Source of the DNA: Thermoflexus hugenholtzii JAD2 | GTDB taxonomy: Bacteria > Chloroflexota > Anaerolineae > Thermoflexales > Thermoflexaceae | Reading direction: 5' to 3' | Length of the DNA stretch: 64,000 nucleotides | Assembly: GCF_900187885.1 (NCBI RefSeq) | Contig: NZ_FYEK01000044.1 | Location: 62,001 to 126,000 of the forward strand | Shown: positions 1-64,000 of the stretch, in pieces | How positions within the stretch are numbered: the first letter of the stretch is position 1 | Layout: every line of letters starts with the position of its first letter | The notes under the pieces: model-generated | Databases searched by the model: none | The model's input: only the letters and a program-made list of their open reading frames with translations | What the model was told of the DNA's origin: nothing | Position numbers and translations under genes: made by a program

Positions 1-1881
1 CGGCTCCTCCACCGGCTCGTAAACAGGGAGCGGATCGAAACCCGCCCGGGCCAGGGCCTCCGAGTAGATCTCGATCTTGCCGCTGGGGGTGGGGAACGGC
101 GTCTCCCCCTCCCCGTAGTCCTCCAGGTAAGGCTTGCCGGGCCATGTGAAGACCCCGCCCGCTTCCCGCAGCCGGTCCAGGGAGAGGCCCACGGACATCA
201 GACGGGTGTTCAGGTATTCCTCGATGCTGGACCACTGAAAGTAATCGGCCAGACCCAGCCGCAGCCCCAGCTCCCGGGCGATCCACCACCCCGGACGGGT
301 GTCGGGCAGGGGCTCGACTGCCGGCTCCCGCAAGGCGATGTAGGGTATGCGGTGAGAGGCTACCCACAGCTCGTCGTAACGCTCCAGGAACGTCGCCTCC
401 GGCAGGACGATGTCCGCCCAGGCCAGGTGCTCCTGGGGGAGCACATCAATGGCCAGAACGAACTCCAGGCGCTTCAGGGCTTCGATGGTGCGGGGTACAT
501 TGGGAATCGAGTGGAACAGGTTGACCCCGTAGACGACTAGGCCGCGGATCGGATAGGGCTGGCCAGTGATCATCGGCTCGATGAGCTCCTGGATGACCAC
601 GGGGCCGGTGGCGAACTTGCTCCCCACCCCATCCGCGCGGGGTGGATGCCCTGGCGTGTCCGGGATCCGGATGCCCACCGCCGCCGCGCCGCACCCTCCC
701 GCCGCCACCTCCACCGGGAAAGGTGGATGCGGATAGGGATCCAGGGCCGGCGCCCGCGGGAGGTAGAGGCCGCCCCGTCGCCCCACGTTGCCCAGCAACA
801 CGTTCAGGATGAAGAGCGCGCGCATGCGCTGGGTGTCATTCCCATACCAGACCACGTGGCGCCCGGGCGGGATCACCACCTGAGGCCGGTGGGCCGCCAT
901 CTCCCGGGCGACCTCCCGGATCACCTCCGCCGGGATCTCGGTGATCGGGGCCGCCCACTCCGGGGTGAAGGGGCGGATATGCTCCGCCAAGCGCTCAAAA
1001 CCAACCGTGTATTTCTCGATGTATTCACGATCGTAAAGCCCCTCGGTGATCAAGACGTTCATCCAGGCCAGAAGAAGGGCCGTGTCCGTGCCGGGCTTGA
1101 TGGGCAACCAGCGGTGCGCCTTCATCGCCGCGGTGGAATAGCGGGGATCCACCACCACGAGCTTCGCCCCCTGTGCCAGGGCCCGGGCGAAGTCCTGCAT
1201 CACCGTGTTGTGGGCGTTCTCCCCGATGTGATTGCCGATGAGGACGATGTAGCGGGTGTTCTCCCAGTCCACCGGCTCGTGACCGCCTATCCCCCGCCCG
1301 AAGGTGATCTGAGCGGCAACCTCGCGGGGGGTCAGGCAGAGGCCGGTGGCCGGCTTGCCAACGTTGGGGCTGCCGAAAGCCAGGGGCAAATAGTCCCCGA
1401 ACCAGAAATCTCCGGTGGTGTGGGCGAACCACGCCACCGACTCCGGCCCATATTGATCCCGGAGGCGAGCCAGCGCTTCCGCCGCTCGATCCAGCGCTTC
1501 CTCCCAGCTCGCCTCCCGGAACGACCAGGTCCCCCGCTCCCCCGTGCGGATCAGCGGCTTGCGCAGACGGTCCGGATCGTAAAGATGGGCTACAGCCGCC
1601 TGACCCCGGCCGCACAGACGGCCCCGGCTCTTCGGGTCCTTCGGGTTGCCCTCCACCTTCACGACCCGGCCGTTCACGGTATAGACCAGCATGCCGCAGC
1701 GCCACATGCACATATCGCAGTAGTTGTAAGTGATCCGCACCTCATCCGGGCGATACCAAGGCCAGCGCGCCCCACGGGTTCGCAGGAAGGCGAGCACAGG
1801 CTCCCCCAGCTGGGAGAGGCCCGTCCACATCCCCGCAAGAGCGCCCCCGCGCCGCAGGAATTCCCGACGGGTCAGCTTCAT
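1..1881 (-). CDS. Tat-exported molybdopterin oxidoreductase (thiosulfate/polysulfide reductase catalytic subunit type), 3' part outside window
   Basis: Reading the minus strand from the ATG at 1881 gives 627 residues with no stop, so the C-terminus lies beyond base 1. The N-terminus has a twin-arginine motif (TRREFLRR, residues 4-11), so the protein should be exported folded. A [4Fe-4S] ligand set follows: Cys55, Cys58, Cys62 and Cys90. Cys182, in GKPATGLC, is the likely molybdenum ligand, as in the PhsA/PsrA branch. Later stretches such as GNHIGENAHN and PTPSGKIEIYS are typical of bis-MGD enzymes. The family reduces or oxidises sulfur compounds (thiosulfate, polysulfide, tetrathionate) outside the membrane together with a ferredoxin-like subunit and a membrane subunit; neither partner is visible, so they are probably downstream, to the left of the window. 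The exact substrate cannot be read from sequence. Confidence 0.85.
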   Translation of the reverse strand, partial: MKLTRREFLRRGGALAGMWTGLSQLGEPVLAFLRTRGARWPWYRPDEVRITYNYCDMCMWRCGMLVYTVNGRVVKVEGNPKDPKSRGRLCGRGQAAVAHLYDPDRLRKPLIRTGERGTWSFREASWEEALDRAAEALARLRDQYGPESVAWFAHTTGDFWFGDYLPLAFGSPNVGKPATGLCLTPREVAAQITFGRGIGGHEPVDWENTRYIVLIGNHIGENAHNTVMQDFARALAQGAKLVVVDPRYSTAAMKAHRWLPIKPGTDTALLLAWMNVLITEGLYDREYIEKYTVGFERLAEHIRPFTPEWAAPITEIPAEVIREVAREMAAHRPQVVIPPGRHVVWYGNDTQRMRALFILNVLLGNVGRRGGLYLPRAPALDPYPHPPFPVEVAAGGCGAAAVGIRIPDTPGHPPRADGVGSKFATGPVVIQELIEPMITGQPYPIRGLVVYGVNLFHSIPNVPRTIEALKRLEFVLAIDVLPQEHLAWADIVLPEATFLERYDELWVASHRIPYIALREPAVEPLPDTRPGWWIARELGLRLGLADYFQWSSIEEYLNTRLMSVGLSLDRLREAGGVFTWPGKPYLEDYGEGETPFPTPSGKIEIYSEALARAGFDPLPVYEPVEEP

Positions 1882-1911
1882 CGAAATCCTCCTCCAGCGG
1901 ACTTCAAACCC

Positions 1912-2394
1912 TCAAGGGCCAATGGGGCTTGCGACAGACGAAGCAGAGACCTCCCCTTCCCCGGTTTCAGCCTCCTGGTCGAAGGCCACCGGCAGCAAGC
2001 CCTCGCGTTCCATCGCCCGACGGACCAGGCAGAGGATCGTGATCAGCCATTCCTCATCCAGCCGATCCCGCGGGGTGCTGGCGCACGCCCCCGCCGCCCA
2101 GAGCGCAGACCGGTAGGCCTTCGGCGCGCTGGGAGGCAGCAGCACCACCACGCGCATCTCGGGATTCCGTTCAAACAAACGAGGGAGAAGAGCGGGCGTC
2201 TCCTCCTTCGCCCACTCCCAATCCAGCAACAACAACGTCCTCGGATCACGCCCCGCCTTCTCCTCCAGTTCGGAAGGCGCTTCGACCACCTCCACGGCCA
2301 CCGGCCAGGGGAGCAGATCGAGGGCTGCTCGGGCCACCTGCTGCATGGTCTGACGAAACAACGGAGACGCGATCGCGAGAAGCACGCGTAACAT
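1912..2394 (-). CDS. Degenerate response-regulator receiver-like protein
   Basis: A 160-residue protein with the layout of a receiver domain: an opening like NarL-type regulators (ASPLFRQTMQQ), a strand ending in an aspartate (LLLLDWE, near residue 58) and a later strand (MRVVVLLPPSAP). The acidic pair after strand 1 and the conserved lysine near the end are not evident, so it may not be phosphorylated normally. No DNA-binding domain follows. It has a GGAGGG site before the ATG. It lies 30 bp upstream of the oxidoreductase gene on the same strand, so the two are probably cotranscribed; a role in expressing or maturing that enzyme is only a guess. Confidence 0.55.
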   Translation of the reverse strand: MLRVLLAIASPLFRQTMQQVARAALDLLPWPVAVEVVEAPSELEEKAGRDPRTLLLLDWEWAKEETPALLPRLFERNPEMRVVVLLPPSAPKAYRSALWAAGACASTPRDRLDEEWLITILCLVRRAMEREGLLPVAFDQEAETGEGEVSASSVASPIGP

Positions 2395-2748
2395 CTTTAC
2401 CCTCCGAACCGGAATGAGAGATCCTCCGCCTTGACCACTTTCAGTTTCCCGAACCTCACCCCGCCTGTCATCAGGGAACTCCCAGATCCTGCAGGGGAAA
2501 ATCCCCGCACCTCGGGCGGGAGAAACCCTGACTCTAAGCGGGAAAAATGAGCAAGGGGGACCAGTTCGGCCGCCTCGACCGGCTGAAGAGCTCCCAGCGC
2601 CCCATCGTCAGGCTGGGTTAAAATCCTCACAGAGGGCTTCCACGCCCGCCCGGAGCGGGCCTTCCGGGACCCGACGCGCCCGCGCGGGGACGGGGCGGGA
2701 CCTTGGGGGACGCGATCATGCCTATCCCCCCATCCGGAGGGGCCTTTC
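2395..2748. other. Divergent intergenic region, 354 bp
   Basis: Separates the minus-strand oxidoreductase operon from the plus-strand acyl-CoA synthetase and must hold both promoters. I could not identify a convincing -35/-10 pair in either direction. The right half is a GC-rich run of short inverted segments (around 2640-2700) that may form a 5' leader structure for the synthetase transcript. ORFs across it look like shadows. Confidence 0.4.
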
Positions 2749-4695
2749 ATGAAAGAGTTGAACCTTCAGGTCGTCTGGCATCCGGACCCGGAGATGGCGG
2801 AGCGGAGCAACGTCTCCGCCCAGATGCGCCGGCTGGGCCTTCCCTCTTACGAAGCCTTCCTCGAATGGTCCTTCACCAACCCCGACGGCTTCTGGAAAGC
2901 CTTCTTCGAGGACACCGGCTTCCGCTGGCGCGCCCCCTATCGAGAGACCCTGGACGTTCGCAACGGGGCACCATGGGCCCGATGGTTCGTGGACGGGGCC
3001 CTGAACGCCACCGAGAGCGCGCTGGACCGCCACGTGGAGGCCGGGCGCGGGGAGGCCATCGCCCTGATCTGGGAAGGGGAGGAGGGTGGGATCCGCCGCT
3101 ACACCTATCGCCAGGTTTTCGAGGAGGTCGCCCGGCTGGCCGGGGCGCTGCGCGCCCTGGGCGTGCAGCCCGGCGATCGCATCGGATTGTTCCTGCCGAT
3201 GATCCCGGAGGTGGCCTTCGCCCTGCTGGCCGCCATGCGCATCGGGGCCATCGTCATCCCCCTGTTCTCCGGCTTCGGCCCTGAGGCGGTGGCCGTGCGC
3301 CTGCAGGACGCGGAGGCCCGCTTCCTGATCACCGCAGATGGTTTCCCCCGACGGGGACGGATCGTTCCGATGAAGGAGATCGCCGATGAGGCCCTGCGCG
3401 CCGCCCCCAGCGTGGAGAAGGTCCTCGTGGTCCGCCGGGCCGGCAACCCCATCCCGTGGCGGGAGGGTCGGGACCTCTGGCTCCACGAGGCCATCGGCCG
3501 GGGGACGGCCGTTCATGAGGCGTCTGCCTTCCCCAGCGAGACGCCCTTCATGATCATCTACACCTCGGGAACCACCGGCCGGCCCAAGGGGACGGTCCAC
3601 GTCCACGGCGGGGCGCCCATTAAAGCCGCCCAAGATATGTTCCATCTCTTCGATGTGAAGCCGGCGGACATCATCCACTGGGTGACCGACATCGGCTGGA
3701 TGATGGGGCCCTGGCTGATCCTGGGCAGCCTGACCCTGGGCGCGACGTGCCTGATCTACGACGGGGCGCCCGATCACCCGGAGCCGGACCGCCTGTGGGA
3801 GCTGGTGGAGCGGCATGGCGTCACCATCCTGGGCGTCTCCCCCACCCTGATCCGGGCCCTCATGCGCGCGGGGGCGGAATGGCCGGACCGTCACGCCATG
3901 CCCTCGCTGCGCCTGCTGGGCTCCACCGGCGAACCGTGGAACCCGGAGCCGTGGCTGTGGACCTTCCAGCACGTGGGCAAGGGGCGGTGCCCGATCATCA
4001 ACTACTCCGGGGGCACGGAGATCTTCGGGGGCATCCTGGGCTGCACCGTGCTGCGCCCCCTCAAACCCTGCTCCTTCAACACCGTCGTCCCCGGCGTCCA
4101 GGCGGATTGCGTGGACGAGGCCGGGCGGCCGGTGCGGGAAGAGGTGGGCCTCCTGGTGATCCGCAACCTGAACCCCGGGATGACCCGGGGCTTCTGGCGG
4201 GATCCCGAACGCTATCTGGAGACCTACTGGTCGCGCTGGGAGGGGCTCTGGTATCACGGGGACCTGGTTTACATCGACGAGGACGGCTTCTGGTATATCC
4301 TGGGGCGGGCGGATGACACCCTGAAGGTGGGTGGCAAGCGCCTGGGCCCGGCGGAGATGGAATCCGTGCTGGTGGAGCATCCTGCGGTGGCCGAGGCGGC
4401 GGTGATCGGCGTCCCGGATGAGATCAAGGGGGAAGCCCCCGTGGCCTTCGTGGTCCTGCGGCCCGGTTATGAGCCCGACGAGGCGCTGCGGGCGGCGCTG
4501 ATGGAGCACGTGGCCCGGCGGATGGGCAAAGCCCTGGCGCCGAAGGAGGTCCGCTTCGTCCGCGACATCCCCAAGACCCGCAACGCCAAGCTGATGCGCC
4601 GGGTCATCCGCGCCGTCTACCTGGGGCGCGACCCCGGGGACCTCTCCGCCCTGGAGAACCCGCAGGCGGTCGAGGAGATCCGCCGGGCTCGCTGA
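2749..4695 (+). CDS. AMP-forming acyl-CoA synthetase (acetyl-CoA synthetase-like)
   Basis: A 648-residue member of the ANL adenylating enzyme family, which activates a carboxylic acid with ATP to an acyl-AMP and then to acyl-CoA. The phosphate-binding loop YTSGTTGRPKG is near residue 270, the YHGD motif near 501, the hinge region GRADDTLKVGGKRLGP follows, and the C-terminal catalytic lysine lies in TRNAKLMRR (about 612). The N-terminal part (ALDRHVEAGRGEAIALIWEG) matches the acetyl/propionyl-CoA synthetase group, as does the length. Acetate is the best guess for substrate, but short acids such as propionate are possible. GGAGG lies upstream of the ATG. The dgkA gene follows after 32 bp on the same strand. 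Confidence 0.9.
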   Translation: MKELNLQVVWHPDPEMAERSNVSAQMRRLGLPSYEAFLEWSFTNPDGFWKAFFEDTGFRWRAPYRETLDVRNGAPWARWFVDGALNATESALDRHVEAGRGEAIALIWEGEEGGIRRYTYRQVFEEVARLAGALRALGVQPGDRIGLFLPMIPEVAFALLAAMRIGAIVIPLFSGFGPEAVAVRLQDAEARFLITADGFPRRGRIVPMKEIADEALRAAPSVEKVLVVRRAGNPIPWREGRDLWLHEAIGRGTAVHEASAFPSETPFMIIYTSGTTGRPKGTVHVHGGAPIKAAQDMFHLFDVKPADIIHWVTDIGWMMGPWLILGSLTLGATCLIYDGAPDHPEPDRLWELVERHGVTILGVSPTLIRALMRAGAEWPDRHAMPSLRLLGSTGEPWNPEPWLWTFQHVGKGRCPIINYSGGTEIFGGILGCTVLRPLKPCSFNTVVPGVQADCVDEAGRPVREEVGLLVIRNLNPGMTRGFWRDPERYLETYWSRWEGLWYHGDLVYIDEDGFWYILGRADDTLKVGGKRLGPAEMESVLVEHPAVAEAAVIGVPDEIKGEAPVAFVVLRPGYEPDEALRAALMEHVARRMGKALAPKEVRFVRDIPKTRNAKLMRRVIRAVYLGRDPGDLSALENPQAVEEIRRAR

Positions 4696-4727
4696 GACGA
4701 CCGCCCATCATCCGGAGGAATAGGGTC

Positions 4728-5102
4728 GTGCGCGCGCGCACCCTATGGGAGAGTTTCGGCTTCGCCTTCGCCGGGCTGCGCTACGCCTGGCGGACCCAGC
4801 GGAACCTGCGGATCCATGGGGCGATTACGATCCTGGTGATCGCCCTCGCCGGGCTGCTCGGGTTCGACCCCCTCCGCTGGGCCGTCCTCCTGCTCACCAT
4901 CGCCATGGTATGGGCGGCGGAGCTGTTCAACACGGCCCTGGAAGCGGTGGTGGACCTCGTCAGCCCCGCCTTCCATCCGATGGCCCGGATCGCCAAGGAC
5001 GTGTCGGCGGGGATGGTCCTGCTGTGCGCCATCGCCGCTGTGCTGATCGGCCTGGCCCTCTTCGGCCCACCCCTGTGGGCCCTCGGTGCCCGCTTTCGCT
5101 GA
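4728..5102 (+). CDS. dgkA: Diacylglycerol kinase / undecaprenol kinase (DgkA family)
   Basis: A 124-residue integral membrane kinase of the prokaryotic DgkA family with three predicted membrane segments (roughly residues 33-48, 50-70 and 93-115). The diagnostic segment AELFNTALEAVVDL (about residues 64-77) carries the family's catalytic and metal-binding glutamates and asparagine. The family phosphorylates diacylglycerol or undecaprenol in the inner membrane, recycling lipids for envelope synthesis. The start is a GTG preceded by GGAGGA at 4712-4718. The next ORF overlaps its 3' end, which suggests translational coupling. Confidence 0.88.
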   Translation: MRARTLWESFGFAFAGLRYAWRTQRNLRIHGAITILVIALAGLLGFDPLRWAVLLLTIAMVWAAELFNTALEAVVDLVSPAFHPMARIAKDVSAGMVLLCAIAAVLIGLALFGPPLWALGARFR

Positions 5103-7155
5103 CCCCTCTGTTCGGAGCTTCCCGGATGGAGAGATCGCGCCTTCCCGCGCCCTGGCCAACCTCCCATCCCCAGAGAAGGCTTCCGCTCCCTCGGGCCTCT
5201 CGGTCCTCTCGCGCCTCCACACGCTGGGGATCGGAGGCCTCCTTTTAATACTCCTCTTCGCCCTGTATATGCCGGTCCTCTCCGTCGGCTTTTTCTCAGA
5301 TGACCTGCTCCTGACCGTGATCGCCCCTCGAGATCCCCTCGCGCTATTCCAGAGCGCGGAGGGGCTCTTGCACTACCGGCCTCTTTCCATGTCGCTCTTC
5401 TGGCTCGTCGGGCGTGTGTTTGGGTTTCAGGGGGCGATTTTCCATTTCCTCACCTTGAGCGTTTATCTGGTAAACGTCTCCCTGCTCTATTCGATTCTGC
5501 GACGGCTTGACGTCCCTCGGGCCCCGGCGTGGAGCGCCACGGCGCTCTTCGGGTTGCTCCCCTTCGCCCACGAGGCCATCGCCTTCGTGATGGGATCGGT
5601 GCACAGCCTGGCGCTCCTCTGGATGCTGAGCGCCACTGCCCTCGCCCTCCGACCGGGTCGGCCCCTTCGGTGGGGACACGCCTTCCTCGCCCTCGGGGCC
5701 TATTTGGCGGCCATCCTCTCCCACGAGACCGGCATCGTCTGGCCCGCCCTGCTGCTCCTGCTGGAGCGATGGCGTCCGGGACGGTTCCAGGGCCTTCGTC
5801 CCCTGATCCTCGCCGGCTTCGCCCTGGGGGCCGGTTACATGCTCTTCTGGCGGACTCGTCCGCGGGGCGATCCGGGGGTGCTGGCGTTGCCTATTTTCGC
5901 CCTGGAAAGCAGCCTCTACGCCGTTCAGGGCTGGCTGTATCCCCTGGGGCCGGCGCTCCGGCCGCTCTGGGAGGCCCTCTTCGGGCCACGGCCGATCCTC
6001 CTGCGAGCCCTGCGGCCGGGGGACTGGGCCTTCCTGGGCCTGGGGCTGGGGGTGACCGTAGCGATGATGGCCATCGCCCGGCCTCGCCGGCTGGTCGCCC
6101 TGGGACTGGGATGGTTCGCCGTCAGCATCACCCCATCCCTGCTGTTCTGGGGCCCGGCCTCCGGGATGATGAATTACCCGCGGATGCTGGTGATCCCCGG
6201 CGTGGGCAGCGCCATGGCCTGGGCCGCGGTCGTGGAAGGCGGGCGGCAACGCGGGGCCGGCGGGCGAGGGCTGGTGGGAGCAGGTCTGGGCATCACGCTC
6301 CTCGTCTCCACCCTCGTCACCGTCGCTTCGCTGGGGTATTACCGGGACGCCACACACATCCTACGGGGGATGGCCGCGGCGGCCCGGGAGGCCGGGGATC
6401 GTCCCATCCTCTACGTCAACCTCCCCTACAACGTGGGCTACCGCTGGTTCCGCGCTCGCTTTTATCCTTACATCTATGGGGGCGCAGGAGCCGTGCTCAT
6501 CACCACGGACCGGGAGCTGGCCCGGTATATCCGACTAAACGGAGGCCCGGATCTCACGGGCCGGCCCCCGGGATGGGTGGAGAGCCGGCGCTTAGAGGCG
6601 CTTTATCCCAATTGGTTCACCCCCGCCCCGCCCATCGATTTCTCGAAGCTGCGGGACGCTCTGGAGGATCACGCGGTGTATGTGTTCCGGGAGGATCTCG
6701 CCTGGGTCCCCCTCCACGAAATCTGGCGGGTTCATGGGATATCCGACCGCGCGTATGCGGAGGCACCTCCCCTGGAGATCCTGGAGCCCAGCCCGCGCTT
6801 CGATGGGCGGATCGCGCTGCGCGGCTGGCGGATCGATCGGGAGGCCGGGGAGCTGATCCTGGCCTGGGAGGCCCTGGCCTCGCCGGAGCGCCGATGGCAT
6901 GTGTTCGTCCATTTGCTGGACGAAAAGGGCGAGCTCCTCGGACAGGCCGACGGGCCGATGGCCGGTGGGCTGGCACCGACCGAGGCATGGCGGGCCGGGG
7001 ATTGGGTGATCGACCGCCGCCCGCTCCCCCCGGGAGCATGGCCCGCTGCCCTCCGCCTCGGCCTCTATGATTTGGCCAGCGGGGAGCGGGCGACGGTGGA
7101 ATGGGGAACGCTCAGGCCCCCGGACCGATACGTGGTTCTTGCAACCCCCCGATGA
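5086..7155 (+). CDS. Polytopic membrane glycosyltransferase-like protein (GT39/PMT style) with C-terminal soluble domain
   Basis: Up to 689 residues. After a hydrophilic N-terminus come about ten hydrophobic segments between residues 47 and 430. The first external loop carries FFSDDLLL, which resembles the acidic motif of lipid-sugar-dependent (C-type) glycosyltransferases. The last 230 residues are soluble and end in a predicted beta-rich module (LEILEPSPRFDGRIALRGW onward). This architecture is common in Chloroflexota proteins annotated as dolichyl-phosphate-mannose mannosyltransferase-like. The start shown is a GTG overlapping the end of dgkA by 17 bp; a later start is possible because the first 45 residues look unstructured. 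Donor and acceptor cannot be inferred. Confidence 0.65.
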   Translation: MPAFADPSVRSFPDGEIAPSRALANLPSPEKASAPSGLSVLSRLHTLGIGGLLLILLFALYMPVLSVGFFSDDLLLTVIAPRDPLALFQSAEGLLHYRPLSMSLFWLVGRVFGFQGAIFHFLTLSVYLVNVSLLYSILRRLDVPRAPAWSATALFGLLPFAHEAIAFVMGSVHSLALLWMLSATALALRPGRPLRWGHAFLALGAYLAAILSHETGIVWPALLLLLERWRPGRFQGLRPLILAGFALGAGYMLFWRTRPRGDPGVLALPIFALESSLYAVQGWLYPLGPALRPLWEALFGPRPILLRALRPGDWAFLGLGLGVTVAMMAIARPRRLVALGLGWFAVSITPSLLFWGPASGMMNYPRMLVIPGVGSAMAWAAVVEGGRQRGAGGRGLVGAGLGITLLVSTLVTVASLGYYRDATHILRGMAAAAREAGDRPILYVNLPYNVGYRWFRARFYPYIYGGAGAVLITTDRELARYIRLNGGPDLTGRPPGWVESRRLEALYPNWFTPAPPIDFSKLRDALEDHAVYVFREDLAWVPLHEIWRVHGISDRAYAEAPPLEILEPSPRFDGRIALRGWRIDREAGELILAWEALASPERRWHVFVHLLDEKGELLGQADGPMAGGLAPTEAWRAGDWVIDRRPLPPGAWPAALRLGLYDLASGERATVEWGTLRPPDRYVVLATPR

Positions 7156-7167
7156 GATCCGGGCACC

Positions 7168-7512
7168 TCACCACATCCCCCACTCTGCCAGAGCATCCTC
7201 CTCCATCATGGAGGGATCCCACATCTCCATACTCAGGGTGACCTTCGTCGGCCGGCCGGTCACCTGCTCCGTCACGTAACGCACTTGCTCCAGCAGGTAG
7301 GGGCCGGCGGGGCAGAAGGGGGTGGTGAGGATCATGGTGATCTGCACCAAATCCGGCTGGACCTCGATGTTGCGAATCAGGCCCAGGGAGACCACGTTCA
7401 TCCCGATCTCCGGGTCCACCACGGTGCGGAGGGCCTCACGGATCTTCTGGATCAGCTCCTCCTCGGATCCAGCGGGAGAAGCGGACAGGGGAGCCACCTC
7501 GTTCTCCGGCAT
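7168..7512 (-). CDS. sufT: SufT / MIP18-type (DUF59) iron-sulfur assembly protein
   Basis: A 114-residue protein dominated by a DUF59 domain: IREALRTVVDPEIGMNVVSL near residues 25-44, then the family cysteine in TPFCPAGPYL (about residue 69). SufT-like proteins support maturation of Fe-S proteins in many Suf-type bacteria. The ATG at 7512 was preferred over an upstream TTG because GAGGAGG at 7519-7525 sits six bases before it. It lies downstream of sufR on the same strand and divergent from sufCBDS, which supports a Fe-S role. Confidence 0.85.
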   Translation of the reverse strand: MPENEVAPLSASPAGSEEELIQKIREALRTVVDPEIGMNVVSLGLIRNIEVQPDLVQITMILTTPFCPAGPYLLEQVRYVTEQVTGRPTKVTLSMEMWDPSMMEEDALAEWGMW

Positions 7513-7596
7513 CGGAGACCTCCTCAAAAAGGATGTTCGGGGGTGGAGGCAGGGGAACGGCCCTCGACTTCGGGGAGCGCGCCTCCCACCCTCGCC

Positions 7597-8265
7597 TCAC
7601 GCGGCGGAGGGATAGGAGGGCTCCTCCCTCTGGAAGCTGACGGACGAAGGCGCGGCGGTTCGGATGATGAAGGTGCAGCAGAGATCGCCGCTCAGGATGC
7701 AACTGGAACGCTCCACGTCCGCCTCCAGGGTAAGGGCGATGAGGGTTCGATCCAGGTCGCACACCTCAGGATGATGATGGACCACATAATTGTAAGGGCA
7801 ATTGTATTGATGGAGGCGGAGCTCATTGCCCAGGCGCTCCCATCGGGCCAGGAAACCTTCCTCCCCCAGCAGCTCCACCAGGGCCTCCAGCTTCTCCTCC
7901 AGAGTCCGGCAGGCCCGCACCCGCTCCCCATGCTCCACCGCGATCTCCTGCGCCATGGCGATGAAGAGACGGTGGATCTCCTCCTCGGGGAGACGGGATT
8001 TGAGCTCGTTGAGCAGACGAGCAGCCAGGCGATGGTAACCCTGGGGGAACTGGGAGAGGGCCTCCTCCCGCAGGAAGAACACCAGCCGGGGCCGGCCCAC
8101 CCCCCGCCGCTCCACCTGCGCATCCACCAACCCTTGACGCTGCAGGATATTCAGATGATAATGGACGGTGACCGGCGTAAGCCCCAGCTCCTCGGCGAGC
8201 TGCGCCGCGGTCATCCGTCCCCGTTCCTTTAAACGCTGCAGGATCTGCTGTCGGGTCTGGCTCAT
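7597..8265 (-). CDS. sufR: SufR-like Fe-S-sensing transcriptional repressor
   Basis: A 222-residue regulator. Residues 3-60 form a winged helix-turn-helix (MTAAQLAEELGLTPVTVHYHL). The C-terminal part holds clustered cysteines spaced C-x12-C-x19-C-x6-CC, suited to binding a Fe-S cluster. Known SufR proteins bind a [4Fe-4S] cluster and repress suf genes and themselves when clusters are plentiful. The ATG at 8265, with AGGTGG seven bases upstream, was chosen over the ATG at 8289, which has no site. The gene is divergent from sufC and shares a compact intergenic region with it, so direct repression of suf and autoregulation are likely. Confidence 0.87.
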   Translation of the reverse strand: MSQTRQQILQRLKERGRMTAAQLAEELGLTPVTVHYHLNILQRQGLVDAQVERRGVGRPRLVFFLREEALSQFPQGYHRLAARLLNELKSRLPEEEIHRLFIAMAQEIAVEHGERVRACRTLEEKLEALVELLGEEGFLARWERLGNELRLHQYNCPYNYVVHHHPEVCDLDRTLIALTLEADVERSSCILSGDLCCTFIIRTAAPSSVSFQREEPSYPSAA

Positions 8266-8330
8266 CGATCGCCCACCTTCCCCAGGCATCGGGTCAGGAA
8301 TCCGCCCTGCCGGGAGTCCGCATCATCCCC

Positions 8331-8359
8331 ATCTTAGCCGGTTTCCCGCCTCCTGTCAA
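8331..8359 (-). promoter_or_regulatory. sufR promoter (TTGACA-N17-TAAGAT)
   Basis: On the minus strand a perfect TTGACA occupies 8354-8359 and TAAGAT occupies 8331-8336, separated by exactly 17 bp. It points to sufR-sufT and has the same two hexamers and spacing as the sufC promoter facing the other way. Confidence 0.8.
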
Positions 8360-8383
8360 TTTTGCAGATTTTTATGAAAAGTA

Positions 8384-8412
8384 TTGACAAACACGGACGG
8401 GCGTGGTAAGAT
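8384..8412 (+). promoter_or_regulatory. sufCBDS promoter (TTGACA-N17-TAAGAT)
   Basis: TTGACA at 8384-8389, a 17-bp spacer and TAAGAT at 8407-8412. Transcription would begin near 8419, about 25 bases before the sufC ATG. TGTCAAT (8354-8360) and ATTGACA (8383-8389) form a 7-bp inverted repeat made of the two back-to-back -35 boxes; the 22 bp between them is AT-rich for this genome and is the natural place for a SufR operator. Confidence 0.85.
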
Positions 8413-8444
8413 GAAGCCTGAGTCTACCCGTGAGGGGGAGAGCG

Positions 8445-9224
8445 ATGGAGGACGCGCTGATCATCCGGGATCTCCACGTCCGTGTGGAGGGCAAGCCGGT
8501 CCTGCGGGGGGTGGATCTAACAGTGCGCAAGGGGGAGATCCACGCCCTGATGGGCCCGAACGGTTCCGGCAAGACCACCCTGGCCTACGTCCTGATGGGA
8601 CATCCCGCTTACACGGTGGAGCGGGGGGAGGTGCTCTGGAAGGGGCAGAACGTCCTGGAGCTGCCGCCCGATGAGCGGGCCCATCTGGGGCTGTTCCTGG
8701 CCTTTCAGTATCCGGTGGCGGTGCCGGGGGTCACGGTGGCCAACTTCCTGCGCACGGCGCTGAACGAGCGCCGCAAGCGCCTGAACCCTGAGGACAAAGG
8801 GATCCCGATCCCAGAGTTCCGTAAGCTGTTGCGGGAGAAGCTGGCCATGCTGGGGCTGGAAGAGTCCTTTGCCACCCGTTATGTCAACGACGGCTTCTCC
8901 GGCGGCGAGAAGAAGCGCCTGGAGATCCTCCAGATGGCCGTGTTGCAGCCGGAGATGGCCATCCTGGATGAGACCGACTCGGGGCTGGACATCGACGGGG
9001 TGCGCACGGTGGCCGAGGGGATCAATCGGATCTTCGGCCCCCACATGGGGATCCTGCTCATCACCCACTATCAGCGGATCCTGAACTACGTGAAGCCTCA
9101 CTTCGTTCACGTGATGTATAACGGCCGCATCGTGGCCTCCGGCGGGCCGGAGCTGGCCTTGGAGCTGGAGGAGAAGGGCTACGAGTGGCTGCGAGAGCAG
9201 TTTGCCGAGCAACCCACGGCCTGA
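8445..9224 (+). CDS. sufC: SufC, Fe-S assembly ATPase
   Basis: A 259-residue ABC-type ATPase. Walker A is GPNGSGKTT (near residue 40), the signature is [10 protein letters not shown] (about 150) and Walker B ends [11 protein letters not shown] (about 175), the SufC version of this motif. SufC works with SufB and SufD as the cytosolic SufBCD scaffold on which clusters are built. The ATG at 8445 is preceded by GAGGGGGAG and was chosen over an in-frame GTG at 8430. It is the first gene of the operon, nine bases before sufB. Confidence 0.96.
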
Positions 9225-9233
9225 GGGGGGATC

Positions 9234-10640
9234 ATGGCGGCGGAGACCTTCGATCTGAGCGAGCTGGGCACGTATAAATACGGGTTCGCAATGCCCGAGC
9301 GTTACGTCTACAAGGCCCGCAAGGGCCTCTCCCGGGAGATCGTGGAAGAGATCTCCTGGCTGAAGGGGGAGCCCGACTGGATGCGGGAGTTCCGCCTGCG
9401 CGCGTTGGAGATCTTCCTCGCCAAGCCCATGCCCACCTGGGGGGCGGACCTCTCGGGGGTCAATTTCGATGACATCTACTACTACATCAAGCCCACCGAC
9501 AAGAAGAGCCGCTCGTGGGACGAGGTGCCGGAGGAGATCCGGCGCACCTTCGAGCTCCTGGGCATCCCCGAGGCCGAGCGCAAGTTCCTGGCCGGAGTGG
9601 GCGCACAGTATGAAAGCGAGGTGGTTTACCACAACCTCCAGGAGCACCTGCGCAAGCTGGGCGTGATCTTCGTGGACACCGACACGGCGGTGCGGGAGTA
9701 TCCGGACCTGGTGCGGGAATACTTCGGGACGGTGGTCCCGCCCGACGACAACAAGTTCGCCGCCCTGAACTCCGCCGTCTGGTCCGGCGGCTCCTTCATC
9801 TACGTGCCGCCGGGGGTCCACGTGGATCTCCCGCTTCAGGCCTACTTCCGCATCAACGCCCAGAACGTAGGCCAGTTCGAACGAACGCTGATCATCGCGG
9901 AGGAAGGATCTTTCGTTCATTATGTAGAGGGTTGTACTGCTCCAATATACACCACGGACTCCCTGCACAGCGCGGTGGTGGAGATCATCGTCAAGCCGGG
10001 TGCCCGGGTGCGCTACACCACGATTCAGAACTGGTCCACCAATGTCTACAACCTGGTGACCAAGCGAGCGGTGGTTTACCGGGATGCGGTGATGGAATGG
10101 GTCGACTGCAACCTGGGGTCCAAGGTGACCATGAAATACCCGAGCGTTTACCTGATGGAGCCGGGGGCCCGCGGGGAGATCCTGTCCATCGCTTTTGCGG
10201 GCCGCGGCCAGCATCAGGACGCGGGGGGGAAGGCGATCCACGCCGCTCCCCACACCCGCTCCCGCATCATCTCCAAGTCCATCAGCAAGGACGGGGGGCG
10301 CACCTCCTATCGGGGCTTGGTGCGGGTCTACCCGGGCGCCGAGGGATCCACGGTCAGCGTCAACTGCGACGCCCTGATCCTGGATGAGATCTCCCGCTCC
10401 GACACGTATCCGTATATGGAGATCGAGGAGGACAACGTCACCATCGGCCACGAGGCCACGGTGAGCAAGATCAGCGACGAGCAGCTCTTCTATCTGATGA
10501 GCCGGGGCATCCCCCAGGAAGAGGCGGCGGCGATGATCGTCACCGGCTTCGTCGAGCCCCTGGTGAAGGAACTGCCCATGGAATACGCCGTGGAGATGAA
10601 CCGGCTCATCCGCCTGCAGATGTCCGGCTCGGTGGGTTAA
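9234..10640 (+). CDS. sufB: SufB, Fe-S cluster scaffold subunit
   Basis: 468 residues, the usual SufB length, with typical segments [18 protein letters not shown] at the N-terminus, [20 protein letters not shown] in the middle and the conserved C-terminal stretch [14 protein letters not shown]. The beta-helix core holds the cluster-building surface in the SufBC2D complex. A cysteine in EGCTAPIYT (about residue 234) is the likely site for persulfide sulfur. It is separated from sufD by 168 bp that contain a strong hairpin. Confidence 0.96.
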
Positions 10641-10675
10641 ACCACCGGGGTTGCAGGAGGAGGCCGGGCACCGGC

Positions 10676-10708
10676 GGCGCCCCGGCAGTGATCCATCGCC
10701 GGGGCGCC
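10676..10708 (+). other. Intercistronic hairpin between sufB and sufD
   Basis: GGCGCCCCGGC (10676-10686) and GCCGGGGCGCC (10698-10708) form a perfect 11-bp stem with an 11-base loop. No T-run follows, so it is not a standard terminator; it may protect the sufCB transcript or lower read-through into sufD. Confidence 0.6.
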
Positions 10709-10808
10709 CCGGGGACCCGGGACCTCGCCGTCCGCCTGGACCGTTCCGCTCAGGAGCTTCCAGACGGATCATCTTCACCCATAACCCCACAGGAGGTCGA
10801 GATCCGCA

Positions 10809-12146
10809 ATGGCGGAAGCATCGAAGATTCGCGAAGCGGCCCGGGGGATCGGGCCGGAGGCATTCCAGGCCTTCCTGGCCGCCCGGGAGGAACCCGATTG
10901 GCTCCGGCAAGCCCGCCGGGAGGCCTGGGAGATCCTGCGGGAGACCCCCAAGCCCGGCCCGACCGATGAAGCATGGCGGCGCACCGACATCCAGGCCCTG
11001 GCTGTGGAAGAGCTGGCCACCGTCCTTTTCCCGGACGGATCCTCCCCGGCCCTGGGGATGCGCCAAATCGTGGAGCCGAGCGAGGACCTGTCGGGGGGGC
11101 TGCTGTTGCTCGACAGCGGGGTGGCTCTGCACTGGCTGGATGAGCGCCTGCGCCGCCGGGGCCTGATCTTCACCGATTTGATCACCGCAGCCCGAGAGCA
11201 TCCCGATCTCGTCGCCCCTTACCTGGGGCAGGTGGTCCGGCCGGGGGATGGCTTCTTCGCCGCGATGAACAGTGCCTTCTGGCGCAATGGCATCTTCTTG
11301 TATGTGCCGCGGGATCTGGAGGTCCCCTTGCCCCTGCGGGCGGTGATCGGCCTGCGGGAGCTGCCGACCGACATCTCCCGCATCCTGATCGTGGTGGAGC
11401 CGGGCGCTCGGGTGACCTTCATCGACGAGCGCCTGGCGGACGACGAGGTGGGGGCCGCCTTCCACAACGGGACGGTGGAGATCCACGTGAAGGAGAACGC
11501 CCACCTGACCTACATCGCCCTCCAGAACTGGGGCCGTTACATGTGGAACTTCACCCATGAGCGGGCCTTTGTGGACCGCGACAGCACCCTGGACTGGGTG
11601 GTGGTGGGGATGGGAGGCGGCGTCACCAAGACCTTCCTGGAGGCCGCTCTCATCGGCCGCGGGTCCACGGCCTACATGTCTGGCGTCTTCTTCCTGGACG
11701 GCCAGCAACACGCCGACTACGACACCGAGCAGGATCACATCGCGCCCTACACCAAAAGCGATCTGCTCTACAAGGTCGCCCTGAAGGATCGAGCCCGCTC
11801 CGTTTGGCAGGGGATGATCCGGGCACACCCCGGGGCCCAGAAGACCGACGCCTACCAAGCCAACCGCAACCTGATCCTCTCCCCCCATGCCCGGGCAGAC
11901 TCCATCCCCGGCTTGGAGATCATGGCCAACGATCTGCGCTGCACCCACGGGGCCACCGTCGGCCAGATCAACGAGGAAGAGCTCTTCTATCTGATGTCCC
12001 GCGGCCTCTCCCGGACGGTCGCCACGCGGCTCATCGTGGAGGGGTTCTTCGCACCCGTCCTGGACCGTATCCCCGTGGCCGATGTCCGGCGCCAAGCGGA
12101 TCATATCATCCACCGCAAGCTGGGCGTGCCACCGGAGGAGGAGTAG
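10809..12146 (+). CDS. sufD: SufD, Fe-S cluster assembly subunit
   Basis: 445 residues, a SufB paralogue with the same beta-helix core and a more divergent N-terminus. FFAAMNSAFWRNGIFLYVP (about residues 150-170) and the C-terminal stretch [16 protein letters not shown] align with SufB. SufD pairs with SufB and SufC in the scaffold and helps acquire iron. ACAGGAGG lies ahead of the ATG. The gene continues the suf operon, and sufS follows. Confidence 0.93.
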   Translation: MAEASKIREAARGIGPEAFQAFLAAREEPDWLRQARREAWEILRETPKPGPTDEAWRRTDIQALAVEELATVLFPDGSSPALGMRQIVEPSEDLSGGLLLLDSGVALHWLDERLRRRGLIFTDLITAAREHPDLVAPYLGQVVRPGDGFFAAMNSAFWRNGIFLYVPRDLEVPLPLRAVIGLRELPTDISRILIVVEPGARVTFIDERLADDEVGAAFHNGTVEIHVKENAHLTYIALQNWGRYMWNFTHERAFVDRDSTLDWVVVGMGGGVTKTFLEAALIGRGSTAYMSGVFFLDGQQHADYDTEQDHIAPYTKSDLLYKVALKDRARSVWQGMIRAHPGAQKTDAYQANRNLILSPHARADSIPGLEIMANDLRCTHGATVGQINEEELFYLMSRGLSRTVATRLIVEGFFAPVLDRIPVADVRRQADHIIHRKLGVPPEEE

Positions 12147-12273
12147 GGGCGATCCGGGAGGGGGGTCGCCCCTACCCGATTCACCTAAAATAGGGGATTA
12201 GGGAGCATTGATGCAGGACGGCCCGGCCCTTACAGGGGAACGTTTATCCGGGGAACATGTGGGGAGGACCCCT

Positions 12274-13527
12274 ATGGGAAGCGTGGGGCTACAAGCCATC
12301 CTGGATGTGGAACGGATCCGGGCGGATTTCCCCATCCTCCACCAGACCGTGAACGGGAAACCCCTGGTGTTTTTGGACAGCGCGGCCAGCTCTCAGAAGC
12401 CCATCCCGGTGATCGAGGCGATGAACGCTTATTACCGCACCACCCACGCCAACGTCCACCGGGGGGTCTACCGCCTGAGCGAGCAGGCCACCGCCCTGTA
12501 TGAGGAGGCCCGGCGCAAGATCGCCGCCTTCATCGGCGCCGCCTCCCCTAAAGAGATCATCTTCACCCGCAACGCCACCGAGGCCATCAACCTGGTGGCC
12601 TACGCCTGGGCCCGCCCCTTCCTGCGGGAGGGAGACGAGATCCTCCTCACGGAGATGGAGCACCACAGCAACCTGGTCCCCTGGTTCCTGGTGGCGCAGG
12701 AGAAGGGGCTCCGCATCCGATATATCCCCATCGACGAGGAAGGCCGCCTGCGGCTGGATCTGCTGGATGCGTTGATCACCGAGCGGACCCGGCTGGTGGC
12801 GGTGACGATGATGTCGAACGTGCTGGGGACCATCAACCCCCTCCGTCCGATCATCGAGAAGGCCCACGCGGTGGGGGCTGTCGTGTTGGTGGACGGCGCC
12901 CAGGGGGTTCCGCATCTCCCGGTGAACGTCCAGGAGCTGGGATGCGATTTCCTGGCCTTCTCCGGCCATAAGATGTGCGGCCCCACCGGGATCGGGGTGC
13001 TGTGGGGGCGGCGCGAGCTCCTGGAGGCTATGCCCCCCTTCCTGGGTGGCGGCGACATGATCCGCCGGGTCACCTTCGAGGGCGCGGAATGGAACGAGCT
13101 GCCCTACAAGTTCGAAGCGGGAACCCCGGCCATCGCCGAGGCCATCGGGCTGGGGGCGGCAGTGGATTACCTGAGCCAAATCGGGCTGGAGGCCATCCAC
13201 CGCCATGAGCAGGCCCTGGCCGCCTACGCCATGGAGCGCTTGAGCGAGATCCCCGGCCTTCGCATCGTGGGGCCTCCCCCTGCGGAGCGCGGCGGCGTGG
13301 TGGCCTTCGCTATGGATCGCATCCATCCCCACGACATCGCCACCATCCTGGATCGGGAGGGCATCTGTATCCGGGCCGGCCACCACTGCGCGATGCCGCT
13401 CCATGAGCGACTGGGCCTCACCGCCACCGCCCGGGCCAGTTTCTACCTCTACAACACCATGGAGGAGGTGGATCGGCTGGCCGAGGGGCTGGAGATCGTG
13501 CGCCGGACCTTCCGGCGTCCAGCCTGA
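12274..13527 (+). CDS. sufS: SufS, cysteine desulfurase (group II)
   Basis: 417 residues from the ATG at 12274, chosen over upstream in-frame starts because GGGGAGG lies six bases before it and because SufS proteins normally begin just before VERIRADFPIL. The PLP lysine is in FSGHKMCGPTGIG (about residue 232) and the catalytic cysteine in GHHCAMPLHERL (about 372). It releases sulfur from cysteine as an enzyme-bound persulfide for the SufBCD scaffold. No sufE or sufU acceptor is visible in this operon. It ends five bases from the convergent clpX. Confidence 0.94.
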   Translation: MGSVGLQAILDVERIRADFPILHQTVNGKPLVFLDSAASSQKPIPVIEAMNAYYRTTHANVHRGVYRLSEQATALYEEARRKIAAFIGAASPKEIIFTRNATEAINLVAYAWARPFLREGDEILLTEMEHHSNLVPWFLVAQEKGLRIRYIPIDEEGRLRLDLLDALITERTRLVAVTMMSNVLGTINPLRPIIEKAHAVGAVVLVDGAQGVPHLPVNVQELGCDFLAFSGHKMCGPTGIGVLWGRRELLEAMPPFLGGGDMIRRVTFEGAEWNELPYKFEAGTPAIAEAIGLGAAVDYLSQIGLEAIHRHEQALAAYAMERLSEIPGLRIVGPPPAERGGVVAFAMDRIHPHDIATILDREGICIRAGHHCAMPLHERLGLTATARASFYLYNTMEEVDRLAEGLEIVRRTFRRPA

Positions 13528-13532
13528 GCCGG

Positions 13533-14810
13533 TCAGGCGGCCCGGCGCAGCTCCACCGGCTGGCCGGACTCCGTCAGGAGCAGGGGCATCGCCTGCCCCC
13601 GGATGGCTTCCGCGGTGACGATGCAACGACGGATGTGGGGATGAGAGGGGATCTCATACATCACGTCTAACAGCGTCCGCTCCAGGATGGCCCGCAGGGC
13701 CCGGGCTCCCGTCCCCAGGCGCAGCGCCTCCTCCGCAGCCGCCTCGATGGCCTCCGGCGTGAAGATCAGCTCCACGTTGTCCAGGGCGAACAGCCGCTGG
13801 AACTGCTTCACCAGGGCGTTGCGGGGCCGGGTCAGCACCGCCTTCAGCGCCTCCCGATCCAGGGGATCCACCGGGATCACCACCGGCAGCCGCCCCACCA
13901 GCTCCGGGATCAGGCCGAAGCGGATGAGATCCTCGGGGGCCACCTGCTGCAGCAGCTCCGCCTCCGACAGGCTGATCCGCCCCCGGGCTCTGACCTCGCC
14001 GGGGAAGCCGATGTGCCCGCGCAACCCCAGGCGCTCGGCGATGATCTTCGAAAGCCCCTCGAAGGCCCCGCCGCAGATGAAGAGGATGTTGGTGGTATCG
14101 ATCTGGATGAACTCCTGGTGGGGATGCTTCCGCCCGCCCTGCGGGGGGACGTTAGCGATGGTCCCCTCGATGATCTTGAGAAGGGCCTGCTGCACGCCCT
14201 CCCCCGAGACATCCCGGGTGATGGAAGGGTTGTCGCCGGATTTGCGGGCGATCTTGTCGATCTCATCGATGTATACGATGCCCTTCTCCGCCCGCTCCAG
14301 GTTGTAGTCGGCCGCCTGGATCAGCCGGAGGAGGATGTTCTCCACATCCTCCCCCACGTAACCGGCCTCCGTCAAAGAGGTGGCGTCGGCGATGGCGAAG
14401 GGGACGTCGAGGATGCGGGCCAGGGTGCGCGCCAGCAGGGTCTTCCCGCAGCCGGTGGGGCCGATGAGCAGGATGTTGCTCTTCTCGATCTCCACATCCT
14501 CCCAGCGTCCCCTGCTGGTGATCCGCTTGTAATGGTTGTAAACCGCCACCGACAGCACCCGCTTCGCCCGCTCCTGCCCGACAACATACTGGTCCAGGTA
14601 AGCGTAGATCTCCCGAGGGGAGGGAAGACGCGAGGGAACGGACAGGGGGAGGCCGGCCTCCCGGCGCTCCCCCCGCAGCATTCGATAGCTGAGCTCCACA
14701 CACGCCTCGCAGATGTAAACCCCATCCGGGCCCGCCAGAAGCCGACCCGTCTCCTCCGGATCCCGCCGACAGAAGGAGCAGCGGGGCGCTTCCTTGCGGG
14801 CGCGTTGCAT
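13533..14810 (-). CDS. clpX: ClpX, ATP-dependent unfoldase
   Basis: 425 residues. An N-terminal zinc finger has Cys11, Cys14, Cys34 and Cys37. Walker A is GPTGCGKT (about residue 120), Walker B is [11 protein letters not shown], and the C-terminal AAA+ small domain follows. ClpX recognises tagged substrates, unfolds them and feeds them to ClpP. It sits six bases downstream of clpP and is the last gene of tig-clpP-clpX. Confidence 0.97.
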
Positions 14811-14816
14811 CCCCGG

Positions 14817-15482
14817 TCACTCCTTATGCCCGTCTGGGGTGGCGGCCGCCCGGGTGGGAAGCGGCGGCAGCTCCTTGTGCGGCGGCGGCTTCAGCACCTC
14901 ATCGATGATCCCGTATTTGACCGCCTCCTCCGCCGACATGTAGTAATCCCGATCGAAATCGTCGGCGATGCGCTCCACCGGCTGGCCGGTGTGACGGGCC
15001 AGCAACTCGAAGATCAGGTTTTGCATCCGCATCAGCTCTTTATACTGGATCTCCACGTCGGGAGCGTAGCCATGGGCTCCGCCGCCAGCCGGGTGCATGT
15101 GGATGGTGGCATGGGGGAGCGCGAAGCGACGGCCCTTGGTGCCGGCCGCCAGCAACACTGTGGCCATGCTGGCCGTCCACCCCACCGCGATGGTGGAGAT
15201 GGGGGCGCGCACCTGCTGCATGGTATCATAGATGGCCAGGCCCGGATAGATCAGCCCGCCCGGCGAGTTGATGTAAAGCCGGATCTCCTCCTCCGGATCC
15301 TCCCGATCCAGATAGAGCAACTGCGCGACCACCAGGTTCGCCACCTGATCCGTGATGGGGGTTCCCAGGAAGATGATCCGCTCCTTCAGCAGCAGCGAGT
15401 AGATGTCGTAAACCCGCTCGCCGCGCCCCGTGTTCTCGATCACCATCGGGATCAGCAGCTCCGGCAACCCTTCCCGAGCCAT
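14817..15482 (-). CDS. clpP: ClpP, protease subunit
   Basis: 221 residues from the ATG at 15482, chosen over a GTG at 15506 because AAGGAGG sits just upstream. The catalytic triad is recognisable: serine in [13 protein letters not shown] (about residue 100), histidine in IHMHPAGGG, where aligning to the usual MIHQP places the second histidine at the active site, and aspartate in [12 protein letters not shown]. The sequence around the histidine is unusual for ClpP. The C-terminus is extended by about 20 proline- and lysine-rich residues. Middle gene of the operon. Confidence 0.93.
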
Positions 15483-15502
15483 CGCCCGCCTCCTTCCAAT
15501 CG

Positions 15503-16846
15503 TCACATGGGGTCTGAGGGTTCAACAGAGGAGGGAACCACCTCCTCCGCCTCCGGTTCAGGAGCCGGAGAGGCCTCCGCCATCATGGGGGACACCGCCC
15601 CCCGTGCGATGGCCACCAGGCGTTCCAGCGCCCGGCTCAGCAGAAGCCGCGACCGGAGGCTCGACATCACCGTCGGCCTCAAGCGCTGCCAGGCCTCCTC
15701 CGAGACCTGGAGCCGTTGGCGAACCGCACCGGCCTCCTCCTCCAGCTCCTCCTCCGGGACGGAAAGCCCCTCCTCCTGCGCCAGCTGATACAGGATCAGG
15801 CCCCGGCGGATCCGCTGCTCCGCCTGAGGCCGCAGCTCCTCCCGCAACGCCTCTAGCGTCTGATTGCGCTCCTTCAGATAAGACTCCAAATCCTGTCCGC
15901 GTCGACGCAGCGTGTTCTCCAGATCCTCGATGAGATCGTCGATCTCCTCCTCCAGCATCTGCGGGGGGAACTCCACCTCCGCCTGCTCGGCCAGGGCCTT
16001 CAGGGCCCGCTCCGCGTATTCGGCGTCATATTGGCGGCGGAGATGGACCGCCAGATCCTCCCGGATCTTCGCCTTCAGATCCTCCAGGGTCTCGAAGTCC
16101 CCCACCGTCTGGGCCAGGGCGTCATCCAGATCCGGAAGGAGATAGCGCGCGAGCCCGGTGAGCGTCGCCTCGACCTGCAGCGTCCGCGATGGATCCCCGG
16201 GCCAGGGCAGATCGAAGGACCGCGTCTCATTGAGGGCCATCCCGACGATCCGCTCCTCCAACCCGGGCAGCGGCGGGGCCTCCTGGCCCAGCACGAAGGA
16301 GAATTCATCCTCCAGAAGGGTTTTCCCCTCCGCGTCCCTCGCCCGCAGGGCGACCGTGACCATCATCCCGGGCTCCGCTGTCCCCTCCGAAAGAGGCTCG
16401 ATGATGGCGTTGTCCCGCCGCAACCGCTCCAGGACTTCCTGCACCGCTTCCTCCGTGGGTTGCGGCGGCTCATAGGGCACCCGCAGGGACCGGTAGTCGC
16501 CGAGCCGGACCTCGGGCTTCAACGGCACGATCACCCGGAAGGTGAGGGGCTCCGGCTGGATCTGCTCCAGTCGGCCCGGACCATAGGGATCCAGGCCGAG
16601 CTGATCCAGGGCCTCCCGGTAGACCTCCTGGCTGAGGAGCTCCACCGCCTCCTCGAAGATCGCTTCCCGACCGAAGGTTCGGAGCACCACTTCATAGGGT
16701 GCCCGACCGCGGCGGAAGCCCGGGATCTCGTAGCGCTCCGAGAAGCGCCGGGCGACCCGGCGCATCGCCTGCTCCACCCGTTCCGGCTCGACCTCGATGG
16801 TCAGGGCCACCTGGCGTGACGGGAGGCTCTCGCTCGTGATCCGCAC
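15503..16846 (-). CDS. tig: Trigger factor, ribosome-associated chaperone
   Basis: 447 residues. The N-terminal ribosome-binding domain carries the signature region [13 protein letters not shown] (about residues 44-56), followed by a PPIase-like middle domain ([15 protein letters not shown]) and a long helical C-terminal domain rich in Glu and Arg. It binds nascent chains at the exit tunnel. The final 25 residues are acidic and proline-rich. First gene of tig-clpP-clpX. Confidence 0.94.
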
Positions 16847-16972
16847 CCGTAGGCTCCTCCTTCTTCGGAATCCCGACGGATCCCCACCGGGAGTGCCTTC
16901 CCATCCCCTCCGCGCGAGACGCCCAGCCTGCGCCCCGGAGAATGAGCGGGAGGACCCGGTCGGTCACGTGGA

Positions 16973-17001
16973 ATTATAACGAGCCCATGATGGAGCTGCA
17001 A
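16973..17001 (-). promoter_or_regulatory. Probable tig-clpP-clpX promoter (TTGCAG-N17-TATAAT)
   Basis: Minus-strand TATAAT at 16973-16978 with TTGCAG at 16996-17001, 17 bp apart, about 125 bp before the tig start. The consensus -10 makes it convincing; the -35 is only half matched. On the plus strand TATAAA at 17013-17018 could serve the FHA gene, but no -35 was found for it. Confidence 0.6.
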
Positions 17002-17072
17002 CAAACGGCACGTATAAAATTAATGGAGGGTTGATCGGATGAACCCCCTCAGAAATGGGGGAGGGATCGATC

Positions 17073-17762
17073 ATGCCGGGGGCCGAGGCGCCGATGCTGG
17101 TGATCACCGAGGGGCAGCTGGCCGGGCATCGCTGGCCGATCGACCAGGAGGTGCTCCTCATCGGCCGCAGCGAGGGCTGTGATCTGGTCCTTCCCGAGCG
17201 CCAGATCTCCCGCCAGCACGCCCGGCTCCGACGGGAGGCCGACGGTTATTACATCGAGGATCTGGGCAGCAAAAACGGGACGTTCATCAACGGCCAGGCG
17301 CTCCCCCCGTTTGTTCCTCATCGGCTGAAGGATGGAGATGAGATCGCGCTGGCCCTGTGCGTGCGCATGCGTTTCATCAGCGCCGAGGCCACGCTCCCCC
17401 TGGAATCCCCTCCTGTCGCCTGGCTCTCCCAAGGCCTGATCATCGATCGGGCCGCCCGCCGAGTGTGGGTGAACGGCCGAGAGGTGGACCCGCCGCTCTC
17501 CCCGGCTCAGTTCCGCGCCCTAGAGCGTCTGGCCCTGGCGCACGGCGCGGTGGTCTCCCGGGAGGAATTGGTGGGTTATATCTGGCCGGAGGAGGATCCG
17601 CGGGGGGTGACGGAACAGGCCCTGGACGCCCTGATCCGTCGACTGCGGGAGCGTCTGGCCCAGGTCGACCCCGGGCGGGATTACATCCTGACGGTTCGCG
17701 GGCACGGCTTCCGCCTGGCCGACGTGCCCCTGCAACTCAAGGGCCAGCCGGAGGAACGATGA
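17073..17762 (+). CDS. FHA domain-winged helix DNA-binding protein
   Basis: 229 residues. An FHA domain fills residues 8-95, with GRSEGCDLVLPERQISRQHARL and YYIEDLGSKNGTFINGQ giving the phosphothreonine-binding loop residues. A C-terminal OmpR/PhoB-type winged helix covers about 110-220 (PLSPAQFRALERLALAHGAVVSREEL, VRGHGFRL). The fusion implies a transcription factor controlled by binding a phosphothreonine protein, thus by a Ser/Thr kinase rather than a histidine kinase. The ATG at 17073, with GGGGGAGG upstream, was preferred to the one at 17055. Its stop overlaps the yraN start. The target genes are unknown. Confidence 0.82.
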   Translation: MPGAEAPMLVITEGQLAGHRWPIDQEVLLIGRSEGCDLVLPERQISRQHARLRREADGYYIEDLGSKNGTFINGQALPPFVPHRLKDGDEIALALCVRMRFISAEATLPLESPPVAWLSQGLIIDRAARRVWVNGREVDPPLSPAQFRALERLALAHGAVVSREELVGYIWPEEDPRGVTEQALDALIRRLRERLAQVDPGRDYILTVRGHGFRLADVPLQLKGQPEER

Positions 17763-18133
17763 GGACCCACCGGGCCTCTCGACGCGCCCTCGGGACGGCG
17801 GCGGAGGCATTCGTGGCCGCCCATCTGGAGGCTCAAGGATACCGCATCCGGGCCCGGAACTGGCGCTGCCCATTCGGGGAGATCGATCTGATCGCCGAGG
17901 GAGAGGGCTGGCTGCTTTTCATCGAGGTCCGCGCCCGGCGCAACGACCGCTTCGGACGGCCGGAGGAGAGCCTGAGCCCGCGCAAGCGCCGGCGCTTGCA
18001 GCAGACAGCCCTGGCCTATCTGGGCCAGCTGGAAGGCCCGGAGCCCCGCTGGCGGGTGGATCTGGCCGCTGTGTCCCTGGACCCTCGGGGTCGGCCCATG
18101 GAGGTCTCCTTCATCGAGAACATCCTGGAGTAG
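17759..18133 (+). CDS. YraN / UPF0102 endonuclease-like protein
   Basis: 124 residues, starting at an ATG that overlaps the upstream stop by three bases, with GGAGGAACG before it. The UPF0102 core is clear: GTAAEAFVAAHLEAQGYRI, NWRCPFGEIDLIAEG and FIEVRARRND, with the Glu-Asp-Glu-x-Lys-like arrangement of the restriction-endonuclease fold (the last position is Arg here). The cellular role of the family is not firmly known. Confidence 0.85.
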   Translation: MRTHRASRRALGTAAEAFVAAHLEAQGYRIRARNWRCPFGEIDLIAEGEGWLLFIEVRARRNDRFGRPEESLSPRKRRRLQQTALAYLGQLEGPEPRWRVDLAAVSLDPRGRPMEVSFIENILE

Positions 18134-18170
18134 AGGCAGCCCCGGGCCGTCCGGGTCGGGATGAGCGGCT

Positions 18171-18770
18171 TCAATCGGGGTTCCCCTTCCCGCGCAACGG
18201 AAGGCGGATGAGGGGGGTGTAGATCGCCCCCTCTGGATGGAGGTCGCTGCGCATCAGGGTGATCTCCTCCACCCGCACCTCCCCCAGTTGTCCCACGGGG
18301 GTTCGCGCGATCACCTCCGCGATCTGCCGATGATGGACAGGGGTGGCATCCCGGCTCACCCGGGCCAGCGTGAGATGGGGCTGATACGGCCGATCCTCCG
18401 GGGGATACCCCAGCTTCTGCATGCTGGCCTCCACCAAGCGCTGAAAGCCCGCCAGCGCCCGCGTGGGATCGGACACCCCCACCCAGATCACCCGGGGATG
18501 GCGAGGATCCGGGAAGCACCCGAGCCCTTCCACTATGAACATGAAAGGCCCGCGCTCCAGGGTCAGCCCCCGCAGCGCCGCGATGATCTCATCGATCTGA
18601 GGGGCGGGGACCATTCCCAAGAATTTCAGGGTGAGATGGATGCTCTCCGGACGCACCCAGCGGATCGGGAGATCCCGGAGCTCCTGGCGCAGGCGACGCT
18701 GCACCTCCGCCAGCTGCTGCTGGAGCGAATCGGGCAGCTCCACCGCGATGAAAGCGCGCACCGCCACCAT
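18171..18770 (-). CDS. thpR: RNA 2',3'-cyclic phosphodiesterase (ThpR/LigT)
   Basis: 199 residues from the ATG at 18770, preceded by GGGAGGG. The two HxT motifs of the 2H phosphoesterase superfamily are present: HLTLKFLG (about residue 43) and HLTLARVS (about 128). The family opens 2',3'-cyclic phosphates on RNA and can ligate some tRNA halves in vitro. It begins shortly after a 13-bp hairpin in its leader. Confidence 0.88.
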   Translation of the reverse strand: MVAVRAFIAVELPDSLQQQLAEVQRRLRQELRDLPIRWVRPESIHLTLKFLGMVPAPQIDEIIAALRGLTLERGPFMFIVEGLGCFPDPRHPRVIWVGVSDPTRALAGFQRLVEASMQKLGYPPEDRPYQPHLTLARVSRDATPVHHRQIAEVIARTPVGQLGEVRVEEITLMRSDLHPEGAIYTPLIRLPLRGKGNPD

Positions 18771-18842
18771 CCCAAGCCCTCCCGAAGCCGTGGCAGGATA
18801 GAGGGCTCCTCCCCCCGCACGTGGACAGGCGATCGGAAAACA

Positions 18843-18878
18843 CGATGGTGGTGCGGCGCTCTTTGCGCACCACCATCG
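18843..18878. other. Perfect 13-bp inverted repeat upstream of thpR
   Basis: CGATGGTGGTGCG (18843-18855) pairs with CGCACCACCATCG (18866-18878) across a 10-base loop. On the minus strand a TATAAT lies at 18889-18894, just upstream, so the repeat sits at the expected transcript start or 5' end of thpR. It could be an operator or an RNA hairpin. No T-run is present, so a terminator for the gene upstream is less likely. Confidence 0.55.
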
Positions 18879-18937
18879 CCCCCGTCCCATTATAGAACAG
18901 GAAACGCAGGCGTCCTCGGTGCGCGGTCGCGGGCGGC

Positions 18938-19708
18938 TCAACCCGGCTCGATCTCCACGCGACGCAACGCCAGAGCCTGAAGGGCGGGAACCGGAAGGAG
19001 CCCTGCGGAAAGACCGGCGACAGGATCCAGGATCAGGAACTGGTTGTCCATCCAGGCCACGAACCCCAAGGGGCCGGGGGGAGCGAAGGGCGCGCAATGG
19101 ACCTCTTCCCCATCCACTTCGAAAATCACCTGACGGCGTTCCCAGCGCAGGACGTAGCGATGCCATGCCATGAGATCGATCTCCAGAGGACGCTGAGAGA
19201 CCGCCATCCAGCGTGCGCTCAGGGAGAGGGCGATGCGGGCGAGGGGTGGGGCCTTCAGGAGCCGCCACAAGCCCTGCTGGAGCCACGCGGGGATCCGGAG
19301 GCGGGGGCCGGTCGGGCTGCGCCACACCATCGCCAGCCAGCCCCGCCCCACATCCTCAGGGGACAGCGCGATCCGGGAGGGAGGCGAGGCGAAGAAGAAC
19401 CAGGCCGCGGAGGGGGGGCCGATGAGCGCGCCCGGCATCACCCCGGCGTTCCAGAACCCGAACCCCGCTGTCCCCACCAGCGTTTCCACGGGATGGGAAA
19501 AGCGCGCCTCGACGATCAGGCGAACCGGCGGACGCCAGACGAAGCGGGTGCCTCCATAATCATCGAGCTGGGCGTCCGCATAGCGATCCCCGGGGCTGGG
19601 GAGCAGCATCAGATGGAGGGCCTCCGCGTCCGCAACGATCTGGGCGGCCCCCATGGTCATCCGCACCCATGGCCGGTCCGCCGGCTTCAGGGGCGCCCCC
19701 CGGTTCAT
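18938..19708 (-). CDS. Uncharacterised protein, possibly concanavalin/GH16-like beta-sandwich
   Basis: 256 residues from the ATG at 19708. No catalytic motif was recognised. The order of features (FGFWNAGVMPG, then LSLSARWMAVSQ, WHRYVLRWERRQVIFEVDGEEV, GFVAWMDNQFLIL) resembles concanavalin-like lectin/glucanase folds, in which a phrase like 'WHRYVLRWE...VIFEVDGE' marks the back sheet. No signal peptide is seen, so it is probably cytoplasmic. It lies 20 bp downstream of pgk and may be cotranscribed with it. Function unknown. Confidence 0.6.
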   Translation of the reverse strand: MNRGAPLKPADRPWVRMTMGAAQIVADAEALHLMLLPSPGDRYADAQLDDYGGTRFVWRPPVRLIVEARFSHPVETLVGTAGFGFWNAGVMPGALIGPPSAAWFFFASPPSRIALSPEDVGRGWLAMVWRSPTGPRLRIPAWLQQGLWRLLKAPPLARIALSLSARWMAVSQRPLEIDLMAWHRYVLRWERRQVIFEVDGEEVHCAPFAPPGPLGFVAWMDNQFLILDPVAGLSAGLLPVPALQALALRRVEIEPG

Positions 19709-19727
19709 ATGCCGAATCCCTGAGGCC

Positions 19728-20909
19728 TTACGAGGAGGACGGGCGATCGGCGAGGGCGGCGATCCCGGGGAGGGTGCGGCCCTCCAGGAACTCCAGGCTG
19801 GCCCCTCCACCGGTGGAGATGTGGGTGATGCGATCCGCGACGCCGGCGGCGTGCACGGCCGCTACCGAGTCTCCACCGCCCACAATGCTGACCGCCCCGC
19901 TCTCCGCCACGGCCCGAGCGATGGCGAAGGTCCCCTCAGCGAAGCGCGGGAACTCGAAGACCCCCATGGGCCCGTTCCAGACGATGAAGGCGGCCCGCCG
20001 GATCTCCTCGGCATAGCGGGCCACGGTCTGCGGCCCGATGTCCAGGATCCGCCATCCGTCCGGCACCTGATCCACCGGCACCACCCGGGCCCGGGCATCC
20101 GGGGCGAACGCGTCAGCGATCACCACATCCACCGGCAGCATCAGGCGTTCCCCGCCTTCCTGGAGGAGGCGCCGGGCGGTCTCCAGGGCCTCGTCCTCCA
20201 CCAGCGAATCGCCCACCCGGTAGCCCATGGCCTTCAAGAAGGTGTTGGCCATCCCACCGCCGATGAGCACGCGATCCGCCCGGGCGAGCAGGCTCTCGAT
20301 GACCCCGATCTTATCGGAGATCTTGGCCCCCCCGAGGATCGCCACAAAAGGCCGGCCCGGGTTCGTGAGGGCCTGGCTCAGGTAACGGATCTCTTTCTCC
20401 ATGAGGAAGCCGGCGACGACTGGGATGAAACGGGCGATGGCTTCGACCGAGGCGTGGGCGCGATGGGCTGCGCCGAAGGCGTCGTTCACGCACAGATCCC
20501 CCAGGCGGGCCAGCCGGCTGGCGAACTCGGGGTCGTTCTTTTCCTCTTCCGGATGGAACCGGAGGTTCTCCAGCAACAGCACCTGGCCGGGCTGCAGGGC
20601 CGCAGCCATCGCCTCCACCTCCGGGCCCACGCAGTCGGGGGCCATCTGGACCGGGCGGCCCAGCAGCTCGCTCAGGCGCTCGGCCACCGGGCGAAGGCTG
20701 AAGGCCGGGTCGGGCTTCTTCGGGCGGCCCAGGTGCGACATCACGATGAGGGCCGCGCCCTGGTCGAGGAGATACTGCAGCGTGGGCAGGGTCGCCCGGA
20801 TCCGCGTGTCGTCGGTCACCTTCCCGTCGGCGATGGGCACGTTGAAATCCACGCGGACCAGGACCCGGCGCCCGCGAACATCGACATCTCGCACCGTCAT
20901 CTTGTTCAT
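19728..20909 (-). CDS. pgk: Phosphoglycerate kinase
   Basis: 393 residues from the ATG at 20909, preceded by GGGGAGG. The N-terminal signature [25 protein letters not shown], and the C-terminal nucleotide-binding glycines ([13 protein letters not shown]) are all present. It transfers phosphate between 1,3-bisphosphoglycerate and ADP in glycolysis. It stands apart from other glycolytic genes; pyruvate kinase lies 12 kb away. Confidence 0.97.
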
Positions 20910-21101
20910 CGTGGATCCTCCCCGCTGAGCTGAGGGCTCAGGCCCCAAAAAGGTCACAAACCACCTGCGCACCACGTCTCCCCATTTTACCCGGACCCCC
21001 GGAGGCGCAGGCCATCTTCCTCACAGGATCCTCTGGAGCACCCTCACTTCACAATTACCGGAAGAGAGGCACAGGGACCAGTGACAAACGGAGGGCCGGT
21101 A

Positions 21102-21117
21102 TGTGAATTTTATCACA
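21102..21117. promoter_or_regulatory. CRP/FNR-type operator (TGTGA-N6-TCACA)
   Basis: TGTGA at 21102-21106 and TCACA at 21113-21117 with a 6-bp centre match the classical CRP half-sites exactly. Its centre is about 82 bp before the predicted gltA transcript start, a position used by class I CRP activators. Confidence 0.55.
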
Positions 21118-21155
21118 AACTGAGGGTTTAAGGGTCTGAGATGTCAAAAGGGGAG

Positions 21156-21184
21156 TTGCTTCCTGCTCCGGCTGGGGCTAAGAT
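21156..21184 (+). promoter_or_regulatory. gltA promoter (TTGCTT-N17-TAAGAT)
   Basis: TTGCTT at 21156-21161, a 17-bp spacer and TAAGAT at 21179-21184. The transcript would start near 21191 with a leader of roughly 125 bases. Confidence 0.65.
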
Positions 21185-21316
21185 GGATGTGGAGCGGAAA
21201 GGATTTGCTTTTCCGCACAGGGGGATCGCAAGGAGGGGCCGCTCGCTGGATCTGGGACAACGGAAGGGGGGAGGGGCAGCGAGGCCGGTGAACCTGAACC
21301 GAACGAGGAGGTTGTC

Positions 21317-22507
21317 ATGACCACGACAGCAGCCCCCCAGGAAGTGAAGTATATCGGGAAGCCGGGCGAGGTCTCCTTCGCCAAGGGCCTGGAAGGCGTG
21401 ATCGTCGCGGAGTCGGTGAAAAGCTACGTGGACGGAATCGCCGGCCGCCTGATCTATCACGGGATCCCCATTGAGGTCCTCGCCGAGAAGTCCACCTTCG
21501 AAGAGACCGCCTTCCTCCTCCTCTACGACAAGCTCCCCACCGAGGACGAGCTGGATGTCTACAAGATGCGCCTCCGCCAGTATCGGGAGATCCCGGACGA
21601 GGTCTATGACTTCATCTCCCGGGCCGGGCGTCGCTACAACTTCCATCCGATGTCGGTGTTGCGCACGGCCATCTCTATGCTGGCGGCCTTCGACGACTCC
21701 GCGGAAGAGGACACGATGATCGCCCACGAGCGGGAGGCCATCAAGCTGACCTCCCGCATCGCCACCGTGGTGGCCGCCATCGGGCGCGCCCGCAAGGGCC
21801 TCCCCCCGGTTCATCCCCGCCCCGACCTGAGCCACGCCGCCAATTTCCTTTACATGCTCTTTGGGGAGGAGCCGGACCCCTTCTACGCCCGGGTGATGGA
21901 CGTCATCCTCATCCTCCACGCGGATCACGAGTGCAACGCCTCCACCTTCACCGTGCGGGCCATCACCTCCACCCTGAGCGACATGTATTCGGCCGTGGTG
22001 GGAGGCATCGCCGCCCTCAAGGGTCCGCTCCATGGGGGCGCGAACGAGGAAGTGATGCACATGCTTCATGAGATCGGGGAGGTGGAGAACGCGGAGGCGT
22101 GGGTGCTCCGGGCCCTGGCCCGCAAGAAGAAGATCCCCGGCTTCGGCCATCGCGTCTACAAGACCTATGACCCCCGGGCGCACATCCTCAAGCAGTATGC
22201 CCTGGAGGTCACCCGGCGGGCCGGCACGGAGAAGTGGCTGCGGATGGCGGAGGTGATCGAGCGGGTGATGATCGAGCGGCTGGGCCAGAAGGGCATCCAG
22301 CCCAACGTGGACTTCTACTCGGGCATCGTGATGGCCTCCATGGGCATTGAGACCGCCCTCTTCACCCCGATCTTCGCCGTGGGGCGCATCGCCGGCTGGG
22401 TGGCCCACGCCCTGGAACAGCGGAAGGACAACCGCATCTACCGACCGCGCTTCTTCTACGTCGGCCCCGAGCACATGGAATACATCCCCATCGAGGAGCG
22501 CGGCTAA
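21317..22507 (+). CDS. gltA: Citrate synthase
   Basis: 396 residues with all main active-site regions: LHADHECNAST (about residues 200-210), GPLHGGANEEV (about 236), PGFGHRVYK (about 274) and NVDFYSGIV (about 335). It condenses oxaloacetate and acetyl-CoA to citrate; the family also includes 2-methylcitrate synthases, which are hard to separate by motif alone. GAGGAGG lies ahead of the ATG. It is monocistronic, with its own promoter and terminator. Confidence 0.95.
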   Translation: MTTTAAPQEVKYIGKPGEVSFAKGLEGVIVAESVKSYVDGIAGRLIYHGIPIEVLAEKSTFEETAFLLLYDKLPTEDELDVYKMRLRQYREIPDEVYDFISRAGRRYNFHPMSVLRTAISMLAAFDDSAEEDTMIAHEREAIKLTSRIATVVAAIGRARKGLPPVHPRPDLSHAANFLYMLFGEEPDPFYARVMDVILILHADHECNASTFTVRAITSTLSDMYSAVVGGIAALKGPLHGGANEEVMHMLHEIGEVENAEAWVLRALARKKKIPGFGHRVYKTYDPRAHILKQYALEVTRRAGTEKWLRMAEVIERVMIERLGQKGIQPNVDFYSGIVMASMGIETALFTPIFAVGRIAGWVAHALEQRKDNRIYRPRFFYVGPEHMEYIPIEERG

Positions 22508-22530
22508 GCGCTTCCGGGGCCCGAAACCAC

Positions 22531-22564
22531 AACGGGCGCGGCCCACGTTCGGGCCGCGCCCGTT
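22531..22564. terminator. Rho-independent terminator between gltA and the sugar-binding lipoprotein gene
   Basis: AACGGGCGCGGCCC (22531-22544) and GGGCCGCGCCCGTT (22551-22564) form a perfect 14-bp stem with a 6-base loop, followed by TCTTTC. It sits between convergent genes and probably stops gltA transcripts, perhaps both. Confidence 0.85.
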
Positions 22565-22602
22565 TCTTTCCCGGAACGCCATCGGCAGGGTTCTTCTTCA
22601 CC

Positions 22603-23880
22603 TCACTTGCACATCTTGTTCTCCACACAGGCCTTCTGGAGGGCTTCCATGGCCGCCTTGGCATCCCGGCTGGTCACGAAGTTAAAGATAATGTCGTTGA
22701 AGGCGGTGGCGAAGCCCTCCGGAGCGGCCGAGCCGTGGACCTCGCTCGGGATCAGCTGGTCCCGGGCGAAGTCGTCCATCGAGGACTGGAGATATACATC
22801 GAACTTGCTGCGATCGCAGTCCAGGCGGGCGCAGATGGAGCCCTTCTTGGGGTTGAAGGCCTCCTGGCCCTCCTTCGAGCCGCAGACCTTCAGCCAGGCG
22901 ATGGCCTGCTCCCGATGGGGAGCCTTCTTGGGCAGGCCGAAGGTGTCGGTCACCACCATGAAGAGCCCCTTGTTGTTCGGGGCAGGGACCCATCCATAGT
23001 CCACGCCCGGCTTGGCTCCCTTCGAGAGGAAATACCCGTGGGACCAGTCCCCCATGATCGTCATGGCCGCCTTGCCATCCAGGACCAGCTGGGTGGCCGA
23101 GTCCCAGGTGTGGGCGGCATGGTCTTCATTGACGTAATCCAGCATCCGCCCGAAGATCTCGAAGGCCTGGGCCACCTCCGGCCCCGTCCAGGGCGTCTGG
23201 CCGGTCCACAGGCCCCGGTATTTCTCCGCTCCCAGCACGCCCGCGAGGACCGTCTCGAAGAGGTGAGCAGCCTCCCACTTCAGCTTGTCCCCCAGGGCCA
23301 GTGGGGTCACCCCCTTGGCCTTGAGGGCCTCGGCCACCTGGAAGAACTCATCGAAGGTGGTGGGAGGCTGCAGGCCATACTGATCGAAGATCTTCTTGTT
23401 ATACCAGAGGACGTTGCCCCGGTGGACGTTGACGGGGACGGAGTAGATCTTCCCCTCGTAGCTGACCAGGTCGATCAGCTGCTTGGGGAACTTGTCCATC
23501 CACCCCTCGCTCTTCCACAAATCCGTGAGGTCCTCCATGTAGCCGGTCTTCACCCAGGTATCGATCAGCTCCGCCCCGCCGTGGACCTGGAAGGAATCCG
23601 GCGGGTCGCCGCCCAGCATGCGGGTCTTCAGCACGGCTTTGGCCTGGGCGCCGGCGCCGCCGGCAACGGCAGCGTTGATGATCTCCACGCCCGGATATTT
23701 CTGACGATAGACGGTGAACATCGCCTCCAGCCCTTCCGCCTCCCCGCCCGCCGTCCACCAGGAGAAAATCTCCAGCTTTTTGGCCGGGGCAGGAGTGGCC
23801 GGTTGGGCGCAGGCGGCCAGGAGCAGGGTGAGGATCAGCAACAGCGCTACCCAGAGGGACCAGCGATGGGACCGGGACAT
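22603..23880 (-). CDS. Sugar ABC transporter substrate-binding lipoprotein (family 1)
   Basis: 425 residues. A lipoprotein signal peptide ends in LLLAACAQ, with the lipidated cysteine near residue 24. The mature protein has the family 1 layout (IFSWWTAGGEAEGLEAMF; GGDPPDSFQVHGG; MGDWSHGYF), closest in pattern to glucose/mannose-binding proteins. AAAGGAGG precedes the start. No permease or ATPase gene lies nearby; both flanking genes are unrelated. It must work with a transporter encoded elsewhere. Confidence 0.9.
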   Translation of the reverse strand: MSRSHRWSLWVALLLILTLLLAACAQPATPAPAKKLEIFSWWTAGGEAEGLEAMFTVYRQKYPGVEIINAAVAGGAGAQAKAVLKTRMLGGDPPDSFQVHGGAELIDTWVKTGYMEDLTDLWKSEGWMDKFPKQLIDLVSYEGKIYSVPVNVHRGNVLWYNKKIFDQYGLQPPTTFDEFFQVAEALKAKGVTPLALGDKLKWEAAHLFETVLAGVLGAEKYRGLWTGQTPWTGPEVAQAFEIFGRMLDYVNEDHAAHTWDSATQLVLDGKAAMTIMGDWSHGYFLSKGAKPGVDYGWVPAPNNKGLFMVVTDTFGLPKKAPHREQAIAWLKVCGSKEGQEAFNPKKGSICARLDCDRSKFDVYLQSSMDDFARDQLIPSEVHGSAAPEGFATAFNDIIFNFVTSRDAKAAMEALQKACVENKMCK

Positions 23881-23953
23881 GGCAACCTCCTTTTCTCAGC
23901 GGGCGAACCTCAAGGCTGAGGGGAGCCGATGGCGTTCCGGATCCTCACCTGCT

Positions 23954-23981
23954 ATTCTAAACAGGGAAGAGAGGCTGTCAA
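23954..23981 (-). promoter_or_regulatory. Promoter of the sugar-binding lipoprotein gene (TTGACA-N16-TAGAAT)
   Basis: Minus-strand TTGACA at 23976-23981 and TAGAAT at 23954-23959, 16 bp apart, 74 bp ahead of the start codon. Confidence 0.75.
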
Positions 23982-24067
23982 GCCATCTCACACGCCGCAT
24001 CCGCCCTCCCCCTCCGGCTTCCGAAGCTCATAAGGGCCTGAAGGTGGATCCGTAAAGCGCACCCCAA

Positions 24068-24076
24068 TGGTATAAT
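24068..24076 (+). promoter_or_regulatory. Extended -10 promoter of the subtilase gene
   Basis: TGG followed directly by TATAAT (24071-24076) is an extended -10 element. No good -35 lies upstream, as is usual for this class. It is 37 bp before the ATG. Confidence 0.6.
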
Positions 24077-24112
24077 TTAGACGCTGTCGAATCCCATGAT
24101 CTGGAAGGTTCC

Positions 24113-25345
24113 ATGGGGCGGCGATGGTGGGTTCCCATCTTCGTTGTTTTAATGATCAGCGCCCTGGGTGGGGCGCCCCGCTTTCCTTCCCTGCAGGCCC
24201 TTCCCCCTGGCCACTATGTCCCGGATGAGCTCTTGGTGAAATTTGCCCCCGGTGCGGATCCGGCCGCCCTGGCTCACGCCTTCGGGTTCCGCCTCCACCA
24301 TCTCACCCGACTGGGGGTGTGGGTAGTAAAGGTTCCCCCTCAGGCGCTGGAGGCAGTGGGGACGGCTTTGAGCCGCCACCCGCTGGTGGAGTATGTGGAG
24401 CTGAACGGCATCGCCACAGCCTTCCTGGATCCCAACGATCCCTACGACAACACCACCTGCTACAACTCCTCGAAGGCGGGCTGCGTCTCCCAGTGGGCCT
24501 GGGGGAAGATCCAGGCGTATGCGGCGTGGGATCTGGTGACCGGCTCCGGCACCGTCCGCATTGCGGTCGTCGACACCGGGATCGATAACAGCCACCCGGA
24601 CCTCCCGCCGGTGGCGGATCAGTGGGACTTTGTGAACAACGATGGCATCGCGGAGGACGACAACGGTCACGGCACCCACGTGGCCGGGACCATCGGGGCT
24701 CTGACGAACAACGGGGTCGGCGTGGCGGGGATGAACTGGCAGGTCCAGCTCCTGGCCGCCAAGGTGCTGGACGCCAGCGGCTCGGGGACTTACGCCCAGG
24801 TGGCCGATGGCATCGTCTGGGCCGCTGATCACGGCGCGAAGGTCATCAACCTGAGCCTGGGCGGCTCCATCGGCTCGGCGACGCTGCGGAACGCAGTGGA
24901 CTACGCCTGGAACAAGGGGGCGGTGCTGGCATGCGCGGCAGGCAACAGCGGCTCCTCCGCCAAAACCTACCCGGCCGCTTATACGAACTGCATCGCCGTA
25001 GCGGCCACGGATGAGAACGACAACAAGGCCTCCTTCTCCAACTACGGCGCCAAATGGGTAGACGTCGCCGCGCCCGGCGTGCGCATCCTCTCCACCATGC
25101 CGGACACGCCGGTTTACCTGACCACCCAGTATGGCTACTTCACTACCTATGATGCTCTAAACGGGACCTCCATGGCGACGCCGCACGTGGCGGGGCTGGC
25201 CGGGCTGGTGTGGGCGACCGGTAAGTGCACCGCGAACGCCTGCGTGCGCCAGCGCATCGAGGCGAACGCGGATCGCATCCCGGGCACAGGCCGCTACTGG
25301 TATTGGGGGCGTATCAACGCCTACCGGGCCGTCAGCGCCCCGTAA
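24113..25345 (+). CDS. Secreted subtilisin-like serine protease (S8, thermitase-like)
   Basis: 410 residues: a signal peptide (residues 1-29), an I9-type propeptide (YVPDELLVKFAPGADPAALA to about residue 105) and an S8 catalytic domain with Asp in AVVDTGIDNSHPDL, His in NGHGTHVAGTIG and Ser in NGTSMATPHVAG. The oxyanion Asn is in ACAAGNSGS. It probably matures outside the cell by removing its propeptide. Several cysteines (CYNSSKAGC; CTANACV) may form disulfides, which suits an extracellular thermostable enzyme. Confidence 0.95.
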   Translation: MGRRWWVPIFVVLMISALGGAPRFPSLQALPPGHYVPDELLVKFAPGADPAALAHAFGFRLHHLTRLGVWVVKVPPQALEAVGTALSRHPLVEYVELNGIATAFLDPNDPYDNTTCYNSSKAGCVSQWAWGKIQAYAAWDLVTGSGTVRIAVVDTGIDNSHPDLPPVADQWDFVNNDGIAEDDNGHGTHVAGTIGALTNNGVGVAGMNWQVQLLAAKVLDASGSGTYAQVADGIVWAADHGAKVINLSLGGSIGSATLRNAVDYAWNKGAVLACAAGNSGSSAKTYPAAYTNCIAVAATDENDNKASFSNYGAKWVDVAAPGVRILSTMPDTPVYLTTQYGYFTTYDALNGTSMATPHVAGLAGLVWATGKCTANACVRQRIEANADRIPGTGRYWYWGRINAYRAVSAP

Positions 25346-25367
25346 GCCCGCGGGATCCCGAAGCCTC

Positions 25368-25410
25368 GGGGGCCGGGCGGGCCCGGAGGGCCCTGCCCGG
25401 CCCCCCTTTT
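25368..25410 (+). terminator. Terminator of the subtilase gene
   Basis: GGGGGCCGGGC (25368-25378) pairs perfectly with GCCCGGCCCCC (25395-25405) and is followed by CTTTT. The loop region can also pair internally. Confidence 0.75.
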
Positions 25411-25449
25411 CCGCCTGTTCCTCCCAATGAAGAGATGGCATTTGGGTTA

Positions 25450-25458
25450 TGATAGAAT
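25450..25458 (+). promoter_or_regulatory. Extended -10 promoter of yebC-ruvC
   Basis: TGA directly before TAGAAT (25453-25458) makes an extended -10 element about 42 bp before yebC. No clear -35 is seen. Confidence 0.5.
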
Positions 25459-25499
25459 TGCGAGAGAGCGGATTCCATCCCTCGCTGGAGGGGGCTTCG

Positions 25500-26261
25500 A
25501 TGGCAGGGCACAGCAAGTGGGCGAACATCAAACATCGCAAGGCGGCCATGGACGCCAAGCGCGGGCAGCTCTTCAGCCGTCTGACCCGCGAGCTGATCGT
25601 CGCAGCCCGGGAGGGAGGGCCTGACCCGGAGATCAACCTGCGCCTGCGGCTGGCCATCGAACGGGCCCGGGCGGCGAACATGCCCAAGGAGAACATCGAG
25701 CGGGCCATCCGGCGCGGCGCCGGCCTGGAGAAGGGAGCGGAGCAATTCGAGGAGCTGCTCTACGAAGGCTACGGCCCCCATGGGGTGGCTATCCTCGTGC
25801 GGGTGCTGACAGACAACCGGAACCGCACGGTGGCCGAGCTCCGCCGCATCTTCTCCCGCCACGGGGGGAGCCTGGCGGAATCGGGCGCGGTGATGTGGAA
25901 CTTCGAAAAGAAAGGCTACATCGCCATCCGCCCCGATGGCCAGGACCCCGAGCGCATCTTCGAGATGGCCATTGAGGCGGGCGCGGAGGACGTGGAGATC
26001 AGCGAGGACCTGGTGGAGATCTACACCGCCCCGGAGGACCTCCAGGCTGTGCGCCAGGCCCTGATGGCGGCCGGCCTCACCATCGACAACGCTGAGGTCA
26101 CCATGCGGCCCAAAACCCGGGTGGCCCTGGACGATCACGCCACCATGGCCGTGATGTCCCTGGTGGACGCCCTGGAGGAGCTGGACGATGTCCAGCAGGT
26201 CTACTCCAACCTGGAGATCTCCGACGAGCTGATCCGTAAATATGAGGCACAGGCCGCGTGA
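25500..26261 (+). CDS. yebC: YebC/PmpR family (TACO1-type) protein
   Basis: 253 residues beginning MAGHSKWANIKHRKAAMDAK, the family signature; the ATG at 25500 is set by that signature rather than by the longer ORF. YebC-family members act as DNA-binding regulators, and some help ribosomes through polyproline stretches. The stop overlaps the ruvC start by one base, so the two are translationally coupled, as in many bacteria where yebC sits with ruv genes. Confidence 0.95.
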   Translation: MAGHSKWANIKHRKAAMDAKRGQLFSRLTRELIVAAREGGPDPEINLRLRLAIERARAANMPKENIERAIRRGAGLEKGAEQFEELLYEGYGPHGVAILVRVLTDNRNRTVAELRRIFSRHGGSLAESGAVMWNFEKKGYIAIRPDGQDPERIFEMAIEAGAEDVEISEDLVEIYTAPEDLQAVRQALMAAGLTIDNAEVTMRPKTRVALDDHATMAVMSLVDALEELDDVQQVYSNLEISDELIRKYEAQAA

Positions 26262-26746
26262 TGCGGGTGCTGGGGATCGACCCGGGGATCGCGATCACCG
26301 GCTACGGACTGGTGGAGGAGCGGGAGGGGAGCCTGGAGGCCCTGGCCTATGGGGACATCCGGACGCCCGCGGGGGATCCGCTTCCCCAGCGTCTGCGCCA
26401 GCTCTATGAGGCCATCTGTTCTCTGATCGAAGCCCATCGCCCGGACGTCGCGGCCATCGAGCGGGTGTTCTTCGGGCGCAACGTCACCACCGCTTTCGCC
26501 GTCGGGCAGGCCCGCGGGGTCGCCCTCTTGGCCCTGGCCCAGGCGGAGATCCCGATCTACGAATACACCCCTGCGGACGTCAAACAGGCCCTGGTGGGAT
26601 ACGGGAGCGCTCCCAAGGCCCAGATCCAGGCGATGGTTCGCATGCTCCTTCACCTCCCGGAGATCCCCCGCCCGGACGACGTGGCCGACGCCCTGGCCGT
26701 AGCCATCTGTCACCTGAACCACGCCCGCCTCGCTGCCCTGCGCTGA
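26261..26746 (+). CDS. ruvC: RuvC, Holliday junction resolvase
   Basis: 161 residues. The catalytic acidic residues are visible: Asp7 in LGIDPGIAITGYG, Glu in AAIERVFFGRN (about 68) and the C-terminal pair in RPDDVADALAVA (about 140). The ATG overlaps the yebC stop (TGATG). It cleaves Holliday junctions with RuvAB. ruvA lies about 1 kb downstream, beyond an inserted receiver gene; ruvB is not in the window. Confidence 0.95.
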   Translation: MRVLGIDPGIAITGYGLVEEREGSLEALAYGDIRTPAGDPLPQRLRQLYEAICSLIEAHRPDVAAIERVFFGRNVTTAFAVGQARGVALLALAQAEIPIYEYTPADVKQALVGYGSAPKAQIQAMVRMLLHLPEIPRPDDVADALAVAICHLNHARLAALR

Positions 26747-26802
26747 GAAGGAAGGATCCGGCCCGCGAGGCCGCCCGCGGGCCCTCGCCTCCGGAGCGCA
26801 GC

Positions 26803-27684
26803 ATGATCGGCCCGATCCTAATCGTAGAAGATCAATCCCAGGAGGCCCAGGCGCTCTCCGAGCTGCTGCGCTGGAGCCTCCGCCCCGCCGTGGTGGCCCC
26901 CGATCTCCGCACGGCCCGGCGACGCCTGCTGGAGCTCCGCCCCTCCGTCATCGTCCTGGATCTCCACCTCCCGGATGGGGATGGGCTGGCCTGGTTGAAG
27001 GAGTTGCGCAGCCGGTCGTTCGGCTGGAACTTCACGATCCTGGTGGTCTCCGGGCGCACGGATCCGGATCAGATCGCCGAGGCCCTGCTGGCAGGGGCGG
27101 ATGACTACCTGACCAAGCCCTACGCGCCCCAGGAGCTGCTGGCCCGGATCGCGGTGGCGGAGCGCCTGGCCGCGCTGCGAGCCGGGTTCCGATGGCTGGT
27201 TGCTTTTCGACCTCCCCTGCCCGGCCCCGGGTGCTACACTTCCGCCGGGATCCTGATCCTGCGCTCCCCCGAAGGGAAAGATCGGGAAGCATTGCGGTTG
27301 GAATGGGCTTATGGCGTCCGCCATCTGCGGCAGGCGGACGGGATGCCGCTGCCCCTCCCGGACGGAAACCTCCTGGCCCTCTTCCTGAGCGTGGCCCGGG
27401 CGCTGGAGGCCCTTCGCTCCTTTCCCTTCCTCTGGACCGCCGTGCTCCACGTGGGCTCGGTGGAGCTGGGCTGGCTGGAAGCGCCCGGATTTGCCGCTGG
27501 AACCATCATCGGGGAGGCGGTTCGGGAAGCGCTCCGCCTGGCCTATCTGGCCCCAGCCGGGATGCGTCTGATCACGGAGGTGGCCTACGCCGCGCTGGCC
27601 TCACCGCCGCTTGCACGCCCATGGGAACCTGCCGCCCGCATCGCCGGGCTCCCCGCCCGAGAGCTCCCGGAGGGCGAACGGTAG
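26803..27684 (+). CDS. Response regulator: receiver domain plus degenerate cyclase-homology-like domain
   Basis: 293 residues. Residues 4-120 are a full receiver domain: acidic pair in VEDQSQEA, phosphoacceptor Asp in VIVLDLHLPDGDG (about 50), Ser/Thr in LVVSGRT and Lys in YLTKPYAPQEL. The remaining 170 residues have no named domain, but the end (LHVGSVELGW, TIIGEAVREALRLAYLAPAG, ITEVAYAAL) follows the order of class III nucleotide cyclases (IHTGEV, xIGDxVNxAARL, pG, xSE.xY). The catalytic Asn is replaced by Arg and the first metal Asp is not evident, so it is probably inactive. It sits between ruvC and ruvA. Confidence 0.7.
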   Translation: MIGPILIVEDQSQEAQALSELLRWSLRPAVVAPDLRTARRRLLELRPSVIVLDLHLPDGDGLAWLKELRSRSFGWNFTILVVSGRTDPDQIAEALLAGADDYLTKPYAPQELLARIAVAERLAALRAGFRWLVAFRPPLPGPGCYTSAGILILRSPEGKDREALRLEWAYGVRHLRQADGMPLPLPDGNLLALFLSVARALEALRSFPFLWTAVLHVGSVELGWLEAPGFAAGTIIGEAVREALRLAYLAPAGMRLITEVAYAALASPPLARPWEPAARIAGLPARELPEGER

Positions 27685-27722
27685 CCCGCGCAGTGAAGAT
27701 GCAAAACCCAGGGGGTGAGGGA

Positions 27723-28319
27723 ATGCTTGTTCAGGTGCGGGGGATCGTGGAAGCCATCGGCAAGGATTGGGTCCGGCTGGATCTGAACGGCCTGGGGCTG
27801 CAGGTATATGTGCCTCCCAGCGTGTTGGCGCAGGCGCGTCGAGGGGAGCCCCTCACGCTGCACACCACCTTGCTGGCCCGGGTGGAGGGCCACGGCATCA
27901 CGTTCACCCTCTATGGGTTCGCCGAGGAGGAGGAGCGAGAGCTTTTCGAGCAGCTGCTCACGGTGAACGGGGTGGGGCCGCGGGCGGCCCTGGCCCTCCT
28001 GAGCCTCTCCGCTCCGACGTTGCGGGCCGCCATCGCCCAGGAGCAGGTGGAGATCCTGCGGAGGGTCCCCGGCATCGGCCCCAAGACCGCCCGCTCCATC
28101 ATCCTGCATCTCAAAGATCGAATCGGCGCGGTCCCGGCTCCCGGGGCCCCGGCCGCGCGCTCTGACGACACGGAGATCATCGCGGCCCTTACCGCCCTGG
28201 GCTACAGCGTGGTGGAAGCCCAGGCCGCCCTCTCCCAGGTTCCACCGGATCCGAACCTGCCCCTGGAGGAGAAGATCCGCCTCGCCCTGAGTTACTTCGC
28301 CCGCCGGCCGGGACGGTAG
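27723..28319 (+). CDS. ruvA: RuvA, Holliday junction-binding protein
   Basis: 198 residues from the ATG at 27723. The OB-fold N-terminus (VRGIVEAIGKDWVRLDLNGLG), two helix-hairpin-helix motifs (LLTVNGVGPRAALALL; LRRVPGIGPKTARSII) and the C-terminal RuvB-contact domain (DTEIIAALTALGYSVVEAQ) are in the usual order. It holds the junction open for the RuvB motor. Confidence 0.95.
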   Translation: MLVQVRGIVEAIGKDWVRLDLNGLGLQVYVPPSVLAQARRGEPLTLHTTLLARVEGHGITFTLYGFAEEEERELFEQLLTVNGVGPRAALALLSLSAPTLRAAIAQEQVEILRRVPGIGPKTARSIILHLKDRIGAVPAPGAPAARSDDTEIIAALTALGYSVVEAQAALSQVPPDPNLPLEEKIRLALSYFARRPGR

Positions 28320-28332
28320 CGGAGAGCGCCGT

Positions 28333-29481
28333 TCACCGGATCGCCTCTCGCAACCGGGCGCTGATGTAATCCATGGCGGACACCACGGCCACGATCGCCC
28401 ACACTGCCGTCCCGGCCCGGTGATAGTCCGTCTGATCGATCCACAACTTGAGCTGATAGCCGATCCCTCCCCCTCCCACAAACCCCACGACGGTGGAGAT
28501 CCGGATGTTGATGTCCCAGTGATAGATGATGAAAGCCAGGAAGGGCAGGGTGATCTGCGGGATCACCGCATAACGGATGACCTGGAGGGGATTCGCGCCG
28601 GTGGCGGTGAGGGCCTCCACCGGGCCCGGGTCGATGGTCTCCACGACCTCGGAGAAGAGCTTGCCCAGGTTGACCACGGTGGCCACGGTGAGGGCCAGCA
28701 CCCCCGCGAAGGGCCCGAAGCCCACCCAGGTGGCGAAGATCGCGGCCACCACCAGCGGCTCGATGGAGCGCACCACGTTGAACATCGTGCGCACCAGATA
28801 ATAGACCGCCGTGCCCACGGGCCCCCGGGCTGTGATGTTGCGCGCGGCCAGGAAGGAGAGAGGGGCGGCGATGAGGGTGGCCAGGGTGGTGGCCATCAGA
28901 GCCAGGAAGATCGTCTGGAGCATCAGCTCCAGGGTGCGGATCAGGGCCGGGCTCACCTGCCACTGTCCCTCCCAGCGCGCCTCCGCCTGCAGTCGGGCTC
29001 CTCCCTCCTGCGCCAGAAGAGGACGGATCTCCACCTCCAGGGTGAAGTTCCCCACCGCGTCCGTCCGGGTCCGCCCGGCCAGCAATTCGCCTCCCAGGGG
29101 CAACTGAGGGCTGGGCGCGAAGCGCCAGCGGACCACCACCTCGCTGTTCGGGCGGAACCCTTCGCCCCGAACCCGAATCCGCTCCCCTGAGGCGGCGCAG
29201 GACGGGAAGAAGAGGCGGGGCCCCTCTCCTATTGTCATCTCCTCAGGCACGCTCCCTGCCGCGCATGGCACCTGCAACGCCCCTTCTACGCGCTGCAAGC
29301 CGCGCTCCGGGACCAGGATCTCGGGGGTGATGAAAGCGGTGAAGATCTCCCGGGCGCGCCGGGCGGCCTGGGGCTCCACGAACTTCCCCAAATCGACGCC
29401 CACCATTCGCCAGGACCAGGCATAAATCAGGAGGGCGAGAAACCCGATGGCGATTCGGATCCACAGACGCGGTCGACGCAT
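28333..29481 (-). CDS. phnE: PhnE-type phosphonate/phosphite ABC permease with ectodomain
   Basis: 382 residues. One N-terminal membrane segment (residues 8-22) is followed by about 155 external residues and then the usual permease core from about residue 185, with the EAA-type loop EALTATGANPLQVIRYAVIPQ near 295 and GFVGGGGIGYQL near 335. The external part contains an Ig-like stretch (SGERIRVRGEGFRPNSEVVVRW). PhnE proteins normally have only a short first loop. It is the last gene of phnD-phnC-phnE-phnE. Confidence 0.85.
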   Translation of the reverse strand: MRRPRLWIRIAIGFLALLIYAWSWRMVGVDLGKFVEPQAARRAREIFTAFITPEILVPERGLQRVEGALQVPCAAGSVPEEMTIGEGPRLFFPSCAASGERIRVRGEGFRPNSEVVVRWRFAPSPQLPLGGELLAGRTRTDAVGNFTLEVEIRPLLAQEGGARLQAEARWEGQWQVSPALIRTLELMLQTIFLALMATTLATLIAAPLSFLAARNITARGPVGTAVYYLVRTMFNVVRSIEPLVVAAIFATWVGFGPFAGVLALTVATVVNLGKLFSEVVETIDPGPVEALTATGANPLQVIRYAVIPQITLPFLAFIIYHWDINIRISTVVGFVGGGGIGYQLKLWIDQTDYHRAGTAVWAIVAVVSAMDYISARLREAIR

Positions 29482-29518
29482 AGCGGTTCAGATCCCTCGC
29501 GGGATGCCGCAACGCCTC

Positions 29519-30889
29519 TCAGACGATCCGGCGGCGCACCTGAGCGCTCACGAAGTCCAGGGCCATCACCACCAGGGCGATGCCGATCACCGCCGTGGCC
29601 ACCTGACGATACGCGCTCAGGCGGATCCACTCGCTCAACCGAAAGCCGATCCCCCCGCCCCCCACGAACCCGATGATCGTGGACATGCGGACGTTGATGT
29701 CCCAGCGGTAAACCGCAAAGGAGATGAACTCCGGCACCACCTGAGGCACCACGGCGTAACGGATGACCTGGAGGCGGGTCGCCCCGGTGGCGGTGAGGGC
29801 CTCCACCGGCCCCGGATCGATGTGCTCCACCACCTCGGAGAAGAGCTTCCCCAGGGCGGCGATGGAGTGGACCATCAGGGCTAGCATCCCGGCGAAAGAG
29901 CCCAGGCCCACCCAGACCACGAACACGATCCCGAAGATCAGAGGCTCCACGGACCGGACGATGTTGAAGAAAGCCCGCATCCCGTAATAGATCAGGCGGG
30001 TGGGAAGGGAGCCTCCCATCAGGTTGCGCGCAGCCAGGAACGACAAGGGGGCCGCGATGAGCACGGCGAAGGTGGTGGCCAGCAGGGCGATGGCCACCGT
30101 CTCCCCCATCTTCTCCGCCACCTCCAGCAGGGCCTCGCTGGGCCGCGGGCCTCCGATCACCCGCACCGCGTGGATCTCCAGGAAGTGGGTCTGGGACTGG
30201 CCGGGGGGCGGCTCGAACCCGGGAGGGACCGCGCGGGGAGCCAGGAAGGCGGCTCGAAAGCGTCCGGTCCCATCCGCCTGCACCGGCAGAGGGCGCCCTC
30301 CCTGCAGGATCCGCTGGCGCTCGCCGATGGGATTCACCCACCAAAGCTCCAGCGGGACTCCGGGCGGGAAGCCCTCCCCTTCCAGGGTCAGCGGGTCACC
30401 AGCCTGGGCGCAACCGGCGGAGAGCCGGGCCTCCATCCCCTCGCGAACGGTCACCGGCTGGGGCGCGCTCCGACACGGGACCTCCACCGGGATCCGGAGC
30501 ACCTGTCGCTCGGTGGGATAGGTCAGGAGATCCGGCTGGGTCAGGGCGACCAGATAGGGGCGCATCTTCTCGAAGCGCACGAAAGGGGCGCGCAGGTCGA
30601 TCTCCGTGACCTCCCAGCCCACCGCGTAAAGGACAGCCAGCGCGGCTAGGACGGCGGGCCACAGAAGGGGCCGGCGGCCGCTGAGCCGCCGCCAGGCGTC
30701 ATAGATCGTCCCCAGCCCCCATGTCCCCACTCCCAGCCACAGCCCGGGATGCCCGCGCCATCCCACCAGTCCGATCAGGGCCAGGGAGACCCCCACCCAG
30801 ATCACGGCCAGGGATCGATGGCCTAGGGCCTGATAGGCCAGCGCCGGGAGAAGGGCATACCCGCGCGGAGGACGCCGCTCAGCCGCCAA
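29519..30889 (-). CDS. phnE: PhnE-type permease 2 with ectodomain, TTG start
   Basis: About 456 residues. Three or four hydrophobic segments at the N-terminus lead to about 170 external residues with an Ig-like stretch (GDPLTLEGEGFPPGVPLELWW), then the permease core (EALTATGATRLQVIRYAVVPQ; GFVGGGGIGFRL). It is a paralogue of the neighbouring permease; the pair could form a heterodimeric channel. The TTG at 30887-30889 is preferred because AGGAGG (30899-30904, minus strand) lies nine bases before it; this overlaps the end of phnC by 11 bp. In-frame ATGs further upstream lie deep within phnC. Confidence 0.8.
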   Translation of the reverse strand: MAAERRPPRGYALLPALAYQALGHRSLAVIWVGVSLALIGLVGWRGHPGLWLGVGTWGLGTIYDAWRRLSGRRPLLWPAVLAALAVLYAVGWEVTEIDLRAPFVRFEKMRPYLVALTQPDLLTYPTERQVLRIPVEVPCRSAPQPVTVREGMEARLSAGCAQAGDPLTLEGEGFPPGVPLELWWVNPIGERQRILQGGRPLPVQADGTGRFRAAFLAPRAVPPGFEPPPGQSQTHFLEIHAVRVIGGPRPSEALLEVAEKMGETVAIALLATTFAVLIAAPLSFLAARNLMGGSLPTRLIYYGMRAFFNIVRSVEPLIFGIVFVVWVGLGSFAGMLALMVHSIAALGKLFSEVVEHIDPGPVEALTATGATRLQVIRYAVVPQVVPEFISFAVYRWDINVRMSTIIGFVGGGGIGFRLSEWIRLSAYRQVATAVIGIALVVMALDFVSAQVRRRIV

Positions 30890-31637
30890 TGCGCTCGGCC
30901 TCCTGACCGTAGATCTCCTTGAACCGGCGGTCATCGATCTCGTCCGGCCGCCCGTCGAACACCTTGATCCCATCCTTCAGCCCGATCACTCGGGTTGCGT
31001 AACGATGGACCAGATCCAGGAAGTGCAGGCTGCAGAGGACGGTGACGCCGTCCTTCCGGTTCAGCTCTTCGATGTAGCGGAGGATCGAATGGGCAAGGAC
31101 GGGATCCAGGCTGGCGACCGGCTCGTCGGCCAGGAGCAGGCGGGGCTCCTGCATCAGGGCGCGGGCGATGCCGACCCGCTGCTGTTGACCACCGGAGAGC
31201 TCGTCGGCCCGCTTGTCTGCGAGATCCGCCAACCCCACCCGCTCCAGGGCCCGCATCGCCCGCTGCACCTCAGAAGGAGGAAAGTAGCCCAGCAGACTGA
31301 GCCAGGGGTTGACATACCCCAGACGGCCCGCGAGGACGTTGGTGAGGACGGTCGCCCGTTTCACCAGGTTGAACTGTTGGAAGATCATGCCGATCTGGCG
31401 CCGGATCTTCCGCAGCTCCCGGGGGGAGGCGGCGGTGATGTCAATCCCGTTCCAGATCACCCGGCCGGAGGTCGGCTCGATCAGGCGGTTAATGCAGCGC
31501 AGCAACGTGCTCTTCCCCGCCCCGCTGAGCCCGATGATGGCCACGAACTCCCCATCCTCCACCGTGAAGCTTACCTCATGCAGCGCCCGCGTTCCATCCG
31601 GATAGATCTTGGTCAAACGCTCCACAATCAGCGGCAT
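30879..31637 (-). CDS. phnC: PhnC-type phosphonate/phosphite ABC ATPase
   Basis: 252 residues with Walker A GLSGAGKST (about residue 37), Q-loop IFQQFNLV, signature ELSGGQQQRVGIARAL (about 145), Walker B LLLADEPVASLDP and the switch histidine in CSLHFLDLV. It powers uptake by the two PhnE permeases. No C-P lyase (phnG-M) or phosphite dehydrogenase gene is nearby, so the substrate could be phosphonate, phosphite or another oxyanion. Confidence 0.9.
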   Translation of the reverse strand: MPLIVERLTKIYPDGTRALHEVSFTVEDGEFVAIIGLSGAGKSTLLRCINRLIEPTSGRVIWNGIDITAASPRELRKIRRQIGMIFQQFNLVKRATVLTNVLAGRLGYVNPWLSLLGYFPPSEVQRAMRALERVGLADLADKRADELSGGQQQRVGIARALMQEPRLLLADEPVASLDPVLAHSILRYIEELNRKDGVTVLCSLHFLDLVHRYATRVIGLKDGIKVFDGRPDEIDDRRFKEIYGQEAERIGG

Positions 31638-31741
31638 GGGAAGTGCCCCTGGATCTCTCGGGGTCGGGTCGGGGAGAACATCGGGATTTTCCTCATCGCA
31701 TGGGCGGAAGGACCCGGCGGAGGGATCCCCGGATCCGAGAG

Positions 31742-31769
31742 GCGGGGGACCGGGAGGCCGGCCCCCCGC
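31742..31769 (-). other. Hairpin between phnD and phnC
   Basis: GCGGGGG (31742-31748) and CCCCCGC (31763-31769) can pair in the 139-bp gap. It lacks a T-run and may allow more PhnD than PhnC to be made, as is common for binding proteins. Confidence 0.4.
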
Positions 31770-31776
31770 TTCGGGA

Positions 31777-32685
31777 TCACTTGGCCGGTTTCACCAGATC
31801 CTCCAGCTTGTAGCCGGAGGCGCTCAGCTGGGCCCGGAACTCATCGTAGAAGGAGTCGTCCACCTTCTGCAGGCCCTCGATCTGATAGACCGTCTTCAGG
31901 GCCTGCTTGCCCTCCTCCGAGGCCGCGATCTCCAGCAGCGCCTGCCGGATCTTCTCTTTGAGGTCTGCCGGCAGATCCTTGACCACGCTGACGTTGTCGT
32001 TGGGGATCTTCGCCGTGGTGGCCAGCACCACCACCTTCTCCTTCACATCCGGCAGGTCCTTCTCCACCGCGCCCCGGGCGTCCACATAGGTCGCCCCGGC
32101 GTCGCAATCCCCATTGTAGACCGCCTTGACCACGTTGGGGTGGGAGCCCGCGTTCACCGTCTTGGCGAAATCCGTGTCTGGATCCACCCCGTTGGCCTTG
32201 AGCAGGATGCGGGGCATCAGATAGCCGGAGGTGGAGAGGGGATCCACCCAGCACATCACCTTGCCCTTGAGGTCGGCGAGGCTCTTGATTCCAGAGTCCG
32301 CCCGCACGATGATCTGCCCGGTGTAGTAGGTCTGGTTGAAGCGGACGGTGGCCAGGATCACCTCCACGCCGTATTTCTCGTGGGCCAGGAGGTAGCTTAA
32401 GGTGTTCAGCCATCCGATCTGGGCCTGGCCGGCCCCCATGGCCTCCACCGCAGCGGCGAAGCTGCTGGCCAGGTTGATCTTGACTTTCATGTTTAGCTTT
32501 TTGCTCAACAGCTCGGCCAGTTGCTCGCCCCCCCGCTTGATCTCCTCGGACTCCCCGGAGGGCACGAAGACCATCACCAGGGGGTTCTGCTCGCTCCCCA
32601 GGGGAGGCTTCTGGGGCGCACAGGCCCCCAGGGCCAGGCCGAGGACCAGAACGCCGAGGGTTGCCACTCCCATCAGGCGTTTCAT
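31777..32685 (-). CDS. phnD: PhnD-type substrate-binding lipoprotein
   Basis: 302 residues from the ATG at 32685, with AAGGAGG upstream. The lipobox LALGACAP places the lipidated cysteine near residue 22. The mature part matches PhnD/SsuA-type oxyanion-binding proteins: MVFVPSGESEEIKRGGEQLAELLS, AQIGWLNTLSYLLAHEK, and LKGKVMCWVDPLSTSGYLMP. It captures the substrate outside the membrane for PhnC/PhnE. Confidence 0.92.
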   Translation of the reverse strand: MKRLMGVATLGVLVLGLALGACAPQKPPLGSEQNPLVMVFVPSGESEEIKRGGEQLAELLSKKLNMKVKINLASSFAAAVEAMGAGQAQIGWLNTLSYLLAHEKYGVEVILATVRFNQTYYTGQIIVRADSGIKSLADLKGKVMCWVDPLSTSGYLMPRILLKANGVDPDTDFAKTVNAGSHPNVVKAVYNGDCDAGATYVDARGAVEKDLPDVKEKVVVLATTAKIPNDNVSVVKDLPADLKEKIRQALLEIAASEEGKQALKTVYQIEGLQKVDDSFYDEFRAQLSASGYKLEDLVKPAK

Positions 32686-32726
32686 CGGAGAACCTCCTTC
32701 CTCAGGTCTCATGAGGGTTCAGGTTC

Positions 32727-32755
32727 ATCTTAGGAGGGGAGGAAGACGATGTCAA
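32727..32755 (-). promoter_or_regulatory. phn operon promoter (TTGACA-N17-TAAGAT)
   Basis: Minus-strand TTGACA at 32750-32755 and TAAGAT at 32727-32732, 17 bp apart, about 42 bp before phnD. The hexamers are identical to those of the suf promoters. Confidence 0.8.
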
Positions 32756-32788
32756 GGGCTGAGAATCCCCAGCGTCCCTTCGCGGTAA

Positions 32789-32864
32789 GTGTGTCCCAAA
32801 ATCGTAGGACGGCTGCTCGCAGTTGTCCTACAAAGCGGCGAGGCCCGACAAAATTGGGGCACAC
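32789..32864. repeat. MITE-like element, copy 1 (76 bp, imperfect terminal inverted repeats)
   Basis: The left end GTGTGTCCCAAAATCGT (32789-32805) is an imperfect inverse of the right end ACAAAATTGGGGCACAC (32848-32864). Inside, GTAGGAC (32804-32810) pairs with GTCCTAC (32825-32831). A related left half occurs at 45370-45417. No ORF is inside. It fits a small non-autonomous transposable remnant lying between the phn and rpmB promoters. Confidence 0.55.
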
Positions 32865-32889
32865 CCTGGAGCCCCTTCGCAGCGCCGGG

Positions 32890-32918
32890 TTGACGCCGAC
32901 CGGAGACCAGGTTACAAT
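32890..32918 (+). promoter_or_regulatory. rpmB promoter (TTGACG-N17-TACAAT)
   Basis: TTGACG at 32890-32895, a 17-bp spacer and TACAAT at 32913-32918, about 105 bp before rpmB. Confidence 0.7.
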
Positions 32919-33022
32919 AACCCGCGCGCTGGCAGAGGTGTCGCGAGGCGCCCAGGCGAACGGATTATGATGCGGATCGAGGGTGGTGACCTGCCCTCAT
33001 CCTGGGAACCAGGGGAGGCCCC

Positions 33023-33208
33023 ATGGCACGCTGTGAGATCTGCGGGAAAGGAACAGCTTTCGGCAACTACGTCAGCCACTCGAATCACGCCGAGCGCCGG
33101 CGGTTCATGGCCAACGTTCAGAAGAAGCGGGTCACCCTGAACGGGGTCACACGCCGGATCCACATCTGCACCCGCTGCCTGAAGGCCCTCCACAAGGCAA
33201 GGGCCTGA
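33023..33208 (+). CDS. rpmB: Ribosomal protein bL28
   Basis: 61 residues. MARCEICGKGTAFGNYVSHS, the RRRFMANVQ region and IHICTRCLKALHK match bL28; two CxxC pairs (residues 4-7 and near 50-53) indicate the zinc-binding form. It is part of the large ribosomal subunit. Monocistronic, with its own promoter and terminator. Confidence 0.96.
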   Translation: MARCEICGKGTAFGNYVSHSNHAERRRFMANVQKKRVTLNGVTRRIHICTRCLKALHKARA

Positions 33209-33226
33209 TCCGCTGGCTTTCTCACG

Positions 33227-33271
33227 AGGGGATGGGGAGCCCGGTGAGGACTTCCCATCCCCTGTTTTTTT
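33227..33271 (+). terminator. rpmB terminator
   Basis: AGGGGATGGGGA (33227-33238) pairs with TCCCATCCCCT (33253-33263) and is followed by seven T residues at 33265-33271. The T-run touches the stop codon of the convergent pyk gene. Confidence 0.85.
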
Positions 33272-34722
33272 CATGCGGACGTGGAGCCGTTGGGCATGGG
33301 AGCCGGCTCGATGCAATGGACTTTCAGGAGGTTCGTATGGCCGGGGCGGCCGAAGGGGACGCCGGCGGTGATCACCAAGAGATCGCCGGGCCGGGCCAGG
33401 CCGCTCTGGAGGGCCGCCTGGCTGGCCGCCCCCAGCATCTCATCGGTGTTTCGCACCGCCGGCATCAAGACAGGCTGCACCCCCCACACCAGGGCCAGCC
33501 GCCGCAGGGTGGCCGGGACCGGCGTCACCGCCAAGATGGGCACCGATGGGCGGTGACGGGCGATCATCCGGGCCGTGTAGCCGGATATGGTGGAGGTGAC
33601 GATGGCTCGGGCCCTGATCTGCTCAGCGATCTCCACCGTCGCCCGGCTGATGGCCTCCGTGACCTCCGCAGGCTCCCCGATGAGGTCCAGCCACCGGCGG
33701 TGCGGCATGGCCTCCTCCGCGATCCGGGCGATGCGCGCCATCATCTGCACCGCCTCCACCGGATAGGTGCCGGTGGCCGTCTCCGCGGAGAGCATCACCG
33801 CATCCGTCCCATCCAGGATGGCGTTGGCCACATCGCTGGCCTCCGCACGGGTCGGACGGGGATGGCTCACCATGGAGTTGAGCATCTGGGTTGCGGTGAT
33901 CACCGGCTTGCCCGCCCGGTTACACAACCGGATGATCCGCTTCTGATGAATAGGCACCTCCTCCGGAGGGATCTCCACGCCGAGGTCCCCCCGGGCGACC
34001 ATCACCGCATCCGCCGCCTCCAGGATGGCCTCGATGTTGTCCAGAGCCTCCCGTTTCTCGATCTTGGCGATGATCGGGATCGAGGCCCCCAGCTCCTGCA
34101 GGAGGCCTCGCAACGCGTGGACATCCTCCGCGGTGCGCACGAAGGAGAGCGCCAGGTAATCCAACCCCTGTTCCACCGCAAACCGCACATCCAGCCGGTC
34201 CTTCTCCGTGAGGGCGGGCAGGGTCAGCGGGAGGCCCGGCGCGTTGATCCCCTTATGGGAGCTCAGCGTTCCCCCGCGCACCACCCGACAGACCACGTCC
34301 GTCCCGTTCACCTCCTCCACTCGGAACTCCAGCAGCCCGTCGTCCAGAAGGAGGATCTGACCGGGCTGCACCAAGGCCACCAGCTCCGGATGGGGGAGAT
34401 GGACCTCCTGGGGGCTGCCGGGGACCGGACGGGTGGTCAGGGTGATACGCTGGCCCGGGGCGATGGAGATGTAACCTCCCTCGATGACGCCGACCCGCCA
34501 GCGCGGGCCCTGGAGGTCCCCCAGGATGGCGACGATAGCGCCTTCCTCCTGGGCTACCTGGCGCACCAGTGCGATGCGTCGGGCATGGGCGGCGTGGTCG
34601 CCGTGGGAGAAATTGATGCGGGCCACGCTCATCCCCGCCCGGATCATCGCCCGCAGGATCTCCGGATGATCCGTGGAAGGACCTAAGGTGCAGACGATTT
34701 TGGTGCGTGGTCGTATGGACAT
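33271..34722 (-). CDS. pyk: Pyruvate kinase
   Basis: 483 residues from the ATG at 34722 (GGTGAGG upstream), where the conserved start RTKIVCTLGPSTDHPEIL begins. The metal and substrate residues are in IPIIAKIEKREALDN (about 220) and VMVARGDLGVEIP (about 245); MLNSMVSHPRPTRAEASDVANA follows. The C-terminal allosteric domain is present, but no extra PEP-utilising domain is attached. It makes pyruvate and ATP from phosphoenolpyruvate. Earlier in-frame starts give a proline/arginine-rich stretch unlike the family. Confidence 0.96.
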   Translation of the reverse strand: MSIRPRTKIVCTLGPSTDHPEILRAMIRAGMSVARINFSHGDHAAHARRIALVRQVAQEEGAIVAILGDLQGPRWRVGVIEGGYISIAPGQRITLTTRPVPGSPQEVHLPHPELVALVQPGQILLLDDGLLEFRVEEVNGTDVVCRVVRGGTLSSHKGINAPGLPLTLPALTEKDRLDVRFAVEQGLDYLALSFVRTAEDVHALRGLLQELGASIPIIAKIEKREALDNIEAILEAADAVMVARGDLGVEIPPEEVPIHQKRIIRLCNRAGKPVITATQMLNSMVSHPRPTRAEASDVANAILDGTDAVMLSAETATGTYPVEAVQMMARIARIAEEAMPHRRWLDLIGEPAEVTEAISRATVEIAEQIRARAIVTSTISGYTARMIARHRPSVPILAVTPVPATLRRLALVWGVQPVLMPAVRNTDEMLGAASQAALQSGLARPGDLLVITAGVPFGRPGHTNLLKVHCIEPAPMPNGSTSA

Positions 34723-34840
34723 CGTGGACCTCACCGCTTGGCCTCCATCACCAGGAGCGAATCCGGTGTCGGGATGATGGATCAACGATCCGGGTGTAAG
34801 CCGGAATCCGTTTCGGCCCGGGCTACGGCAGCTCCCCTCC

Positions 34841-34846
34841 ATTGTA
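34841..34846 (-). promoter_or_regulatory. Possible -10 box for pyk (TACAAT)
   Basis: TACAAT on the minus strand, 119 bp upstream of pyk in a 249-bp gap. The -35 region (TCGGCG at 17 bp) is poor. Confidence 0.35.
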
Positions 34847-34971
34847 GGTCGGAATCGATCCTCCGCCGATGAAGGGCCGAGACACCTATCCGGGGATCGC
34901 GGAGGGGAAGCGGTCTCTCCGCGCCCTGCGATGCGGCCGGGGCCCTCGCGAGGAAAAGACAACCCCTGCTT

Positions 34972-36105
34972 TTATTCGCCCTCCTGCCGGAGGAAGCGGC
35001 TCAGCCAGGCGTCGAAGCGCCGCCAGAGACGCATCAGGCGGGAGTGCAGCTGGGCCGGCAGGTAGAGGGTGATGCGGCCCAGACGCTCCAGCCAGGGCGG
35101 CCGGGGACGCGCCAGAGGCATCCCCCACCGGACCACGGCGGCGGCCCAGGTCAGGCCGGCGCCGAAGGCCACCATCACGGCGGTGTCCCCGGATTTCAGG
35201 CGCCCCTGCTGCACGGCCTCGCACAGCGCGATGGGGATGCTGGCAGAGGAGGTGTTCCCGTAGCGGTCAATATTCACGAAGAAACGATCCATGGGCAACC
35301 CCAGACCCTTCGCCGCGGCCTCGATGATCCGGATGTTGGCCTGATGCGGGATGATCAGATCCACATCCTCCAGGCGCAGCCCGGCCTGAGCGACCACCTC
35401 CCGGGTGGCCTTCTCCATCACCCGGGTGGCGAACCGGAAGACCTCCCGACCGTTCATCCGGACGAAGTGACAGCCGTCCCGCACCACCGCCTCCGAGATG
35501 GGCATCCGGCTGCCGCCCGCGGGCAGGATCAGGAGCTCCCCCCCGGAGCCGTCCGCCCGGATCATGGAGGCCAGCACGCCGCCGGGGGTCTCGCTCCCTT
35601 TCAGCACCACCGCCCCTGCCCCGTCCCCGAAGAGCACGCACGTGTTGCGATCGCGCCAGTTCACGATGCGGGAGAGGGTCTCGGCCCCGATGACCAGGGC
35701 GATGTCATGGGTCCCGGCCCGGATGGCGGCGGCAGCCATGTGCAGGGCATAAATGAAGCCGGAGCATCCGGCGAGCAGATCGAAGGCCCCTGCCCTCGGG
35801 GCCCCTAAGGCATCCTGGACCAGGCAAGCGGTCGCCGGGAAGAGGTGCTCGGGGGTTACCGTGGCCACCAGGATCAGGTCCACATCCCGGGGGTTGATCC
35901 CGGCCACCGCCAGGGCCTCCTCGGCGGCGGCGATGGAGAGGGTGGCGGTGCTCTCCTGAGGGCCGGCCACCCGCCGCTCCCGGATCCCCGTGCGGGTCAC
36001 GATCCACTCGTCTGAGGTATCCACAAACTGAGCCAGCTCATGGTTCGTAACCACCCGCTGGGGGACCGCCATCCCCCAGCCCACGATGTGCGCGTAACGA
36101 GCCAT
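34972..36105 (-). CDS. fabH: Beta-ketoacyl-ACP synthase III (FabH), C-terminally extended
   Basis: 377 residues. The catalytic triad is clear: Cys in DLLAGCSGFIYAL (about 116), His in IIPHQANIRI (about 255) and Asn in YGNTSSASIP (about 285). It condenses acetyl- or branched-acyl-CoA with malonyl-ACP to start fatty acid synthesis. After the usual end (GAGLTWAAAVVRW, about 330) there is an extra tail of about 45 residues rich in Arg, Leu and Trp, possibly membrane-associated. It lies 49 bp downstream of fabF in one operon; no acyl carrier protein gene is beside them. Confidence 0.93.
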   Translation of the reverse strand: MARYAHIVGWGMAVPQRVVTNHELAQFVDTSDEWIVTRTGIRERRVAGPQESTATLSIAAAEEALAVAGINPRDVDLILVATVTPEHLFPATACLVQDALGAPRAGAFDLLAGCSGFIYALHMAAAAIRAGTHDIALVIGAETLSRIVNWRDRNTCVLFGDGAGAVVLKGSETPGGVLASMIRADGSGGELLILPAGGSRMPISEAVVRDGCHFVRMNGREVFRFATRVMEKATREVVAQAGLRLEDVDLIIPHQANIRIIEAAAKGLGLPMDRFFVNIDRYGNTSSASIPIALCEAVQQGRLKSGDTAVMVAFGAGLTWAAAVVRWGMPLARPRPPWLERLGRITLYLPAQLHSRLMRLWRRFDAWLSRFLRQEGE

Positions 36106-36154
36106 CCGACTCCACCTGGTCAGGGATCCCGCAAGGGTTCAGAAAGGGGAAAGT

Positions 36155-37402
36155 TCACGACGCGCCATCCTCATAACGCCGGAAGATCACGCAGGCGTTG
36201 TGCCCCCCGAAGCCGAAGGAGTTCGACATGGCCGTCCGCACCGGCTTGCGCCGCGCCACGTTCGGCACATAATCCAGGTCGCACTCCGGATCGGGATGCT
36301 CGTAGTTGATCGTGGGCGGGATGACGCCATCGGTGATGGCGCGGATGCAGACGATGGCCTCCACCGCCCCCGCCGCGCCCAACAGGTGGCCGATCATGGA
36401 CTTCGTGGAGGAGATCGGCACATCGTAAGCCGCTTCCCCGAAGACCGCCTTGATGGCCTGGGTCTCGCTCTTGTCGTTGAGCGGGGTGCTGGTGCCGTGG
36501 GCGTTGATGTAATCGATGTCCCGGGGCGAGAGGCCCGCATCGGCCAGAGCCCGGCGCATGGCCAGAGCCGCCCCCTCCCCGTTCTCCAGAGGAGCGGTGA
36601 TGTGATAGGCATCCGCCGAGGTCCCGTAGCCCACCACCTCCGCGTAGATCCGGGCGCCCCGGGCCCGGGCGTGCTCTAGCCGCTCCAGGATCAGGATCCC
36701 CGCTCCCTCCCCCATCACGAAGCCGTCCCGGGTCCGATCGAAGGGACGGGAGGCCCGCTCCGGCTCCTCATTGCGGGTGGAGATGGCGCCCATCACGTTG
36801 AAAGCGGCCACGGCCACCGGGAGGATGGCCGCCTCCGCGCCGCCGGCGATCACCACGTCGGCATCGCCCCGCCGGATCAGATTCACGGCCTCGCCGATGG
36901 CGTTGGTCCCGCTGGCGCAGGCCGTGACCACGGCCATGTTGGGGCCGCGAAAGCCATAGGCGATGGCAATCAGGCCCGGGGCCGTGTCCGCCAGCATCAT
37001 GGGGACCATGAACGGGCTGATCCGGTCCGGCCCCCGGGTCATCAGGGTCTCCACGCCCTGCACCAGGGCCCCGATCCCGCCGATCCCCGTCCCCAGGATC
37101 ACCCCCACCCGCTCCCGATCCACATGGGCAGGATCCAGGCGAGCGTCCTGGAGGGCTTGCTGGGTGGCGGCCAGGGCGAACTGGGCGTAGCGATCCATCC
37201 GGCGGGCCTCCTTGCGGCCGAACCACGCCTCCGGATCAAACCCCTTGACCTCGGCGGCGATACGGGTCTTCATCGCCGAGGCATCAAAGAGGGTGATCGG
37301 ACCCACACCCGAGCGCCCGGCCACCACGTTCCGCCAGAACGTCTCCACATCGTTCCCCAGGGGCGTGATCGCCCCCATCCCGGTGATCACCACGCGTGTC
37401 AT
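36155..37402 (-). CDS. fabF: Beta-ketoacyl-ACP synthase II (FabF)
   Basis: 415 residues from the ATG at 37402, preceded by GGAGG. The Cys-His-His triad lies in [15 protein letters not shown] (about 165), [15 protein letters not shown] (about 305) and [16 protein letters not shown] (about 340). It elongates acyl-ACP with malonyl-ACP. Upstream partner of fabH in the same operon. Confidence 0.95.
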
Positions 37403-37627
37403 CTCGAAAAGCCTCCTCTCAATGCGCACTCCTCGCATCTCAAGCCTGAGGACTCCGATCTCCCCTTCGATGGGCTTTCATTCCGGACAGCGCGCGGGGT
37501 GCGAAAAATGACCCCCTCGGCCCCTTCGGAGGGCCTCGCCCCGTCCACCGGCGTCCGGGCTCCTCGTTGAAAGACCACAGAAGGAGAGGACTTCTTCTGA
37601 AGAGAAAACACCTTCCTTCGGAAAATG

Positions 37628-38743
37628 TTACGCCGCCGGCGGACCCGGCTCCGCATGCCCGGGCGAGCGGGAGCGACGGGCGAAGGCGGCGGGGAGGATC
37701 TGCAGGGCACCGGCGAGCAGGCCGATCAGGGCCATCGCCCCGCTCAGGACCCACTGGGCGAAGGCGAGGGGCGAGAGGAGCACAATCCGATAGACCGGGC
37801 GGGCGGTGAGCGCGAGGGCATAGCCGCCCGGCAGCGCCCGCTCCAGCGTCTCGCCGTCGCGGAGCGATGGAAGCGTCTCCTGCCAGACCACCTCGCCGGT
37901 CCCTTCCCGGAAAACCGTCAGCGTCCGCGGGGGGCTCAGCCGGAGGATCCAACCGGCCTGGGGGAGGGCGGCGAAGGCTTCGCCTTCCGGAGAGGAATGC
38001 AACAACAGGCTGGAAACCGGTGGGGCGTCCAGGGCGGCGCGCAGCGTCAACGGCCCTTCCGGCCCGGCCGCCCGGAGCTCCAGCACGGCGCCCTCGCGCC
38101 ACGCTAGGGCAATATAAGGTCCCAGACGCAGAGGACGGTTGGGCGCGAAGGTCAGCCCCCCAACAGGGTTCCCTTGCTCCCAGAGGACAATCCGCCCTTC
38201 TTCCAGGGTCAGCCAGAACGCTCCGACGGACCGCCCTTCCCCCGACGCCAGGGAAACCGAGAGCGGAGGCGGAAGGGCCTCGCCGGCGATCCCCAGAAGG
38301 ATGGCCCCCAGGAGGGCGGCCGCGCTGAGGGCGGCCCACCGACGCCGGGCCGCGGCCGCCTCCAGGGCGTGGACCAGCAGGCTCAGCCCCAGGGCAGCCC
38401 ATGCCAGCCGCCAGCCCGGCGTCTCCCTCAGGGCCCATAGACCCAGGCGCTCCAGCGGATCGAACAGGGCGCCGAAGCGCAGCCGGGCCCGGGCCACCCA
38501 GAGGCCATAGGCCGGATCGCGCGGCTCCGGCATCTGGGAGGCCAGAAGCATCCAGAGGAGACCGAGGGCGAGCAGCGCCGCCGGGATGCCAATCCCCCAG
38601 GGGCTGCTCAGCCATTCCCATGCGCGGCGCAGAAGATGCCATCCCTCGCGGATCCCGTGCGCCCATCCGGGCGAGGGCATCCAGGGGGGGATCCGAACGC
38701 TTCTCCGATTTTCTGCTGATTCTGAAGAAGGATGTTCCCGCAT
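37628..38743 (-). CDS. Membrane protein, ResB-like topology
   Basis: 371 residues from an ATG at 38743; the next in-frame ATG upstream falls inside the tRNA gene and is unlikely. Three membrane segments lie in the first half (IGIPAALLALGLLWMLLASQ; LAWAALGLSLLVHALE; AALSAAALLGAILLGIAGEA), then about 180 external beta-rich residues, then a fourth segment near the C-terminus (SGAMALIGLLAGALQIL). This order matches ResB/Ccs1 cytochrome c maturation proteins, but I see no diagnostic ResB sequence, and no ccsA or thioredoxin-like gene is adjacent. Treat as uncharacterised. The 225 bp between it and fabF hold no gene I can support. Confidence 0.55.
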   Translation of the reverse strand: MREHPSSESAENRRSVRIPPWMPSPGWAHGIREGWHLLRRAWEWLSSPWGIGIPAALLALGLLWMLLASQMPEPRDPAYGLWVARARLRFGALFDPLERLGLWALRETPGWRLAWAALGLSLLVHALEAAAARRRWAALSAAALLGAILLGIAGEALPPPLSVSLASGEGRSVGAFWLTLEEGRIVLWEQGNPVGGLTFAPNRPLRLGPYIALAWREGAVLELRAAGPEGPLTLRAALDAPPVSSLLLHSSPEGEAFAALPQAGWILRLSPPRTLTVFREGTGEVVWQETLPSLRDGETLERALPGGYALALTARPVYRIVLLSPLAFAQWVLSGAMALIGLLAGALQILPAAFARRSRSPGHAEPGPPAA

Positions 38744-38767
38744 CGAGGGAATCACCGGGGTCTGGAA

Positions 38768-38840
38768 AGCCACCTGCGGGATTCGAACCCGCGACCCCCC
38801 GCTTACGAGGCGGGTGCTCTACCGGCTGAGCTAAGGTGGC
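38768..38840 (-). tRNA. tRNA-Thr (anticodon CGU)
   Basis: Read on the minus strand it folds as a full cloverleaf: acceptor GCCACCT/AGGTGGC, D-arm starting AGCTCAGCCGGTAGAGC, anticodon stem CCCGC/GCGGG around loop CTCGTAA, and T-arm with GGTTCGAATCC. The anticodon CGT reads ACG (Thr). CCA is not encoded. It lies divergent from sua5, whose product modifies this class of tRNA. Confidence 0.95.
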
Positions 38841-39032
38841 ATCCGCAGCTTCAATTATACGGGAATCCGAGGAGCTCGACAACCCGGCAAGCGCCTGCGA
38901 CCGGGCTTTCCGGCGGTCCCCCCAGGCCGGCCATGAGGCGCCGCAAGCGGTCGTCCCTCCTCGCCCCGGGCTTGGTCCTCATCTTGCTTTTCCCTGAGCC
39001 CCCTCCCAAAATCCCTTTCGGAGGACAGGACG

Positions 39033-40085
39033 ATGACGCGGGTGATCTCGATCGACCCCGAGCGCCCGGATCCGGGGACCATCGCCCGGGCGGCGGAGAT
39101 CCTGCGGGCGGGCGGCCTGGTGGCCTTCCCCACGGAAACCGTATACGGGTTGGGGGCCGATGGCCTCAACCCCAAGGCCTTGGAGCGCCTGTTCGCCGCA
39201 AAGGGTCGGCCGCCCACCGACCCCGTGATCCTCCACATCGCGGACCTGGAGACACTACCCCGGCTGGCCCGGGAGATCCCTCCCCCCGTCTGGACCCTGG
39301 CGCAGCGCTTCTGGCCGGGCCCCCTGACCCTGGTGTTGCCCAAGCAACCCGCGGTCCCCGATCTCGCCACCGCCGGCCTGCCGACGGTAGCGGTTCGGAT
39401 GCCCGCCCATCCGGTGGCCCTGGCCCTGATCCGAGCGGCAGGGACGCCCATCGCGGCCCCCAGCGCCAATCGGTTCGGCCACGTCAGCCCAACCACCGCC
39501 CGGCACGTCCTGGAGGACCTGGAGAGCCGCATCGATCTCATCCTGGACGCAGGCCCCACGGCCATCGGGGTGGAGTCCACAGTGCTGGACCTCACCCGGC
39601 CGGTGCCCACTATTCTCCGACCAGGGGGCTTGCCCCGCGAGGCCCTGGAGGCCGTTCTGGGGCCGGTGGCGGTGTTCGACCGCGCGGTGGCGGGTCCCGC
39701 GCCTTCCCCCGGGATGTCGCCCAAACATTATGCGCCCCGCACGGAACTGGTGGTCTTGCTGGGGCCGAAAGAGAGGCTGCGCCCGCACCTGCGGGAGATC
39801 GCTCGCCACTACGTCCAGCAGGGACACCGGGTGGGACTGTTGATCGCGGAGGAGGACCGCGCGGCTGTGGCCGACCTGCCCGTCGAGGTCGCGATCCTGG
39901 GCTCGGAAGCGGACCTGGCAGGCATCGCCCGCCGGCTGTATCCGGCGCTCCGGGAGCTGGACCAGCGGGGGCTGGATCTGATCCTCGCCCGGGAGTTCGG
40001 GGCCGAGGGGCTGGGGCTGGCCATTCGGGATCGCCTCATCCGCGCCGCCGGCGGCCGCGTCATCCGGATCGAAGAACCATCGTAG
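39033..40085 (+). CDS. Threonylcarbamoyl-AMP synthase (Sua5/YrdC with C-terminal Sua5 domain)
   Basis: 350 residues. The YrdC domain (1-200) has GGLVAFPTETVYGLGAD, KGRPPTDPVILHI, and PIAAPSANRFGHVSPT. A linker with PGMSPKHYAPRTELVVL leads to the Sua5 domain (about 245-350), ending REFGAEGLGLAIRDRLIRAA. It makes threonylcarbamoyl-AMP for t6A37 in tRNAs reading ANN codons. GGAGGACAGGACG precedes the ATG. DUF72 follows after 36 bp. Confidence 0.93.
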   Translation: MTRVISIDPERPDPGTIARAAEILRAGGLVAFPTETVYGLGADGLNPKALERLFAAKGRPPTDPVILHIADLETLPRLAREIPPPVWTLAQRFWPGPLTLVLPKQPAVPDLATAGLPTVAVRMPAHPVALALIRAAGTPIAAPSANRFGHVSPTTARHVLEDLESRIDLILDAGPTAIGVESTVLDLTRPVPTILRPGGLPREALEAVLGPVAVFDRAVAGPAPSPGMSPKHYAPRTELVVLLGPKERLRPHLREIARHYVQQGHRVGLLIAEEDRAAVADLPVEVAILGSEADLAGIARRLYPALRELDQRGLDLILAREFGAEGLGLAIRDRLIRAAGGRVIRIEEPS

Positions 40086-40121
40086 GGGCGAGAGATCTTC
40101 GCCCGGGAGGTCTGCCGACCC

Positions 40122-40868
40122 ATGGGGGCCATCCACATCGGATGCTGCGGGTTCCCCAAAGCGCGATCGGTTTACTACCGGATGTTCCGGGCTGTCGAGG
40201 TCCAGCAGACGTTCTACGATCCGCCCCAGCCGAAGACGCTGCGGCGATGGCGCGAGGAGGCGGGGCCGGATTTTGTTTTCACCATTAAGGCGTGGCAGCT
40301 CGTCACCCACCCGGCGAGCAGCCCGACGTACCGCCGATTGCGGCACCCCCTGGCTCCTGAGGAACGCCCTCAGGCCGGCGCCTTTCAGGACACGCCGGTG
40401 GTGCAGCGAGGATGGGCTGCCACGGTGGAGGCAGCGAAGGCCCTCAGCGCGGCGGTCGTGCTGCTGCAGTGCCCGGCCTCCTTCACCCCGACCCCTGCTC
40501 ACCTCCGCAACCTGGAAGCCTTCCTCGAACGCGTCCGGGAGGTCCCCTTCCGGCTGGCCTGGGAGCCCCGGGGCGACTGGCCGGAGGCAGTGATCCGTCG
40601 CATCTGCGAGCGCTACCGGCTGATCCATGCCGTAGATCCTCTGGCGAGCGCCCCGGTCACCGGCGACGTCGCCTACTTCCGCCTCCACGGCCGGACCGGA
40701 TACGCTTATCGTTACACCGACGCAGACCTGGAGGAGCTCTGGGCCCGCTGTCAGGGGTTCCGGGAGGCCTTCGTGTTCTTCAACAATGTGTCCATGTGGG
40801 AGGATGCCCGGCGGTTCCAGGAGATGATCCGGCTCCGGGCGCCCTCTCCGGATGGGGCTACAATTTAA
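40122..40868 (+). CDS. DUF72 family protein (YecE-like)
   Basis: 248 residues beginning IHIGCCGFPKARSVYYRMF, followed by FYDPPQPKTLRRWREE and FVFTIKAWQLVTHP, the DUF72 signature of a TIM-barrel protein. The later stretches LAWEPRGDWPEAV and YFRLHGRTGYAYRY also match. The biochemical role is not established. It probably shares the sua5 transcript. Confidence 0.85.
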   Translation: MGAIHIGCCGFPKARSVYYRMFRAVEVQQTFYDPPQPKTLRRWREEAGPDFVFTIKAWQLVTHPASSPTYRRLRHPLAPEERPQAGAFQDTPVVQRGWAATVEAAKALSAAVVLLQCPASFTPTPAHLRNLEAFLERVREVPFRLAWEPRGDWPEAVIRRICERYRLIHAVDPLASAPVTGDVAYFRLHGRTGYAYRYTDADLEELWARCQGFREAFVFFNNVSMWEDARRFQEMIRLRAPSPDGATI

Positions 40869-40940
40869 GTGAGGAGAGGTTCTCCCGCGCGCTTCCTCGC
40901 TGTCCGGCACAATGGGAAAACCGGGTGAGGGAGGTCGACC

Positions 40941-42026
40941 ATGTTTACCGAGCGGGATCTGCGGGAGCTGGCTGCGCTGGAAAGCCCGGATGTCCCCGTC
41001 CTGAGCCTCTACCTGAATGTAGATCCCCGCCATCAGACCAAGGATCATTACCGGTTGAACCTGCGGCATCTGCTGGAGCGTGTGGAGGACCAGGTTTCCC
41101 GGGCCGATGTGGAGGCGGTTCAGCGTTTCGTCGAACGGGAATACGATGGCTCGGGGCGGGGCCTGGCTGTGTTCTCCGCCCAGGCTCGCGGCCTGTGGCG
41201 GGCCTTCACCCTTGCTGTTCCCACCCCCAACCTGGCCTTCGTAGGGCGCAAGCCCTATGTCTTTCCATTGGCCAAGCTCTGGGACGCTTACGGCCGCTTC
41301 CTCATCGCGCTGGTGGACAAGACCCACATTCGCCTGCTGTTCTACCAGATGGGGGAGCTCCGGGAGACCCTGGAGCTGCGCGGGGAGCCCATCAAGCGCC
41401 ACAAGCAGGGGGGCTGGGGAGCGGAGAAGCTCCAGCGACACGAAGACGAGGTGGCCTATCGCAACCTGAAAGAGGCGGCCGAGCTGACCGTGGGCTTCTG
41501 TGAACGCCACCAGCCTCGCTACCTGCTCCTCGGCGGGGCGGACCCGACTGTCGTGGAGTTCCGGGAGCTCCTGCCCTCCCCCTGGCGGGATCGCATCGCC
41601 GGGACGATCCCCGGGGACCGAATGGCGGATGAGGGGGAGCTCCGGGAGGCGGCCCTGCGCGTCCTCCAGCAGGTCGAACGGGAGCAGGAGTTCGCCCTGG
41701 TGGAGACGGCCATCACTGCGGCATCCAAAGGGGCCAACGGGGTGATCAACCTGGAGGACACCCTGCGGGCGGCTGCCGAGGGCCGGGTGCAGGTATTGCT
41801 GGTGGCCGACGGCTTCCACGCCCCGGCTTACCGGTGCGCCGGCTGCGGCTTCCTCACCACGATCCCGCGCGCATCCTGCCCCTTCTGCGGCGCGGCTTTC
41901 GAAACGCTGCCGGACGCCGTGGACTGGCTGATCGCCACGGTGCTGGAGAACGGCGGCCAAGTGGAGATCGTCGAGGGCCATCCCCGCCTGCGGGAGCTCG
42001 GCACAGCCGCCCTGCTGCGCTACTGA
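40941..42026 (+). CDS. VLRF1/baeRF-type release-factor-like protein with zinc ribbon
   Basis: 361 residues. An N-terminal domain (VLSLYLNVDP) is followed by a loop RHKQGGWGAEKLQRH at about 152-166, which occupies the place of the GGQ loop in archaeal and eukaryotic aRF1/eRF1; here it is GGW. A C-terminal zinc ribbon is CAGCGFLTTIPRASCPFCG (about 298-316). Bacterial members of this group are thought to act on ribosomes or peptidyl-tRNA, but functions differ by subfamily. A TACAAT at 40859-40864 may be its -10, suggesting separate transcription from DUF72. Confidence 0.75.
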   Translation: MFTERDLRELAALESPDVPVLSLYLNVDPRHQTKDHYRLNLRHLLERVEDQVSRADVEAVQRFVEREYDGSGRGLAVFSAQARGLWRAFTLAVPTPNLAFVGRKPYVFPLAKLWDAYGRFLIALVDKTHIRLLFYQMGELRETLELRGEPIKRHKQGGWGAEKLQRHEDEVAYRNLKEAAELTVGFCERHQPRYLLLGGADPTVVEFRELLPSPWRDRIAGTIPGDRMADEGELREAALRVLQQVEREQEFALVETAITAASKGANGVINLEDTLRAAAEGRVQVLLVADGFHAPAYRCAGCGFLTTIPRASCPFCGAAFETLPDAVDWLIATVLENGGQVEIVEGHPRLRELGTAALLRY

Positions 42027-42046
42027 GGGAGACGCTCTGCCTGAGC

Positions 42047-42337
42047 ATGATCTGTGGTCTCCTCCGAGCTATAGGAGGAAGGAGCCTCAAAATCATCGCT
42101 GAAGCCAGGGAAGATTTCCCTGCGCTGCTCAAGCGCGCCCGGGAGGAACCGGTGATCATAACCCGGCGGGGCGAGCCGGAGGCGGTGATCTTGCCCTTCA
42201 ATGAACACGGGCGCTTGCAGCGACGGAAGGCCTATTCCACCATAGTGCGTCTCTCCCAGAAGATGAAGGGGAGCAGTATCCCCGCCACCGAGTTATATGA
42301 AGCCCCCCGGAGGGAGCTGGAGGAACGGACGAGGTAG
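42047..42337 (+). CDS. Phd/YefM-type antitoxin-like protein, no toxin neighbour
   Basis: 96 residues. The core IIAEAREDFPALLKRAREEPVIITRRGEPEAVILPFNEH matches the Phd/YefM fold (given here in parts: AEAREDFPALLKRA and EPVIITRRGEPEAVILP). The ATG at 42047 lacks a good ribosome site, whereas a strong GGAGGAAGGAG at about 42072-42082 sits just before a CTC codon, where the family normally starts. This suggests that the original start codon was lost by mutation. The next gene is the convergent modB, so no RelE, Doc or PIN toxin is attached. Confidence 0.6.
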   Translation: MICGLLRAIGGRSLKIIAEAREDFPALLKRAREEPVIITRRGEPEAVILPFNEHGRLQRRKAYSTIVRLSQKMKGSSIPATELYEAPRRELEERTR

Positions 42338-42391
42338 AGGTAAAAGAAGGGGGCCTTGCCGGTCTGCCGCTACCCGGTGGGGGGGACGCCG

Positions 42392-43243
42392 CTAAAGGGC
42401 CAGCGAAGATTCCCCCCGGCCTCCCACAAGCAGCCAGGCGCCAATAAGGGTGACCAGGGCGAATCCCATCAGGACCCCGGTCATCAGGAGCGCCGCGCTC
42501 AGATCGGTCTCCATCGCGGACAGGATGGCGAGCGGCATGGTCTGGGTGCGCCCGGGCATGTTCCCGGCGAACAGGTAGGTGGCACCGAACTCCCCTACCG
42601 CCCGCGCCCAGCAGAGGATCAGGCCGGAGGACATGCCCGGGAAGGCGATGGGCAACGTCACGTGCCGCCAGATATGGATCGAAGACGCTCCATCGACCGC
42701 AGCGGCCTCCTCCAGCTCCTTCGGCACCATCATGAAGCCCAGGCGCGCCCCTCGGATGTAGAAGGGCACGGAGATGAACAGCTGGGCCACCACAACCCCA
42801 GCGGGGGTGAAAGGCAGCGTGATCCCCATCCGCTCCAGGAGCGGGCCCAGCGCTCCTTGCCGCCCGAAAGCCAGCAGAAGCAAGACCCCCGCGGCGATCG
42901 GCGGGACGACGATGGGCAGCTCCACCAGCCCTTCCACCAGCGACTTGCCCGGGAACCGCCGCCGGGCCAGCAGATACGCCAGCGGGGTCCCCATCACCAG
43001 GGCAGCCAGCGCGGTCACCAGACTGGTCTGCAGCGTGAGATGGAACGCCTGGCGGACCAGGGTGGAACCCACCTCCTCCCAGAGGGGGGTCCTCAGGAGA
43101 TAAAGGATCAGGAGCAGGGAAGGGCTGATCAAGAACAGCGCCATGGGAAGGCTCCACACATATAACCAGATCGTGGAGTTCAGGAAAACCCGTGGCCTTG
43201 CTTCACCCCAGCGAGGGAACGAAGCGACGCGCTCCCGGACCAT
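42392..43243 (-). CDS. modB: ModB-type molybdate/tungstate ABC permease
   Basis: 283 residues from the ATG at 43243 with GAGGAGG upstream. Six membrane segments are predicted. GTPLAYLLARRRFPGKSLVEGLVELPIVVPP and the EAA loop KELEEAAAVDGASSIHIWRHVTLP (split here: KELEEAAAVDGASS, HIWRHVTLP) plus WARAVGEFGATYLFAG are typical of ModB/TupB/CysT permeases. It lies downstream of modA. No ATPase gene follows; the next gene is on the other strand. Confidence 0.88.
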   Translation of the reverse strand: MVRERVASFPRWGEARPRVFLNSTIWLYVWSLPMALFLISPSLLLILYLLRTPLWEEVGSTLVRQAFHLTLQTSLVTALAALVMGTPLAYLLARRRFPGKSLVEGLVELPIVVPPIAAGVLLLLAFGRQGALGPLLERMGITLPFTPAGVVVAQLFISVPFYIRGARLGFMMVPKELEEAAAVDGASSIHIWRHVTLPIAFPGMSSGLILCWARAVGEFGATYLFAGNMPGRTQTMPLAILSAMETDLSAALLMTGVLMGFALVTLIGAWLLVGGRGESSLAL

Positions 43244-43269
43244 GTGCAACCTCCTCGCGATCGGTTCGC

Positions 43270-44076
43270 CTATGGGGCGCCGAAACCCCAGCGCTGCATG
43301 ATCTCCCGGCCCCGGGGGGAACGCAGCAGCTCTACGAAGGCACGCGCCGCAGCAGGGTGCGACGCCTCCTTCAGAAGGGCGATCGGATACCGAGCGATGA
43401 CATTCAGGGGATCCGGGATCTCCACCACCCGCACCTTCCCCTGATAGGCCGGCGTCACATCCGAGCGATAGACCAGGGCTGCATCCGCCTCTCCCAGCGC
43501 TACCCGGGCCAGGGCCGCCTTCACGTTCGGTTCCGAAGAGGCCACGTTCCCCAGCACTCGCTCCGCGAAGTCGGAGCCGTAGGCAGGATCTTTCGAGGCA
43601 CGCGCCAGCACCTCACGGGCGTAAGCCCCGATGGGCACCTCCGGGCCGGGCAGGGCCAGGCGGAGGCCGGGGCGCGCCAGATCCCGCAACGCCATGATGC
43701 CTGCCGGGCTGGAGGTCGGCGTGACGACCACCAGCCGGTTGGTGGCGAAAATCCATGGACCCTCCGCCACCCGGCCGGCCTGCACCACCTCTTCCATGTT
43801 TTTCTCATCCGCAGAAGCGAAGAGATCCGCCGGCGCCCCCTGCAGGATCTGGGTCCGCAGGATGGAGGAAGCAGCGAAGTTAAAGGTGACCTTCACCCCG
43901 GGATGCTCCTGCTGGAAGAGCGCGGCCAGCTCCTGGAAAGGATCGGTGAGAGAAGCGGCCGCGAACACGATGATCTCACCTTCCAGCGTTGAAACGCTGG
44001 AGGGTGAAGGAGGATTCCGGGCGGCGCATGCTTCAAGGAGGAGCAGGCCAAGCAATGAGAGGAAAAGACGACGCAT
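43270..44076 (-). CDS. modA: ModA-type molybdate-binding lipoprotein
   Basis: 268 residues. Lipobox LLLEACAA gives a lipidated cysteine near residue 17. VFAAASLTDPFQELAALF, FNFAASSILRTQILQGAPADLFAS and DAALVYRSDV are the ModA ligand and fold regions. It captures molybdate (or tungstate) for ModB. The oxidoreductase at the left of this window is a possible consumer of the cofactor. Confidence 0.92.
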   Translation of the reverse strand: MRRLFLSLLGLLLLEACAARNPPSPSSVSTLEGEIIVFAAASLTDPFQELAALFQQEHPGVKVTFNFAASSILRTQILQGAPADLFASADEKNMEEVVQAGRVAEGPWIFATNRLVVVTPTSSPAGIMALRDLARPGLRLALPGPEVPIGAYAREVLARASKDPAYGSDFAERVLGNVASSEPNVKAALARVALGEADAALVYRSDVTPAYQGKVRVVEIPDPLNVIARYPIALLKEASHPAAARAFVELLRSPRGREIMQRWGFGAP

Positions 44077-44092
44077 GGGTTCCCCTCTGTGG

Positions 44093-45244
44093 TCAGGATG
44101 TCGATGGGCTCAGACGGGCCACCAGGGTGCCCGCAGGGCGTGGATCGAACCCCCCGATGGCCTCCAGTTCCTCCCGGAAGCGGCGGCTGCTCAATACCTC
44201 CAGCAAAGCCTCGACCGCAGGGGTCCAGAAGAACGCCTCCGGGATGACCAGGTCGTAGCGGGATTCCGCCAGGGGCAGGAACCCCAGCCCGAAGATCCGG
44301 GCGACGGGCAACACCCCTGGTCCCGCATCGGCCAGCCGGGCGGTGAGCGCCGCGGCCACCTCCAGATGATCCCGAGCCCGCCAGCGGAGGGCGGGGAGGG
44401 CCGAGGGCGGGAGGCCCTCCCGACGAAGCCGCCACGCCAGGATCCGCTGGCTGCCCGCCCCGCTCTCCCGCAGGAGAACCCGCAAGCCGGGCCGGGCCAG
44501 ATCCTGGAGGTGATGGATCCGACCGGGGTTGCCGGCCGGCACCATCACTCCTTCCACCCAGCGGGCCAGGGTGACGACCGCCACGGGGCGGCCGGCCAGG
44601 ATGCGGCGGATCGCCGGGAGATTATCCATCCCCCGCACCGGATCCGCGAGATGGGTGCCGGCGATGTGGAGCTCTCCGCGCGCCAGGGCCTGCAGCGCCG
44701 CCTGGCTGTTCATCGGGATCCAGCGCAGGCGATATTCCGGGAACCGCTCCCTCAGATGCGCGGCCAGCAACGCCAGGGCCGGGTTACACCCTCCGATGAG
44801 CAGCGTCCGCTCCAGGATCGCCGGGGGGATCCGCAGGGCCACCCGGACCCGTCCGGGGCGTCCGCCTTCCACGACGAAGCCGTCGGCCGGGGCCTGAAGC
44901 CCCCATGCTTCCTGCAGCGGCCACGCGACAAGGCGCTCCCCCACCCGAGCGAGGCCCACCCGCCGCGTCGCCGGCTGGCCCCGCCGGACCGGGAGCGGCC
45001 ATTCGGCTTCCAGGATCTGGGCCGCCGGGGGAGCCGGGAACAGATCCTCCACCCAGCACGAGAGGGCCTGGGCCAGGCGGAGGGCCACCGCCACGTTGGG
45101 CAGGTATCGGCCGGCCTCGATGGCGCTGAGGGCTTGCCGGCTCAGCCCGGCCCGCCGCGCCAGCTCGGCCTGGCTCAGCCCCTGCCTCTCCCGGACCTCC
45201 CGCACCCGGTTCTCCCCACCCTCCAGCCGCACACGCCGTCCCAT
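44093..45244 (-). CDS. XRE-type regulator fused to a molybdate-binding-like (PBP) domain
   Basis: 383 residues from the ATG at 45244 with GGGAGGG upstream. Residues 10-65 form an XRE helix-turn-helix (VRERQGLSQAELARRAGLSR, IEAGRYLPNVAVALRLAQAL). Residues 170-380 look like a periplasmic-binding-protein fold without a signal peptide (LIGGCNPALALLAAHLRER; ELHIAGTHLADP). This is the COG1910-type architecture, a cytoplasmic sensor for an ABC substrate. It is first in the operon with modA and modB and likely binds the palindrome over its own promoter. Confidence 0.85.
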   Translation of the reverse strand: MGRRVRLEGGENRVREVRERQGLSQAELARRAGLSRQALSAIEAGRYLPNVAVALRLAQALSCWVEDLFPAPPAAQILEAEWPLPVRRGQPATRRVGLARVGERLVAWPLQEAWGLQAPADGFVVEGGRPGRVRVALRIPPAILERTLLIGGCNPALALLAAHLRERFPEYRLRWIPMNSQAALQALARGELHIAGTHLADPVRGMDNLPAIRRILAGRPVAVVTLARWVEGVMVPAGNPGRIHHLQDLARPGLRVLLRESGAGSQRILAWRLRREGLPPSALPALRWRARDHLEVAAALTARLADAGPGVLPVARIFGLGFLPLAESRYDLVIPEAFFWTPAVEALLEVLSSRRFREELEAIGGFDPRPAGTLVARLSPSTS

Positions 45245-45272
45245 CGCATCCCTCCCTTGAGAACACACCGCG

Positions 45273-45301
45273 ATGGTAATGGATTTCGGTCAATTTGTCA
45301 A
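45273..45301 (-). promoter_or_regulatory. mod operon promoter (TTGACA-N17-TACCAT)
   Basis: Minus-strand TTGACA at 45296-45301 and TACCAT at 45273-45278, 17 bp apart, about 29 bp before the regulator's start codon. Confidence 0.75.
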
Positions 45302-45313
45302 TTATCATTGACA
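45296..45313. promoter_or_regulatory. Palindromic operator over the mod promoter
   Basis: TGTCAAT-TATC-ATTGACA is a perfect 7-bp inverted repeat with a 4-bp centre, and its left arm contains the -35 box. A dimeric repressor bound here would block RNA polymerase; the XRE-PBP regulator encoded immediately downstream is the obvious candidate. Confidence 0.65.
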
Positions 45314-45369
45314 CCCAGGCGTCGGGAGGCAGGGCCCAGCGCGGCCGCGCTCCTTCCGCAGGAGCGGAG

Positions 45370-45417
45370 GTGTGTCCCAGAATCGTCGGGCAACTGTGAG
45401 CCGTTGTCCCACAAAGT
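45370..45417. repeat. MITE-like element, copy 2 (left half only)
   Basis: GTGTGTCCCAGAATCGT (45370-45386) differs from copy 1 at one of 17 positions, and the inner arm structure is kept (GTCGGGCAAC with GTTGTCCCAC). The right terminal repeat is missing. As at copy 1, a TACAAT box (45422-45427) follows downstream of the repeat. Confidence 0.5.
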
Positions 45418-45505
45418 GGATTACAATAGAGGGTCGGTGTGAGAACGCGGAAGGCCCACAGAGGGTCCTACAAGGTCGAGTCGAAACCCAGGGACGGAGG
45501 AGGCT

Positions 45506-46576
45506 GTGAATTCCGCGACATCGACCTCTCCCCGCCCGGCCTCGGGCGGGCGGTATTACCGGCTGTTCCTGGTGGTCCTGCTCGCCTCCACGTTGCTTTC
45601 CACCTGGCTGGGGATCGCCGTGGTGATGGCCGCGCGCGCCCAGCGCTGGCGGGCGATGGCCGGCGCGGGAGGCTCCGGCGGTGGCCCGCTGGGCCTGCCG
45701 CCCATCTCGGAAGTGGGGCGGATGCTCAACCCCATCGAGTGGCTCAACCCGGCGCCCGCATGGCCGGTCCCCGGCCGTCTGAACGTCCTGGTGCTGGGCG
45801 TGGATCGCCGGCCCGACGAACAGGACGTCCCGGTCCGCTCCGATGGGATCATGCTCATCGGCCTGGACCCCATCAGCGATACGATCTCCGTGCTCTCCAT
45901 CCCCCGGGATCTCTATGTGCCCATCCCCGGGCTGGAGGAACGCGGGATCTCCCAGAGCCGCATCAACACCGCGTGCTTCTACGGGGACTATTATCACCTC
46001 GGGGGATGCGGGGAGCTGGCCAAGCGGACGGTGGCTTACAACTTCGGCGTCCCGGTGCACCGCTACGTCCTCCTGGACTTCAACGGTTTCAAGCGGATCA
46101 TCGATCTGGTGGGCGGGATCGAGGTGGATGTGCCCCGCACCATCGTGGACAACGCTTACCCCACGGATGACTATGGCACGGAGCGCCTGGTGATCCCGGC
46201 CGGGCGGATCCATATGGATGGGGAGCTGGCGCTGAAGTATGTGCGGACCCGGCATGCGGACAGCGATTTCGGGCGGCTGAAGCGGCAACAGCAGGTGCTG
46301 ATGGCCCTGCGGGCGAAGGTCCTTTCCCTTCAGACCCTGCCCCAGATCCCGGAGATCCTGCGGACCCTGGGCGAATCCGTGCAAACGGATCTGACGATCC
46401 CGGAGATGCTGGCCATCGCCCAGTTCGCCCGGGGGGTGCCGGAGGAGCGGATCCGCCTGCTCGCCGTGGAGCCCTCCATGGTCCGCCCCTGGCGGACGCC
46501 GGGGGGCGCGGCGGTCCTGATCCCCAACCGCCAGGCGCTGGCGGCGCTGATGGAGGCGTTCAACTGGGAGCGATAG
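45506..46576 (+). CDS. LytR-CpsA-Psr (LCP) family cell-envelope glycopolymer transferase
   Basis: 356 residues starting at GTG with GGAGGAGG upstream. One N-terminal membrane anchor (about 20-42) is followed by an external LCP domain: NVLVLGVDRRPDE, SDGIMLIGLDP, VLSIPRDLYVPIPG, and the Arg/Asp-rich segment YVRTRHADSDFGRLKRQQQVL, which carries the conserved phosphate-binding arginines. The family attaches secondary polymers to peptidoglycan or other acceptors. Interesting for a lineage often described as having a simple envelope. Confidence 0.92.
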   Translation: MNSATSTSPRPASGGRYYRLFLVVLLASTLLSTWLGIAVVMAARAQRWRAMAGAGGSGGGPLGLPPISEVGRMLNPIEWLNPAPAWPVPGRLNVLVLGVDRRPDEQDVPVRSDGIMLIGLDPISDTISVLSIPRDLYVPIPGLEERGISQSRINTACFYGDYYHLGGCGELAKRTVAYNFGVPVHRYVLLDFNGFKRIIDLVGGIEVDVPRTIVDNAYPTDDYGTERLVIPAGRIHMDGELALKYVRTRHADSDFGRLKRQQQVLMALRAKVLSLQTLPQIPEILRTLGESVQTDLTIPEMLAIAQFARGVPEERIRLLAVEPSMVRPWRTPGGAAVLIPNRQALAALMEAFNWER

Positions 46577-46591
46577 GCCGGGGAAAGGGGA

Positions 46592-48172
46592 TCAGCCGGA
46601 GGAACCCTTTTCCTGCAGGGCGCGGAGGTAGCACCAGGGCCGGATCAGGTCGCGGCCCTTCCCCAGCCGCTCCCGCAGGGCGGCGCGCATGACCTCCCGC
46701 TCATCCCAGGGATACTCCACGGTCCCGTAGCACAGCGAGGGCTCGTGGCCTTTGCCGCAGGCGATCACCAGATCGCCCGGCCCCGCCAGGTCCACCGCGA
46801 AGCGGATGGCCTCGGCCCGGTCCGGGATGCGCCAGAAATCCACCCCCTCCACGCGCCCTTCTGCCCGCACGCCCTCGGCGATGGCCTCCAGGATGGCCTC
46901 CAGATCCTCCGTCCGGGGGTCCTCGGCGGTGATCACGATGCGGTCCGCCAGCCGTCCGGCCACACGGCCCATCATCCCCCGCTTCTGCACATCCCGCAGC
47001 CCGGCGCTGCCGAAGACCACGATCACCCGCCCCGAGGTCATGCGCCGGACGGTCTTCAGGGCCTGCTCCAGGGCGTTCGGCGTGTGGGCGAAATCCACGA
47101 TGGCGATGAAATCCTGCCCCTCGTCGATCCGTTCTAGCCGGCCCGGGACGCCCGGGAGGCGCCGCACGCCCTCGGCGATGGCCTCCGGCGGCAGCCCCAG
47201 GGCGACGCCGACCCCCACGGCGGCCAGGATGTTGGAGACGTTGTATTCCCCCACCAGGGCGGTCTCGATGGGGATGGCGCCGACCGGCGTGCGGGCGATG
47301 AAGCGGGTGCGGCCCGGCTCGAAGCGCACCTCCTCGGCCGTCAGGTCAGCCGGCTTCTCCCGGGCGTAGCTCAGGTAGCGATCGGCCGGGATGCGCCGGA
47401 AGTAATCGTAAGAGGGATCCTCGGCGTTCAGGATCGAGGTCTTGGGGAGCCCTTTGCGGACGGAAGCCCGGAGCATCTCGAACAGGCGAGCCTTGGCGGC
47501 CCGGTAGTTCTCCCATGTGCCGTGGAAGTTCAGGTGCTCGTGGGTGAGGTTGGTGAGGACGGCGACGTCGAAGTCGCAGGCGGTGACCCGGTGCTGGGCC
47601 AGGCCCTCGGAGGTGGTCTCCAGCACGGCATGGGTGAGGCCCGCCTCGACCATCTCGCGGAGATAGCGCTGGACTTCTGGGGCCTCGGGCGTGGTGGTAT
47701 GAAGACCGGTCTCATAGACCCGATCCCCGATCACGGCGTTCACGGTGCTGATCATCCCCGCCCGGACCCCGGCGGCGGTGAGGATAGAGTGAATCAAGTT
47801 CACGGTGGTGGTCTTGCCGTCGGTCCCGGTCACGCCGATCAGGATCAACCGACGGGAGGGAAAGTCGTGGAAGGCGGCGCAGAGCCAGGCCAGCGCCTCC
47901 CGTCCACTGGGGACCTCCACGTAGGCCACATCCTCGGGGAGAGGGAGCGTCTCCCGGGGCCGCTCCCCGACCACCGCCACCGCCCCGCGGGCCAGGGCGT
48001 CGGGGATGAAGGCGTGCTTGTCGTGCTGCAACCCGCGGTAGGCCACGAAAAGGGCCCCCGGCCGGACCTGCCGAGAGTCGGTCACCACGTCCTGAATCCG
48101 CGGATCGCCACCGGTATGACGATACGGGAAAGGAAGGGTCTGAAGCAGCTGCGAGAGCGTCTGAGGGGCCAC
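46592..48172 (-). CDS. murE: MurE-type UDP-MurNAc-tripeptide synthetase
   Basis: 526 residues with a GTG start and AGGGAG upstream. The Mur ligase ATP loop is GVTGTDGKTTTVNLI (about 114-128), then TTPEAPEVQRYL, LTNLTHEHLNFHGTWENY, and FAHTPNALEQAL. The region that sets amino-acid choice reads ITAEDPRTED; the DAP enzymes have DNPR and the lysine enzymes D(D/N)P(N/A), so this EDPR form leaves the third residue open. It follows trmD by 27 bp. Confidence 0.88.
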   Translation of the reverse strand: MAPQTLSQLLQTLPFPYRHTGGDPRIQDVVTDSRQVRPGALFVAYRGLQHDKHAFIPDALARGAVAVVGERPRETLPLPEDVAYVEVPSGREALAWLCAAFHDFPSRRLILIGVTGTDGKTTTVNLIHSILTAAGVRAGMISTVNAVIGDRVYETGLHTTTPEAPEVQRYLREMVEAGLTHAVLETTSEGLAQHRVTACDFDVAVLTNLTHEHLNFHGTWENYRAAKARLFEMLRASVRKGLPKTSILNAEDPSYDYFRRIPADRYLSYAREKPADLTAEEVRFEPGRTRFIARTPVGAIPIETALVGEYNVSNILAAVGVGVALGLPPEAIAEGVRRLPGVPGRLERIDEGQDFIAIVDFAHTPNALEQALKTVRRMTSGRVIVVFGSAGLRDVQKRGMMGRVAGRLADRIVITAEDPRTEDLEAILEAIAEGVRAEGRVEGVDFWRIPDRAEAIRFAVDLAGPGDLVIACGKGHEPSLCYGTVEYPWDEREVMRAALRERLGKGRDLIRPWCYLRALQEKGSSG

Positions 48173-48199
48173 GGCGATCTCCCTTCCGGCAGGAAGATA

Positions 48200-49027
48200 T
48201 CAACGGCACTCTTCATCCGGCGAGCGGGCGGAGGGCTCCCCAGGGACCGTCCCCTCCCCGAGCAGCGGGGCCAGGAGCGCACGGCGCTCCGCCTCCCAGC
48301 GGGCGATCCAAGACCGTTCCTCTTCGGTGAGGGCCGCCCGGAGGAGGAGATCCGGGCGGCGCTCCCAGGTCCGCCGGAGGGACTGCATCCGGCGCCACCG
48401 GGCGATGGCCTGGTGATGGCCGGAGCGCAGGACCTCGGGGACCTCCCAGCCCCGATAGACGGCGGGGCGGGTGTAGTGGGGATGCTCCAGGAGGCTCCCC
48501 GCGAAGGAGTCGTGCCGCGGGGCCTCCGGATCGCCCAGCACGCCGGGCACCAGGCGCACCACAGCGTCGAGGATCACCAGGGCGGCGGGCTCGCCGCCGG
48601 TCAGGACGAAGTCCCCGATGGAGATCTCGTCGGTCGCCAAGTGCTCCCGCACCCGCTCATCCACCCCCTCATAGTGGCCGCAGATCAGCACCAGACGGGG
48701 ATGGCCGGCCAGCTCCCAGGCCACCTCCTGAGTGAAGCGCCGCCCGGCCGGGTCCAGGAGGATGATGGGGATCTGCATACGCTCGGCCTCCGGGACCTCC
48801 GCCAGGATGTGCGCTACGGCGTCGAAGATCGGCTCCGGCCGCATGACCATCCCGCCGCCCCCGCCGTAAGGCGCGTCATCGGTCACCCGATGCCGTCCGA
48901 TGCCGAAATCACGCAAGCTGTGGATCACGATCTGAACGTGTCCGGACTCCTGAGCGCGCCTCAGGATGCTGACCCGCAAGGGGCTCTCAAAGTATTCTGG
49001 GAACAACGTCACGACGTCAATCCGCAC
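48200..49027 (-). CDS. trmD: TrmD, tRNA (guanine37-N1)-methyltransferase
   Basis: 275 residues with a GTG start. The SPOUT trefoil knot is clear: [35 protein letters not shown] in parts ([28 protein letters not shown]), after [16 protein letters not shown]. The C-terminal domain ends with an unusual acidic/proline tail of about 20 residues. It methylates G37 next to the anticodon. It is not in the usual rpsP-rimM-trmD-rplS cluster here. Confidence 0.94.
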
Positions 49028-49412
49028 GCCCGTTCACCTTTCGATGGCGCAAGGGTTGCAGCGAAAGCCGCTCCTACAGGATGGATGCCGAAATGAATTT
49101 CGGCTTACGCAGGAAGCTTCAACCCCAAACCCCAGCCTTCGATAACGCAAGAGTTCGCGGCGAAAGCCGCTCCTGCGAAAAACCGCGTCTCCCCTCCGCG
49201 CGGCCCGAATTCAATTGTGAAGATCCATCTTTCAAGGCGCAAGAAGGAGGTGTTTCAGTCGGCGCAGGCCAACCATGGGCCGGAGGCCTTTGTGCCGATG
49301 GAAATCGGCCTTCCGAGGCGCTGCGCGCCAAGCGTCGGCCTTCGCCGACGCGAAGGATGCCTTTTCGGTCGGCGCCGGCCGACCGTTGGCCGAAGGCCTT
49401 CTGAGGTCGAAT
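49028..49412. repeat. Cluster of REP-like palindromic repeats, 385 bp
   Basis: No gene is supported. Family A: 49046-49080 and 49144-49179 share GCGAAAGCCGCTCCT and an upstream GCAAG(G/A)GTT; copy two makes a GCGGC-GAAA-GCCGC hairpin. Family B: 49253-49294 and 49363-49402 are about 84% identical over 38 bp (GTCGGCGC-GGCC core). Further hairpins: GCCGAAAT/ATTTCGGC near 49088-49105 and GCGTCGGC/GCCGACGC near 49332-49351. Confidence 0.65.
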
Positions 49413-51884
49413 TCATTCGACGGACATATTTCCGCCTCCGGCGTTGCCCCGCCCCTCCTCGCGGGCCTCGGGGGCCTTGCGCTCCCCACGCTCCTCACGG
49501 CCGAAGCGCTGCAGGGTCTCCGCCATCTCCCGGAGCCGCTGATCCACCCGCGCGTTGATCGTCCCCTCCGGATACCGGCCGTCGGGCCCGCGCTCCCCCG
49601 CGGGGATGCCGGTGAGGATCTCGATGGCCTCGTCAACGGTGCGGGCGGCCCAGATGTGGAACTTCCCCTCCCGCACCGCCTCGACGACCTCCTCCCGGAG
49701 CATCAGGTTGCGGACGTTGGCCTCGGGGATGATCACGCCCTGCTCCCCCGTGAGCCCCTTGACCTTGCACGTGTAGTAAAAGCCCTCGATCTTCTCGTTC
49801 ACCCCCCCGATGGCCTGCAGCTCCCCCTTCTGGTTGATGGAGCCGGTGATGGCGATGCCCTGGCGGATGGGGACGTCAGCGAGGGCCGAAAGCAGGGCGC
49901 ACAGCTCCGCGCAGGAGGCGCTGTCGCCCTCCACCCCGGAATAGGACTGCTCGAAGACCAGGCGGGCGGAGAGGGTCAGCGGCTTGTCCTGGGCGTATTT
50001 GGAGGCCAGGTAGCCGCTGAGGATAAGGACGCCCTTGGTGTGGATGGGGCCGCCCAGGCGGGCTTCCCGCTCGATGTCGATCACCCCCTCCCGTCCCAGG
50101 GCGACGGTGGCGGTGATGCGGTTCGGCCGGCCGAAGCGATAGTCCCCCAGGTCCAGCACCGAGAGGCCGTTGACCTGGCCCACCTTCGCGCCCTCCACGT
50201 CGATGAGCAGGGTGCCCTCGGCGATCAGCTGGCGGATGCGCTCCTCGATGAGGTTGGAGCGATAGACCTTGGCCTCCAGGGCCTGGCGGACGTGGTCGGC
50301 GGTCACCAGGGGGGAGCCGGTCTTGCGGGCCCAGAAGCTGGCCTCCCGCACCAGGTCCGCCACCTCGGCGAAACGCGTGGAGAGGCGGGTTTGGTCCTCG
50401 GCCAGCCGCCCGCCGTATTCGATCACCCGGGCCACCGCCCCGGCGTCCAGATGGCATAGCCCCTCCTTGCGGCAAAGGGTGCCGATGAGGGCAATGTAAT
50501 CCTGCATCCCGTTTTCGTCCCACGGCATCTCGACATCGAAGTCGGCCTTCACCTTGAAGAGCTCGCTGAACTCCTCATCGTAGAGATACAGCAGGTGGTA
50601 GAGAAGCGGGCTGCCGATGAGGATGACCTTCACGTGAAGGGGGATGGGTTCGGGGTCCAGGGTGCGGGTGGTGAGCAACCCCATGCGCTCCCCGGGCTCC
50701 TCGATCTCGACGGCCCGCTGCCGTAGGGCGCGCTTGAGGCCCTCCCAGACGAAGGGGTTGACCAGAACCCCCTCCACGGGCATCACCAGGTAGCCTCCGT
50801 TGGCCCGGTGCAGCGCCCCGGCGCGGATCAGGGTGAAGTCGGTGTGCAGCACCCCGAGCAGGCTCTCCTTCTCCAGGCGGCCGAAGACGTTGGGGAAGGT
50901 GGGGTTCCACTCGATGATCACCGGGGCCCCCTGCTGCTCGGCGTTGTCCACCAGCACGTTCACGGTGTATTTGCGCAGGGCCATCTCCCCGAGGGCCGGC
51001 AGGGGGAGGGGGAAGGGAAGCCCCGGGGCGCCCTCCTCGCGGCTCCGGAACTGGTCCACGTTCTCGACGATGTCCTCCTGCACCGCCTGGAGGTAGGCGA
51101 TCACCTCGGGGAGGTCCCGGTATTTCTCGAAGAGGTCGTCCATCAGCCCCCCGACCACGAAGAGGGCCACCTCCCGGTTCAGCCGGCGCAGCCGCTCCTG
51201 AGCGGCCCGCTCCAGCTGACGGATCTCCTTGAGGGCCTGTTTGACCTCCTCCTCGAAAGCCTCCCGGCGGCGGCGGAGCAGCTCCTGCATGGCCGGGGGG
51301 AGGGCGGCGAACTGCTGGTCCGTGATGGGCCGCCCGCCCAGGAGGGGGATCACGGCGATGCCCATGGGGGTGACCTCCACCATCATCTCCTGGGCCATGG
51401 CCCGCTGGTTGAGCCGCTTGAGGATCTCCTCCCGCTGCTGGTTGATCTCCTTGAGGATGGCCTCGCGGCGGGCGTTGTATTCATCGCTTTCGAAGACGCG
51501 GGGGATCTCCCGGCGCACCCCCTCGATGAGCCGCTGCATGTCCCGTTGCAGCTCCCGGCCCCGGCCGGGCGGCAGGCGCAGGGCCCGCGGCCGGGAGGGG
51601 TCCTGGAAGTTGTAAACGTAGCACCAGTCGGGGGGCGTGGGCTGGGTTTTCGCCCGGGCCTCCAGGAACATCTGGACGCCGGTCATGCGGCCGACGCCGG
51701 GGGGACCGGCCACATAGATGTTGAAACCCTGGTCCGGGATGTCCAGCCCGAACTCCAGGGCGGCCACCGCCCGGGGCTGCCCGATCAGGCCGGCGAGGGG
51801 GGGATGCTCCTCGGTGGAGCGCAGCGGCAGGGTGTTCGGATCCACGGTGCGGCGCAGGGCCTCCGGCGGAAGGGAACGGGCCAT
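49413..51884 (-). CDS. Lon-family ATP-dependent protease (AAA_32 / LonB-like)
   Basis: 823 residues. An N-terminal ATPase part (GLIGQPRAVAALEFGLDI; VAGPPGVGRMTGVQMFLE as a Walker A variant lacking the usual GKT/S) is interrupted by a long coiled insert rich in Glu and Arg (about 140-260). The second half of the AAA module (VMPVEGVLVNPFVWEGLKRAL) leads to a Lon protease domain with Ser in VEGDSASCAELCALLSAL (about 660) and Lys in GGVNEKIEGFYY (about 705). It has no N-terminal substrate domain like LonA. The last 50 residues are charged. Its strong AAGGAGG start has no cotranscribed partner within 60 bp. Confidence 0.88.
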   Translation of the reverse strand: MARSLPPEALRRTVDPNTLPLRSTEEHPPLAGLIGQPRAVAALEFGLDIPDQGFNIYVAGPPGVGRMTGVQMFLEARAKTQPTPPDWCYVYNFQDPSRPRALRLPPGRGRELQRDMQRLIEGVRREIPRVFESDEYNARREAILKEINQQREEILKRLNQRAMAQEMMVEVTPMGIAVIPLLGGRPITDQQFAALPPAMQELLRRRREAFEEEVKQALKEIRQLERAAQERLRRLNREVALFVVGGLMDDLFEKYRDLPEVIAYLQAVQEDIVENVDQFRSREEGAPGLPFPLPLPALGEMALRKYTVNVLVDNAEQQGAPVIIEWNPTFPNVFGRLEKESLLGVLHTDFTLIRAGALHRANGGYLVMPVEGVLVNPFVWEGLKRALRQRAVEIEEPGERMGLLTTRTLDPEPIPLHVKVILIGSPLLYHLLYLYDEEFSELFKVKADFDVEMPWDENGMQDYIALIGTLCRKEGLCHLDAGAVARVIEYGGRLAEDQTRLSTRFAEVADLVREASFWARKTGSPLVTADHVRQALEAKVYRSNLIEERIRQLIAEGTLLIDVEGAKVGQVNGLSVLDLGDYRFGRPNRITATVALGREGVIDIEREARLGGPIHTKGVLILSGYLASKYAQDKPLTLSARLVFEQSYSGVEGDSASCAELCALLSALADVPIRQGIAITGSINQKGELQAIGGVNEKIEGFYYTCKVKGLTGEQGVIIPEANVRNLMLREEVVEAVREGKFHIWAARTVDEAIEILTGIPAGERGPDGRYPEGTINARVDQRLREMAETLQRFGREERGERKAPEAREEGRGNAGGGNMSVE

Positions 51885-51947
51885 TGGGCTTCCTCCTTCT
51901 TACACAGGATCCATGAACACGGATGCCGGGAACGAAGCGGTGTTCGC

Positions 51948-52907
51948 TCATGAAGCATAGTCCATCTGGTCGTTTCGCTCGGAGCGAGGGGCCCTTGCCG
52001 GCGGGGAGGCGGCGGCCCACAACCCGGCGCCGAGGATGAGGGCCCCGCCGATCAGATGGGCGAGGCCGAGGGGCTCCCGGAGGAGGAAGTGTCCCAGCAG
52101 CGCCCCGTAGAGGGGCAGCGTGTTGTAGAACATCATCGCGCCGCCCGGGCCCAGCCGGCGCACCCCCGCGTTCCACGCCAGGAAGCCCAGGACGGTGGGG
52201 CTGATCCCGATGTAGAGGACGGCCAGAGCCACCTCGGGGCGCCCCTGCAGGGGGAGGAAGCGCTGCTCCAACAACGCGGCCGGGATGAGCAGGGGGAGCG
52301 CCAGGGCCATGGAGAGGGCGGTGGCGGAGAGGGCGGAGCGGCGGGCCATGACCCGGCGCCCGAGCACCGAGTAAAGCCCCCACAGGGTCAGCGCGGCCAG
52401 CACCATCAGATCGCCGCGCTGGCCCCGCAGGGAGCCCCATCGGGTGGGGGAGCCGCCGGAGATCACGATCCCCACCCCGATCAGCCCCAGGAGGGCGGCG
52501 ATCCCCTGACGCAGGGAGAAGGGCTCTCGGATCAGGAGGGCCGCCAGGAGGCCGGTGATCAGCGGGCCCAGGCCGTTGATCAGCGTGGCGTTGACGGCGG
52601 TGGTCTCGCGCAGGCCCCCATAGAGGGTGGGGGCGAAGAAGGCCACACCGGTCAAGGCCATGGCGAGCAGCAGCGGGAGGTCCGGCCCGGGCCGGCGCTC
52701 CGTCGGCGGCCGGGCTCGCAGCAGGATCCCGAAGCAGAGGACCGCCAGGGCGAAGCGGAGGGCGGAAAGGGTGAAGGGCCCGATGCTCTCCCGCAGCCAC
52801 CGCCCCAGGATCATGTTGGTGGCCCAGGTGAACGTGGCCAGGTTCACCAGCAACCCTCCCGTCACCCAGGGAGGGAACGCCACCCGGATCCTCGCCGTCG
52901 CCTTCAT
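51948..52907 (-). CDS. EamA/DMT-family transporter
   Basis: 319 residues with about ten membrane segments arranged as two EamA repeats (first from NLATFTWATNMILGRWLRES, second from LMVLAALTLWGLYSVLGRR). These proteins export metabolites such as amino acids or nucleosides; the substrate cannot be told. It starts 13 bp after the DUF2085 gene and is probably cotranscribed with it. Confidence 0.85.
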   Translation of the reverse strand: MKATARIRVAFPPWVTGGLLVNLATFTWATNMILGRWLRESIGPFTLSALRFALAVLCFGILLRARPPTERRPGPDLPLLLAMALTGVAFFAPTLYGGLRETTAVNATLINGLGPLITGLLAALLIREPFSLRQGIAALLGLIGVGIVISGGSPTRWGSLRGQRGDLMVLAALTLWGLYSVLGRRVMARRSALSATALSMALALPLLIPAALLEQRFLPLQGRPEVALAVLYIGISPTVLGFLAWNAGVRRLGPGGAMMFYNTLPLYGALLGHFLLREPLGLAHLIGGALILGAGLWAAASPPARAPRSERNDQMDYAS

Positions 52908-52920
52908 CGGTCCTCTTCGC

Positions 52921-53652
52921 TCACGCTTCGGTTTCCCCCAGCTCCCGGAAGGATCGGTCCACGTAAGGCAGGGCGAAGCCGCCGGCGCCCAACCCGAACA
53001 GGACCCCGCTGATCCAGCGCATCCAGGAGTTGAAGGAGCCCAGGGCGTCGCCGACGTAGAACCATTCGGGCAGCCTCCCGCCCGTCAGGGCGACCAGCCA
53101 GGCGTTGTCATAGCGGAAGCCCCGCTCGCCGATCCCATACAGCAGGTCGTTGATCAGATGGGAGGTCCCATCCAGGGCGATGGGCAGGGTGAGGAGGAAG
53201 AGGGCCCACCACGGCAGCGGCCGCCAGCGGCGCCCGCTCAGGGCGAAGAGGAGGGCGGCCAGCCAGAAGCTGGTGTAGGTCGAGATCATGCGGTCCGACC
53301 AGGCGACCTTGTAACCGAAGACCGGGTCCCCGATGAAGGCGCGCAGCTGGAGGGGATCCTCGTAGGGCCAGACCTGTCGGAGCTCCGAGAGGGAATACAT
53401 CGGTTTGAGTCCGAAGAGGAAGAGGGAGCGCTGGGGGAGCTGATGGCAGAAGAGGCTGTAGAAGGCATACAGCCATCGCGCGGGGGTCTCCCAGCCCAGG
53501 TGCATCAGGATGGGGGCGAGCCAGGGGAGCCCCACGAAGAGGCCGTAGAGGAGGACGAAGGCCCAGATCCATTCCCGGGCCAGCCAGCGGCTCCGGCGAC
53601 TGGCTCGATCCGGCGCGGCCGCGGTGAGAGGGGATGACGCGGGGGAGGACAT
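52921..53652 (-). CDS. DUF2085 membrane protein
   Basis: 243 residues from the ATG at 53652 with AAAGGAG upstream. Four or five membrane segments; YSLFCHQLPQRSLFLFG (about residues 60-76) is the DUF2085 hallmark (a Cys-His pair at a membrane face). The later segment LIALDGTSHLIND-like reads here as LPIALDGTSHLINDL. The function of the family is unknown. Confidence 0.8.
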   Translation of the reverse strand: MSSPASSPLTAAAPDRASRRSRWLAREWIWAFVLLYGLFVGLPWLAPILMHLGWETPARWLYAFYSLFCHQLPQRSLFLFGLKPMYSLSELRQVWPYEDPLQLRAFIGDPVFGYKVAWSDRMISTYTSFWLAALLFALSGRRWRPLPWWALFLLTLPIALDGTSHLINDLLYGIGERGFRYDNAWLVALTGGRLPEWFYVGDALGSFNSWMRWISGVLFGLGAGGFALPYVDRSFRELGETEA

Positions 53653-53753
53653 CAGCGTCTCTCCTTTCCCTGGATCCGCCCGGCAACGCCGCCGGGTCTT
53701 CTTCATCCTACTGCGCAGCCCGGCGTCGTGCAACACGGGGGTCTCCGGCAGGA

Positions 53754-53782
53754 TTGCCGGAGGGCGCTCGCGGGCCTAAGAT
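53754..53782 (+). promoter_or_regulatory. Promoter of the PLP enzyme gene (TTGCCG-N17-TAAGAT)
   Basis: TTGCCG at 53754-53759 and TAAGAT at 53777-53782, 17 bp apart, about 38 bp before the chosen start codon. Confidence 0.6.
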
Positions 53783-53819
53783 CGAAGCCCAAGAAATGAT
53801 TCCACGGGAGGAGATGTCC

Positions 53820-55205
53820 ATGCGCGCGCCGTTCTTCGGACCCACCTTTGAGGAGATGCGGGATCCCTCGCGCCAGCCTCCGGAGGTGCGGGCGCGGGCC
53901 CTGGCGGCACGGGAGCGCGACCCCATGGATCCATACAATCTTTTCAATATCACCTGGCGGGATCCGGAGGGACGGATCTATTACGAGGTTCTCCCCCGGG
54001 CTCTCACCGGGGTGGAGGCGCCCATCGTGGTGATCTACGCCAAGGATTTCCCCACCGGCTCGCACAAAGTCGGGGCGGCCTATTCCATCCTGATGGAGAA
54101 GGTGCTCCTGGAGGGCCTGCGGCCGGGGGAGCACGTGCTGGTGTGGCCGTCCACAGGGAACTATGGGATCGGCGGGGCCTGGGTGGGGGGACGGATGGGC
54201 TTTGAGGGGATCGTGATCCTGCCGGAGGGGATGAGCCGGGAGCGCTTCGAGCGGATCGAGGCCTATGGGGCGCGGGTGATCCGGACGCCGGGCTCGGAGA
54301 GCAACGTCAAGGAGATCTACGACAAGTGCAAGGAGCTGATGGCGGTCGACCCGCGGGTGCGGGTGCTCAATCAGTTCAGCGAGATGGGGAACTATCGGTT
54401 TCACTATTACGTCACCGGCAACACCATTGTGGACCTGGCGGCGGAGTTGGGGGAGCGGGGGATCGGGGAGGGGAAGGTGGCGGCCTTCGTCTCGGCGATG
54501 GGCTCGGCGGGGACCATCGGGGCGGGGGATCGGCTGAAGCAGGTCTGGCCGACCTGTCGGGTGGTGGGCGTGGAGCCCATCCAGTGCCCCACCCTGTATC
54601 TGAACGGGTATGGGGTTCACGACATCCAGGGGATCGGGGACAAGCATGTGACGTGGATCCATCACGTGATGAACATGGATGCGTTGGTGTGCGTGGATGA
54701 TCTATCGTGCAAGAAGGGGTTGCAGTTATTGGCGGAGGAGGTGGGGTGGAAGGTGCTGATGCGCTGGGGGGTTTCGGAGGGGCAGGTGATGCGGCTGTCG
54801 CAGATGTTCGGCATCAGTGGGATCGCCAACGTATTGGGGGCGATCAAAGCGGCGAAGTTTTACCGGTTCGGGCCGAAGGACGTCATCGTGACCGTGGCCA
54901 CGGACGGGGTGGATCGGTATCGGTCGGTGTTGGCGGAGCTCACCCGGCAGTGTGGGCCGATGGACGAGGTGGAGGCCACGGTGCGATTGGTGCACATCTT
55001 CCATGGGCAGGGGCTGGACTGGATCCAGGAGGGGACGCAGGAGAACCGGCGGCGGTGGCACAACCTGAAGTATTTCACGTGGGTGGAGCAACAGGGCAAG
55101 ACGGTGGAGGAGCTGGACGCGCAGCTGGATCCGGAGTGGTGGGAGCGGGAGCAGGCGCGGATCCCGGAGCTGGACCGACTGTGGCGGGAGGTGCGGGGCT
55201 TTTAG
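53820..55205 (+). CDS. Fold-type II PLP-dependent enzyme (cysteine synthase/threonine synthase superfamily)
   Basis: 461 residues from the ATG at 53820, chosen because GGGAGGAG (53806-53813) sits six bases upstream; ATGs at 53796 and 53814 are in frame but badly spaced. The PLP lysine is in FPTGSHKVGAAYS (about residue 80), and the substrate loop VWPSTGNYGIGGAW and the phosphate-binding MGSAGTIGAG follow. About 100 extra C-terminal residues after VTVATDGVDRY are not found in CysK. Substrate unknown; beta-replacement or elimination on an amino acid is the general chemistry. Confidence 0.82.
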   Translation: MRAPFFGPTFEEMRDPSRQPPEVRARALAARERDPMDPYNLFNITWRDPEGRIYYEVLPRALTGVEAPIVVIYAKDFPTGSHKVGAAYSILMEKVLLEGLRPGEHVLVWPSTGNYGIGGAWVGGRMGFEGIVILPEGMSRERFERIEAYGARVIRTPGSESNVKEIYDKCKELMAVDPRVRVLNQFSEMGNYRFHYYVTGNTIVDLAAELGERGIGEGKVAAFVSAMGSAGTIGAGDRLKQVWPTCRVVGVEPIQCPTLYLNGYGVHDIQGIGDKHVTWIHHVMNMDALVCVDDLSCKKGLQLLAEEVGWKVLMRWGVSEGQVMRLSQMFGISGIANVLGAIKAAKFYRFGPKDVIVTVATDGVDRYRSVLAELTRQCGPMDEVEATVRLVHIFHGQGLDWIQEGTQENRRRWHNLKYFTWVEQQGKTVEELDAQLDPEWWEREQARIPELDRLWREVRGF

Positions 55206-55254
55206 CCCGCCGGCCCGAGGCGCCGGATCTCGACCTTGCGTTCACCGGGCGCAG

Positions 55255-55310
55255 AAACCTTCCGCGGACCCCCATGGAAAATCCGGCCACCGGGGGTCCG
55301 CGGAAGGTTT
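55255..55310. terminator. Large perfect hairpin, terminator-like
   Basis: AAACCTTCCGCGGACCCCC (55255-55273) pairs without mismatch with 55292-55310 around an 18-base loop, followed by GTTT. It probably ends the PLP enzyme transcript and insulates the CRISPR leader. A half copy of the arm recurs at 55423-55437. Confidence 0.75.
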
Positions 55311-55422
55311 GTTTAATGAGCCTTTAGAATCCACCATTCTTCTCCCATTCAGGAAGATGATGGTTTGATTTATGCCCGAAACGAGATATTTAGATGAGCA
55401 AGATGCCTTTCTTCGGAAAAGG

Positions 55423-55437
55423 CTTCCGCGGACCCCC
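55423..55437 (+). repeat. Third copy of the hairpin arm
   Basis: CTTCCGCGGACCCCC repeats 15 bases of the left arm of the 55255 hairpin, 150 bp downstream and just before the CRISPR leader. The matching right arm is absent. Confidence 0.5.
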
Positions 55438-55439
55438 CT

Positions 55440-55568
55440 TCGTCCTCTGGCGCATGGAGGAACCCGAACCCCTTGACAACCAACGCGTCCTGTGTTATAT
55501 TCATGGCGAACTGGATGCAGGAAAGGGTAGCTCTCTCTCTTCTCCCTCTCACCGCCTGAAATCGCAGG
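55440..55568 (+). promoter_or_regulatory. CRISPR leader with promoter (TTGACA-N17-TATATT)
   Basis: TTGACA at 55473-55478, a 17-bp spacer and TATATT at 55496-55501 point into the array; the transcript would begin near 55508. A pyrimidine-rich tract (TCTCTCTCTTCTCCCTCTC) lies just before the first repeat. The perfect repeats at this side and the mutated ones at the far end confirm that this is the leader. Confidence 0.85.
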
Positions 55569-58500
55569 GCCTCAATCGAACCAGCGTGGGATTGAAACAA
55601 AGGCCAGTTCTCCCTTGTCGCGATAAAAGGCGGGGCCTCAATCGAACCAGCGTGGGATTGAAACCGTGATCCATCAAGGTCCACTTCTGGGCGGAAAAGC
55701 GCCTCAATCGAACCAGCGTGGGATTGAAACTTTGCTGCGCGCTGTTGCCGCGTAGTCGTGCGACCCGCCTCAATCGAACCAGCGTGGGATTGAAACACCG
55801 CTGTGGGGGTCCGGGGGGCGAAGCCCCCCGGGGGCCTCAATCGAACCAGCGTGGGATTGAAACGACGGCAATGGCCGCAAATAGAGAACCACCTTGGGGA
55901 GCCTCAATCGAACCAGCGTGGGATTGAAACCAGAGCAGCAAGCATCCATCTCGACCAACTTCCACCCGCCTCAATCGAACCAGCGTGGGATTGAAACCAT
56001 GGCCGTCTGAAATGCGGCGCGCTGCGCGATGTTGGCCTCAATCGAACCAGCGTGGGATTGAAACTTGCCTCCTCCTTGCGAGGTCTGGAACAAACAAAGC
56101 CGCCTCAATCGAACCAGCGTGGGATTGAAACTACAGCTCTGGGTGAGCGTCCAGAACCACCACATGCCGGCCTCAATCGAACCAGCGTGGGATTGAAACC
56201 GAAGAGCGTTTTGCCCTCCACGCCCATCTTGCGGAGGCCTCAATCGAACCAGCGTGGGATTGAAACAATGGAGGGCCGCCTGCATCAAGCATCTGCGTTC
56301 GTGCCTCAATCGAACCAGCGTGGGATTGAAACAGTGAATCTTCAAAACCGGGATCTCTACCGTGTAAATCGCCTCAATCGAACCAGCGTGGGATTGAAAC
56401 GTTATCCAACACGTGCATAAATTCATGCACATTCCACGCCTCAATCGAACCAGCGTGGGATTGAAACTGGAGGCCCAGATCCGGAAGGCCTTCATCAAAA
56501 CCCGTGCCTCAATCGAACCAGCGTGGGATTGAAACATTTGCCTTGTCTTCATTGGCCTTTTGTGGGCAAGCCCGCCTCAATCGAACCAGCGTGGGATTGA
56601 AACAGGGGCCCTCCAGGATCCTCTCGGCTGAGGGATCGGGCCTCAATCGAACCAGCGTGGGATTGAAACACCTTGGCGACTACTGCAACCTTGCGGATGT
56701 GATCCGCCTCAATCGAACCAGCGTGGGATTGAAACTCTCTCCCCCCTCCTCTTTGGATTTAGCCCGGCCTTCGCCTCAATCGAACCAGCGTGGGATTGAA
56801 ACCATCCCGGGCCCGGGCCCAGCCCGGCTCCGGCAGCGTGCCTCAATCGAACCAGCGTGGGATTGAAACTGCCTTCCCCCTCATACCCCCAGTTCAGCCG
56901 GACCAAGCCTCAATCGAACCAGCGTGGGATTGAAACAGGTCTTGTGCTCCGCAGTCCACCCGGGGTTGATCCTGGCCTCAATCGAACCAGCGTGGGATTG
57001 AAACCCTGGCCAAAAAGGCCAGGGGCCCAAAGCCAAGGGGGCCTCAATCGAACCAGCGTGGGATTGAAACTCTTTTTGTTTTTAATTTGTCCCTCCGCCG
57101 GCGCGAAGCCTCAATCGAACCAGCGTGGGATTGAAACATCCACCCGCATCGAAGCCATCGCCGTGCAACTCAAAGCCTCAATCGAACCAGCGTGGGATTG
57201 AAACAACGGCGTCGTGATAGAGGATACTTACATCACGCTGAGCCTCAATCGAACCAGCGTGGGATTGAAACCCCGTGAGATCATAGTATTCATCGGAGAA
57301 CCAAGAGGCCTCAATCGAACCAGCGTGGGATTGAAACCAAAAGCGCCGCCCTCGCGGCGGGCGGCAGCGGAAACGCCTCAATCGAACCAGCGTGGGATTG
57401 AAACGGATTTCCCCTGGCCGGGCCACCGGCTGGCCCGGAACGGCCTCAATCGAACCAGCGTGGGATTGAAACGGCACAGTCACGAGGAACCCGGACAAAA
57501 AAGATATTGGCCTCAATCGAACCAGCGTGGGATTGAAACATCCCTCGCGGCGGGGGCCGCGTTGGATCGGGATCGGGCCTCAATCGAACCAGCGTGGGAT
57601 TGAAACCCGGAACGGCCGGCTTCGCCATGGCGCCCCCTCTCCGCCTCAATCGAACCAGCGTGGGATTGAAACGCCATGGGCCAGGAGGGCGATATAGCGC
57701 TCTAGACACGCCTCAATCGAACCAGCGTGGGATTGAAACGCAATATCGGCTGCCCGGTCACGAAGGCCTTGACATAGCCTCAATCGAACCAGCGTGGGAT
57801 TGAAACTTTCGCACAGCAACTTCCCCGGATCTCTCTGCCGGACTGCCTCAATCGAACCAGCGTGGGATTGAAACCCACATGCGGCGCGGAGGGGCATTGC
57901 CCGATACCCTGCCTCAATCGAACCAGCGTGGGATTGAAACAGTCTTGGGCTCGGTGCCCCGATTGTGGTGAAAATTATGCCTCAATCGAACCAGCGTGGG
58001 ATTGAAACCCAGGAGGCCGGGAATGTCTTCCCGGCTCACCGGGTGGCCTCAATCGAACCAGCGTGGGATTGAAACTTCTGTTATTCGGTTGGACTGACAA
58101 ATCCAGCGATTGCCTCAATCGAACCAGCGTGGGATTGAAACGGCTTTGTGGTCGTTGATGTAAACCTCGTTTACGGCTTGCCTCAATCGAACCAGCGTGG
58201 GATTGAAACGATTTCGGCTGGCTGCATCCCAAGACCTCGGGGAAGGGCCTCAATCGAACCAGCGTGGGATTGAAACTATGGGGTTCACTCCCTGATTTTC
58301 CCTCCCCCTCAGCCTCAATCGAACCAGCGTGGGATTGAAACCAGCTACCGCCTCGACAGGGCTCCAGCCCCACCAATGCCTCAATCGAACCAGCGTGGGA
58401 TTGAAACGAAATATTTGCCACCTTTGAGCAGAAACTCATCAATGCCTCAATCGAACCAGCGTGGGATTGAAACAAATAGCAACAAACAAAATCACTATTT

Positions 58501-61214
58501 GTTCGGTCCAAGCCTCAATCGAACCAGCGTGGGATTGAAACTGGCTTGGGTAAACGAGAACATATGGAAGCGGATCAGGCCTCAATCGAACCAGCGTGGG
58601 ATTGAAACGGCGGGTCATTTCCCCGGGCGGGAATCGAACCCGCCAGGCCTCAATCGAACCAGCGTGGGATTGAAACTCACGAAGTCGTCCTCCACCCCTT
58701 CGGGCGGGAAGGCGCCTCAATCGAACCAGCGTGGGATTGAAACCTGGGTCCGGGCGTATTGGCGCGCTCACTGGGAGCTGCCTCAATCGAACCAGCGTGG
58801 GATTGAAACACCCTTGGCCCGGATGCGGGCCTCGGTCCGGACCGGCCTCAATCGAACCAGCGTGGGATTGAAACGGCCGATCCGCCGCCTGCGGCTGCGG
58901 CGATTGTCTTGCCTCAATCGAACCAGCGTGGGATTGAAACATCACGCGCGTGGACATCCGGCGGATGTATCGACTCGCCTCAATCGAACCAGCGTGGGAT
59001 TGAAACCTCGGATGTTGACGAGGATCTGAGAGATCGGGAGGTGCCTCAATCGAACCAGCGTGGGATTGAAACGGCGGACGTTTTCAACCGTGTCGGCGGC
59101 TACTTCGAGCCTCAATCGAACCAGCGTGGGATTGAAACCCAGATCTTCCATCGGGCTATCCCTCCGGCAGGATGGGCCTCAATCGAACCAGCGTGGGATT
59201 GAAACATCATTTCGGCGGCGGAGCTCGAGGGCAAGGAGTTCGCCTCAATCGAACCAGCGTGGGATTGAAACGCATCCACGAGGAATGTTCGAGCAGATGG
59301 GACTGGCGTGCCTCAATCGAACCAGCGTGGGATTGAAACTGGCTTGGGTAAACGAGAACATATGGAAGCGGATCAGCCTCAATCGAACCAGCGTGGGATT
59401 GAAACTACACGCTGTTCATAATCCGCTTCCAGAACTGAGCGCGCCTCAATCGAACCAGCGTGGGATTGAAACTATTGGACACAGGGATCGCGAAAGGGCA
59501 CGAGGATCTGCCTCAATCGAACCAGCGTGGGATTGAAACGGCCAAAGCGTTGGGGGGGGCCATCAAAATTCATCTTGAGCCTCAATCGAACCAGCGTGGG
59601 ATTGAAACTTCTCTGCGCCGCCAGGCGTGCGTTACCGGGCGCGATGCCTCAATCGAACCAGCGTGGGATTGAAACCCTTAACGATCCTCCCGTGTTTGCT
59701 GACCAGCCCCAGGCCTCAATCGAACCAGCGTGGGATTGAAACCTATGTCAAGGCAATGGACCTGTTGAAGGAGGAGGTGGCCTCAATCGAACCAGCGTGG
59801 GATTGAAACCCATGGCGGCCTTCAACAAGTTTTCGGTCGTAGAATTGCCTCAATCGAACCAGCGTGGGATTGAAACAACTTCATCTTGAGAAGAAGATTG
59901 CTGAGGGCTACTGCCTCAATCGAACCAGCGTGGGATTGAAACTCCGCCATGGCGACCTTCAACAGGTTTTCCGCCGTGGGCCTCAATCGAACCAGCGTGG
60001 GATTGAAACCGCGCCCCGCCCCGGGCGGCGCGGATCAGGTATTCGGGCCTCAATCGAACCAGCGTGGGATTGAAACGAATCACCAGAGGAGTGGTCGTCA
60101 TGGCTTATCCCTGGCCTCAATCGAACCAGCGTGGGATTGAAACCGTGGGCCGCCCGGGCCAGCAGCATGGTCCGCTGGAGCCTCAATCGAACCAGCGTGG
60201 GATTGAAACCGGAGGAGGGCCTGGCGCGGCTGCGGGAAGGCGCTGGGCCTCAATCGAACCAGCGTGGGATTGAAACTCGCCCGCCGCGGGACGGCCCTGG
60301 CGGACTACCTGGCCTCAATCGAACCAGCGTGGGATTGAAACTCGATCTCCTCCCGAAGCCGCTGCGGGCGGATACGCGCCTCAATCGAACCAGCGTGGGA
60401 TTGAAACCGCTTCTGGATTAACCCCACCTTAGATCGCGCCCGCGCGCCTCAATCGAACCAGCGTGGGATTGAAACGATCCCCGCCGCCTACGACGAGGCC
60501 CGCCGGGACGGGGCCTCAATCGAACCAGCGTGGGATTGAAACCCGACGCGGCCGCCGAGGCCGCCGCGGCCATGGTGGGGCCTCAATCGAACCAGCGTGG
60601 GATTGAAACCCCAGAAGCAGGCCGCCTGTGGCCAGGGCCAGCCGGGCCTGCCTCAATCGAACCAGCGTGGGATTGAAACCGTCCCCCCCGTGATCTACCG
60701 CCGCTACGAGAAGGAGGCCTCAATCGAACCAGCGTGGGATTGAAACCCCAAATGCCTTCCAGCGTGCAGTGATCCCCATCCTCGCCTCAATCGAACCAGC
60801 GTGGGATTGAAACTTTCAACCAGTCGACGGAATAACCAGATACACGGTGAGCCTCAATCGAACCAGCGTGGGATTGAAACCAGCCCATCCCGGACCCCCG
60901 CCCAGAACCGGAGCCAGCCTCAATCGAACCAGCGTGGGATTGAAACGTCATCTCGGGGGGAACCAGAGTGGCCGCGAGGAGGCGCCTCAATCGAACCAGC
61001 GTGGGATTGAAACATGATCACAATGATCTCCCCGTTCTGCCTCAGAGTGGGCCTCAATCGAACCAGCGTGGGATTGAAACCAAAGCCCACCACGCTGTCG
61101 TGGATCGCGTATAATGTGCCTCAATCGAACCAGCGTGAGATTGAAACCAGGGGGTTGCCAGGTAGAGGGCGCCGCTCGGAAACAGCCTCAATCGAACCAG
61201 CATGGGATTGAAAC
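55569..61214 (+). CRISPR. CRISPR array, 85 repeats of 30 bp and 84 spacers
   Basis: I counted 85 repeat starts from 55569 to 61185. The repeat is 30 bp, begins GCCTCAATCGAACC and ends GTGGGATTGAAAC, giving the ATTGAAAC 5' handle usual for types I and III crRNAs. All copies look identical except the last two, which each carry one G-to-A change (61118-61147 and 61185-61214). Spacers are 35-40 bp, mostly 36-38. No cas gene is in the window, so type cannot be set. Open reading frames along the array in both strands encode only repeat-derived peptides. Confidence 0.98.
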
Positions 61215-61249
61215 CGGCCCATTCGACATCCTAACGAAAGGAGGAGGAC

Positions 61250-62240
61250 ATGTTGCGAGCCATCTGGGAATACCTCACCTACGAGCGCTATGGCCGCCGG
61301 ATCATGCGCCCGGCCGCCGTGGGGATGCTAGGGACCACCCTGGCGGTGGGCGCCATCGCCCCGATCATCCTGGCCGCCTGCCTCATGGCGCCCCCGCCGG
61401 TCCGCCCCGCCCCGACTCTCCCCCCGCCCACGGCCACGGCGGTCTTCGCCACGGCCACGGCGGTCGCTTCCCAGCCCACCGCCACCCCCGCCCCCCTCTG
61501 CCCTGAGGACCCGCAGCTGTGGCAGCTGGTGGAGATCCAGCCCTTCCAGGACCCGAAGACCAGCAAGCCCGTCCGGCTGCTCAAGCCCATCTACCGCATC
61601 GAGCCCCCCCTGCGTCTACCAGGGCCTGTGGCGCGACCTGGCAGACGCCCTGTTTGCCACCTACACCCGGGCCGACGTGCCGCCCAAGATTGACAAGAAG
61701 GTCGAGGTCCCCTGGTATTGGGATCCGGGGCCGGAGATCACCCGGAAGACCATCGGCATCTACCTGGCCTGGAAGGATTATCTCTTCTACGACCGGGCGG
61801 GGCGGAAGATCGACGAGATCCTCACCCCCTACACCGCCCTCTCCACCGGCGACCCCGATTACCCAGTGCTGGTCTACCTCTACCGGGACTACCCCGGCGC
61901 GGCCTACGGGGTGCAGTGGGAGGGCAAGATGGAGGACGTGTTCGACGGCCGCATCGATGGGATCTGGCCGGTCCGCCTGGAGGGGGGGACGGTGCTGCGG
62001 CGGGTGACCCCTGTGCTCTACCACGCCGGGGTCCACCGCTGGTTCCGGGCGGACGGGAAGGGCATGCCCCGGCGGATGCATGTGGTGGAGGCGGACGGCT
62101 CGGGGCTGTGGGAGGTCCTGGGGGTGCAGGGGACCACCCGCTCCGAGCTGGGCCGGGCCTTCGGGAAGAAGGACTTCTTCCCCGACCAGGTGGATCTGAA
62201 GGCCTATCCGATGGAGAAGACCCTCACCTTCACCCCATAA
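61250..62240 (+). pseudogene. Membrane-anchored or lipoprotein-like gene with a frameshift in a C7 run
   Basis: Begins at ATG 61250 with AAAGGAGGAGG upstream, 35 bp after the last array repeat. The first frame encodes a hydrophobic segment ending in a lipobox-like IILAACLM (about residues 34-45), a Pro/Thr/Ala-rich linker and PEDPQLWQLVEIQPF. At 61604-61610 a run of seven C shifts the frame; with six, reading would continue as RIEPPCVYQGLWRDLADALF into a long open frame that ends TLTFTP at 62240. The joined product would be about 330 residues. No known domain recognised. The shift may be a real mutation, phase variation or a sequencing error. Confidence 0.65.
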
Positions 62241-62264
62241 GCGAGAAGCGAGGGGAGGCGTGGG

Positions 62265-62387
62265 ATGCGGAAGACCTGGATCCTGATCCTGGCGGCGGCG
62301 CTGGCCCTGGCCCCGGGGGCCGGCGCCGCCCGGGCCGAGGGGGATGGCCTCAATCGAACCCGTGTGGGACTGAAACCCGGGCGCTGA
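62265..62387 (+). CDS. 40-residue ORF: signal peptide running into a degenerate CRISPR repeat
   Basis: ATG with GGGGAGG upstream encodes a clear signal peptide (MRKTWILILAAALALAPGAG then ARAEG, cleavage near residue 24). The next codons are the degenerate repeat at 62347-62376, translated as GLNRTRVGLK, and the frame stops nine bases later. It looks like the 5' end of a secreted-protein gene cut short by the repeat; expression is possible but function is doubtful. Confidence 0.5.
   Translation: MRKTWILILAAALALAPGAGAARAEGDGLNRTRVGLKPGR
62347..62376 (+). repeat. Stray degenerate CRISPR repeat 1
   Basis: A 30-bp copy of the array repeat with three mismatches (AACCCGTGTGGGACTG in place of AACCAGCGTGGGATTG), 1.13 kb beyond the last array repeat and in the same orientation. 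Confidence 0.85.
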
Positions 62388-62513
62388 TGGGTATACTGGA
62401 TCGAACGCGCGGGCTGGATCCCGCGGCGGCCTTTCGCGCGCCGCCTGGGGCGGGGCGGCCCGGCGATCCTGGAGGCCCTGCGGGAGGAGGCGCGGAAGCT
62501 GATCGGAGGATGA
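62388..62513 (+). pseudogene. Open C-terminal gene fragment after the stray repeat
   Basis: In the same frame as the truncated ORF, after its stop, a 41-codon stretch reads like genuine protein (YWIERAGWIPRRPFARRLG, ILEALREEARKLIGG, stop at 62511). It has no start codon. It could be the 3' end of the gene whose 5' end is at 62265, or the end of another one. Confidence 0.4.
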
Positions 62514-62514
62514 G

Positions 62515-62736
62515 ATGGACGAGATCATCCAGGCGCTGGAAGATCTGAGCCTCGCCTTCTGTGTCTCCCAGCTTCGGTCGTGGGGCGTGCGGCCGGAGCC
62601 TGCGGATATCCGGGCGGCCCTGCGGGATGGCCGGATCCGCGACATCTGCGGGACCTCTTGGATGATGCTGGCCGACTACCTGGAGCGGAACCCGGATGCG
62701 ATCGAGCGGTTGCGCGCGCGCCTGACGCGGACGTGA
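62515..62736 (+). CDS. Small hypothetical protein (73 aa)
   Basis: ATG one base after the preceding stop, with GGAGGA upstream. The product is helical and acidic at the start (MDEIIQALEDLSLAFCVSQL) and ends basic (ERLRARLTRT). No family recognised. Its own ribosome site and ordinary codon use argue that it is real. It lies between the two stray CRISPR repeats. Confidence 0.5.
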   Translation: MDEIIQALEDLSLAFCVSQLRSWGVRPEPADIRAALRDGRIRDICGTSWMMLADYLERNPDAIERLRARLTRT

Positions 62737-62774
62737 AGCCGACGTGTCGGCGCCGCTTTGCGCGGCGGCGGGAT

Positions 62775-62804
62775 GTCGCCTCAATCGAACCAACTTTAGG
62801 ATTA
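62775..62804 (+). repeat. Stray degenerate CRISPR repeat 2
   Basis: The first 15 bases (GCCTCAATCGAACCA) match the array repeat exactly; the remainder (ACTTTAGGATTAGAA) is decayed but keeps GGATT at the right place. Same orientation as the array. Confidence 0.65.
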
Positions 62805-62829
62805 GAAGGAGTGAGGGCCCTTCTGCGCT

Positions 62830-64000
62830 TCAGCGATCCGACATCCGGTTCGCTCGAGGACGCGCCCGGCGGGCGTAAAGCCCAAGGCCCAGGACGATCA
62901 GGGATGGAAAGCCTGCACCAGCCATCCAGACGCATGATCCCACCACCCCATCCCTCAAGGTGAGGCCCAGCATCATCCATCCTGTTCCCAGCATCAGGAA
63001 GAGGCCCGCGGCGATCAGCCAGCCGGATCCGCGGGAAGAGAAGACAGATCGCATCAAATATACGGCCAGGATGGCAAGCCCCACCGCAAGCGGCAGGTTT
63101 GCCAGCCAGAAGAACAGCGCACCCGGGTTGGCTTCGTAAGCCTCCGGATAGGCGCGTTCCGACCCGATCAGGGCCAGGGTCATCCCCAGCCAGGCCAGCC
63201 CCACGCTCCCTGTCCCCACCGCCAGGATACGCCCCACCTCCGCCTGCCGCATCAGCCCCAGATTCCATGCCCCCACCCCGCCTGCGCTCAGCGCCCCCGC
63301 TACGCTCAGCAACGCCAGCGCCCCCCACCATCCTATCTCCACACCCACCGCATAGGGATTCCGGTAGGCCGCCTCTTCGATCCGCCTCCCCATCAGCACC
63401 ACCACGGCCTGCACAGCGTCCACCCCCGCATCCACCCCTGCGATCAGCAAATAAGCGCCTACGATCCGTGCGATGGCCCGAAGCATCTCTCCCCTCCCAT
63501 CAGGAGGGAAGAGGATCCGCTCTACCCTCGTCCCCACCCCAATCCCCACCATCCAAAGGAGGGCCGGAAGCAACGCCAGCGCCCACGAGAGCCACCACCT
63601 CCCTCCCCTCTCCGCCCCCACCGGGGAGGAAGTGAGCAGCCCAAGCACAAAACCGATCATCGAGAGGAGCAACTCCACCATCCCCGGAACGTCCGGGTAC
63701 GATGAGAGCGCAAGGATGTATGGATCCATCCACCGCCGGATGAGCGGCTCCCACAGAAGGTCCAGAGCGCTCAGGAAGCAAACCCCACTCAGCGCCCACG
63801 CCGCATCCCCCGGGATGCGGGGGGATCCTCTCCAGGCCGCGCGCAGCAACGCCAATCCCACCAGGAGGCGCGCGATGTCCATGGAGAGAACCTCCTCCAC
63901 CCGGGCGGGCAGGACGGCCGGCGACCAGACCCACGGCGTCCGCCACAGCCGGGAAAGATCCGCTGCAAGCCGGATCAAGGCAGGCAGCAGCGCGAGGAGG
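62830..64000 (-). CDS. Polytopic membrane protein, 5' end outside window
   Basis: At least 389 residues, open to the right edge, so the true start is not visible; a TTG at 63978 is in frame but need not be used. About nine hydrophobic segments (for example ELLLSMIGFVLGLLTS, ALALLPALLWMVGIGVG, GWWGALALLSVAGALSAGG) alternate with short loops; the C-terminus is basic. No family recognised and no motif identified. Confidence 0.6.
   Translation of the reverse strand, partial: LLALLPALIRLAADLSRLWRTPWVWSPAVLPARVEEVLSMDIARLLVGLALLRAAWRGSPRIPGDAAWALSGVCFLSALDLLWEPLIRRWMDPYILALSSYPDVPGMVELLLSMIGFVLGLLTSSPVGAERGGRWWLSWALALLPALLWMVGIGVGTRVERILFPPDGRGEMLRAIARIVGAYLLIAGVDAGVDAVQAVVVLMGRRIEEAAYRNPYAVGVEIGWWGALALLSVAGALSAGGVGAWNLGLMRQAEVGRILAVGTGSVGLAWLGMTLALIGSERAYPEAYEANPGALFFWLANLPLAVGLAILAVYLMRSVFSSRGSGWLIAAGLFLMLGTGWMMLGLTLRDGVVGSCVWMAGAGFPSLIVLGLGLYARRARPRANRMSDR

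Follow-up and report, generated by a model that had tools for sequence, protein, structure and literature searches.

A back-to-back promoter pair enclosing one predicted shared operator between a SufR-like regulator gene and the suf operon of Thermoflexus hugenholtzii

The window analyzed here is a 64,000-nucleotide stretch of the Thermoflexus hugenholtzii JAD2 genome (contig NZ_FYEK01000044.1, positions 62,001 to 126,000), and it contains a SUF locus in which an operon with the gene order sufC-sufB-sufD-sufS runs to the right and a gene for a SufR-like regulator runs to the left (Table 1). A SufT-like gene lies 69 bp behind sufR and is probably co-transcribed with it. Since a PF01883 gene follows sufR here and adjoins it at 28 of the 30 class loci compared (L001 and L005-L033), the left-hand transcript is probably also a SUF operon. 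The start of sufR is probably the ATG at 8265 and not the one at 8289, the former being favored because conservation begins only at Met9. The SufB encoded in the window carries no intein. Among the Thermoflexus relatives, SufB is split by in-frame inteins at L036:1437-3917 (-), L038:1379-3859 (-), and L035 225-3869, the last apparently with two insertions; the LAGLIDADG domains of these inteins score over cut-off and the Intein_splicing domains below theirs. Two Thermoflexus genomes, G078 and G102, have neither the SufR orthologue nor this SufC at E <= 1e-70.

Table 1. Features of the suf locus in the window, with positions counted from the first nucleotide of the window.
Feature	Position	Strand	Evidence
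SufT-like gene, PF01883 (FeS_assembly_P)	7168..7527	-	E 1.5e-17
SufR-like regulator	7597..8265	-	TIGR02702 E 3.3e-25; HTH_20; start from conservation
-10 box, sufR promoter, TAAGAT	8331..8336	-	read in sequence
-35 box, sufR promoter, TTGACA	8354..8359	-	kept in Thermoflexus and class-wide
Proposed shared operator, 24-bp A/T-rich spacer TTTTGCAGATTTTTATGAAAAGTA	8360..8383	.	conservation in genus and class motif
-35 box, sufC promoter, TTGACA	8384..8389	+	read in sequence
-10 box, sufC promoter, TAAGAT	8407..8412	+	TG two bases upstream
sufC	8445..9224	+	TIGR01978 over cut-off
sufB	9234..10640	+	TIGR01980 over cut-off
sufD	10809..12146	+	TIGR01981 over cut-off
sufS cysteine desulfurase	12208..13527	+	TIGR01979 over cut-off

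The regulator is linked to the SUF operon by the divergent placement of sufCBDS and sufR. It matches TIGR02702 over nearly its full length with 89 bits; as the curated cut-off of 178.8 bits is not reached, we use the name SufR-like for it and do not class it with cyanobacterial SufR. The N-terminal winged helix-turn-helix is recognized by PF12840 and PF01022 over cut-off, and a search of the PDB for a structural template gave only weak ArsR-like matches (PH1932, E 4.8e-07). Four cysteines, C164, C177, C197, and C205 (numbered along the longer ORF 7597-8289), are invariant in all 25 aligned relatives, the alignment covering 25 of 30 proteins after exclusion of L014, L015, L022, L025, and L032, which were cut by the start estimate. 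Three of them, C164-X12-C177-X27-C205, reproduce the C-X12-C-X27-C spacing of SufR cluster cysteines, which is shared by M. tuberculosis Rv1460, where C203, C216, and C244 are described as having been shown necessary (PMC6034842). Compared with the cyanobacterial pattern, given as C-X12-C-X13-C-X14-C in PMC8593673, the third cysteine differs, C197 standing 19 residues after C177 in 25/25 proteins. The Thermoflexus relatives carry the regulator at 88-94 percent identity. A second SufR-like gene in the same genome (L002, C22:44650-45258) is about 40 percent identical and has no motif upstream of the kind described below.

Between the two start codons, positions 8331-8412 are occupied by two back-to-back TTGACA-17-TAAGAT promoters whose -35 boxes stand 24 bp apart (8360-8383). 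The identical -35 boxes, identical -10 boxes, 17-bp spacing, and 24-bp separation listed in the initial annotation are all confirmed by the coordinates. Both promoters are near consensus (10/12 matches each), and the pair is not a product of chance: when the 179-bp intergenic region was shuffled 20,000 times under a first-order Markov model, a back-to-back pair with at least 10/12 matches on each side arose 0 times and a single plus-strand promoter of that quality 95 times. The arrangement TGTCAA-N(10-40)-TTGACA occurs at two places in the 3.2-Mb genome, the suf intergenic region and a carotenoid locus. At the latter (L159 near 1501-1530; C3:325698-325727), the -35 boxes are 18 bp apart and the pair is flanked by apparent phytoene synthase-like and desaturase-like genes. 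A shared -10 box alone is no mark of pairing, because an exact TTGACA-17-TAAGAT recurs in the window at 32727-32755 (-), just upstream of a gene for a substrate-binding protein that is followed by an ABC ATPase resembling those of phosphonate transporters.

Within Thermoflexus, the 82-bp unit that was put forward for comparison in relatives keeps its length while the leaders differ in length by about 190 bp. In a gapless alignment of seven Thermoflexus sequences centered on the site, invariant columns make up 29 of the 36 at 8354-8389; for the leaders of the same seven sequences, they number 1/37 on the sufR side and 7/31 on the sufC side. The promoter pair is a real and old feature. The variant of the spacer found in the window, AGATTTTTATGAAAAGTATTGACA, is present in a single copy in its genome even when 3 mismatches are allowed. 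A palindromic operator in the window was rejected, the central 18 bp of the spacer holding 6/18 palindromic letters, which is the chance level (random 6.3, sd 2.9).

We surveyed the class using 90 regions that lie upstream of SufR-like genes, drawn from 20 families and the best-scoring among 299 matching genomes; these comprise the 30 loci named above and 60 further listed homologues, with families f27 and f35 dominating the counts. A divergent sufC lies within 700 bp in 49 of the 90 regions, L006 being left out of the 49 for no other reason than that its sufC extends past the contig end, and in 48 of these 49 the best promoters are paired back to back, the exception being L113, which has no proper promoter pair. 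Promoter spacers of 17 bp are found nearly throughout the 48 paired regions, and the pairs match the consensus at 19-24 of 24 letters. The gap between the -35 boxes is 24 bp in 19 regions of six families (f1, f27, f34, f53, f55, and f59), a count that includes L029 by way of its sufC-side copy. It is 33 bp in 25 regions, 32 bp in 2, and 34 bp in 1, all 28 of which belong to family f35, and 26 bp in 1 region (f60). No promoter was obtained for L009, which has an odd sequence at a contig edge, or for the f45 loci. The spacer motif appears to be class-wide, with specific letters, C and G included, kept across families.

The inverted repeat TGTCAAT...ATTGACA that had been singled out earlier is present, but it amounts to the two -35 boxes plus one base, and we rejected it as the operator because it can be separated from the spacer where sufR and sufC lie apart. 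Fifteen sufR promoters of family f27 whose sufC lies elsewhere (L020, L021, L023, L024, L026-L028, L030, L031, L084, L086, L087, L089, L090, and L100) keep TGTCAATAT-nnTAGATAAWTATSATAAATAT, usually without the right-hand TTGAC, and nine separate f27 sufC promoters (L040-L048) keep AATATACTAGAAAAATATSATAAATATTGAC with the left TGTCA gone. L029 carries two separate full copies, one each at sufR and sufC. In family f21, the site at sufR, read directly, is inverted, which turns the same end of it towards the -35 box at sufR as at sufC. In L049 (f52), also read directly, sufC has a TTGACT-17-TAGAAT promoter whose 17-bp spacer contains the site, a position that would suit a repressor. Because it is kept, flipped, duplicated, or relocated independently of them, the inner spacer behaves like an element in its own right that can move without the -35 boxes.

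Across 396 genomes of the class, the pattern TAGAWWWWTATSATAAATATTGAC was found at 48 places with at most 2 mismatches, and its reversed control at 0. Judged by position, 44 of these 48 places precede sufR or sufC, and another precedes an A-type carrier gene (L155, PF01521); the remaining three lie at a DtxR-type gene (L157), in a recombinase region (L053), and at an unassigned place (L082). As the pattern was drawn from family f27, its f27 matches are expected, and those in f1, f21, f35, and f53 were not built in. With one mismatch allowed, the pattern TAGAWWWWTATSATAAAT, which contains no -35 letters, was found at 27 places spread over 17 genomes; sufR or sufC accounts for 25 of these places, and the reversed control was found at 1. 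The window's own copy matches the class consensus poorly and was not reached by the class pattern at 2 mismatches, and what ties it to the class motif is therefore its position, its spacing, and a partial likeness. The A-type Fe-S carrier genes behind the motif, at L155:1085-1498 (-) by PF01521 and at L112 224-691 by likeness, the latter divergent from sufR, are probable further members of the regulon. In L157, a weak motif near 1535 is close to the start of the DtxR-type iron regulator gene.

A weight matrix trained on the sufR-side and divergent sites, with the scored family left out, provides a comparison of genomes with and without the regulator. This SufC at E <= 1e-70 is present in 14 of 16 genomes with a good SufR-like match, the other two having it in fragments (L153 and L154), and in 8 of 30 genomes without a good one. 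With the regulator present, all 14 sufC upstream regions score 12.8-25.3 bits; one of these positives, L039, is an ordinary divergent region on a broken contig, the best score is on the opposite strand for L047, L048, and L049, and the -35 box of L048 is one base off. Without the regulator, the 8 sufC regions score -6.3 to 12.0 bits and none reaches 12.8, although these genomes belong to other families and phylogeny is not fully separated from regulation in this comparison. The site at L148, with 12.0 bits, comes near the lowest positive but does not adjoin a -35 box. The one at L144 (G338) is weak at 6.2 bits and adjoins TTGACA; this decayed-looking site may be the relic of a lost sufR. The sufC of L144 stands beside a divergent PF01883 gene, with no SufR-like gene seen between them.

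Upstream of the more distant SufR-like genes of the class (f10, f18, f23, f38 in part, f40, and f45), no clear site was seen. Beyond the class, SufR-like homologues (E <= 1e-30) in 20 genomes of the same phylum supplied 21 upstream regions, none of which showed a divergent sufC or a clear motif; CAAC-N6-GTTG turned up once, beside a start codon, at chance level. The system is therefore not universal.

Taken together, we consider it likely that 8354-8389 is a two-way promoter with one shared predicted operator, the 24-bp spacer, which is bound by the SufR-like protein and mediates Fe-S-responsive co-repression. That one bound SufR-like protein could act in both directions, as had been suggested, is well supported by the conserved site between the -35 boxes, which follows sufR and not Fur, also where the genes are separated; the part of the suggestion that fell away is the operator, which we place in the spacer and not in the -35 repeat. 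The initial annotation thus had the right regulator and roughly the right logic, with the wrong part of the sequence as the operator. In the proposed mechanism, two housekeeping-type promoters face apart and the spacer between them would serve as the binding site of the SufR-like protein encoded on the left. The Fe-S-loaded regulator would bind the spacer, cover both -35 boxes, and silence sufR with its SufT-like neighbor at the same time as sufCBDS. A shortage of clusters, or damage to them, would make the regulator release, and both transcripts would rise until newly made clusters restored repression. We infer the direction of regulation and its dependence on the cluster from the position of the site over or between promoter elements and from the characterized SufR proteins, which are described as repressors (PMC13421787, PMC8593673, PMC6034842). 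With the -35 boxes just 24 bp apart, two polymerases may exclude each other, and such exclusion would give alternating expression and not the "balanced" expression that had been envisaged.

As for the inner structure of the operator, it is conceivable, if rather doubtful, that it is made up of successive 9-bp units that keep register with the -35 boxes, TGTCAATAT|TATAGATAA|TTATGATAA|ATATTGACA, with two units in most families and three in f35. Read this way, one added unit would place the promoters exactly 9 bp further apart (24 to 33). The self-match at lag 9 is the highest of lags 4-14 in both spacer classes, at 0.56 and 0.62, with the next highest at 0.49 and 0.56, respectively. In family f35, the two units nearest sufC form a better dyad than is seen in the window, with a mean of 12.6/18 letters (random 6.3, sd 2.9). 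If the unit reading were true, the SufR-like protein would be loaded one unit at a time, with the unit count governing the tightness and cooperativity with which both promoters are closed.

An alternative is that the spacer is a shared UP element through which the alpha subunits of RNA polymerase strengthen both promoters, with no involvement of SufR. UP elements sit directly upstream of the -35 box, where this A/T-rich spacer also lies with respect to each promoter. We nevertheless regard this alternative as unlikely, since specific letters that include C and G are conserved across families, the motif is nearly restricted to suf promoters and is missing at the sufC of genomes lacking SufR, and the L049 site is within its promoter's spacer and not upstream of it.

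In another alternative, regulator and site are the same as under co-repression, but SufR bound to the spacer would activate transcription or push the two genes in opposite directions, with the tightly packed polymerases perhaps making the promoters compete. The center of the site is near -48 of both predicted starts, a position used by some activators, and the 24 bp available are fewer than the upstream footprints of two polymerases occupy. However, both promoters are so near consensus (10/12 in the window; 19-24/24 for the pairs in the 48 regions) that an activator should not be needed, and the characterized SufR proteins, per PMC13421787, PMC8593673, and PMC6034842, repress. The L049 site inside the promoter spacer also speaks against activation, and we judge this alternative improbable.

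Weakest is an alternative in which a different iron regulator, most obviously Fur, recognizes the site. Fur boxes are GATAAT repeats, and the motif does contain GATAAT-like A/T-rich letters; Fur-family genes occur in 23 of the 26 genomes examined for them, the window's genome having three, and a weak site was noted near the DtxR-type gene of L157. However, G148 and G232, which are 98 and 97 percent complete and have no Fur-family match, carry the motif at sufR as well as at sufC, all 8 genomes lacking SufR and lacking the motif at sufC have Fur, and none of the motif places showed an iron-uptake gene, so that we rejected Fur as the main reader and hold any such regulator to be very improbable.

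The best reading, co-repression by a SufR-like Fe-S repressor, would mean that the regulator uses a lineage-specific shared operator and that part of the Anaerolineae share a SufR-like circuit whose operator is a different one and whose two-way promoter has a rigid geometry. Its variants, with the genes together or apart, gaps of 24 or 33 bp, and the site flipped, duplicated, or within a promoter, offer natural experiments on how an Fe-S sensor reads DNA, and the motif can be used to search a little-studied phylum for iron-sulfur regulons. Our searches of open-licence papers gave nothing pertinent on SufR in Chloroflexi or Anaerolineae or, among the papers listed, on the suf genes of Thermoflexus.

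The closest parallels come from other phyla. In Synechocystis PCC 6803, sufR is divergent from sufBCDS, and SufR, an Fe-S winged-helix protein, is described as repressing both the operon and itself (PMC13421787, PMC8593673); the divergent suf layout and the C-X12-C spacing described for cyanobacterial SufR are shared by the Thermoflexus regulator. The published cyanobacterial operator is CAAC-N6-GTTG, with separate high- and low-affinity sites reported for sufBCDS and sufR (PMC8593673, PMC6034842), whereas the Thermoflexus region has one candidate site between the -35 boxes and no CAAC-N6-GTTG. The latter had no match in the window's suf intergenic region even at one mismatch; among the 90 class regions it was found exactly in none, on which ground we rejected it as the operator here, and with one mismatch in 5, against 5.75 expected. 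In the accounts of M. tuberculosis and S. avermitilis, sufR heads the suf operon, whereas here sufR and sufC are divergent, and while SufR of S. avermitilis binds CAAC-N6-GTTG over the -10 box (PMC11995493), the candidate site described here abuts the -35 boxes. The principle is thus known from other bacteria, and the docking sequence differs from the published SufR operator.

What the first reader, a model, noticed from the sequence alone, without database searches (positions are those of the whole stretch)
58542..59375. Same protospacer present twice with different spacer lengths
Spacer 45 (58542-58578, 37 bp) and spacer 57 (59340-59375, 36 bp) share the same 36 bases starting TGGCTTGGGTAAACGAGAAC; they differ by one base at the 3' end. 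A segmental duplication would copy the length too, so two separate acquisitions of one target with slightly different trimming are more likely. That means the invader returned after the first spacer was in place.
Basis: partly seen in the sequence, partly recalled or inferred. Interest (0 to 1): 0.7.

Follow-up and report, generated by a model that had tools for sequence, protein, structure and literature searches.

The report
One viral target captured twice
A bacterium's CRISPR memory holds the same 36-letter snippet of an unknown invader at two places, and the one-letter difference at one end shows it was most likely captured twice, not copied, an uncommon but known event.

Summary
Spacer 45 (58542-58578, 37 nt) and spacer 57 (59340-59375, 36 nt) share 36 identical bases from the 5' end; spacer 45 has one extra 3' G. 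They are the only such pair among 84 spacers here, and neighbouring spacers are not duplicated. The leader is on the 5' side, so 57 is older and 11 spacers lie between the two. I could not find the protospacer in any collection searched. The evidence therefore comes from comparing 637 spacers from five genomes of the genus. (1) Overlapping spacers show a 5'-CCN PAM directly before the spacer start (8 of 9 cases, p about 5e-8), so the 5' end is PAM-anchored. (2) Diverged pairs that must be separate captures keep the same start and differ in 3' length (36/37, 36/37, 39/35). (3) True duplications in the genus (13 pairs) are tandem or block copies and always keep their length. The cas genes are type I-B with Cas4. 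Best explanation: two independent acquisitions of one PAM-defined protospacer, with variable trimming at the PAM-distal end. That the invader came back after 57 was in place is likely but not shown. A new member of a known, rarely documented kind.

The parts
55427..55568 (+). Leader region of array A, on the 5' side; new spacers enter here
   Evidence: 96% identical to the sequence before the second array (G000:C3) and 76-77% identical to the leaders of both arrays of same-genus genome G004. Degenerate repeats lie only at the other end
55569..61214 (+). CRISPR array A: 85 repeats of 30 nt, 84 spacers
58542..58578 (+). Spacer 45, 37 nt; the younger copy
59340..59375 (+). Spacer 57, 36 nt; the older copy, identical to the first 36 nt of spacer 45
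58579..59339 (+). Repeats and the 11 unrelated spacers 46-56 between the two copies
59810..59846 (+). Spacer 64: diverged relative of spacer 66, same target region
   Evidence: 27 of 31 identical to spacer 66, start shifted by 4 nt; the bases before its start, as read in spacer 66, are CCG
59943..59979 (+). Spacer 66: diverged relative of spacer 64

Best explanation
Spacers 45 and 57 are two independent captures of the same protospacer by the genome's type I-B adaptation machinery (Cas1-Cas2-Cas4). The cut on the PAM side is fixed by a 5'-CCN motif, so both spacers start at the same base. The PAM-distal cut varies by a few bases, so one spacer is 36 nt and the other 37. Spacer 57 was captured first. 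After at least 11 further captures, the same unmutated protospacer with its PAM was captured again as spacer 45. This most likely happened during interference-driven (targeted) acquisition from an invader that spacer 57 already matched. Shown: the sequences, the order, the PAM-anchored start in the genus, the variable 3' length, and that real duplications keep their length. Inferred: the identity of the invader, the return visit, and the interference-driven route.
For: Single separated copy, no duplicated neighbours. Of 84 spacers, lengths 36 and 37 make up 66; two random captures differ in length with probability 0.64. Overlapping spacers in the genus reveal CCN right before the spacer start in 8 of 9 cases (binomial p 4.7e-8; CC frequency 0.093), so the 5' end is PAM-anchored. 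Diverged pairs with the same start score 17 or more 3 times within arrays (229/244 in G004: 36/37; 56/91 in G008: 36/37; 89/134 in G004: 39/35) against 0 in shuffles, and all differ in 3' length. The 13 exact duplicate pairs in the genus are tandem singles or blocks and all have equal length. The three pairs in the whole survey with an identical core but different length all differ at the 3' edge, none at the 5' edge. Cas8b, Cas7b, Cas5, Cas3b, Cas4b, Cas1b identified; in relative G008 orthologues of this operon lie next to an array with the identical repeat. [quoted passage not shown] I-B adaptation in Clostridioides difficile uses CCN and yields 34-40 bp spacers (PMC8406132).
Against: No protospacer was found, so the PAM and the 37th base of the target could not be checked. 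In a large survey 86% of duplicate-spacer candidates were duplications and only about 1% reacquisitions (PMC11472070), so the general prior is low; I did not see that survey separate copies of unequal length. A separated block copy does occur in the genus (G004 spacers 225-227 = 233-235), so separated copies can arise by duplication plus deletion. Two adjacent pairs elsewhere (L124, L128) differ by one 3' base, and if those are duplications with an indel, such indels are not negligible.
Confidence: 0.85

Rival explanations
1. Duplication with decay: unequal recombination between repeats copied block 45-56, most of the second copy was then deleted, leaving one spacer, and one G was lost at the GG junction between spacer and repeat.
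For: Tandem and separated block copies exist in the genus (G004 194-196=197-199, 225-227=233-235; second array 4-6=7-9). Duplications far outnumber reacquisitions in a published survey (PMC11472070). Loss of one G from GG is an easy mutation.
Against: Needs two or three events. All 13 exact duplicate pairs in the genus kept their length, including three in G004 that end in G before a G-starting repeat. The 85 repeats here show no indel, only two substitutions at the old end.
Confidence: 0.09
2. Two captures in different cell lineages, brought together by recombination between arrays, so that the invader need not have returned to an already immunised cell.
For: The array type is multi-copy in the genome, with identical repeats and near-identical leaders, so inter-array recombination is mechanically possible.
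Against: No other spacer is shared between the two arrays of this genome. Recombination between arrays is described as rare (cited in PMC11472070).
Confidence: 0.03
3. Assembly or strain-mixing artefact: a short-read assembly joined two variants of one spacer.
For: The genome is a 78-contig draft, and repeat-spacer-repeat units are hard for short reads.
Against: Each copy has its own unique spacers on both sides, and a simple assembly duplication would be identical. The array lies inside a 254 kb contig.
Confidence: 0.02
4. Self-capture: spacer 45 was taken from the array's own spacer 57.
For: Would give an identical sequence with a floating 3' end.
Against: The bases before each spacer in the array are AAC (end of the repeat), not the CCN motif found in this genus.
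Confidence: 0.01

Closest known systems
Spacer reacquisition / independent insertion events catalogued by SpacerPlacer (PMC11472070)
   Same: The same spacer appears twice in one array through separate insertions
   Different: That catalogue infers such events from array alignments and finds them in about 1-2% of duplicate candidates. Here the cue is unequal 3' length at an identical PAM-side start, within a single array
Independently acquired overlapping spacers in Sulfolobus islandicus (Held et al. 2010, PMC2946923)
   Same: Separate captures from one region of one virus, recognised by spacer-spacer matches
   Different: Most of those are offset and lie in different strains; here both copies sit in one array with the same start
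Variable spacer length in type I-F adaptation of Pectobacterium atrosepticum (PMC5059440)
   Same: Length variants come mainly from an imprecise PAM-distal cut at a correct PAM
   Different: Type I-F, 32/33 nt, PAM on the 3' side; here type I-B, 36/37 nt, PAM on the 5' side
Type I-B adaptation of Clostridioides difficile (PMC8406132)
   Same: CCN motif and acquired spacers of 34-40 bp
   Different: Shown by experiment there; inferred from overlapping spacers here

Membership tests
Type I-B CRISPR-Cas | Cas8b large subunit with Cas7b, Cas5 and Cas3 | tested here: met
   G000:C71 operon: Cas8b 2.9e-124, Cas7b 3.2e-69, Cas5, Cas3b 2.6e-124
Type I-B CRISPR-Cas | Adaptation genes cas1 and cas4 in the operon | tested here: met
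   Cas1b 1.8e-128 and Cas4b 4.5e-44; cas2 was not looked for
Type I-B CRISPR-Cas | This array's repeat belongs to that operon | tested here: met
   No cas gene was identified next to the array here, but in relative G008 an operon with 75-90% identical proteins lies next to an array with the identical 30-nt repeat. The type III-A locus on C27 has its own array with a different repeat. The link is by association, not by experiment
Type I-B CRISPR-Cas | 5' PAM of CCN type | tested here: met
   8 of 9 overlap-derived motifs in the genus; not checked on a real protospacer
Independent reacquisition of a spacer | No duplicated neighbours | tested here: met
Independent reacquisition of a spacer | Acquisition-type difference at the PAM-distal end only | tested here: met
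   Identical start, 36 vs 37 nt at the 3' end, as in diverged same-start pairs
Independent reacquisition of a spacer | Protospacer with PAM in an invader | tested here: inconclusive
   No match in IMG/VR, GTDB contigs, phage or plasmid records, or 100 relatives
Segmental duplication | Copied unit has the same length, or neighbours are copied too | tested here: not met
   Length differs and neighbours are unique

The most novel reading that the evidence does not exclude
Recapture of an identical, PAM-defined protospacer is a regular outcome of targeted acquisition in long type I-B arrays. It acts as a booster at the leader end and is under-counted, because survey tools either treat same-length copies as duplications or treat copies of unequal length as different spacers.
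Probability: 0.25. Interest if true: 0.5.

Novelty: new member of a known kind. Interest (0 to 1): 0.3.

Why it matters
Models that read infection history from spacer order assume each spacer is acquired once. A length mismatch at the PAM-distal end, with an identical PAM-side start, is a simple mark that separates recapture from copying in a single array. The side result, a CCN motif read from overlapping spacers without any known virus, is useful for this genus, whose viruses I could not find in the collections searched.

Tried and rejected
Finding the target: exact, half-length and synonymous-codon patterns in IMG/VR, GTDB contigs, phage and plasmid records by blastn, own genome and 100 relatives, and about half of the array's spacers (32-73) against 9 genus genomes. 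Nothing convincing turned up. Five IMG/VR contigs with the peptide WVNENIW belong to an unrelated 310-319 aa protein family and do not match the rest of the spacer. Patterns for other overlapping pairs (64/66, B32/B56, G004-29/G001-12) also found nothing. A possible link of spacers 57 and 58 (shared TGGAAGCGGAT on opposite strands) is not above chance in this array and was dropped.

Full report
What is there. The window holds a CRISPR array at 55569-61214 with 85 repeats of 30 nt and 84 spacers. Spacers 45 (58542-58578, 37 nt) and 57 (59340-59375, 36 nt) share the same 36 bases from their first base; only the last G of spacer 45 is extra. The match is far above chance (score 36; best of 20 shuffled arrays 16) and the neighbours of the two copies are unrelated.

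Direction. The sequence before 55569 is a leader. It is 96% identical to the one before a second array of the same repeat on contig C3 and 76-77% identical to the leaders of both arrays of a closed genome of the same genus, G004. Degenerate repeats occur only at the other end. Spacer 57 is therefore older than spacer 45, and 11 spacers lie between them.

Machinery. No cas genes were identified next to this array; the genome's two cas1 loci are on other contigs. One is a type I-B operon with Cas8b, Cas7b, Cas5, Cas3, Cas4 and Cas1 on C71. The other is a type III-A locus on C27 with its own array of a different repeat. In relative G008 the orthologous I-B operon (75-90% identical proteins) lies next to an array with the identical repeat, so the I-B machinery is the likely owner of this array.

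Target. No protospacer was found in the genome, 100 relatives, IMG/VR, GTDB contigs, phage records or plasmid records. The test of the interpretation therefore rests on comparison of spacers with each other.

PAM side. Across 637 spacers of five genomes of the genus, 15 non-identical spacer pairs (45/57 among them) match with a score of 17 or more; ten sets of dinucleotide-preserving shuffles gave none. Where the start of one spacer lies inside the other, the three bases before the start can be read. They are CCN in 8 of 9 cases (CCA, CCC, CCG, CCT; one CTT from a diverged opposite-strand pair), p about 5e-8. So spacers in this genus start directly after a CCN motif, as in Clostridioides difficile type I-B (PMC8406132), and the 5' end of a spacer is fixed by the PAM.

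Length side. Pairs with the same start but substitutions must be separate captures from related viruses. Within arrays these are 229/244 and 89/134 in G004 and 56/91 in G008, with lengths 36/37, 39/35 and 36/37. Exact copies in the genus are 13 pairs in about six events, all tandem singles or blocks, all of equal length. Three of these copies end in G before a G-starting repeat, the same junction as here, and kept it. In a wider set of 2096 spacers from other organisms, identical-core pairs that differ in length do so only at the 3' edge (L124, L128). Work on type I-F found that an inaccurate PAM-distal cut is the main source of length variants (PMC5059440).

Weighing. Two random captures in this array differ in length with probability 0.64. 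After a duplication a one-base change exactly at the 3' edge is rare: 0 of 13 in the genus, at most 2 of about 21 in all. Separate same-start captures are at least as frequent in the genus as separated copies (three within-array pairs against one separated block). A published survey gives a low general prior for reacquisition (PMC11472070), though copies of unequal length may not have been counted there. I put independent acquisition at 0.85; this weighing is a judgement, not a formal calculation.

What remains open. That the invader returned after spacer 57 was in place follows if both captures happened in one lineage and if spacers 46-56 do not all come from the same infection. Neither point is shown. 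Self-capture from the array is unlikely because the bases before a spacer there are AAC, not CCN.

Verdict. A well-supported case of recapture of one protospacer. The kind of event is known and described as rare; the mark used here (same PAM-side start, unequal far end) is simple and could be applied widely.

Noticed in passing
window 59810-59846 and 59943-59979: Spacers 64 and 66 target the same region of related invaders (27 of 31 identical, start shifted by 4 nt). The base triplet before the start of 64, as read in 66, is CCG.
   Followed up: yes
L035 7535-12068 (G000:C3:92534-97067): A second array with the same repeat and leader, with 67 spacers. Its spacers 32 and 56 overlap by 24 nt on opposite strands. 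No spacer is shared with the window's array.
   Followed up: partly
window 62347-62376 and about 62779-62808: Two solitary decayed repeats lie 1.1 and 1.6 kb beyond the array, with coding sequence between, as if the old end of the array had been broken up or invaded.
   Followed up: no
L195 (G004:C1:2176000-2195999): Array of well over 250 spacers in a closed genome of the same genus. The first base of the repeat is mostly T near the leader and G at the old end, so the repeat changed during the life of the array.
   Followed up: partly
L195 spacers 194-199 and 225-235; L207 spacers 4-9: Block duplications of three spacers, tandem in two cases and separated in one, all with exact lengths.
   Followed up: yes
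L123 spacers 26 and 32 (Chloroflexi bacterium S1bins104): Two 36-nt spacers that are perfect reverse complements of each other over the full length: the same protospacer inserted in both orientations.
   Followed up: no
L128 spacers 33/34 and L124 spacers 6/7: Adjacent spacers with an identical core that differ by one base at the 3' edge: either consecutive recapture or duplication with slippage.
   Followed up: partly
window 55257-55450: A strong hairpin (CTTCCGCGGACCCCC / GGGGGTCCGCGGAAGG) and a third copy of one arm precede the leader; the same arrangement precedes the second array on C3.
   Followed up: no

Follow-up and report, generated by a model that had tools for sequence, protein, structure and literature searches.

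Type I CRISPR-Cas systems are known to undergo primed adaptation, and the crRNAs of type I-B and related systems usually carry the 5' handle ATTGAAAC. The array studied here is located in a window of 64,000 nucleotides from Thermoflexus hugenholtzii JAD2 (contig NZ_FYEK01000044.1, positions 62,001 to 126,000) and resembled type I-B arrays in that its repeat ended in ATTGAAAC, its spacers were 35 to 40 nt long, the array was polar, and a type I-B cas gene set was identified in the genome. The presence of homologous spacers against related elements within one array is also ordinary for such systems. In contrast to type I-B systems with primed acquisition, the array was located away from the cas genes, and the pairing with an effector, the PAM, and priming are all putative here.

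The array consisted of near-identical 30-nt repeats and unique spacers (Table 1). Substituted repeats were confined to the last 2 copies, each with a single substitution, which distinguishes the 2 sides of the array, with the trailer on the right and the leader on the left. Since the repeat terminates in ATTGAAAC, the + strand was taken as the crRNA strand. Two lone degenerate copies of the repeat were located 1.1 to 1.6 kb past the end of the array, and these are perhaps remnants of a longer array. It was also noted that the hairpin in spacer 4 is terminator-like and that spacer 46 contains a tRNA-like T-arm. No tRNA gene in the genome itself or in eight congeners matched spacer 46 with 3 or fewer mismatches, and its source is perhaps a phage-borne tRNA gene.

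Table 1. Positions of the arrays, spacers, and associated features. Plain coordinates refer to the window.
Feature	Position	Strand	Description
CRISPR array	55569..61214	+	85 repeats GCCTCAATCGAACCAGCGTGGGATTGAAAC, 84 spacers; leader near 55.5 kb
Spacer 4	55797-55833		Near-perfect hairpin GGGGGGCGAAGCCCCCC
Spacer 45	58542-58578		Identical to spacer 57 over 36 bases
Spacer 46	58609-58646		Reverse complement of T-arm-like part GGCGGGTTCGATTCCCGCCCGGGGA
Spacer 57	59340-59375		11 spacers from spacer 45
Spacer 64	59810..59846	+	37 nt, CCATGGCGGCCTTCAACAAGTTTTCGGTCGTAGAATT; + frame MAAFNKFSVVE, - frame NSTTENLLKAAM
Spacer 66	59943..59979	+	37 nt, TCCGCCATGGCGACCTTCAACAGGTTTTCCGCCGTGG; + frame MATFNRFSAV, - frame TAENLLKVAMA
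Final two repeats around spacer 84	61118..61214	+	One substitution in each; trailer end
Lone degenerate repeat	62347-62376		GCCTCAATCGAACCCGTGTGGGACTGAAAC
Lone degenerate repeat	about 62778-62806		GCCTCAATCGAACCAACTTTAGGATTAGAAG
Second array, same repeat	L300:14534-19067 (G000:C3:92534-97067)		67 spacers
Array, different repeat	L298:7026-9400 (G000:C27, about 359025-361400)		Core CTGAAAACGGGTCTCGTCACTG, at least 29 copies
CARF protein like Csx1	L297:215-1183 (G000:C71, about 66214-67182)		Directly upstream of cas8b

The type I-B genes, which code for Cas8b, Cas7, Cas5, Cas3, Cas4, and Cas1, were located on contig C71, and the repeat of the array in the window was not found within 20 kb around them. 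Arrays with this repeat were identified on contigs C3 and C44, the latter being the array in the window, and both are most simply read as served by the type I-B system on C71. A type III-A locus was located on contig C27, near the array with the different repeat and a second cas1 gene, and further matches to Cas10 were found in the genome. Furthermore, the CARF protein encoded next to cas8b resembles Csx1, which is a type III signalling effector, and C71 also contains a match to Cas10, located another 8 kb or so upstream.

The initial annotation had drawn attention to spacers 64 and 66 as alignable after a shift of a few bases, and both the positions and the translations that it gave for them were confirmed. 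At a shift of 4 nt, 28 of the 33 overlapping bases were identical. The score of the pair was 20.5, as compared to a maximum of 9.5 among 33,975 composition-shuffled pairs, and the likeness is thus not due to chance. When the 151 spacers of the C44 and C3 arrays, which have their repeat in common, were all compared pairwise, this pair ranked third. The top-ranked pair was composed of the identical spacers 45 and 57, which reflect either an internal duplication or a second acquisition from the same site. A second homologous pair was found in the C3 array, in which spacers 32 and 56 had 25 of 27 bases in common on opposite strands. Judging from the similarity of the pair relative to the shuffles, the proposal that spacers 64 and 66 derive from homologous sites in related elements is well supported.

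No protospacer of spacer 64 or 66 was found in the genome itself, where the sole match was the array, in eight congeners, or in IMG/VR. Searches with the whole array yielded chance-level matches and no protospacer among 50,697 phages, and no match among 72,556 plasmids, and the sister array on C3 had no match among the phages. Self-targeting was considered and rejected, as neither the genome outside of the array nor the eight congeners contained a match. A search with the peptide pattern in 396 genomes of the host's class gave no credible target. Because the protospacers were absent from all collections searched, the target of the 2 spacers had to be inferred.

On the + strand, 3 of the 5 differences between the spacers were conservative (A/T, K/R, and V/A) and 2 were synonymous (TCG/TCC and GTA/GTG). 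However, the opposite strand of both spacers was likewise open, a point that the initial annotation had not raised, and reads STTENLLKAAM in spacer 64 and TAENLLKVAMA in spacer 66. The differences on this strand were A/V, T/A, and one synonymous Leu change, together with a change at the third position of a codon only part of which lies within spacer 66. The third codon positions of the 2 frames coincide on the same bases, and the substitution pattern therefore has no power to tell the strand or the frame, the 5 differences being about equally protein-like in either. The synonymous and conservative changes were thus present as the initial annotation had described them, but the open antiparallel frame explains them about as well, and the argument from synonymous changes for a frame beginning at a start codon was abandoned.

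A scan of IMG/VR with the + strand pattern identified 2 loci. One of these, L211, contains an open reading frame that begins with MAAFNKFSSFVEQLAEK and is preceded by a G-rich sequence that looks like a ribosome-binding site. Relatives of L211 were sought with 6 peptide patterns, 5 of which lie outside the N-terminus, and the 107 relatives identified in IMG/VR matched PHROG 644 (function unknown) and mostly started with MA[TAS][FY]NKF. A narrower + strand scan yielded a single locus of the same family, L291, with the start MAAFNKFNAVAALPWNGG and the closest peptide MAAFNKFNAVAALP. In a third locus, L271, with the start MATFNKFNSVAALPWNGG and the closest peptide MATFNKFNSVAALP, 27 of 37 bases were identical to spacer 66, in register. 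The spacer peptides aligned without gaps from the start methionine to both L291 and L271.

A profile of the N-terminus of this family gave scores of 21.5 bits for spacer 64 and 20.0 bits for spacer 66, and 19.0 and 17.6 bits, respectively, once the members found by spacer-derived patterns had been left out. The other spacers scored at most 3.2 bits, and the top score of 3,020 shuffles was 15.5 bits. The 2 peptides resemble the family N-terminus from the start methionine onwards, and the A/T difference between them falls on position 3, which varies between A, T, and S in the family. They differ from it in that Lys6, invariant in 30 aligned members and present in spacer 64, is replaced by Arg in spacer 66. 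Furthermore, residues 8 to 11 fit a minority of the members only, and Ser8 is otherwise present only in L211. MATFNKYHTF is the start of one member, found in a genome from the same class as the host, which indicates that phages or prophages of this kind are present in related hosts. No members were found in the genus, and the few prophage members in the class and phylum had mostly different N-termini. Spacer 11 of the C3 array, which ends with ATGGCGGTCTTC, was examined as a third member of the spacer family and rejected because a good reading was obtained on its other strand (KTAIVADTPAIL).

The initial annotation had placed the target of both spacers at the first codons of one gene. This is the best-supported reading, given the common start of the family and the profile scores of 17.6 to 21.5 bits, but it is weakened by the lack of a protospacer, by the reading of the opposite strand discussed below, and by the Arg at Lys6. 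From these sequence comparisons, we lean towards the conclusion that both spacers match the start codon region of a PHROG 644-type gene in 2 related phages, and consider it slightly more probable than all other explanations taken together. The search that retrieved the family used the peptide of the spacer itself as the query against a very large collection. For one spacer, a match this strong could be a chance outcome over the whole range of phage families, and the evidence from spacers 64 and 66 is not independent.

The spacers may alternatively come from homologous sites in some other gene, or in a non-coding stretch, of related mobile elements, with any likeness to a known family being accidental. 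That no protospacer was found in the collections searched agrees with such an origin, as does the poor coverage of hot-spring viruses, and with short peptides of 10 to 11 residues, a search of many families will produce a chance match to one of them. Two further candidates were not retained: the start of a T4-like portal protein, MATLNKFSLFG (L005, Portal_T4), matched the pattern more loosely, and TAENLL may be rubrerythrin-like. With an origin in some other gene or stretch, it would be coincidental that spacers 64 and 66 scored far above all other spacers on the PHROG 644 start profile and that the residue at which they show A/T is a variable one in this family. We regard this explanation as rather unlikely.

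A credible rival target, on the opposite strand, is a conserved motif in the interior of tail tape-measure proteins, similar to ESENLF[EK]V[SA]MG. A scan of IMG/VR with the relaxed - strand motif yielded 100 stretches, and 93 of the 98 matches examined were located in tail tape-measure proteins. The locus L004 carries the sequence ESENLFKVAMG and was matched to several PHROG tape-measure families, and annotated tape-measure genes from many phages are among its relatives. The spacer peptides share E-N-L and A-M with the motif, as well as the V in spacer 66, but contain L, K, and T-T or T-A where the retrieved family contains F, E, and E-S. The ESENLF residues were invariant in 22 aligned tape-measure members, as compared to TTENLL and TAENLL in the spacers. 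The strict form of the motif, with K, had 5 matches in 84,980 species genomes, none of them in a tape-measure gene, and the motif was hardly kept in the annotated tape-measure proteins of 7 phages.

A test of the register at the DNA level did not separate the 2 targets. For spacer 66, the fit to the forward register was no better than that to the tape-measure register, which was its best place in 50 of 77 loci, although the loci had been selected by that very motif. The tape-measure profile gave lower scores, 9.5 bits for spacer 64 and 14.6 bits for spacer 66, and the comparison of profiles thus favours the start codon of the PHROG 644-type gene, if not decisively. The remaining spacers matched the contigs of either family at noise level only. 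With a tape-measure target, the crRNAs would be antisense to the mRNA, which is a requirement of type III effectors, and type III genes are present in the genome, but the III-A locus is accompanied by an array of its own, in which the repeat differs. Taken together, we consider a tape-measure target improbable, though a serious rival. Finally, the exact duplication of spacers 45 and 57 indicates that copying can occur within the array, but a derivation of spacer 64 from spacer 66 by internal copying and mutation, through array rearrangement, is hardly credible, as copying of repeat-spacer units does not give a 4-base offset relative to the repeats, each spacer carries bases that the other lacks, and 5 changes in one spacer beside exact repeats would be odd.

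If the target is the PHROG 644-type gene, its genomic context points to a virion protein. The gene adjoins the head-closure and needle genes in phage Pam1, and is located between the capsid and tail-tube genes in the Manatee Spring podoviruses. The neighbouring gene codes for a tail fibre in L291 and for a decoration-like protein in L211. A confident structure model of the protein was obtained (pLDDT 90.9), which matched other viral proteins, including a structural protein of Agrobacterium phage 7-7-1. A sequence search of solved structures with the protein and a Foldseek search of the PDB with the model gave nothing significant. A structural aligner identified 9f4a, a baseplate/tail-tube interface protein of Klebsiella phage KP1 (Z 10.5, rmsd 2.5, 112 residues), and 8jou_a, an entry for the fibre and fibre-tail adaptor of phage GP4 (Z 7.2, rmsd 3.4, 106 residues), a Z value under 8 being insufficient alone. 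The modelled fold together with the virion gene neighbourhood suggests that the PHROG 644 protein is likely a tail or fibre adaptor.

With the start codon of a PHROG 644-type gene as the target, the 2 spacers would represent independent acquisitions from 2 related phages, with the sites at the start codon of the same small virion gene and offset by 4 bases. The crRNAs would then be identical to the coding strand and thus suited to the targeting of DNA rather than to recognition of the mRNA, with the type I-B system on C71 as the most plausible effector. Spacer 66 is nearer to the trailer and would be the older of the two, and with addition at the leader side, spacer 64 would have been acquired subsequently, against a relative that had diverged. 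Both spacer sequences agree over the first 8 bases of spacer 64, and the older crRNA may hence have primed the later acquisition.

The initial annotation had gone on to view the array as sampling a diversifying family at its conserved start, but 2 spacers alone are insufficient to demonstrate systematic sampling. Repeated sampling of related viruses is ordinary behaviour for a CRISPR array, and the C3 array contains another homologous pair. The broader notion that spacers are acquired by the host again and again at the start of one tail-adaptor gene, because this site has remained conserved throughout a lineage of thermophilic phages that is yet unsampled, such that the array would amount to a small alignment ordered in time, is a speculation to which we attach very little credence.

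The MATFNKF start and the ENLFKVAM tape-measure motif look alike on opposite strands, and peptides derived from spacers should for this reason be tested in both directions. If the PHROG 644-type gene is the target, the gene family, its start sequence, and the 2 variants would provide a handle for finding the phages that infect this host lineage, and the array would hold a record of 2 related infections ordered in time.
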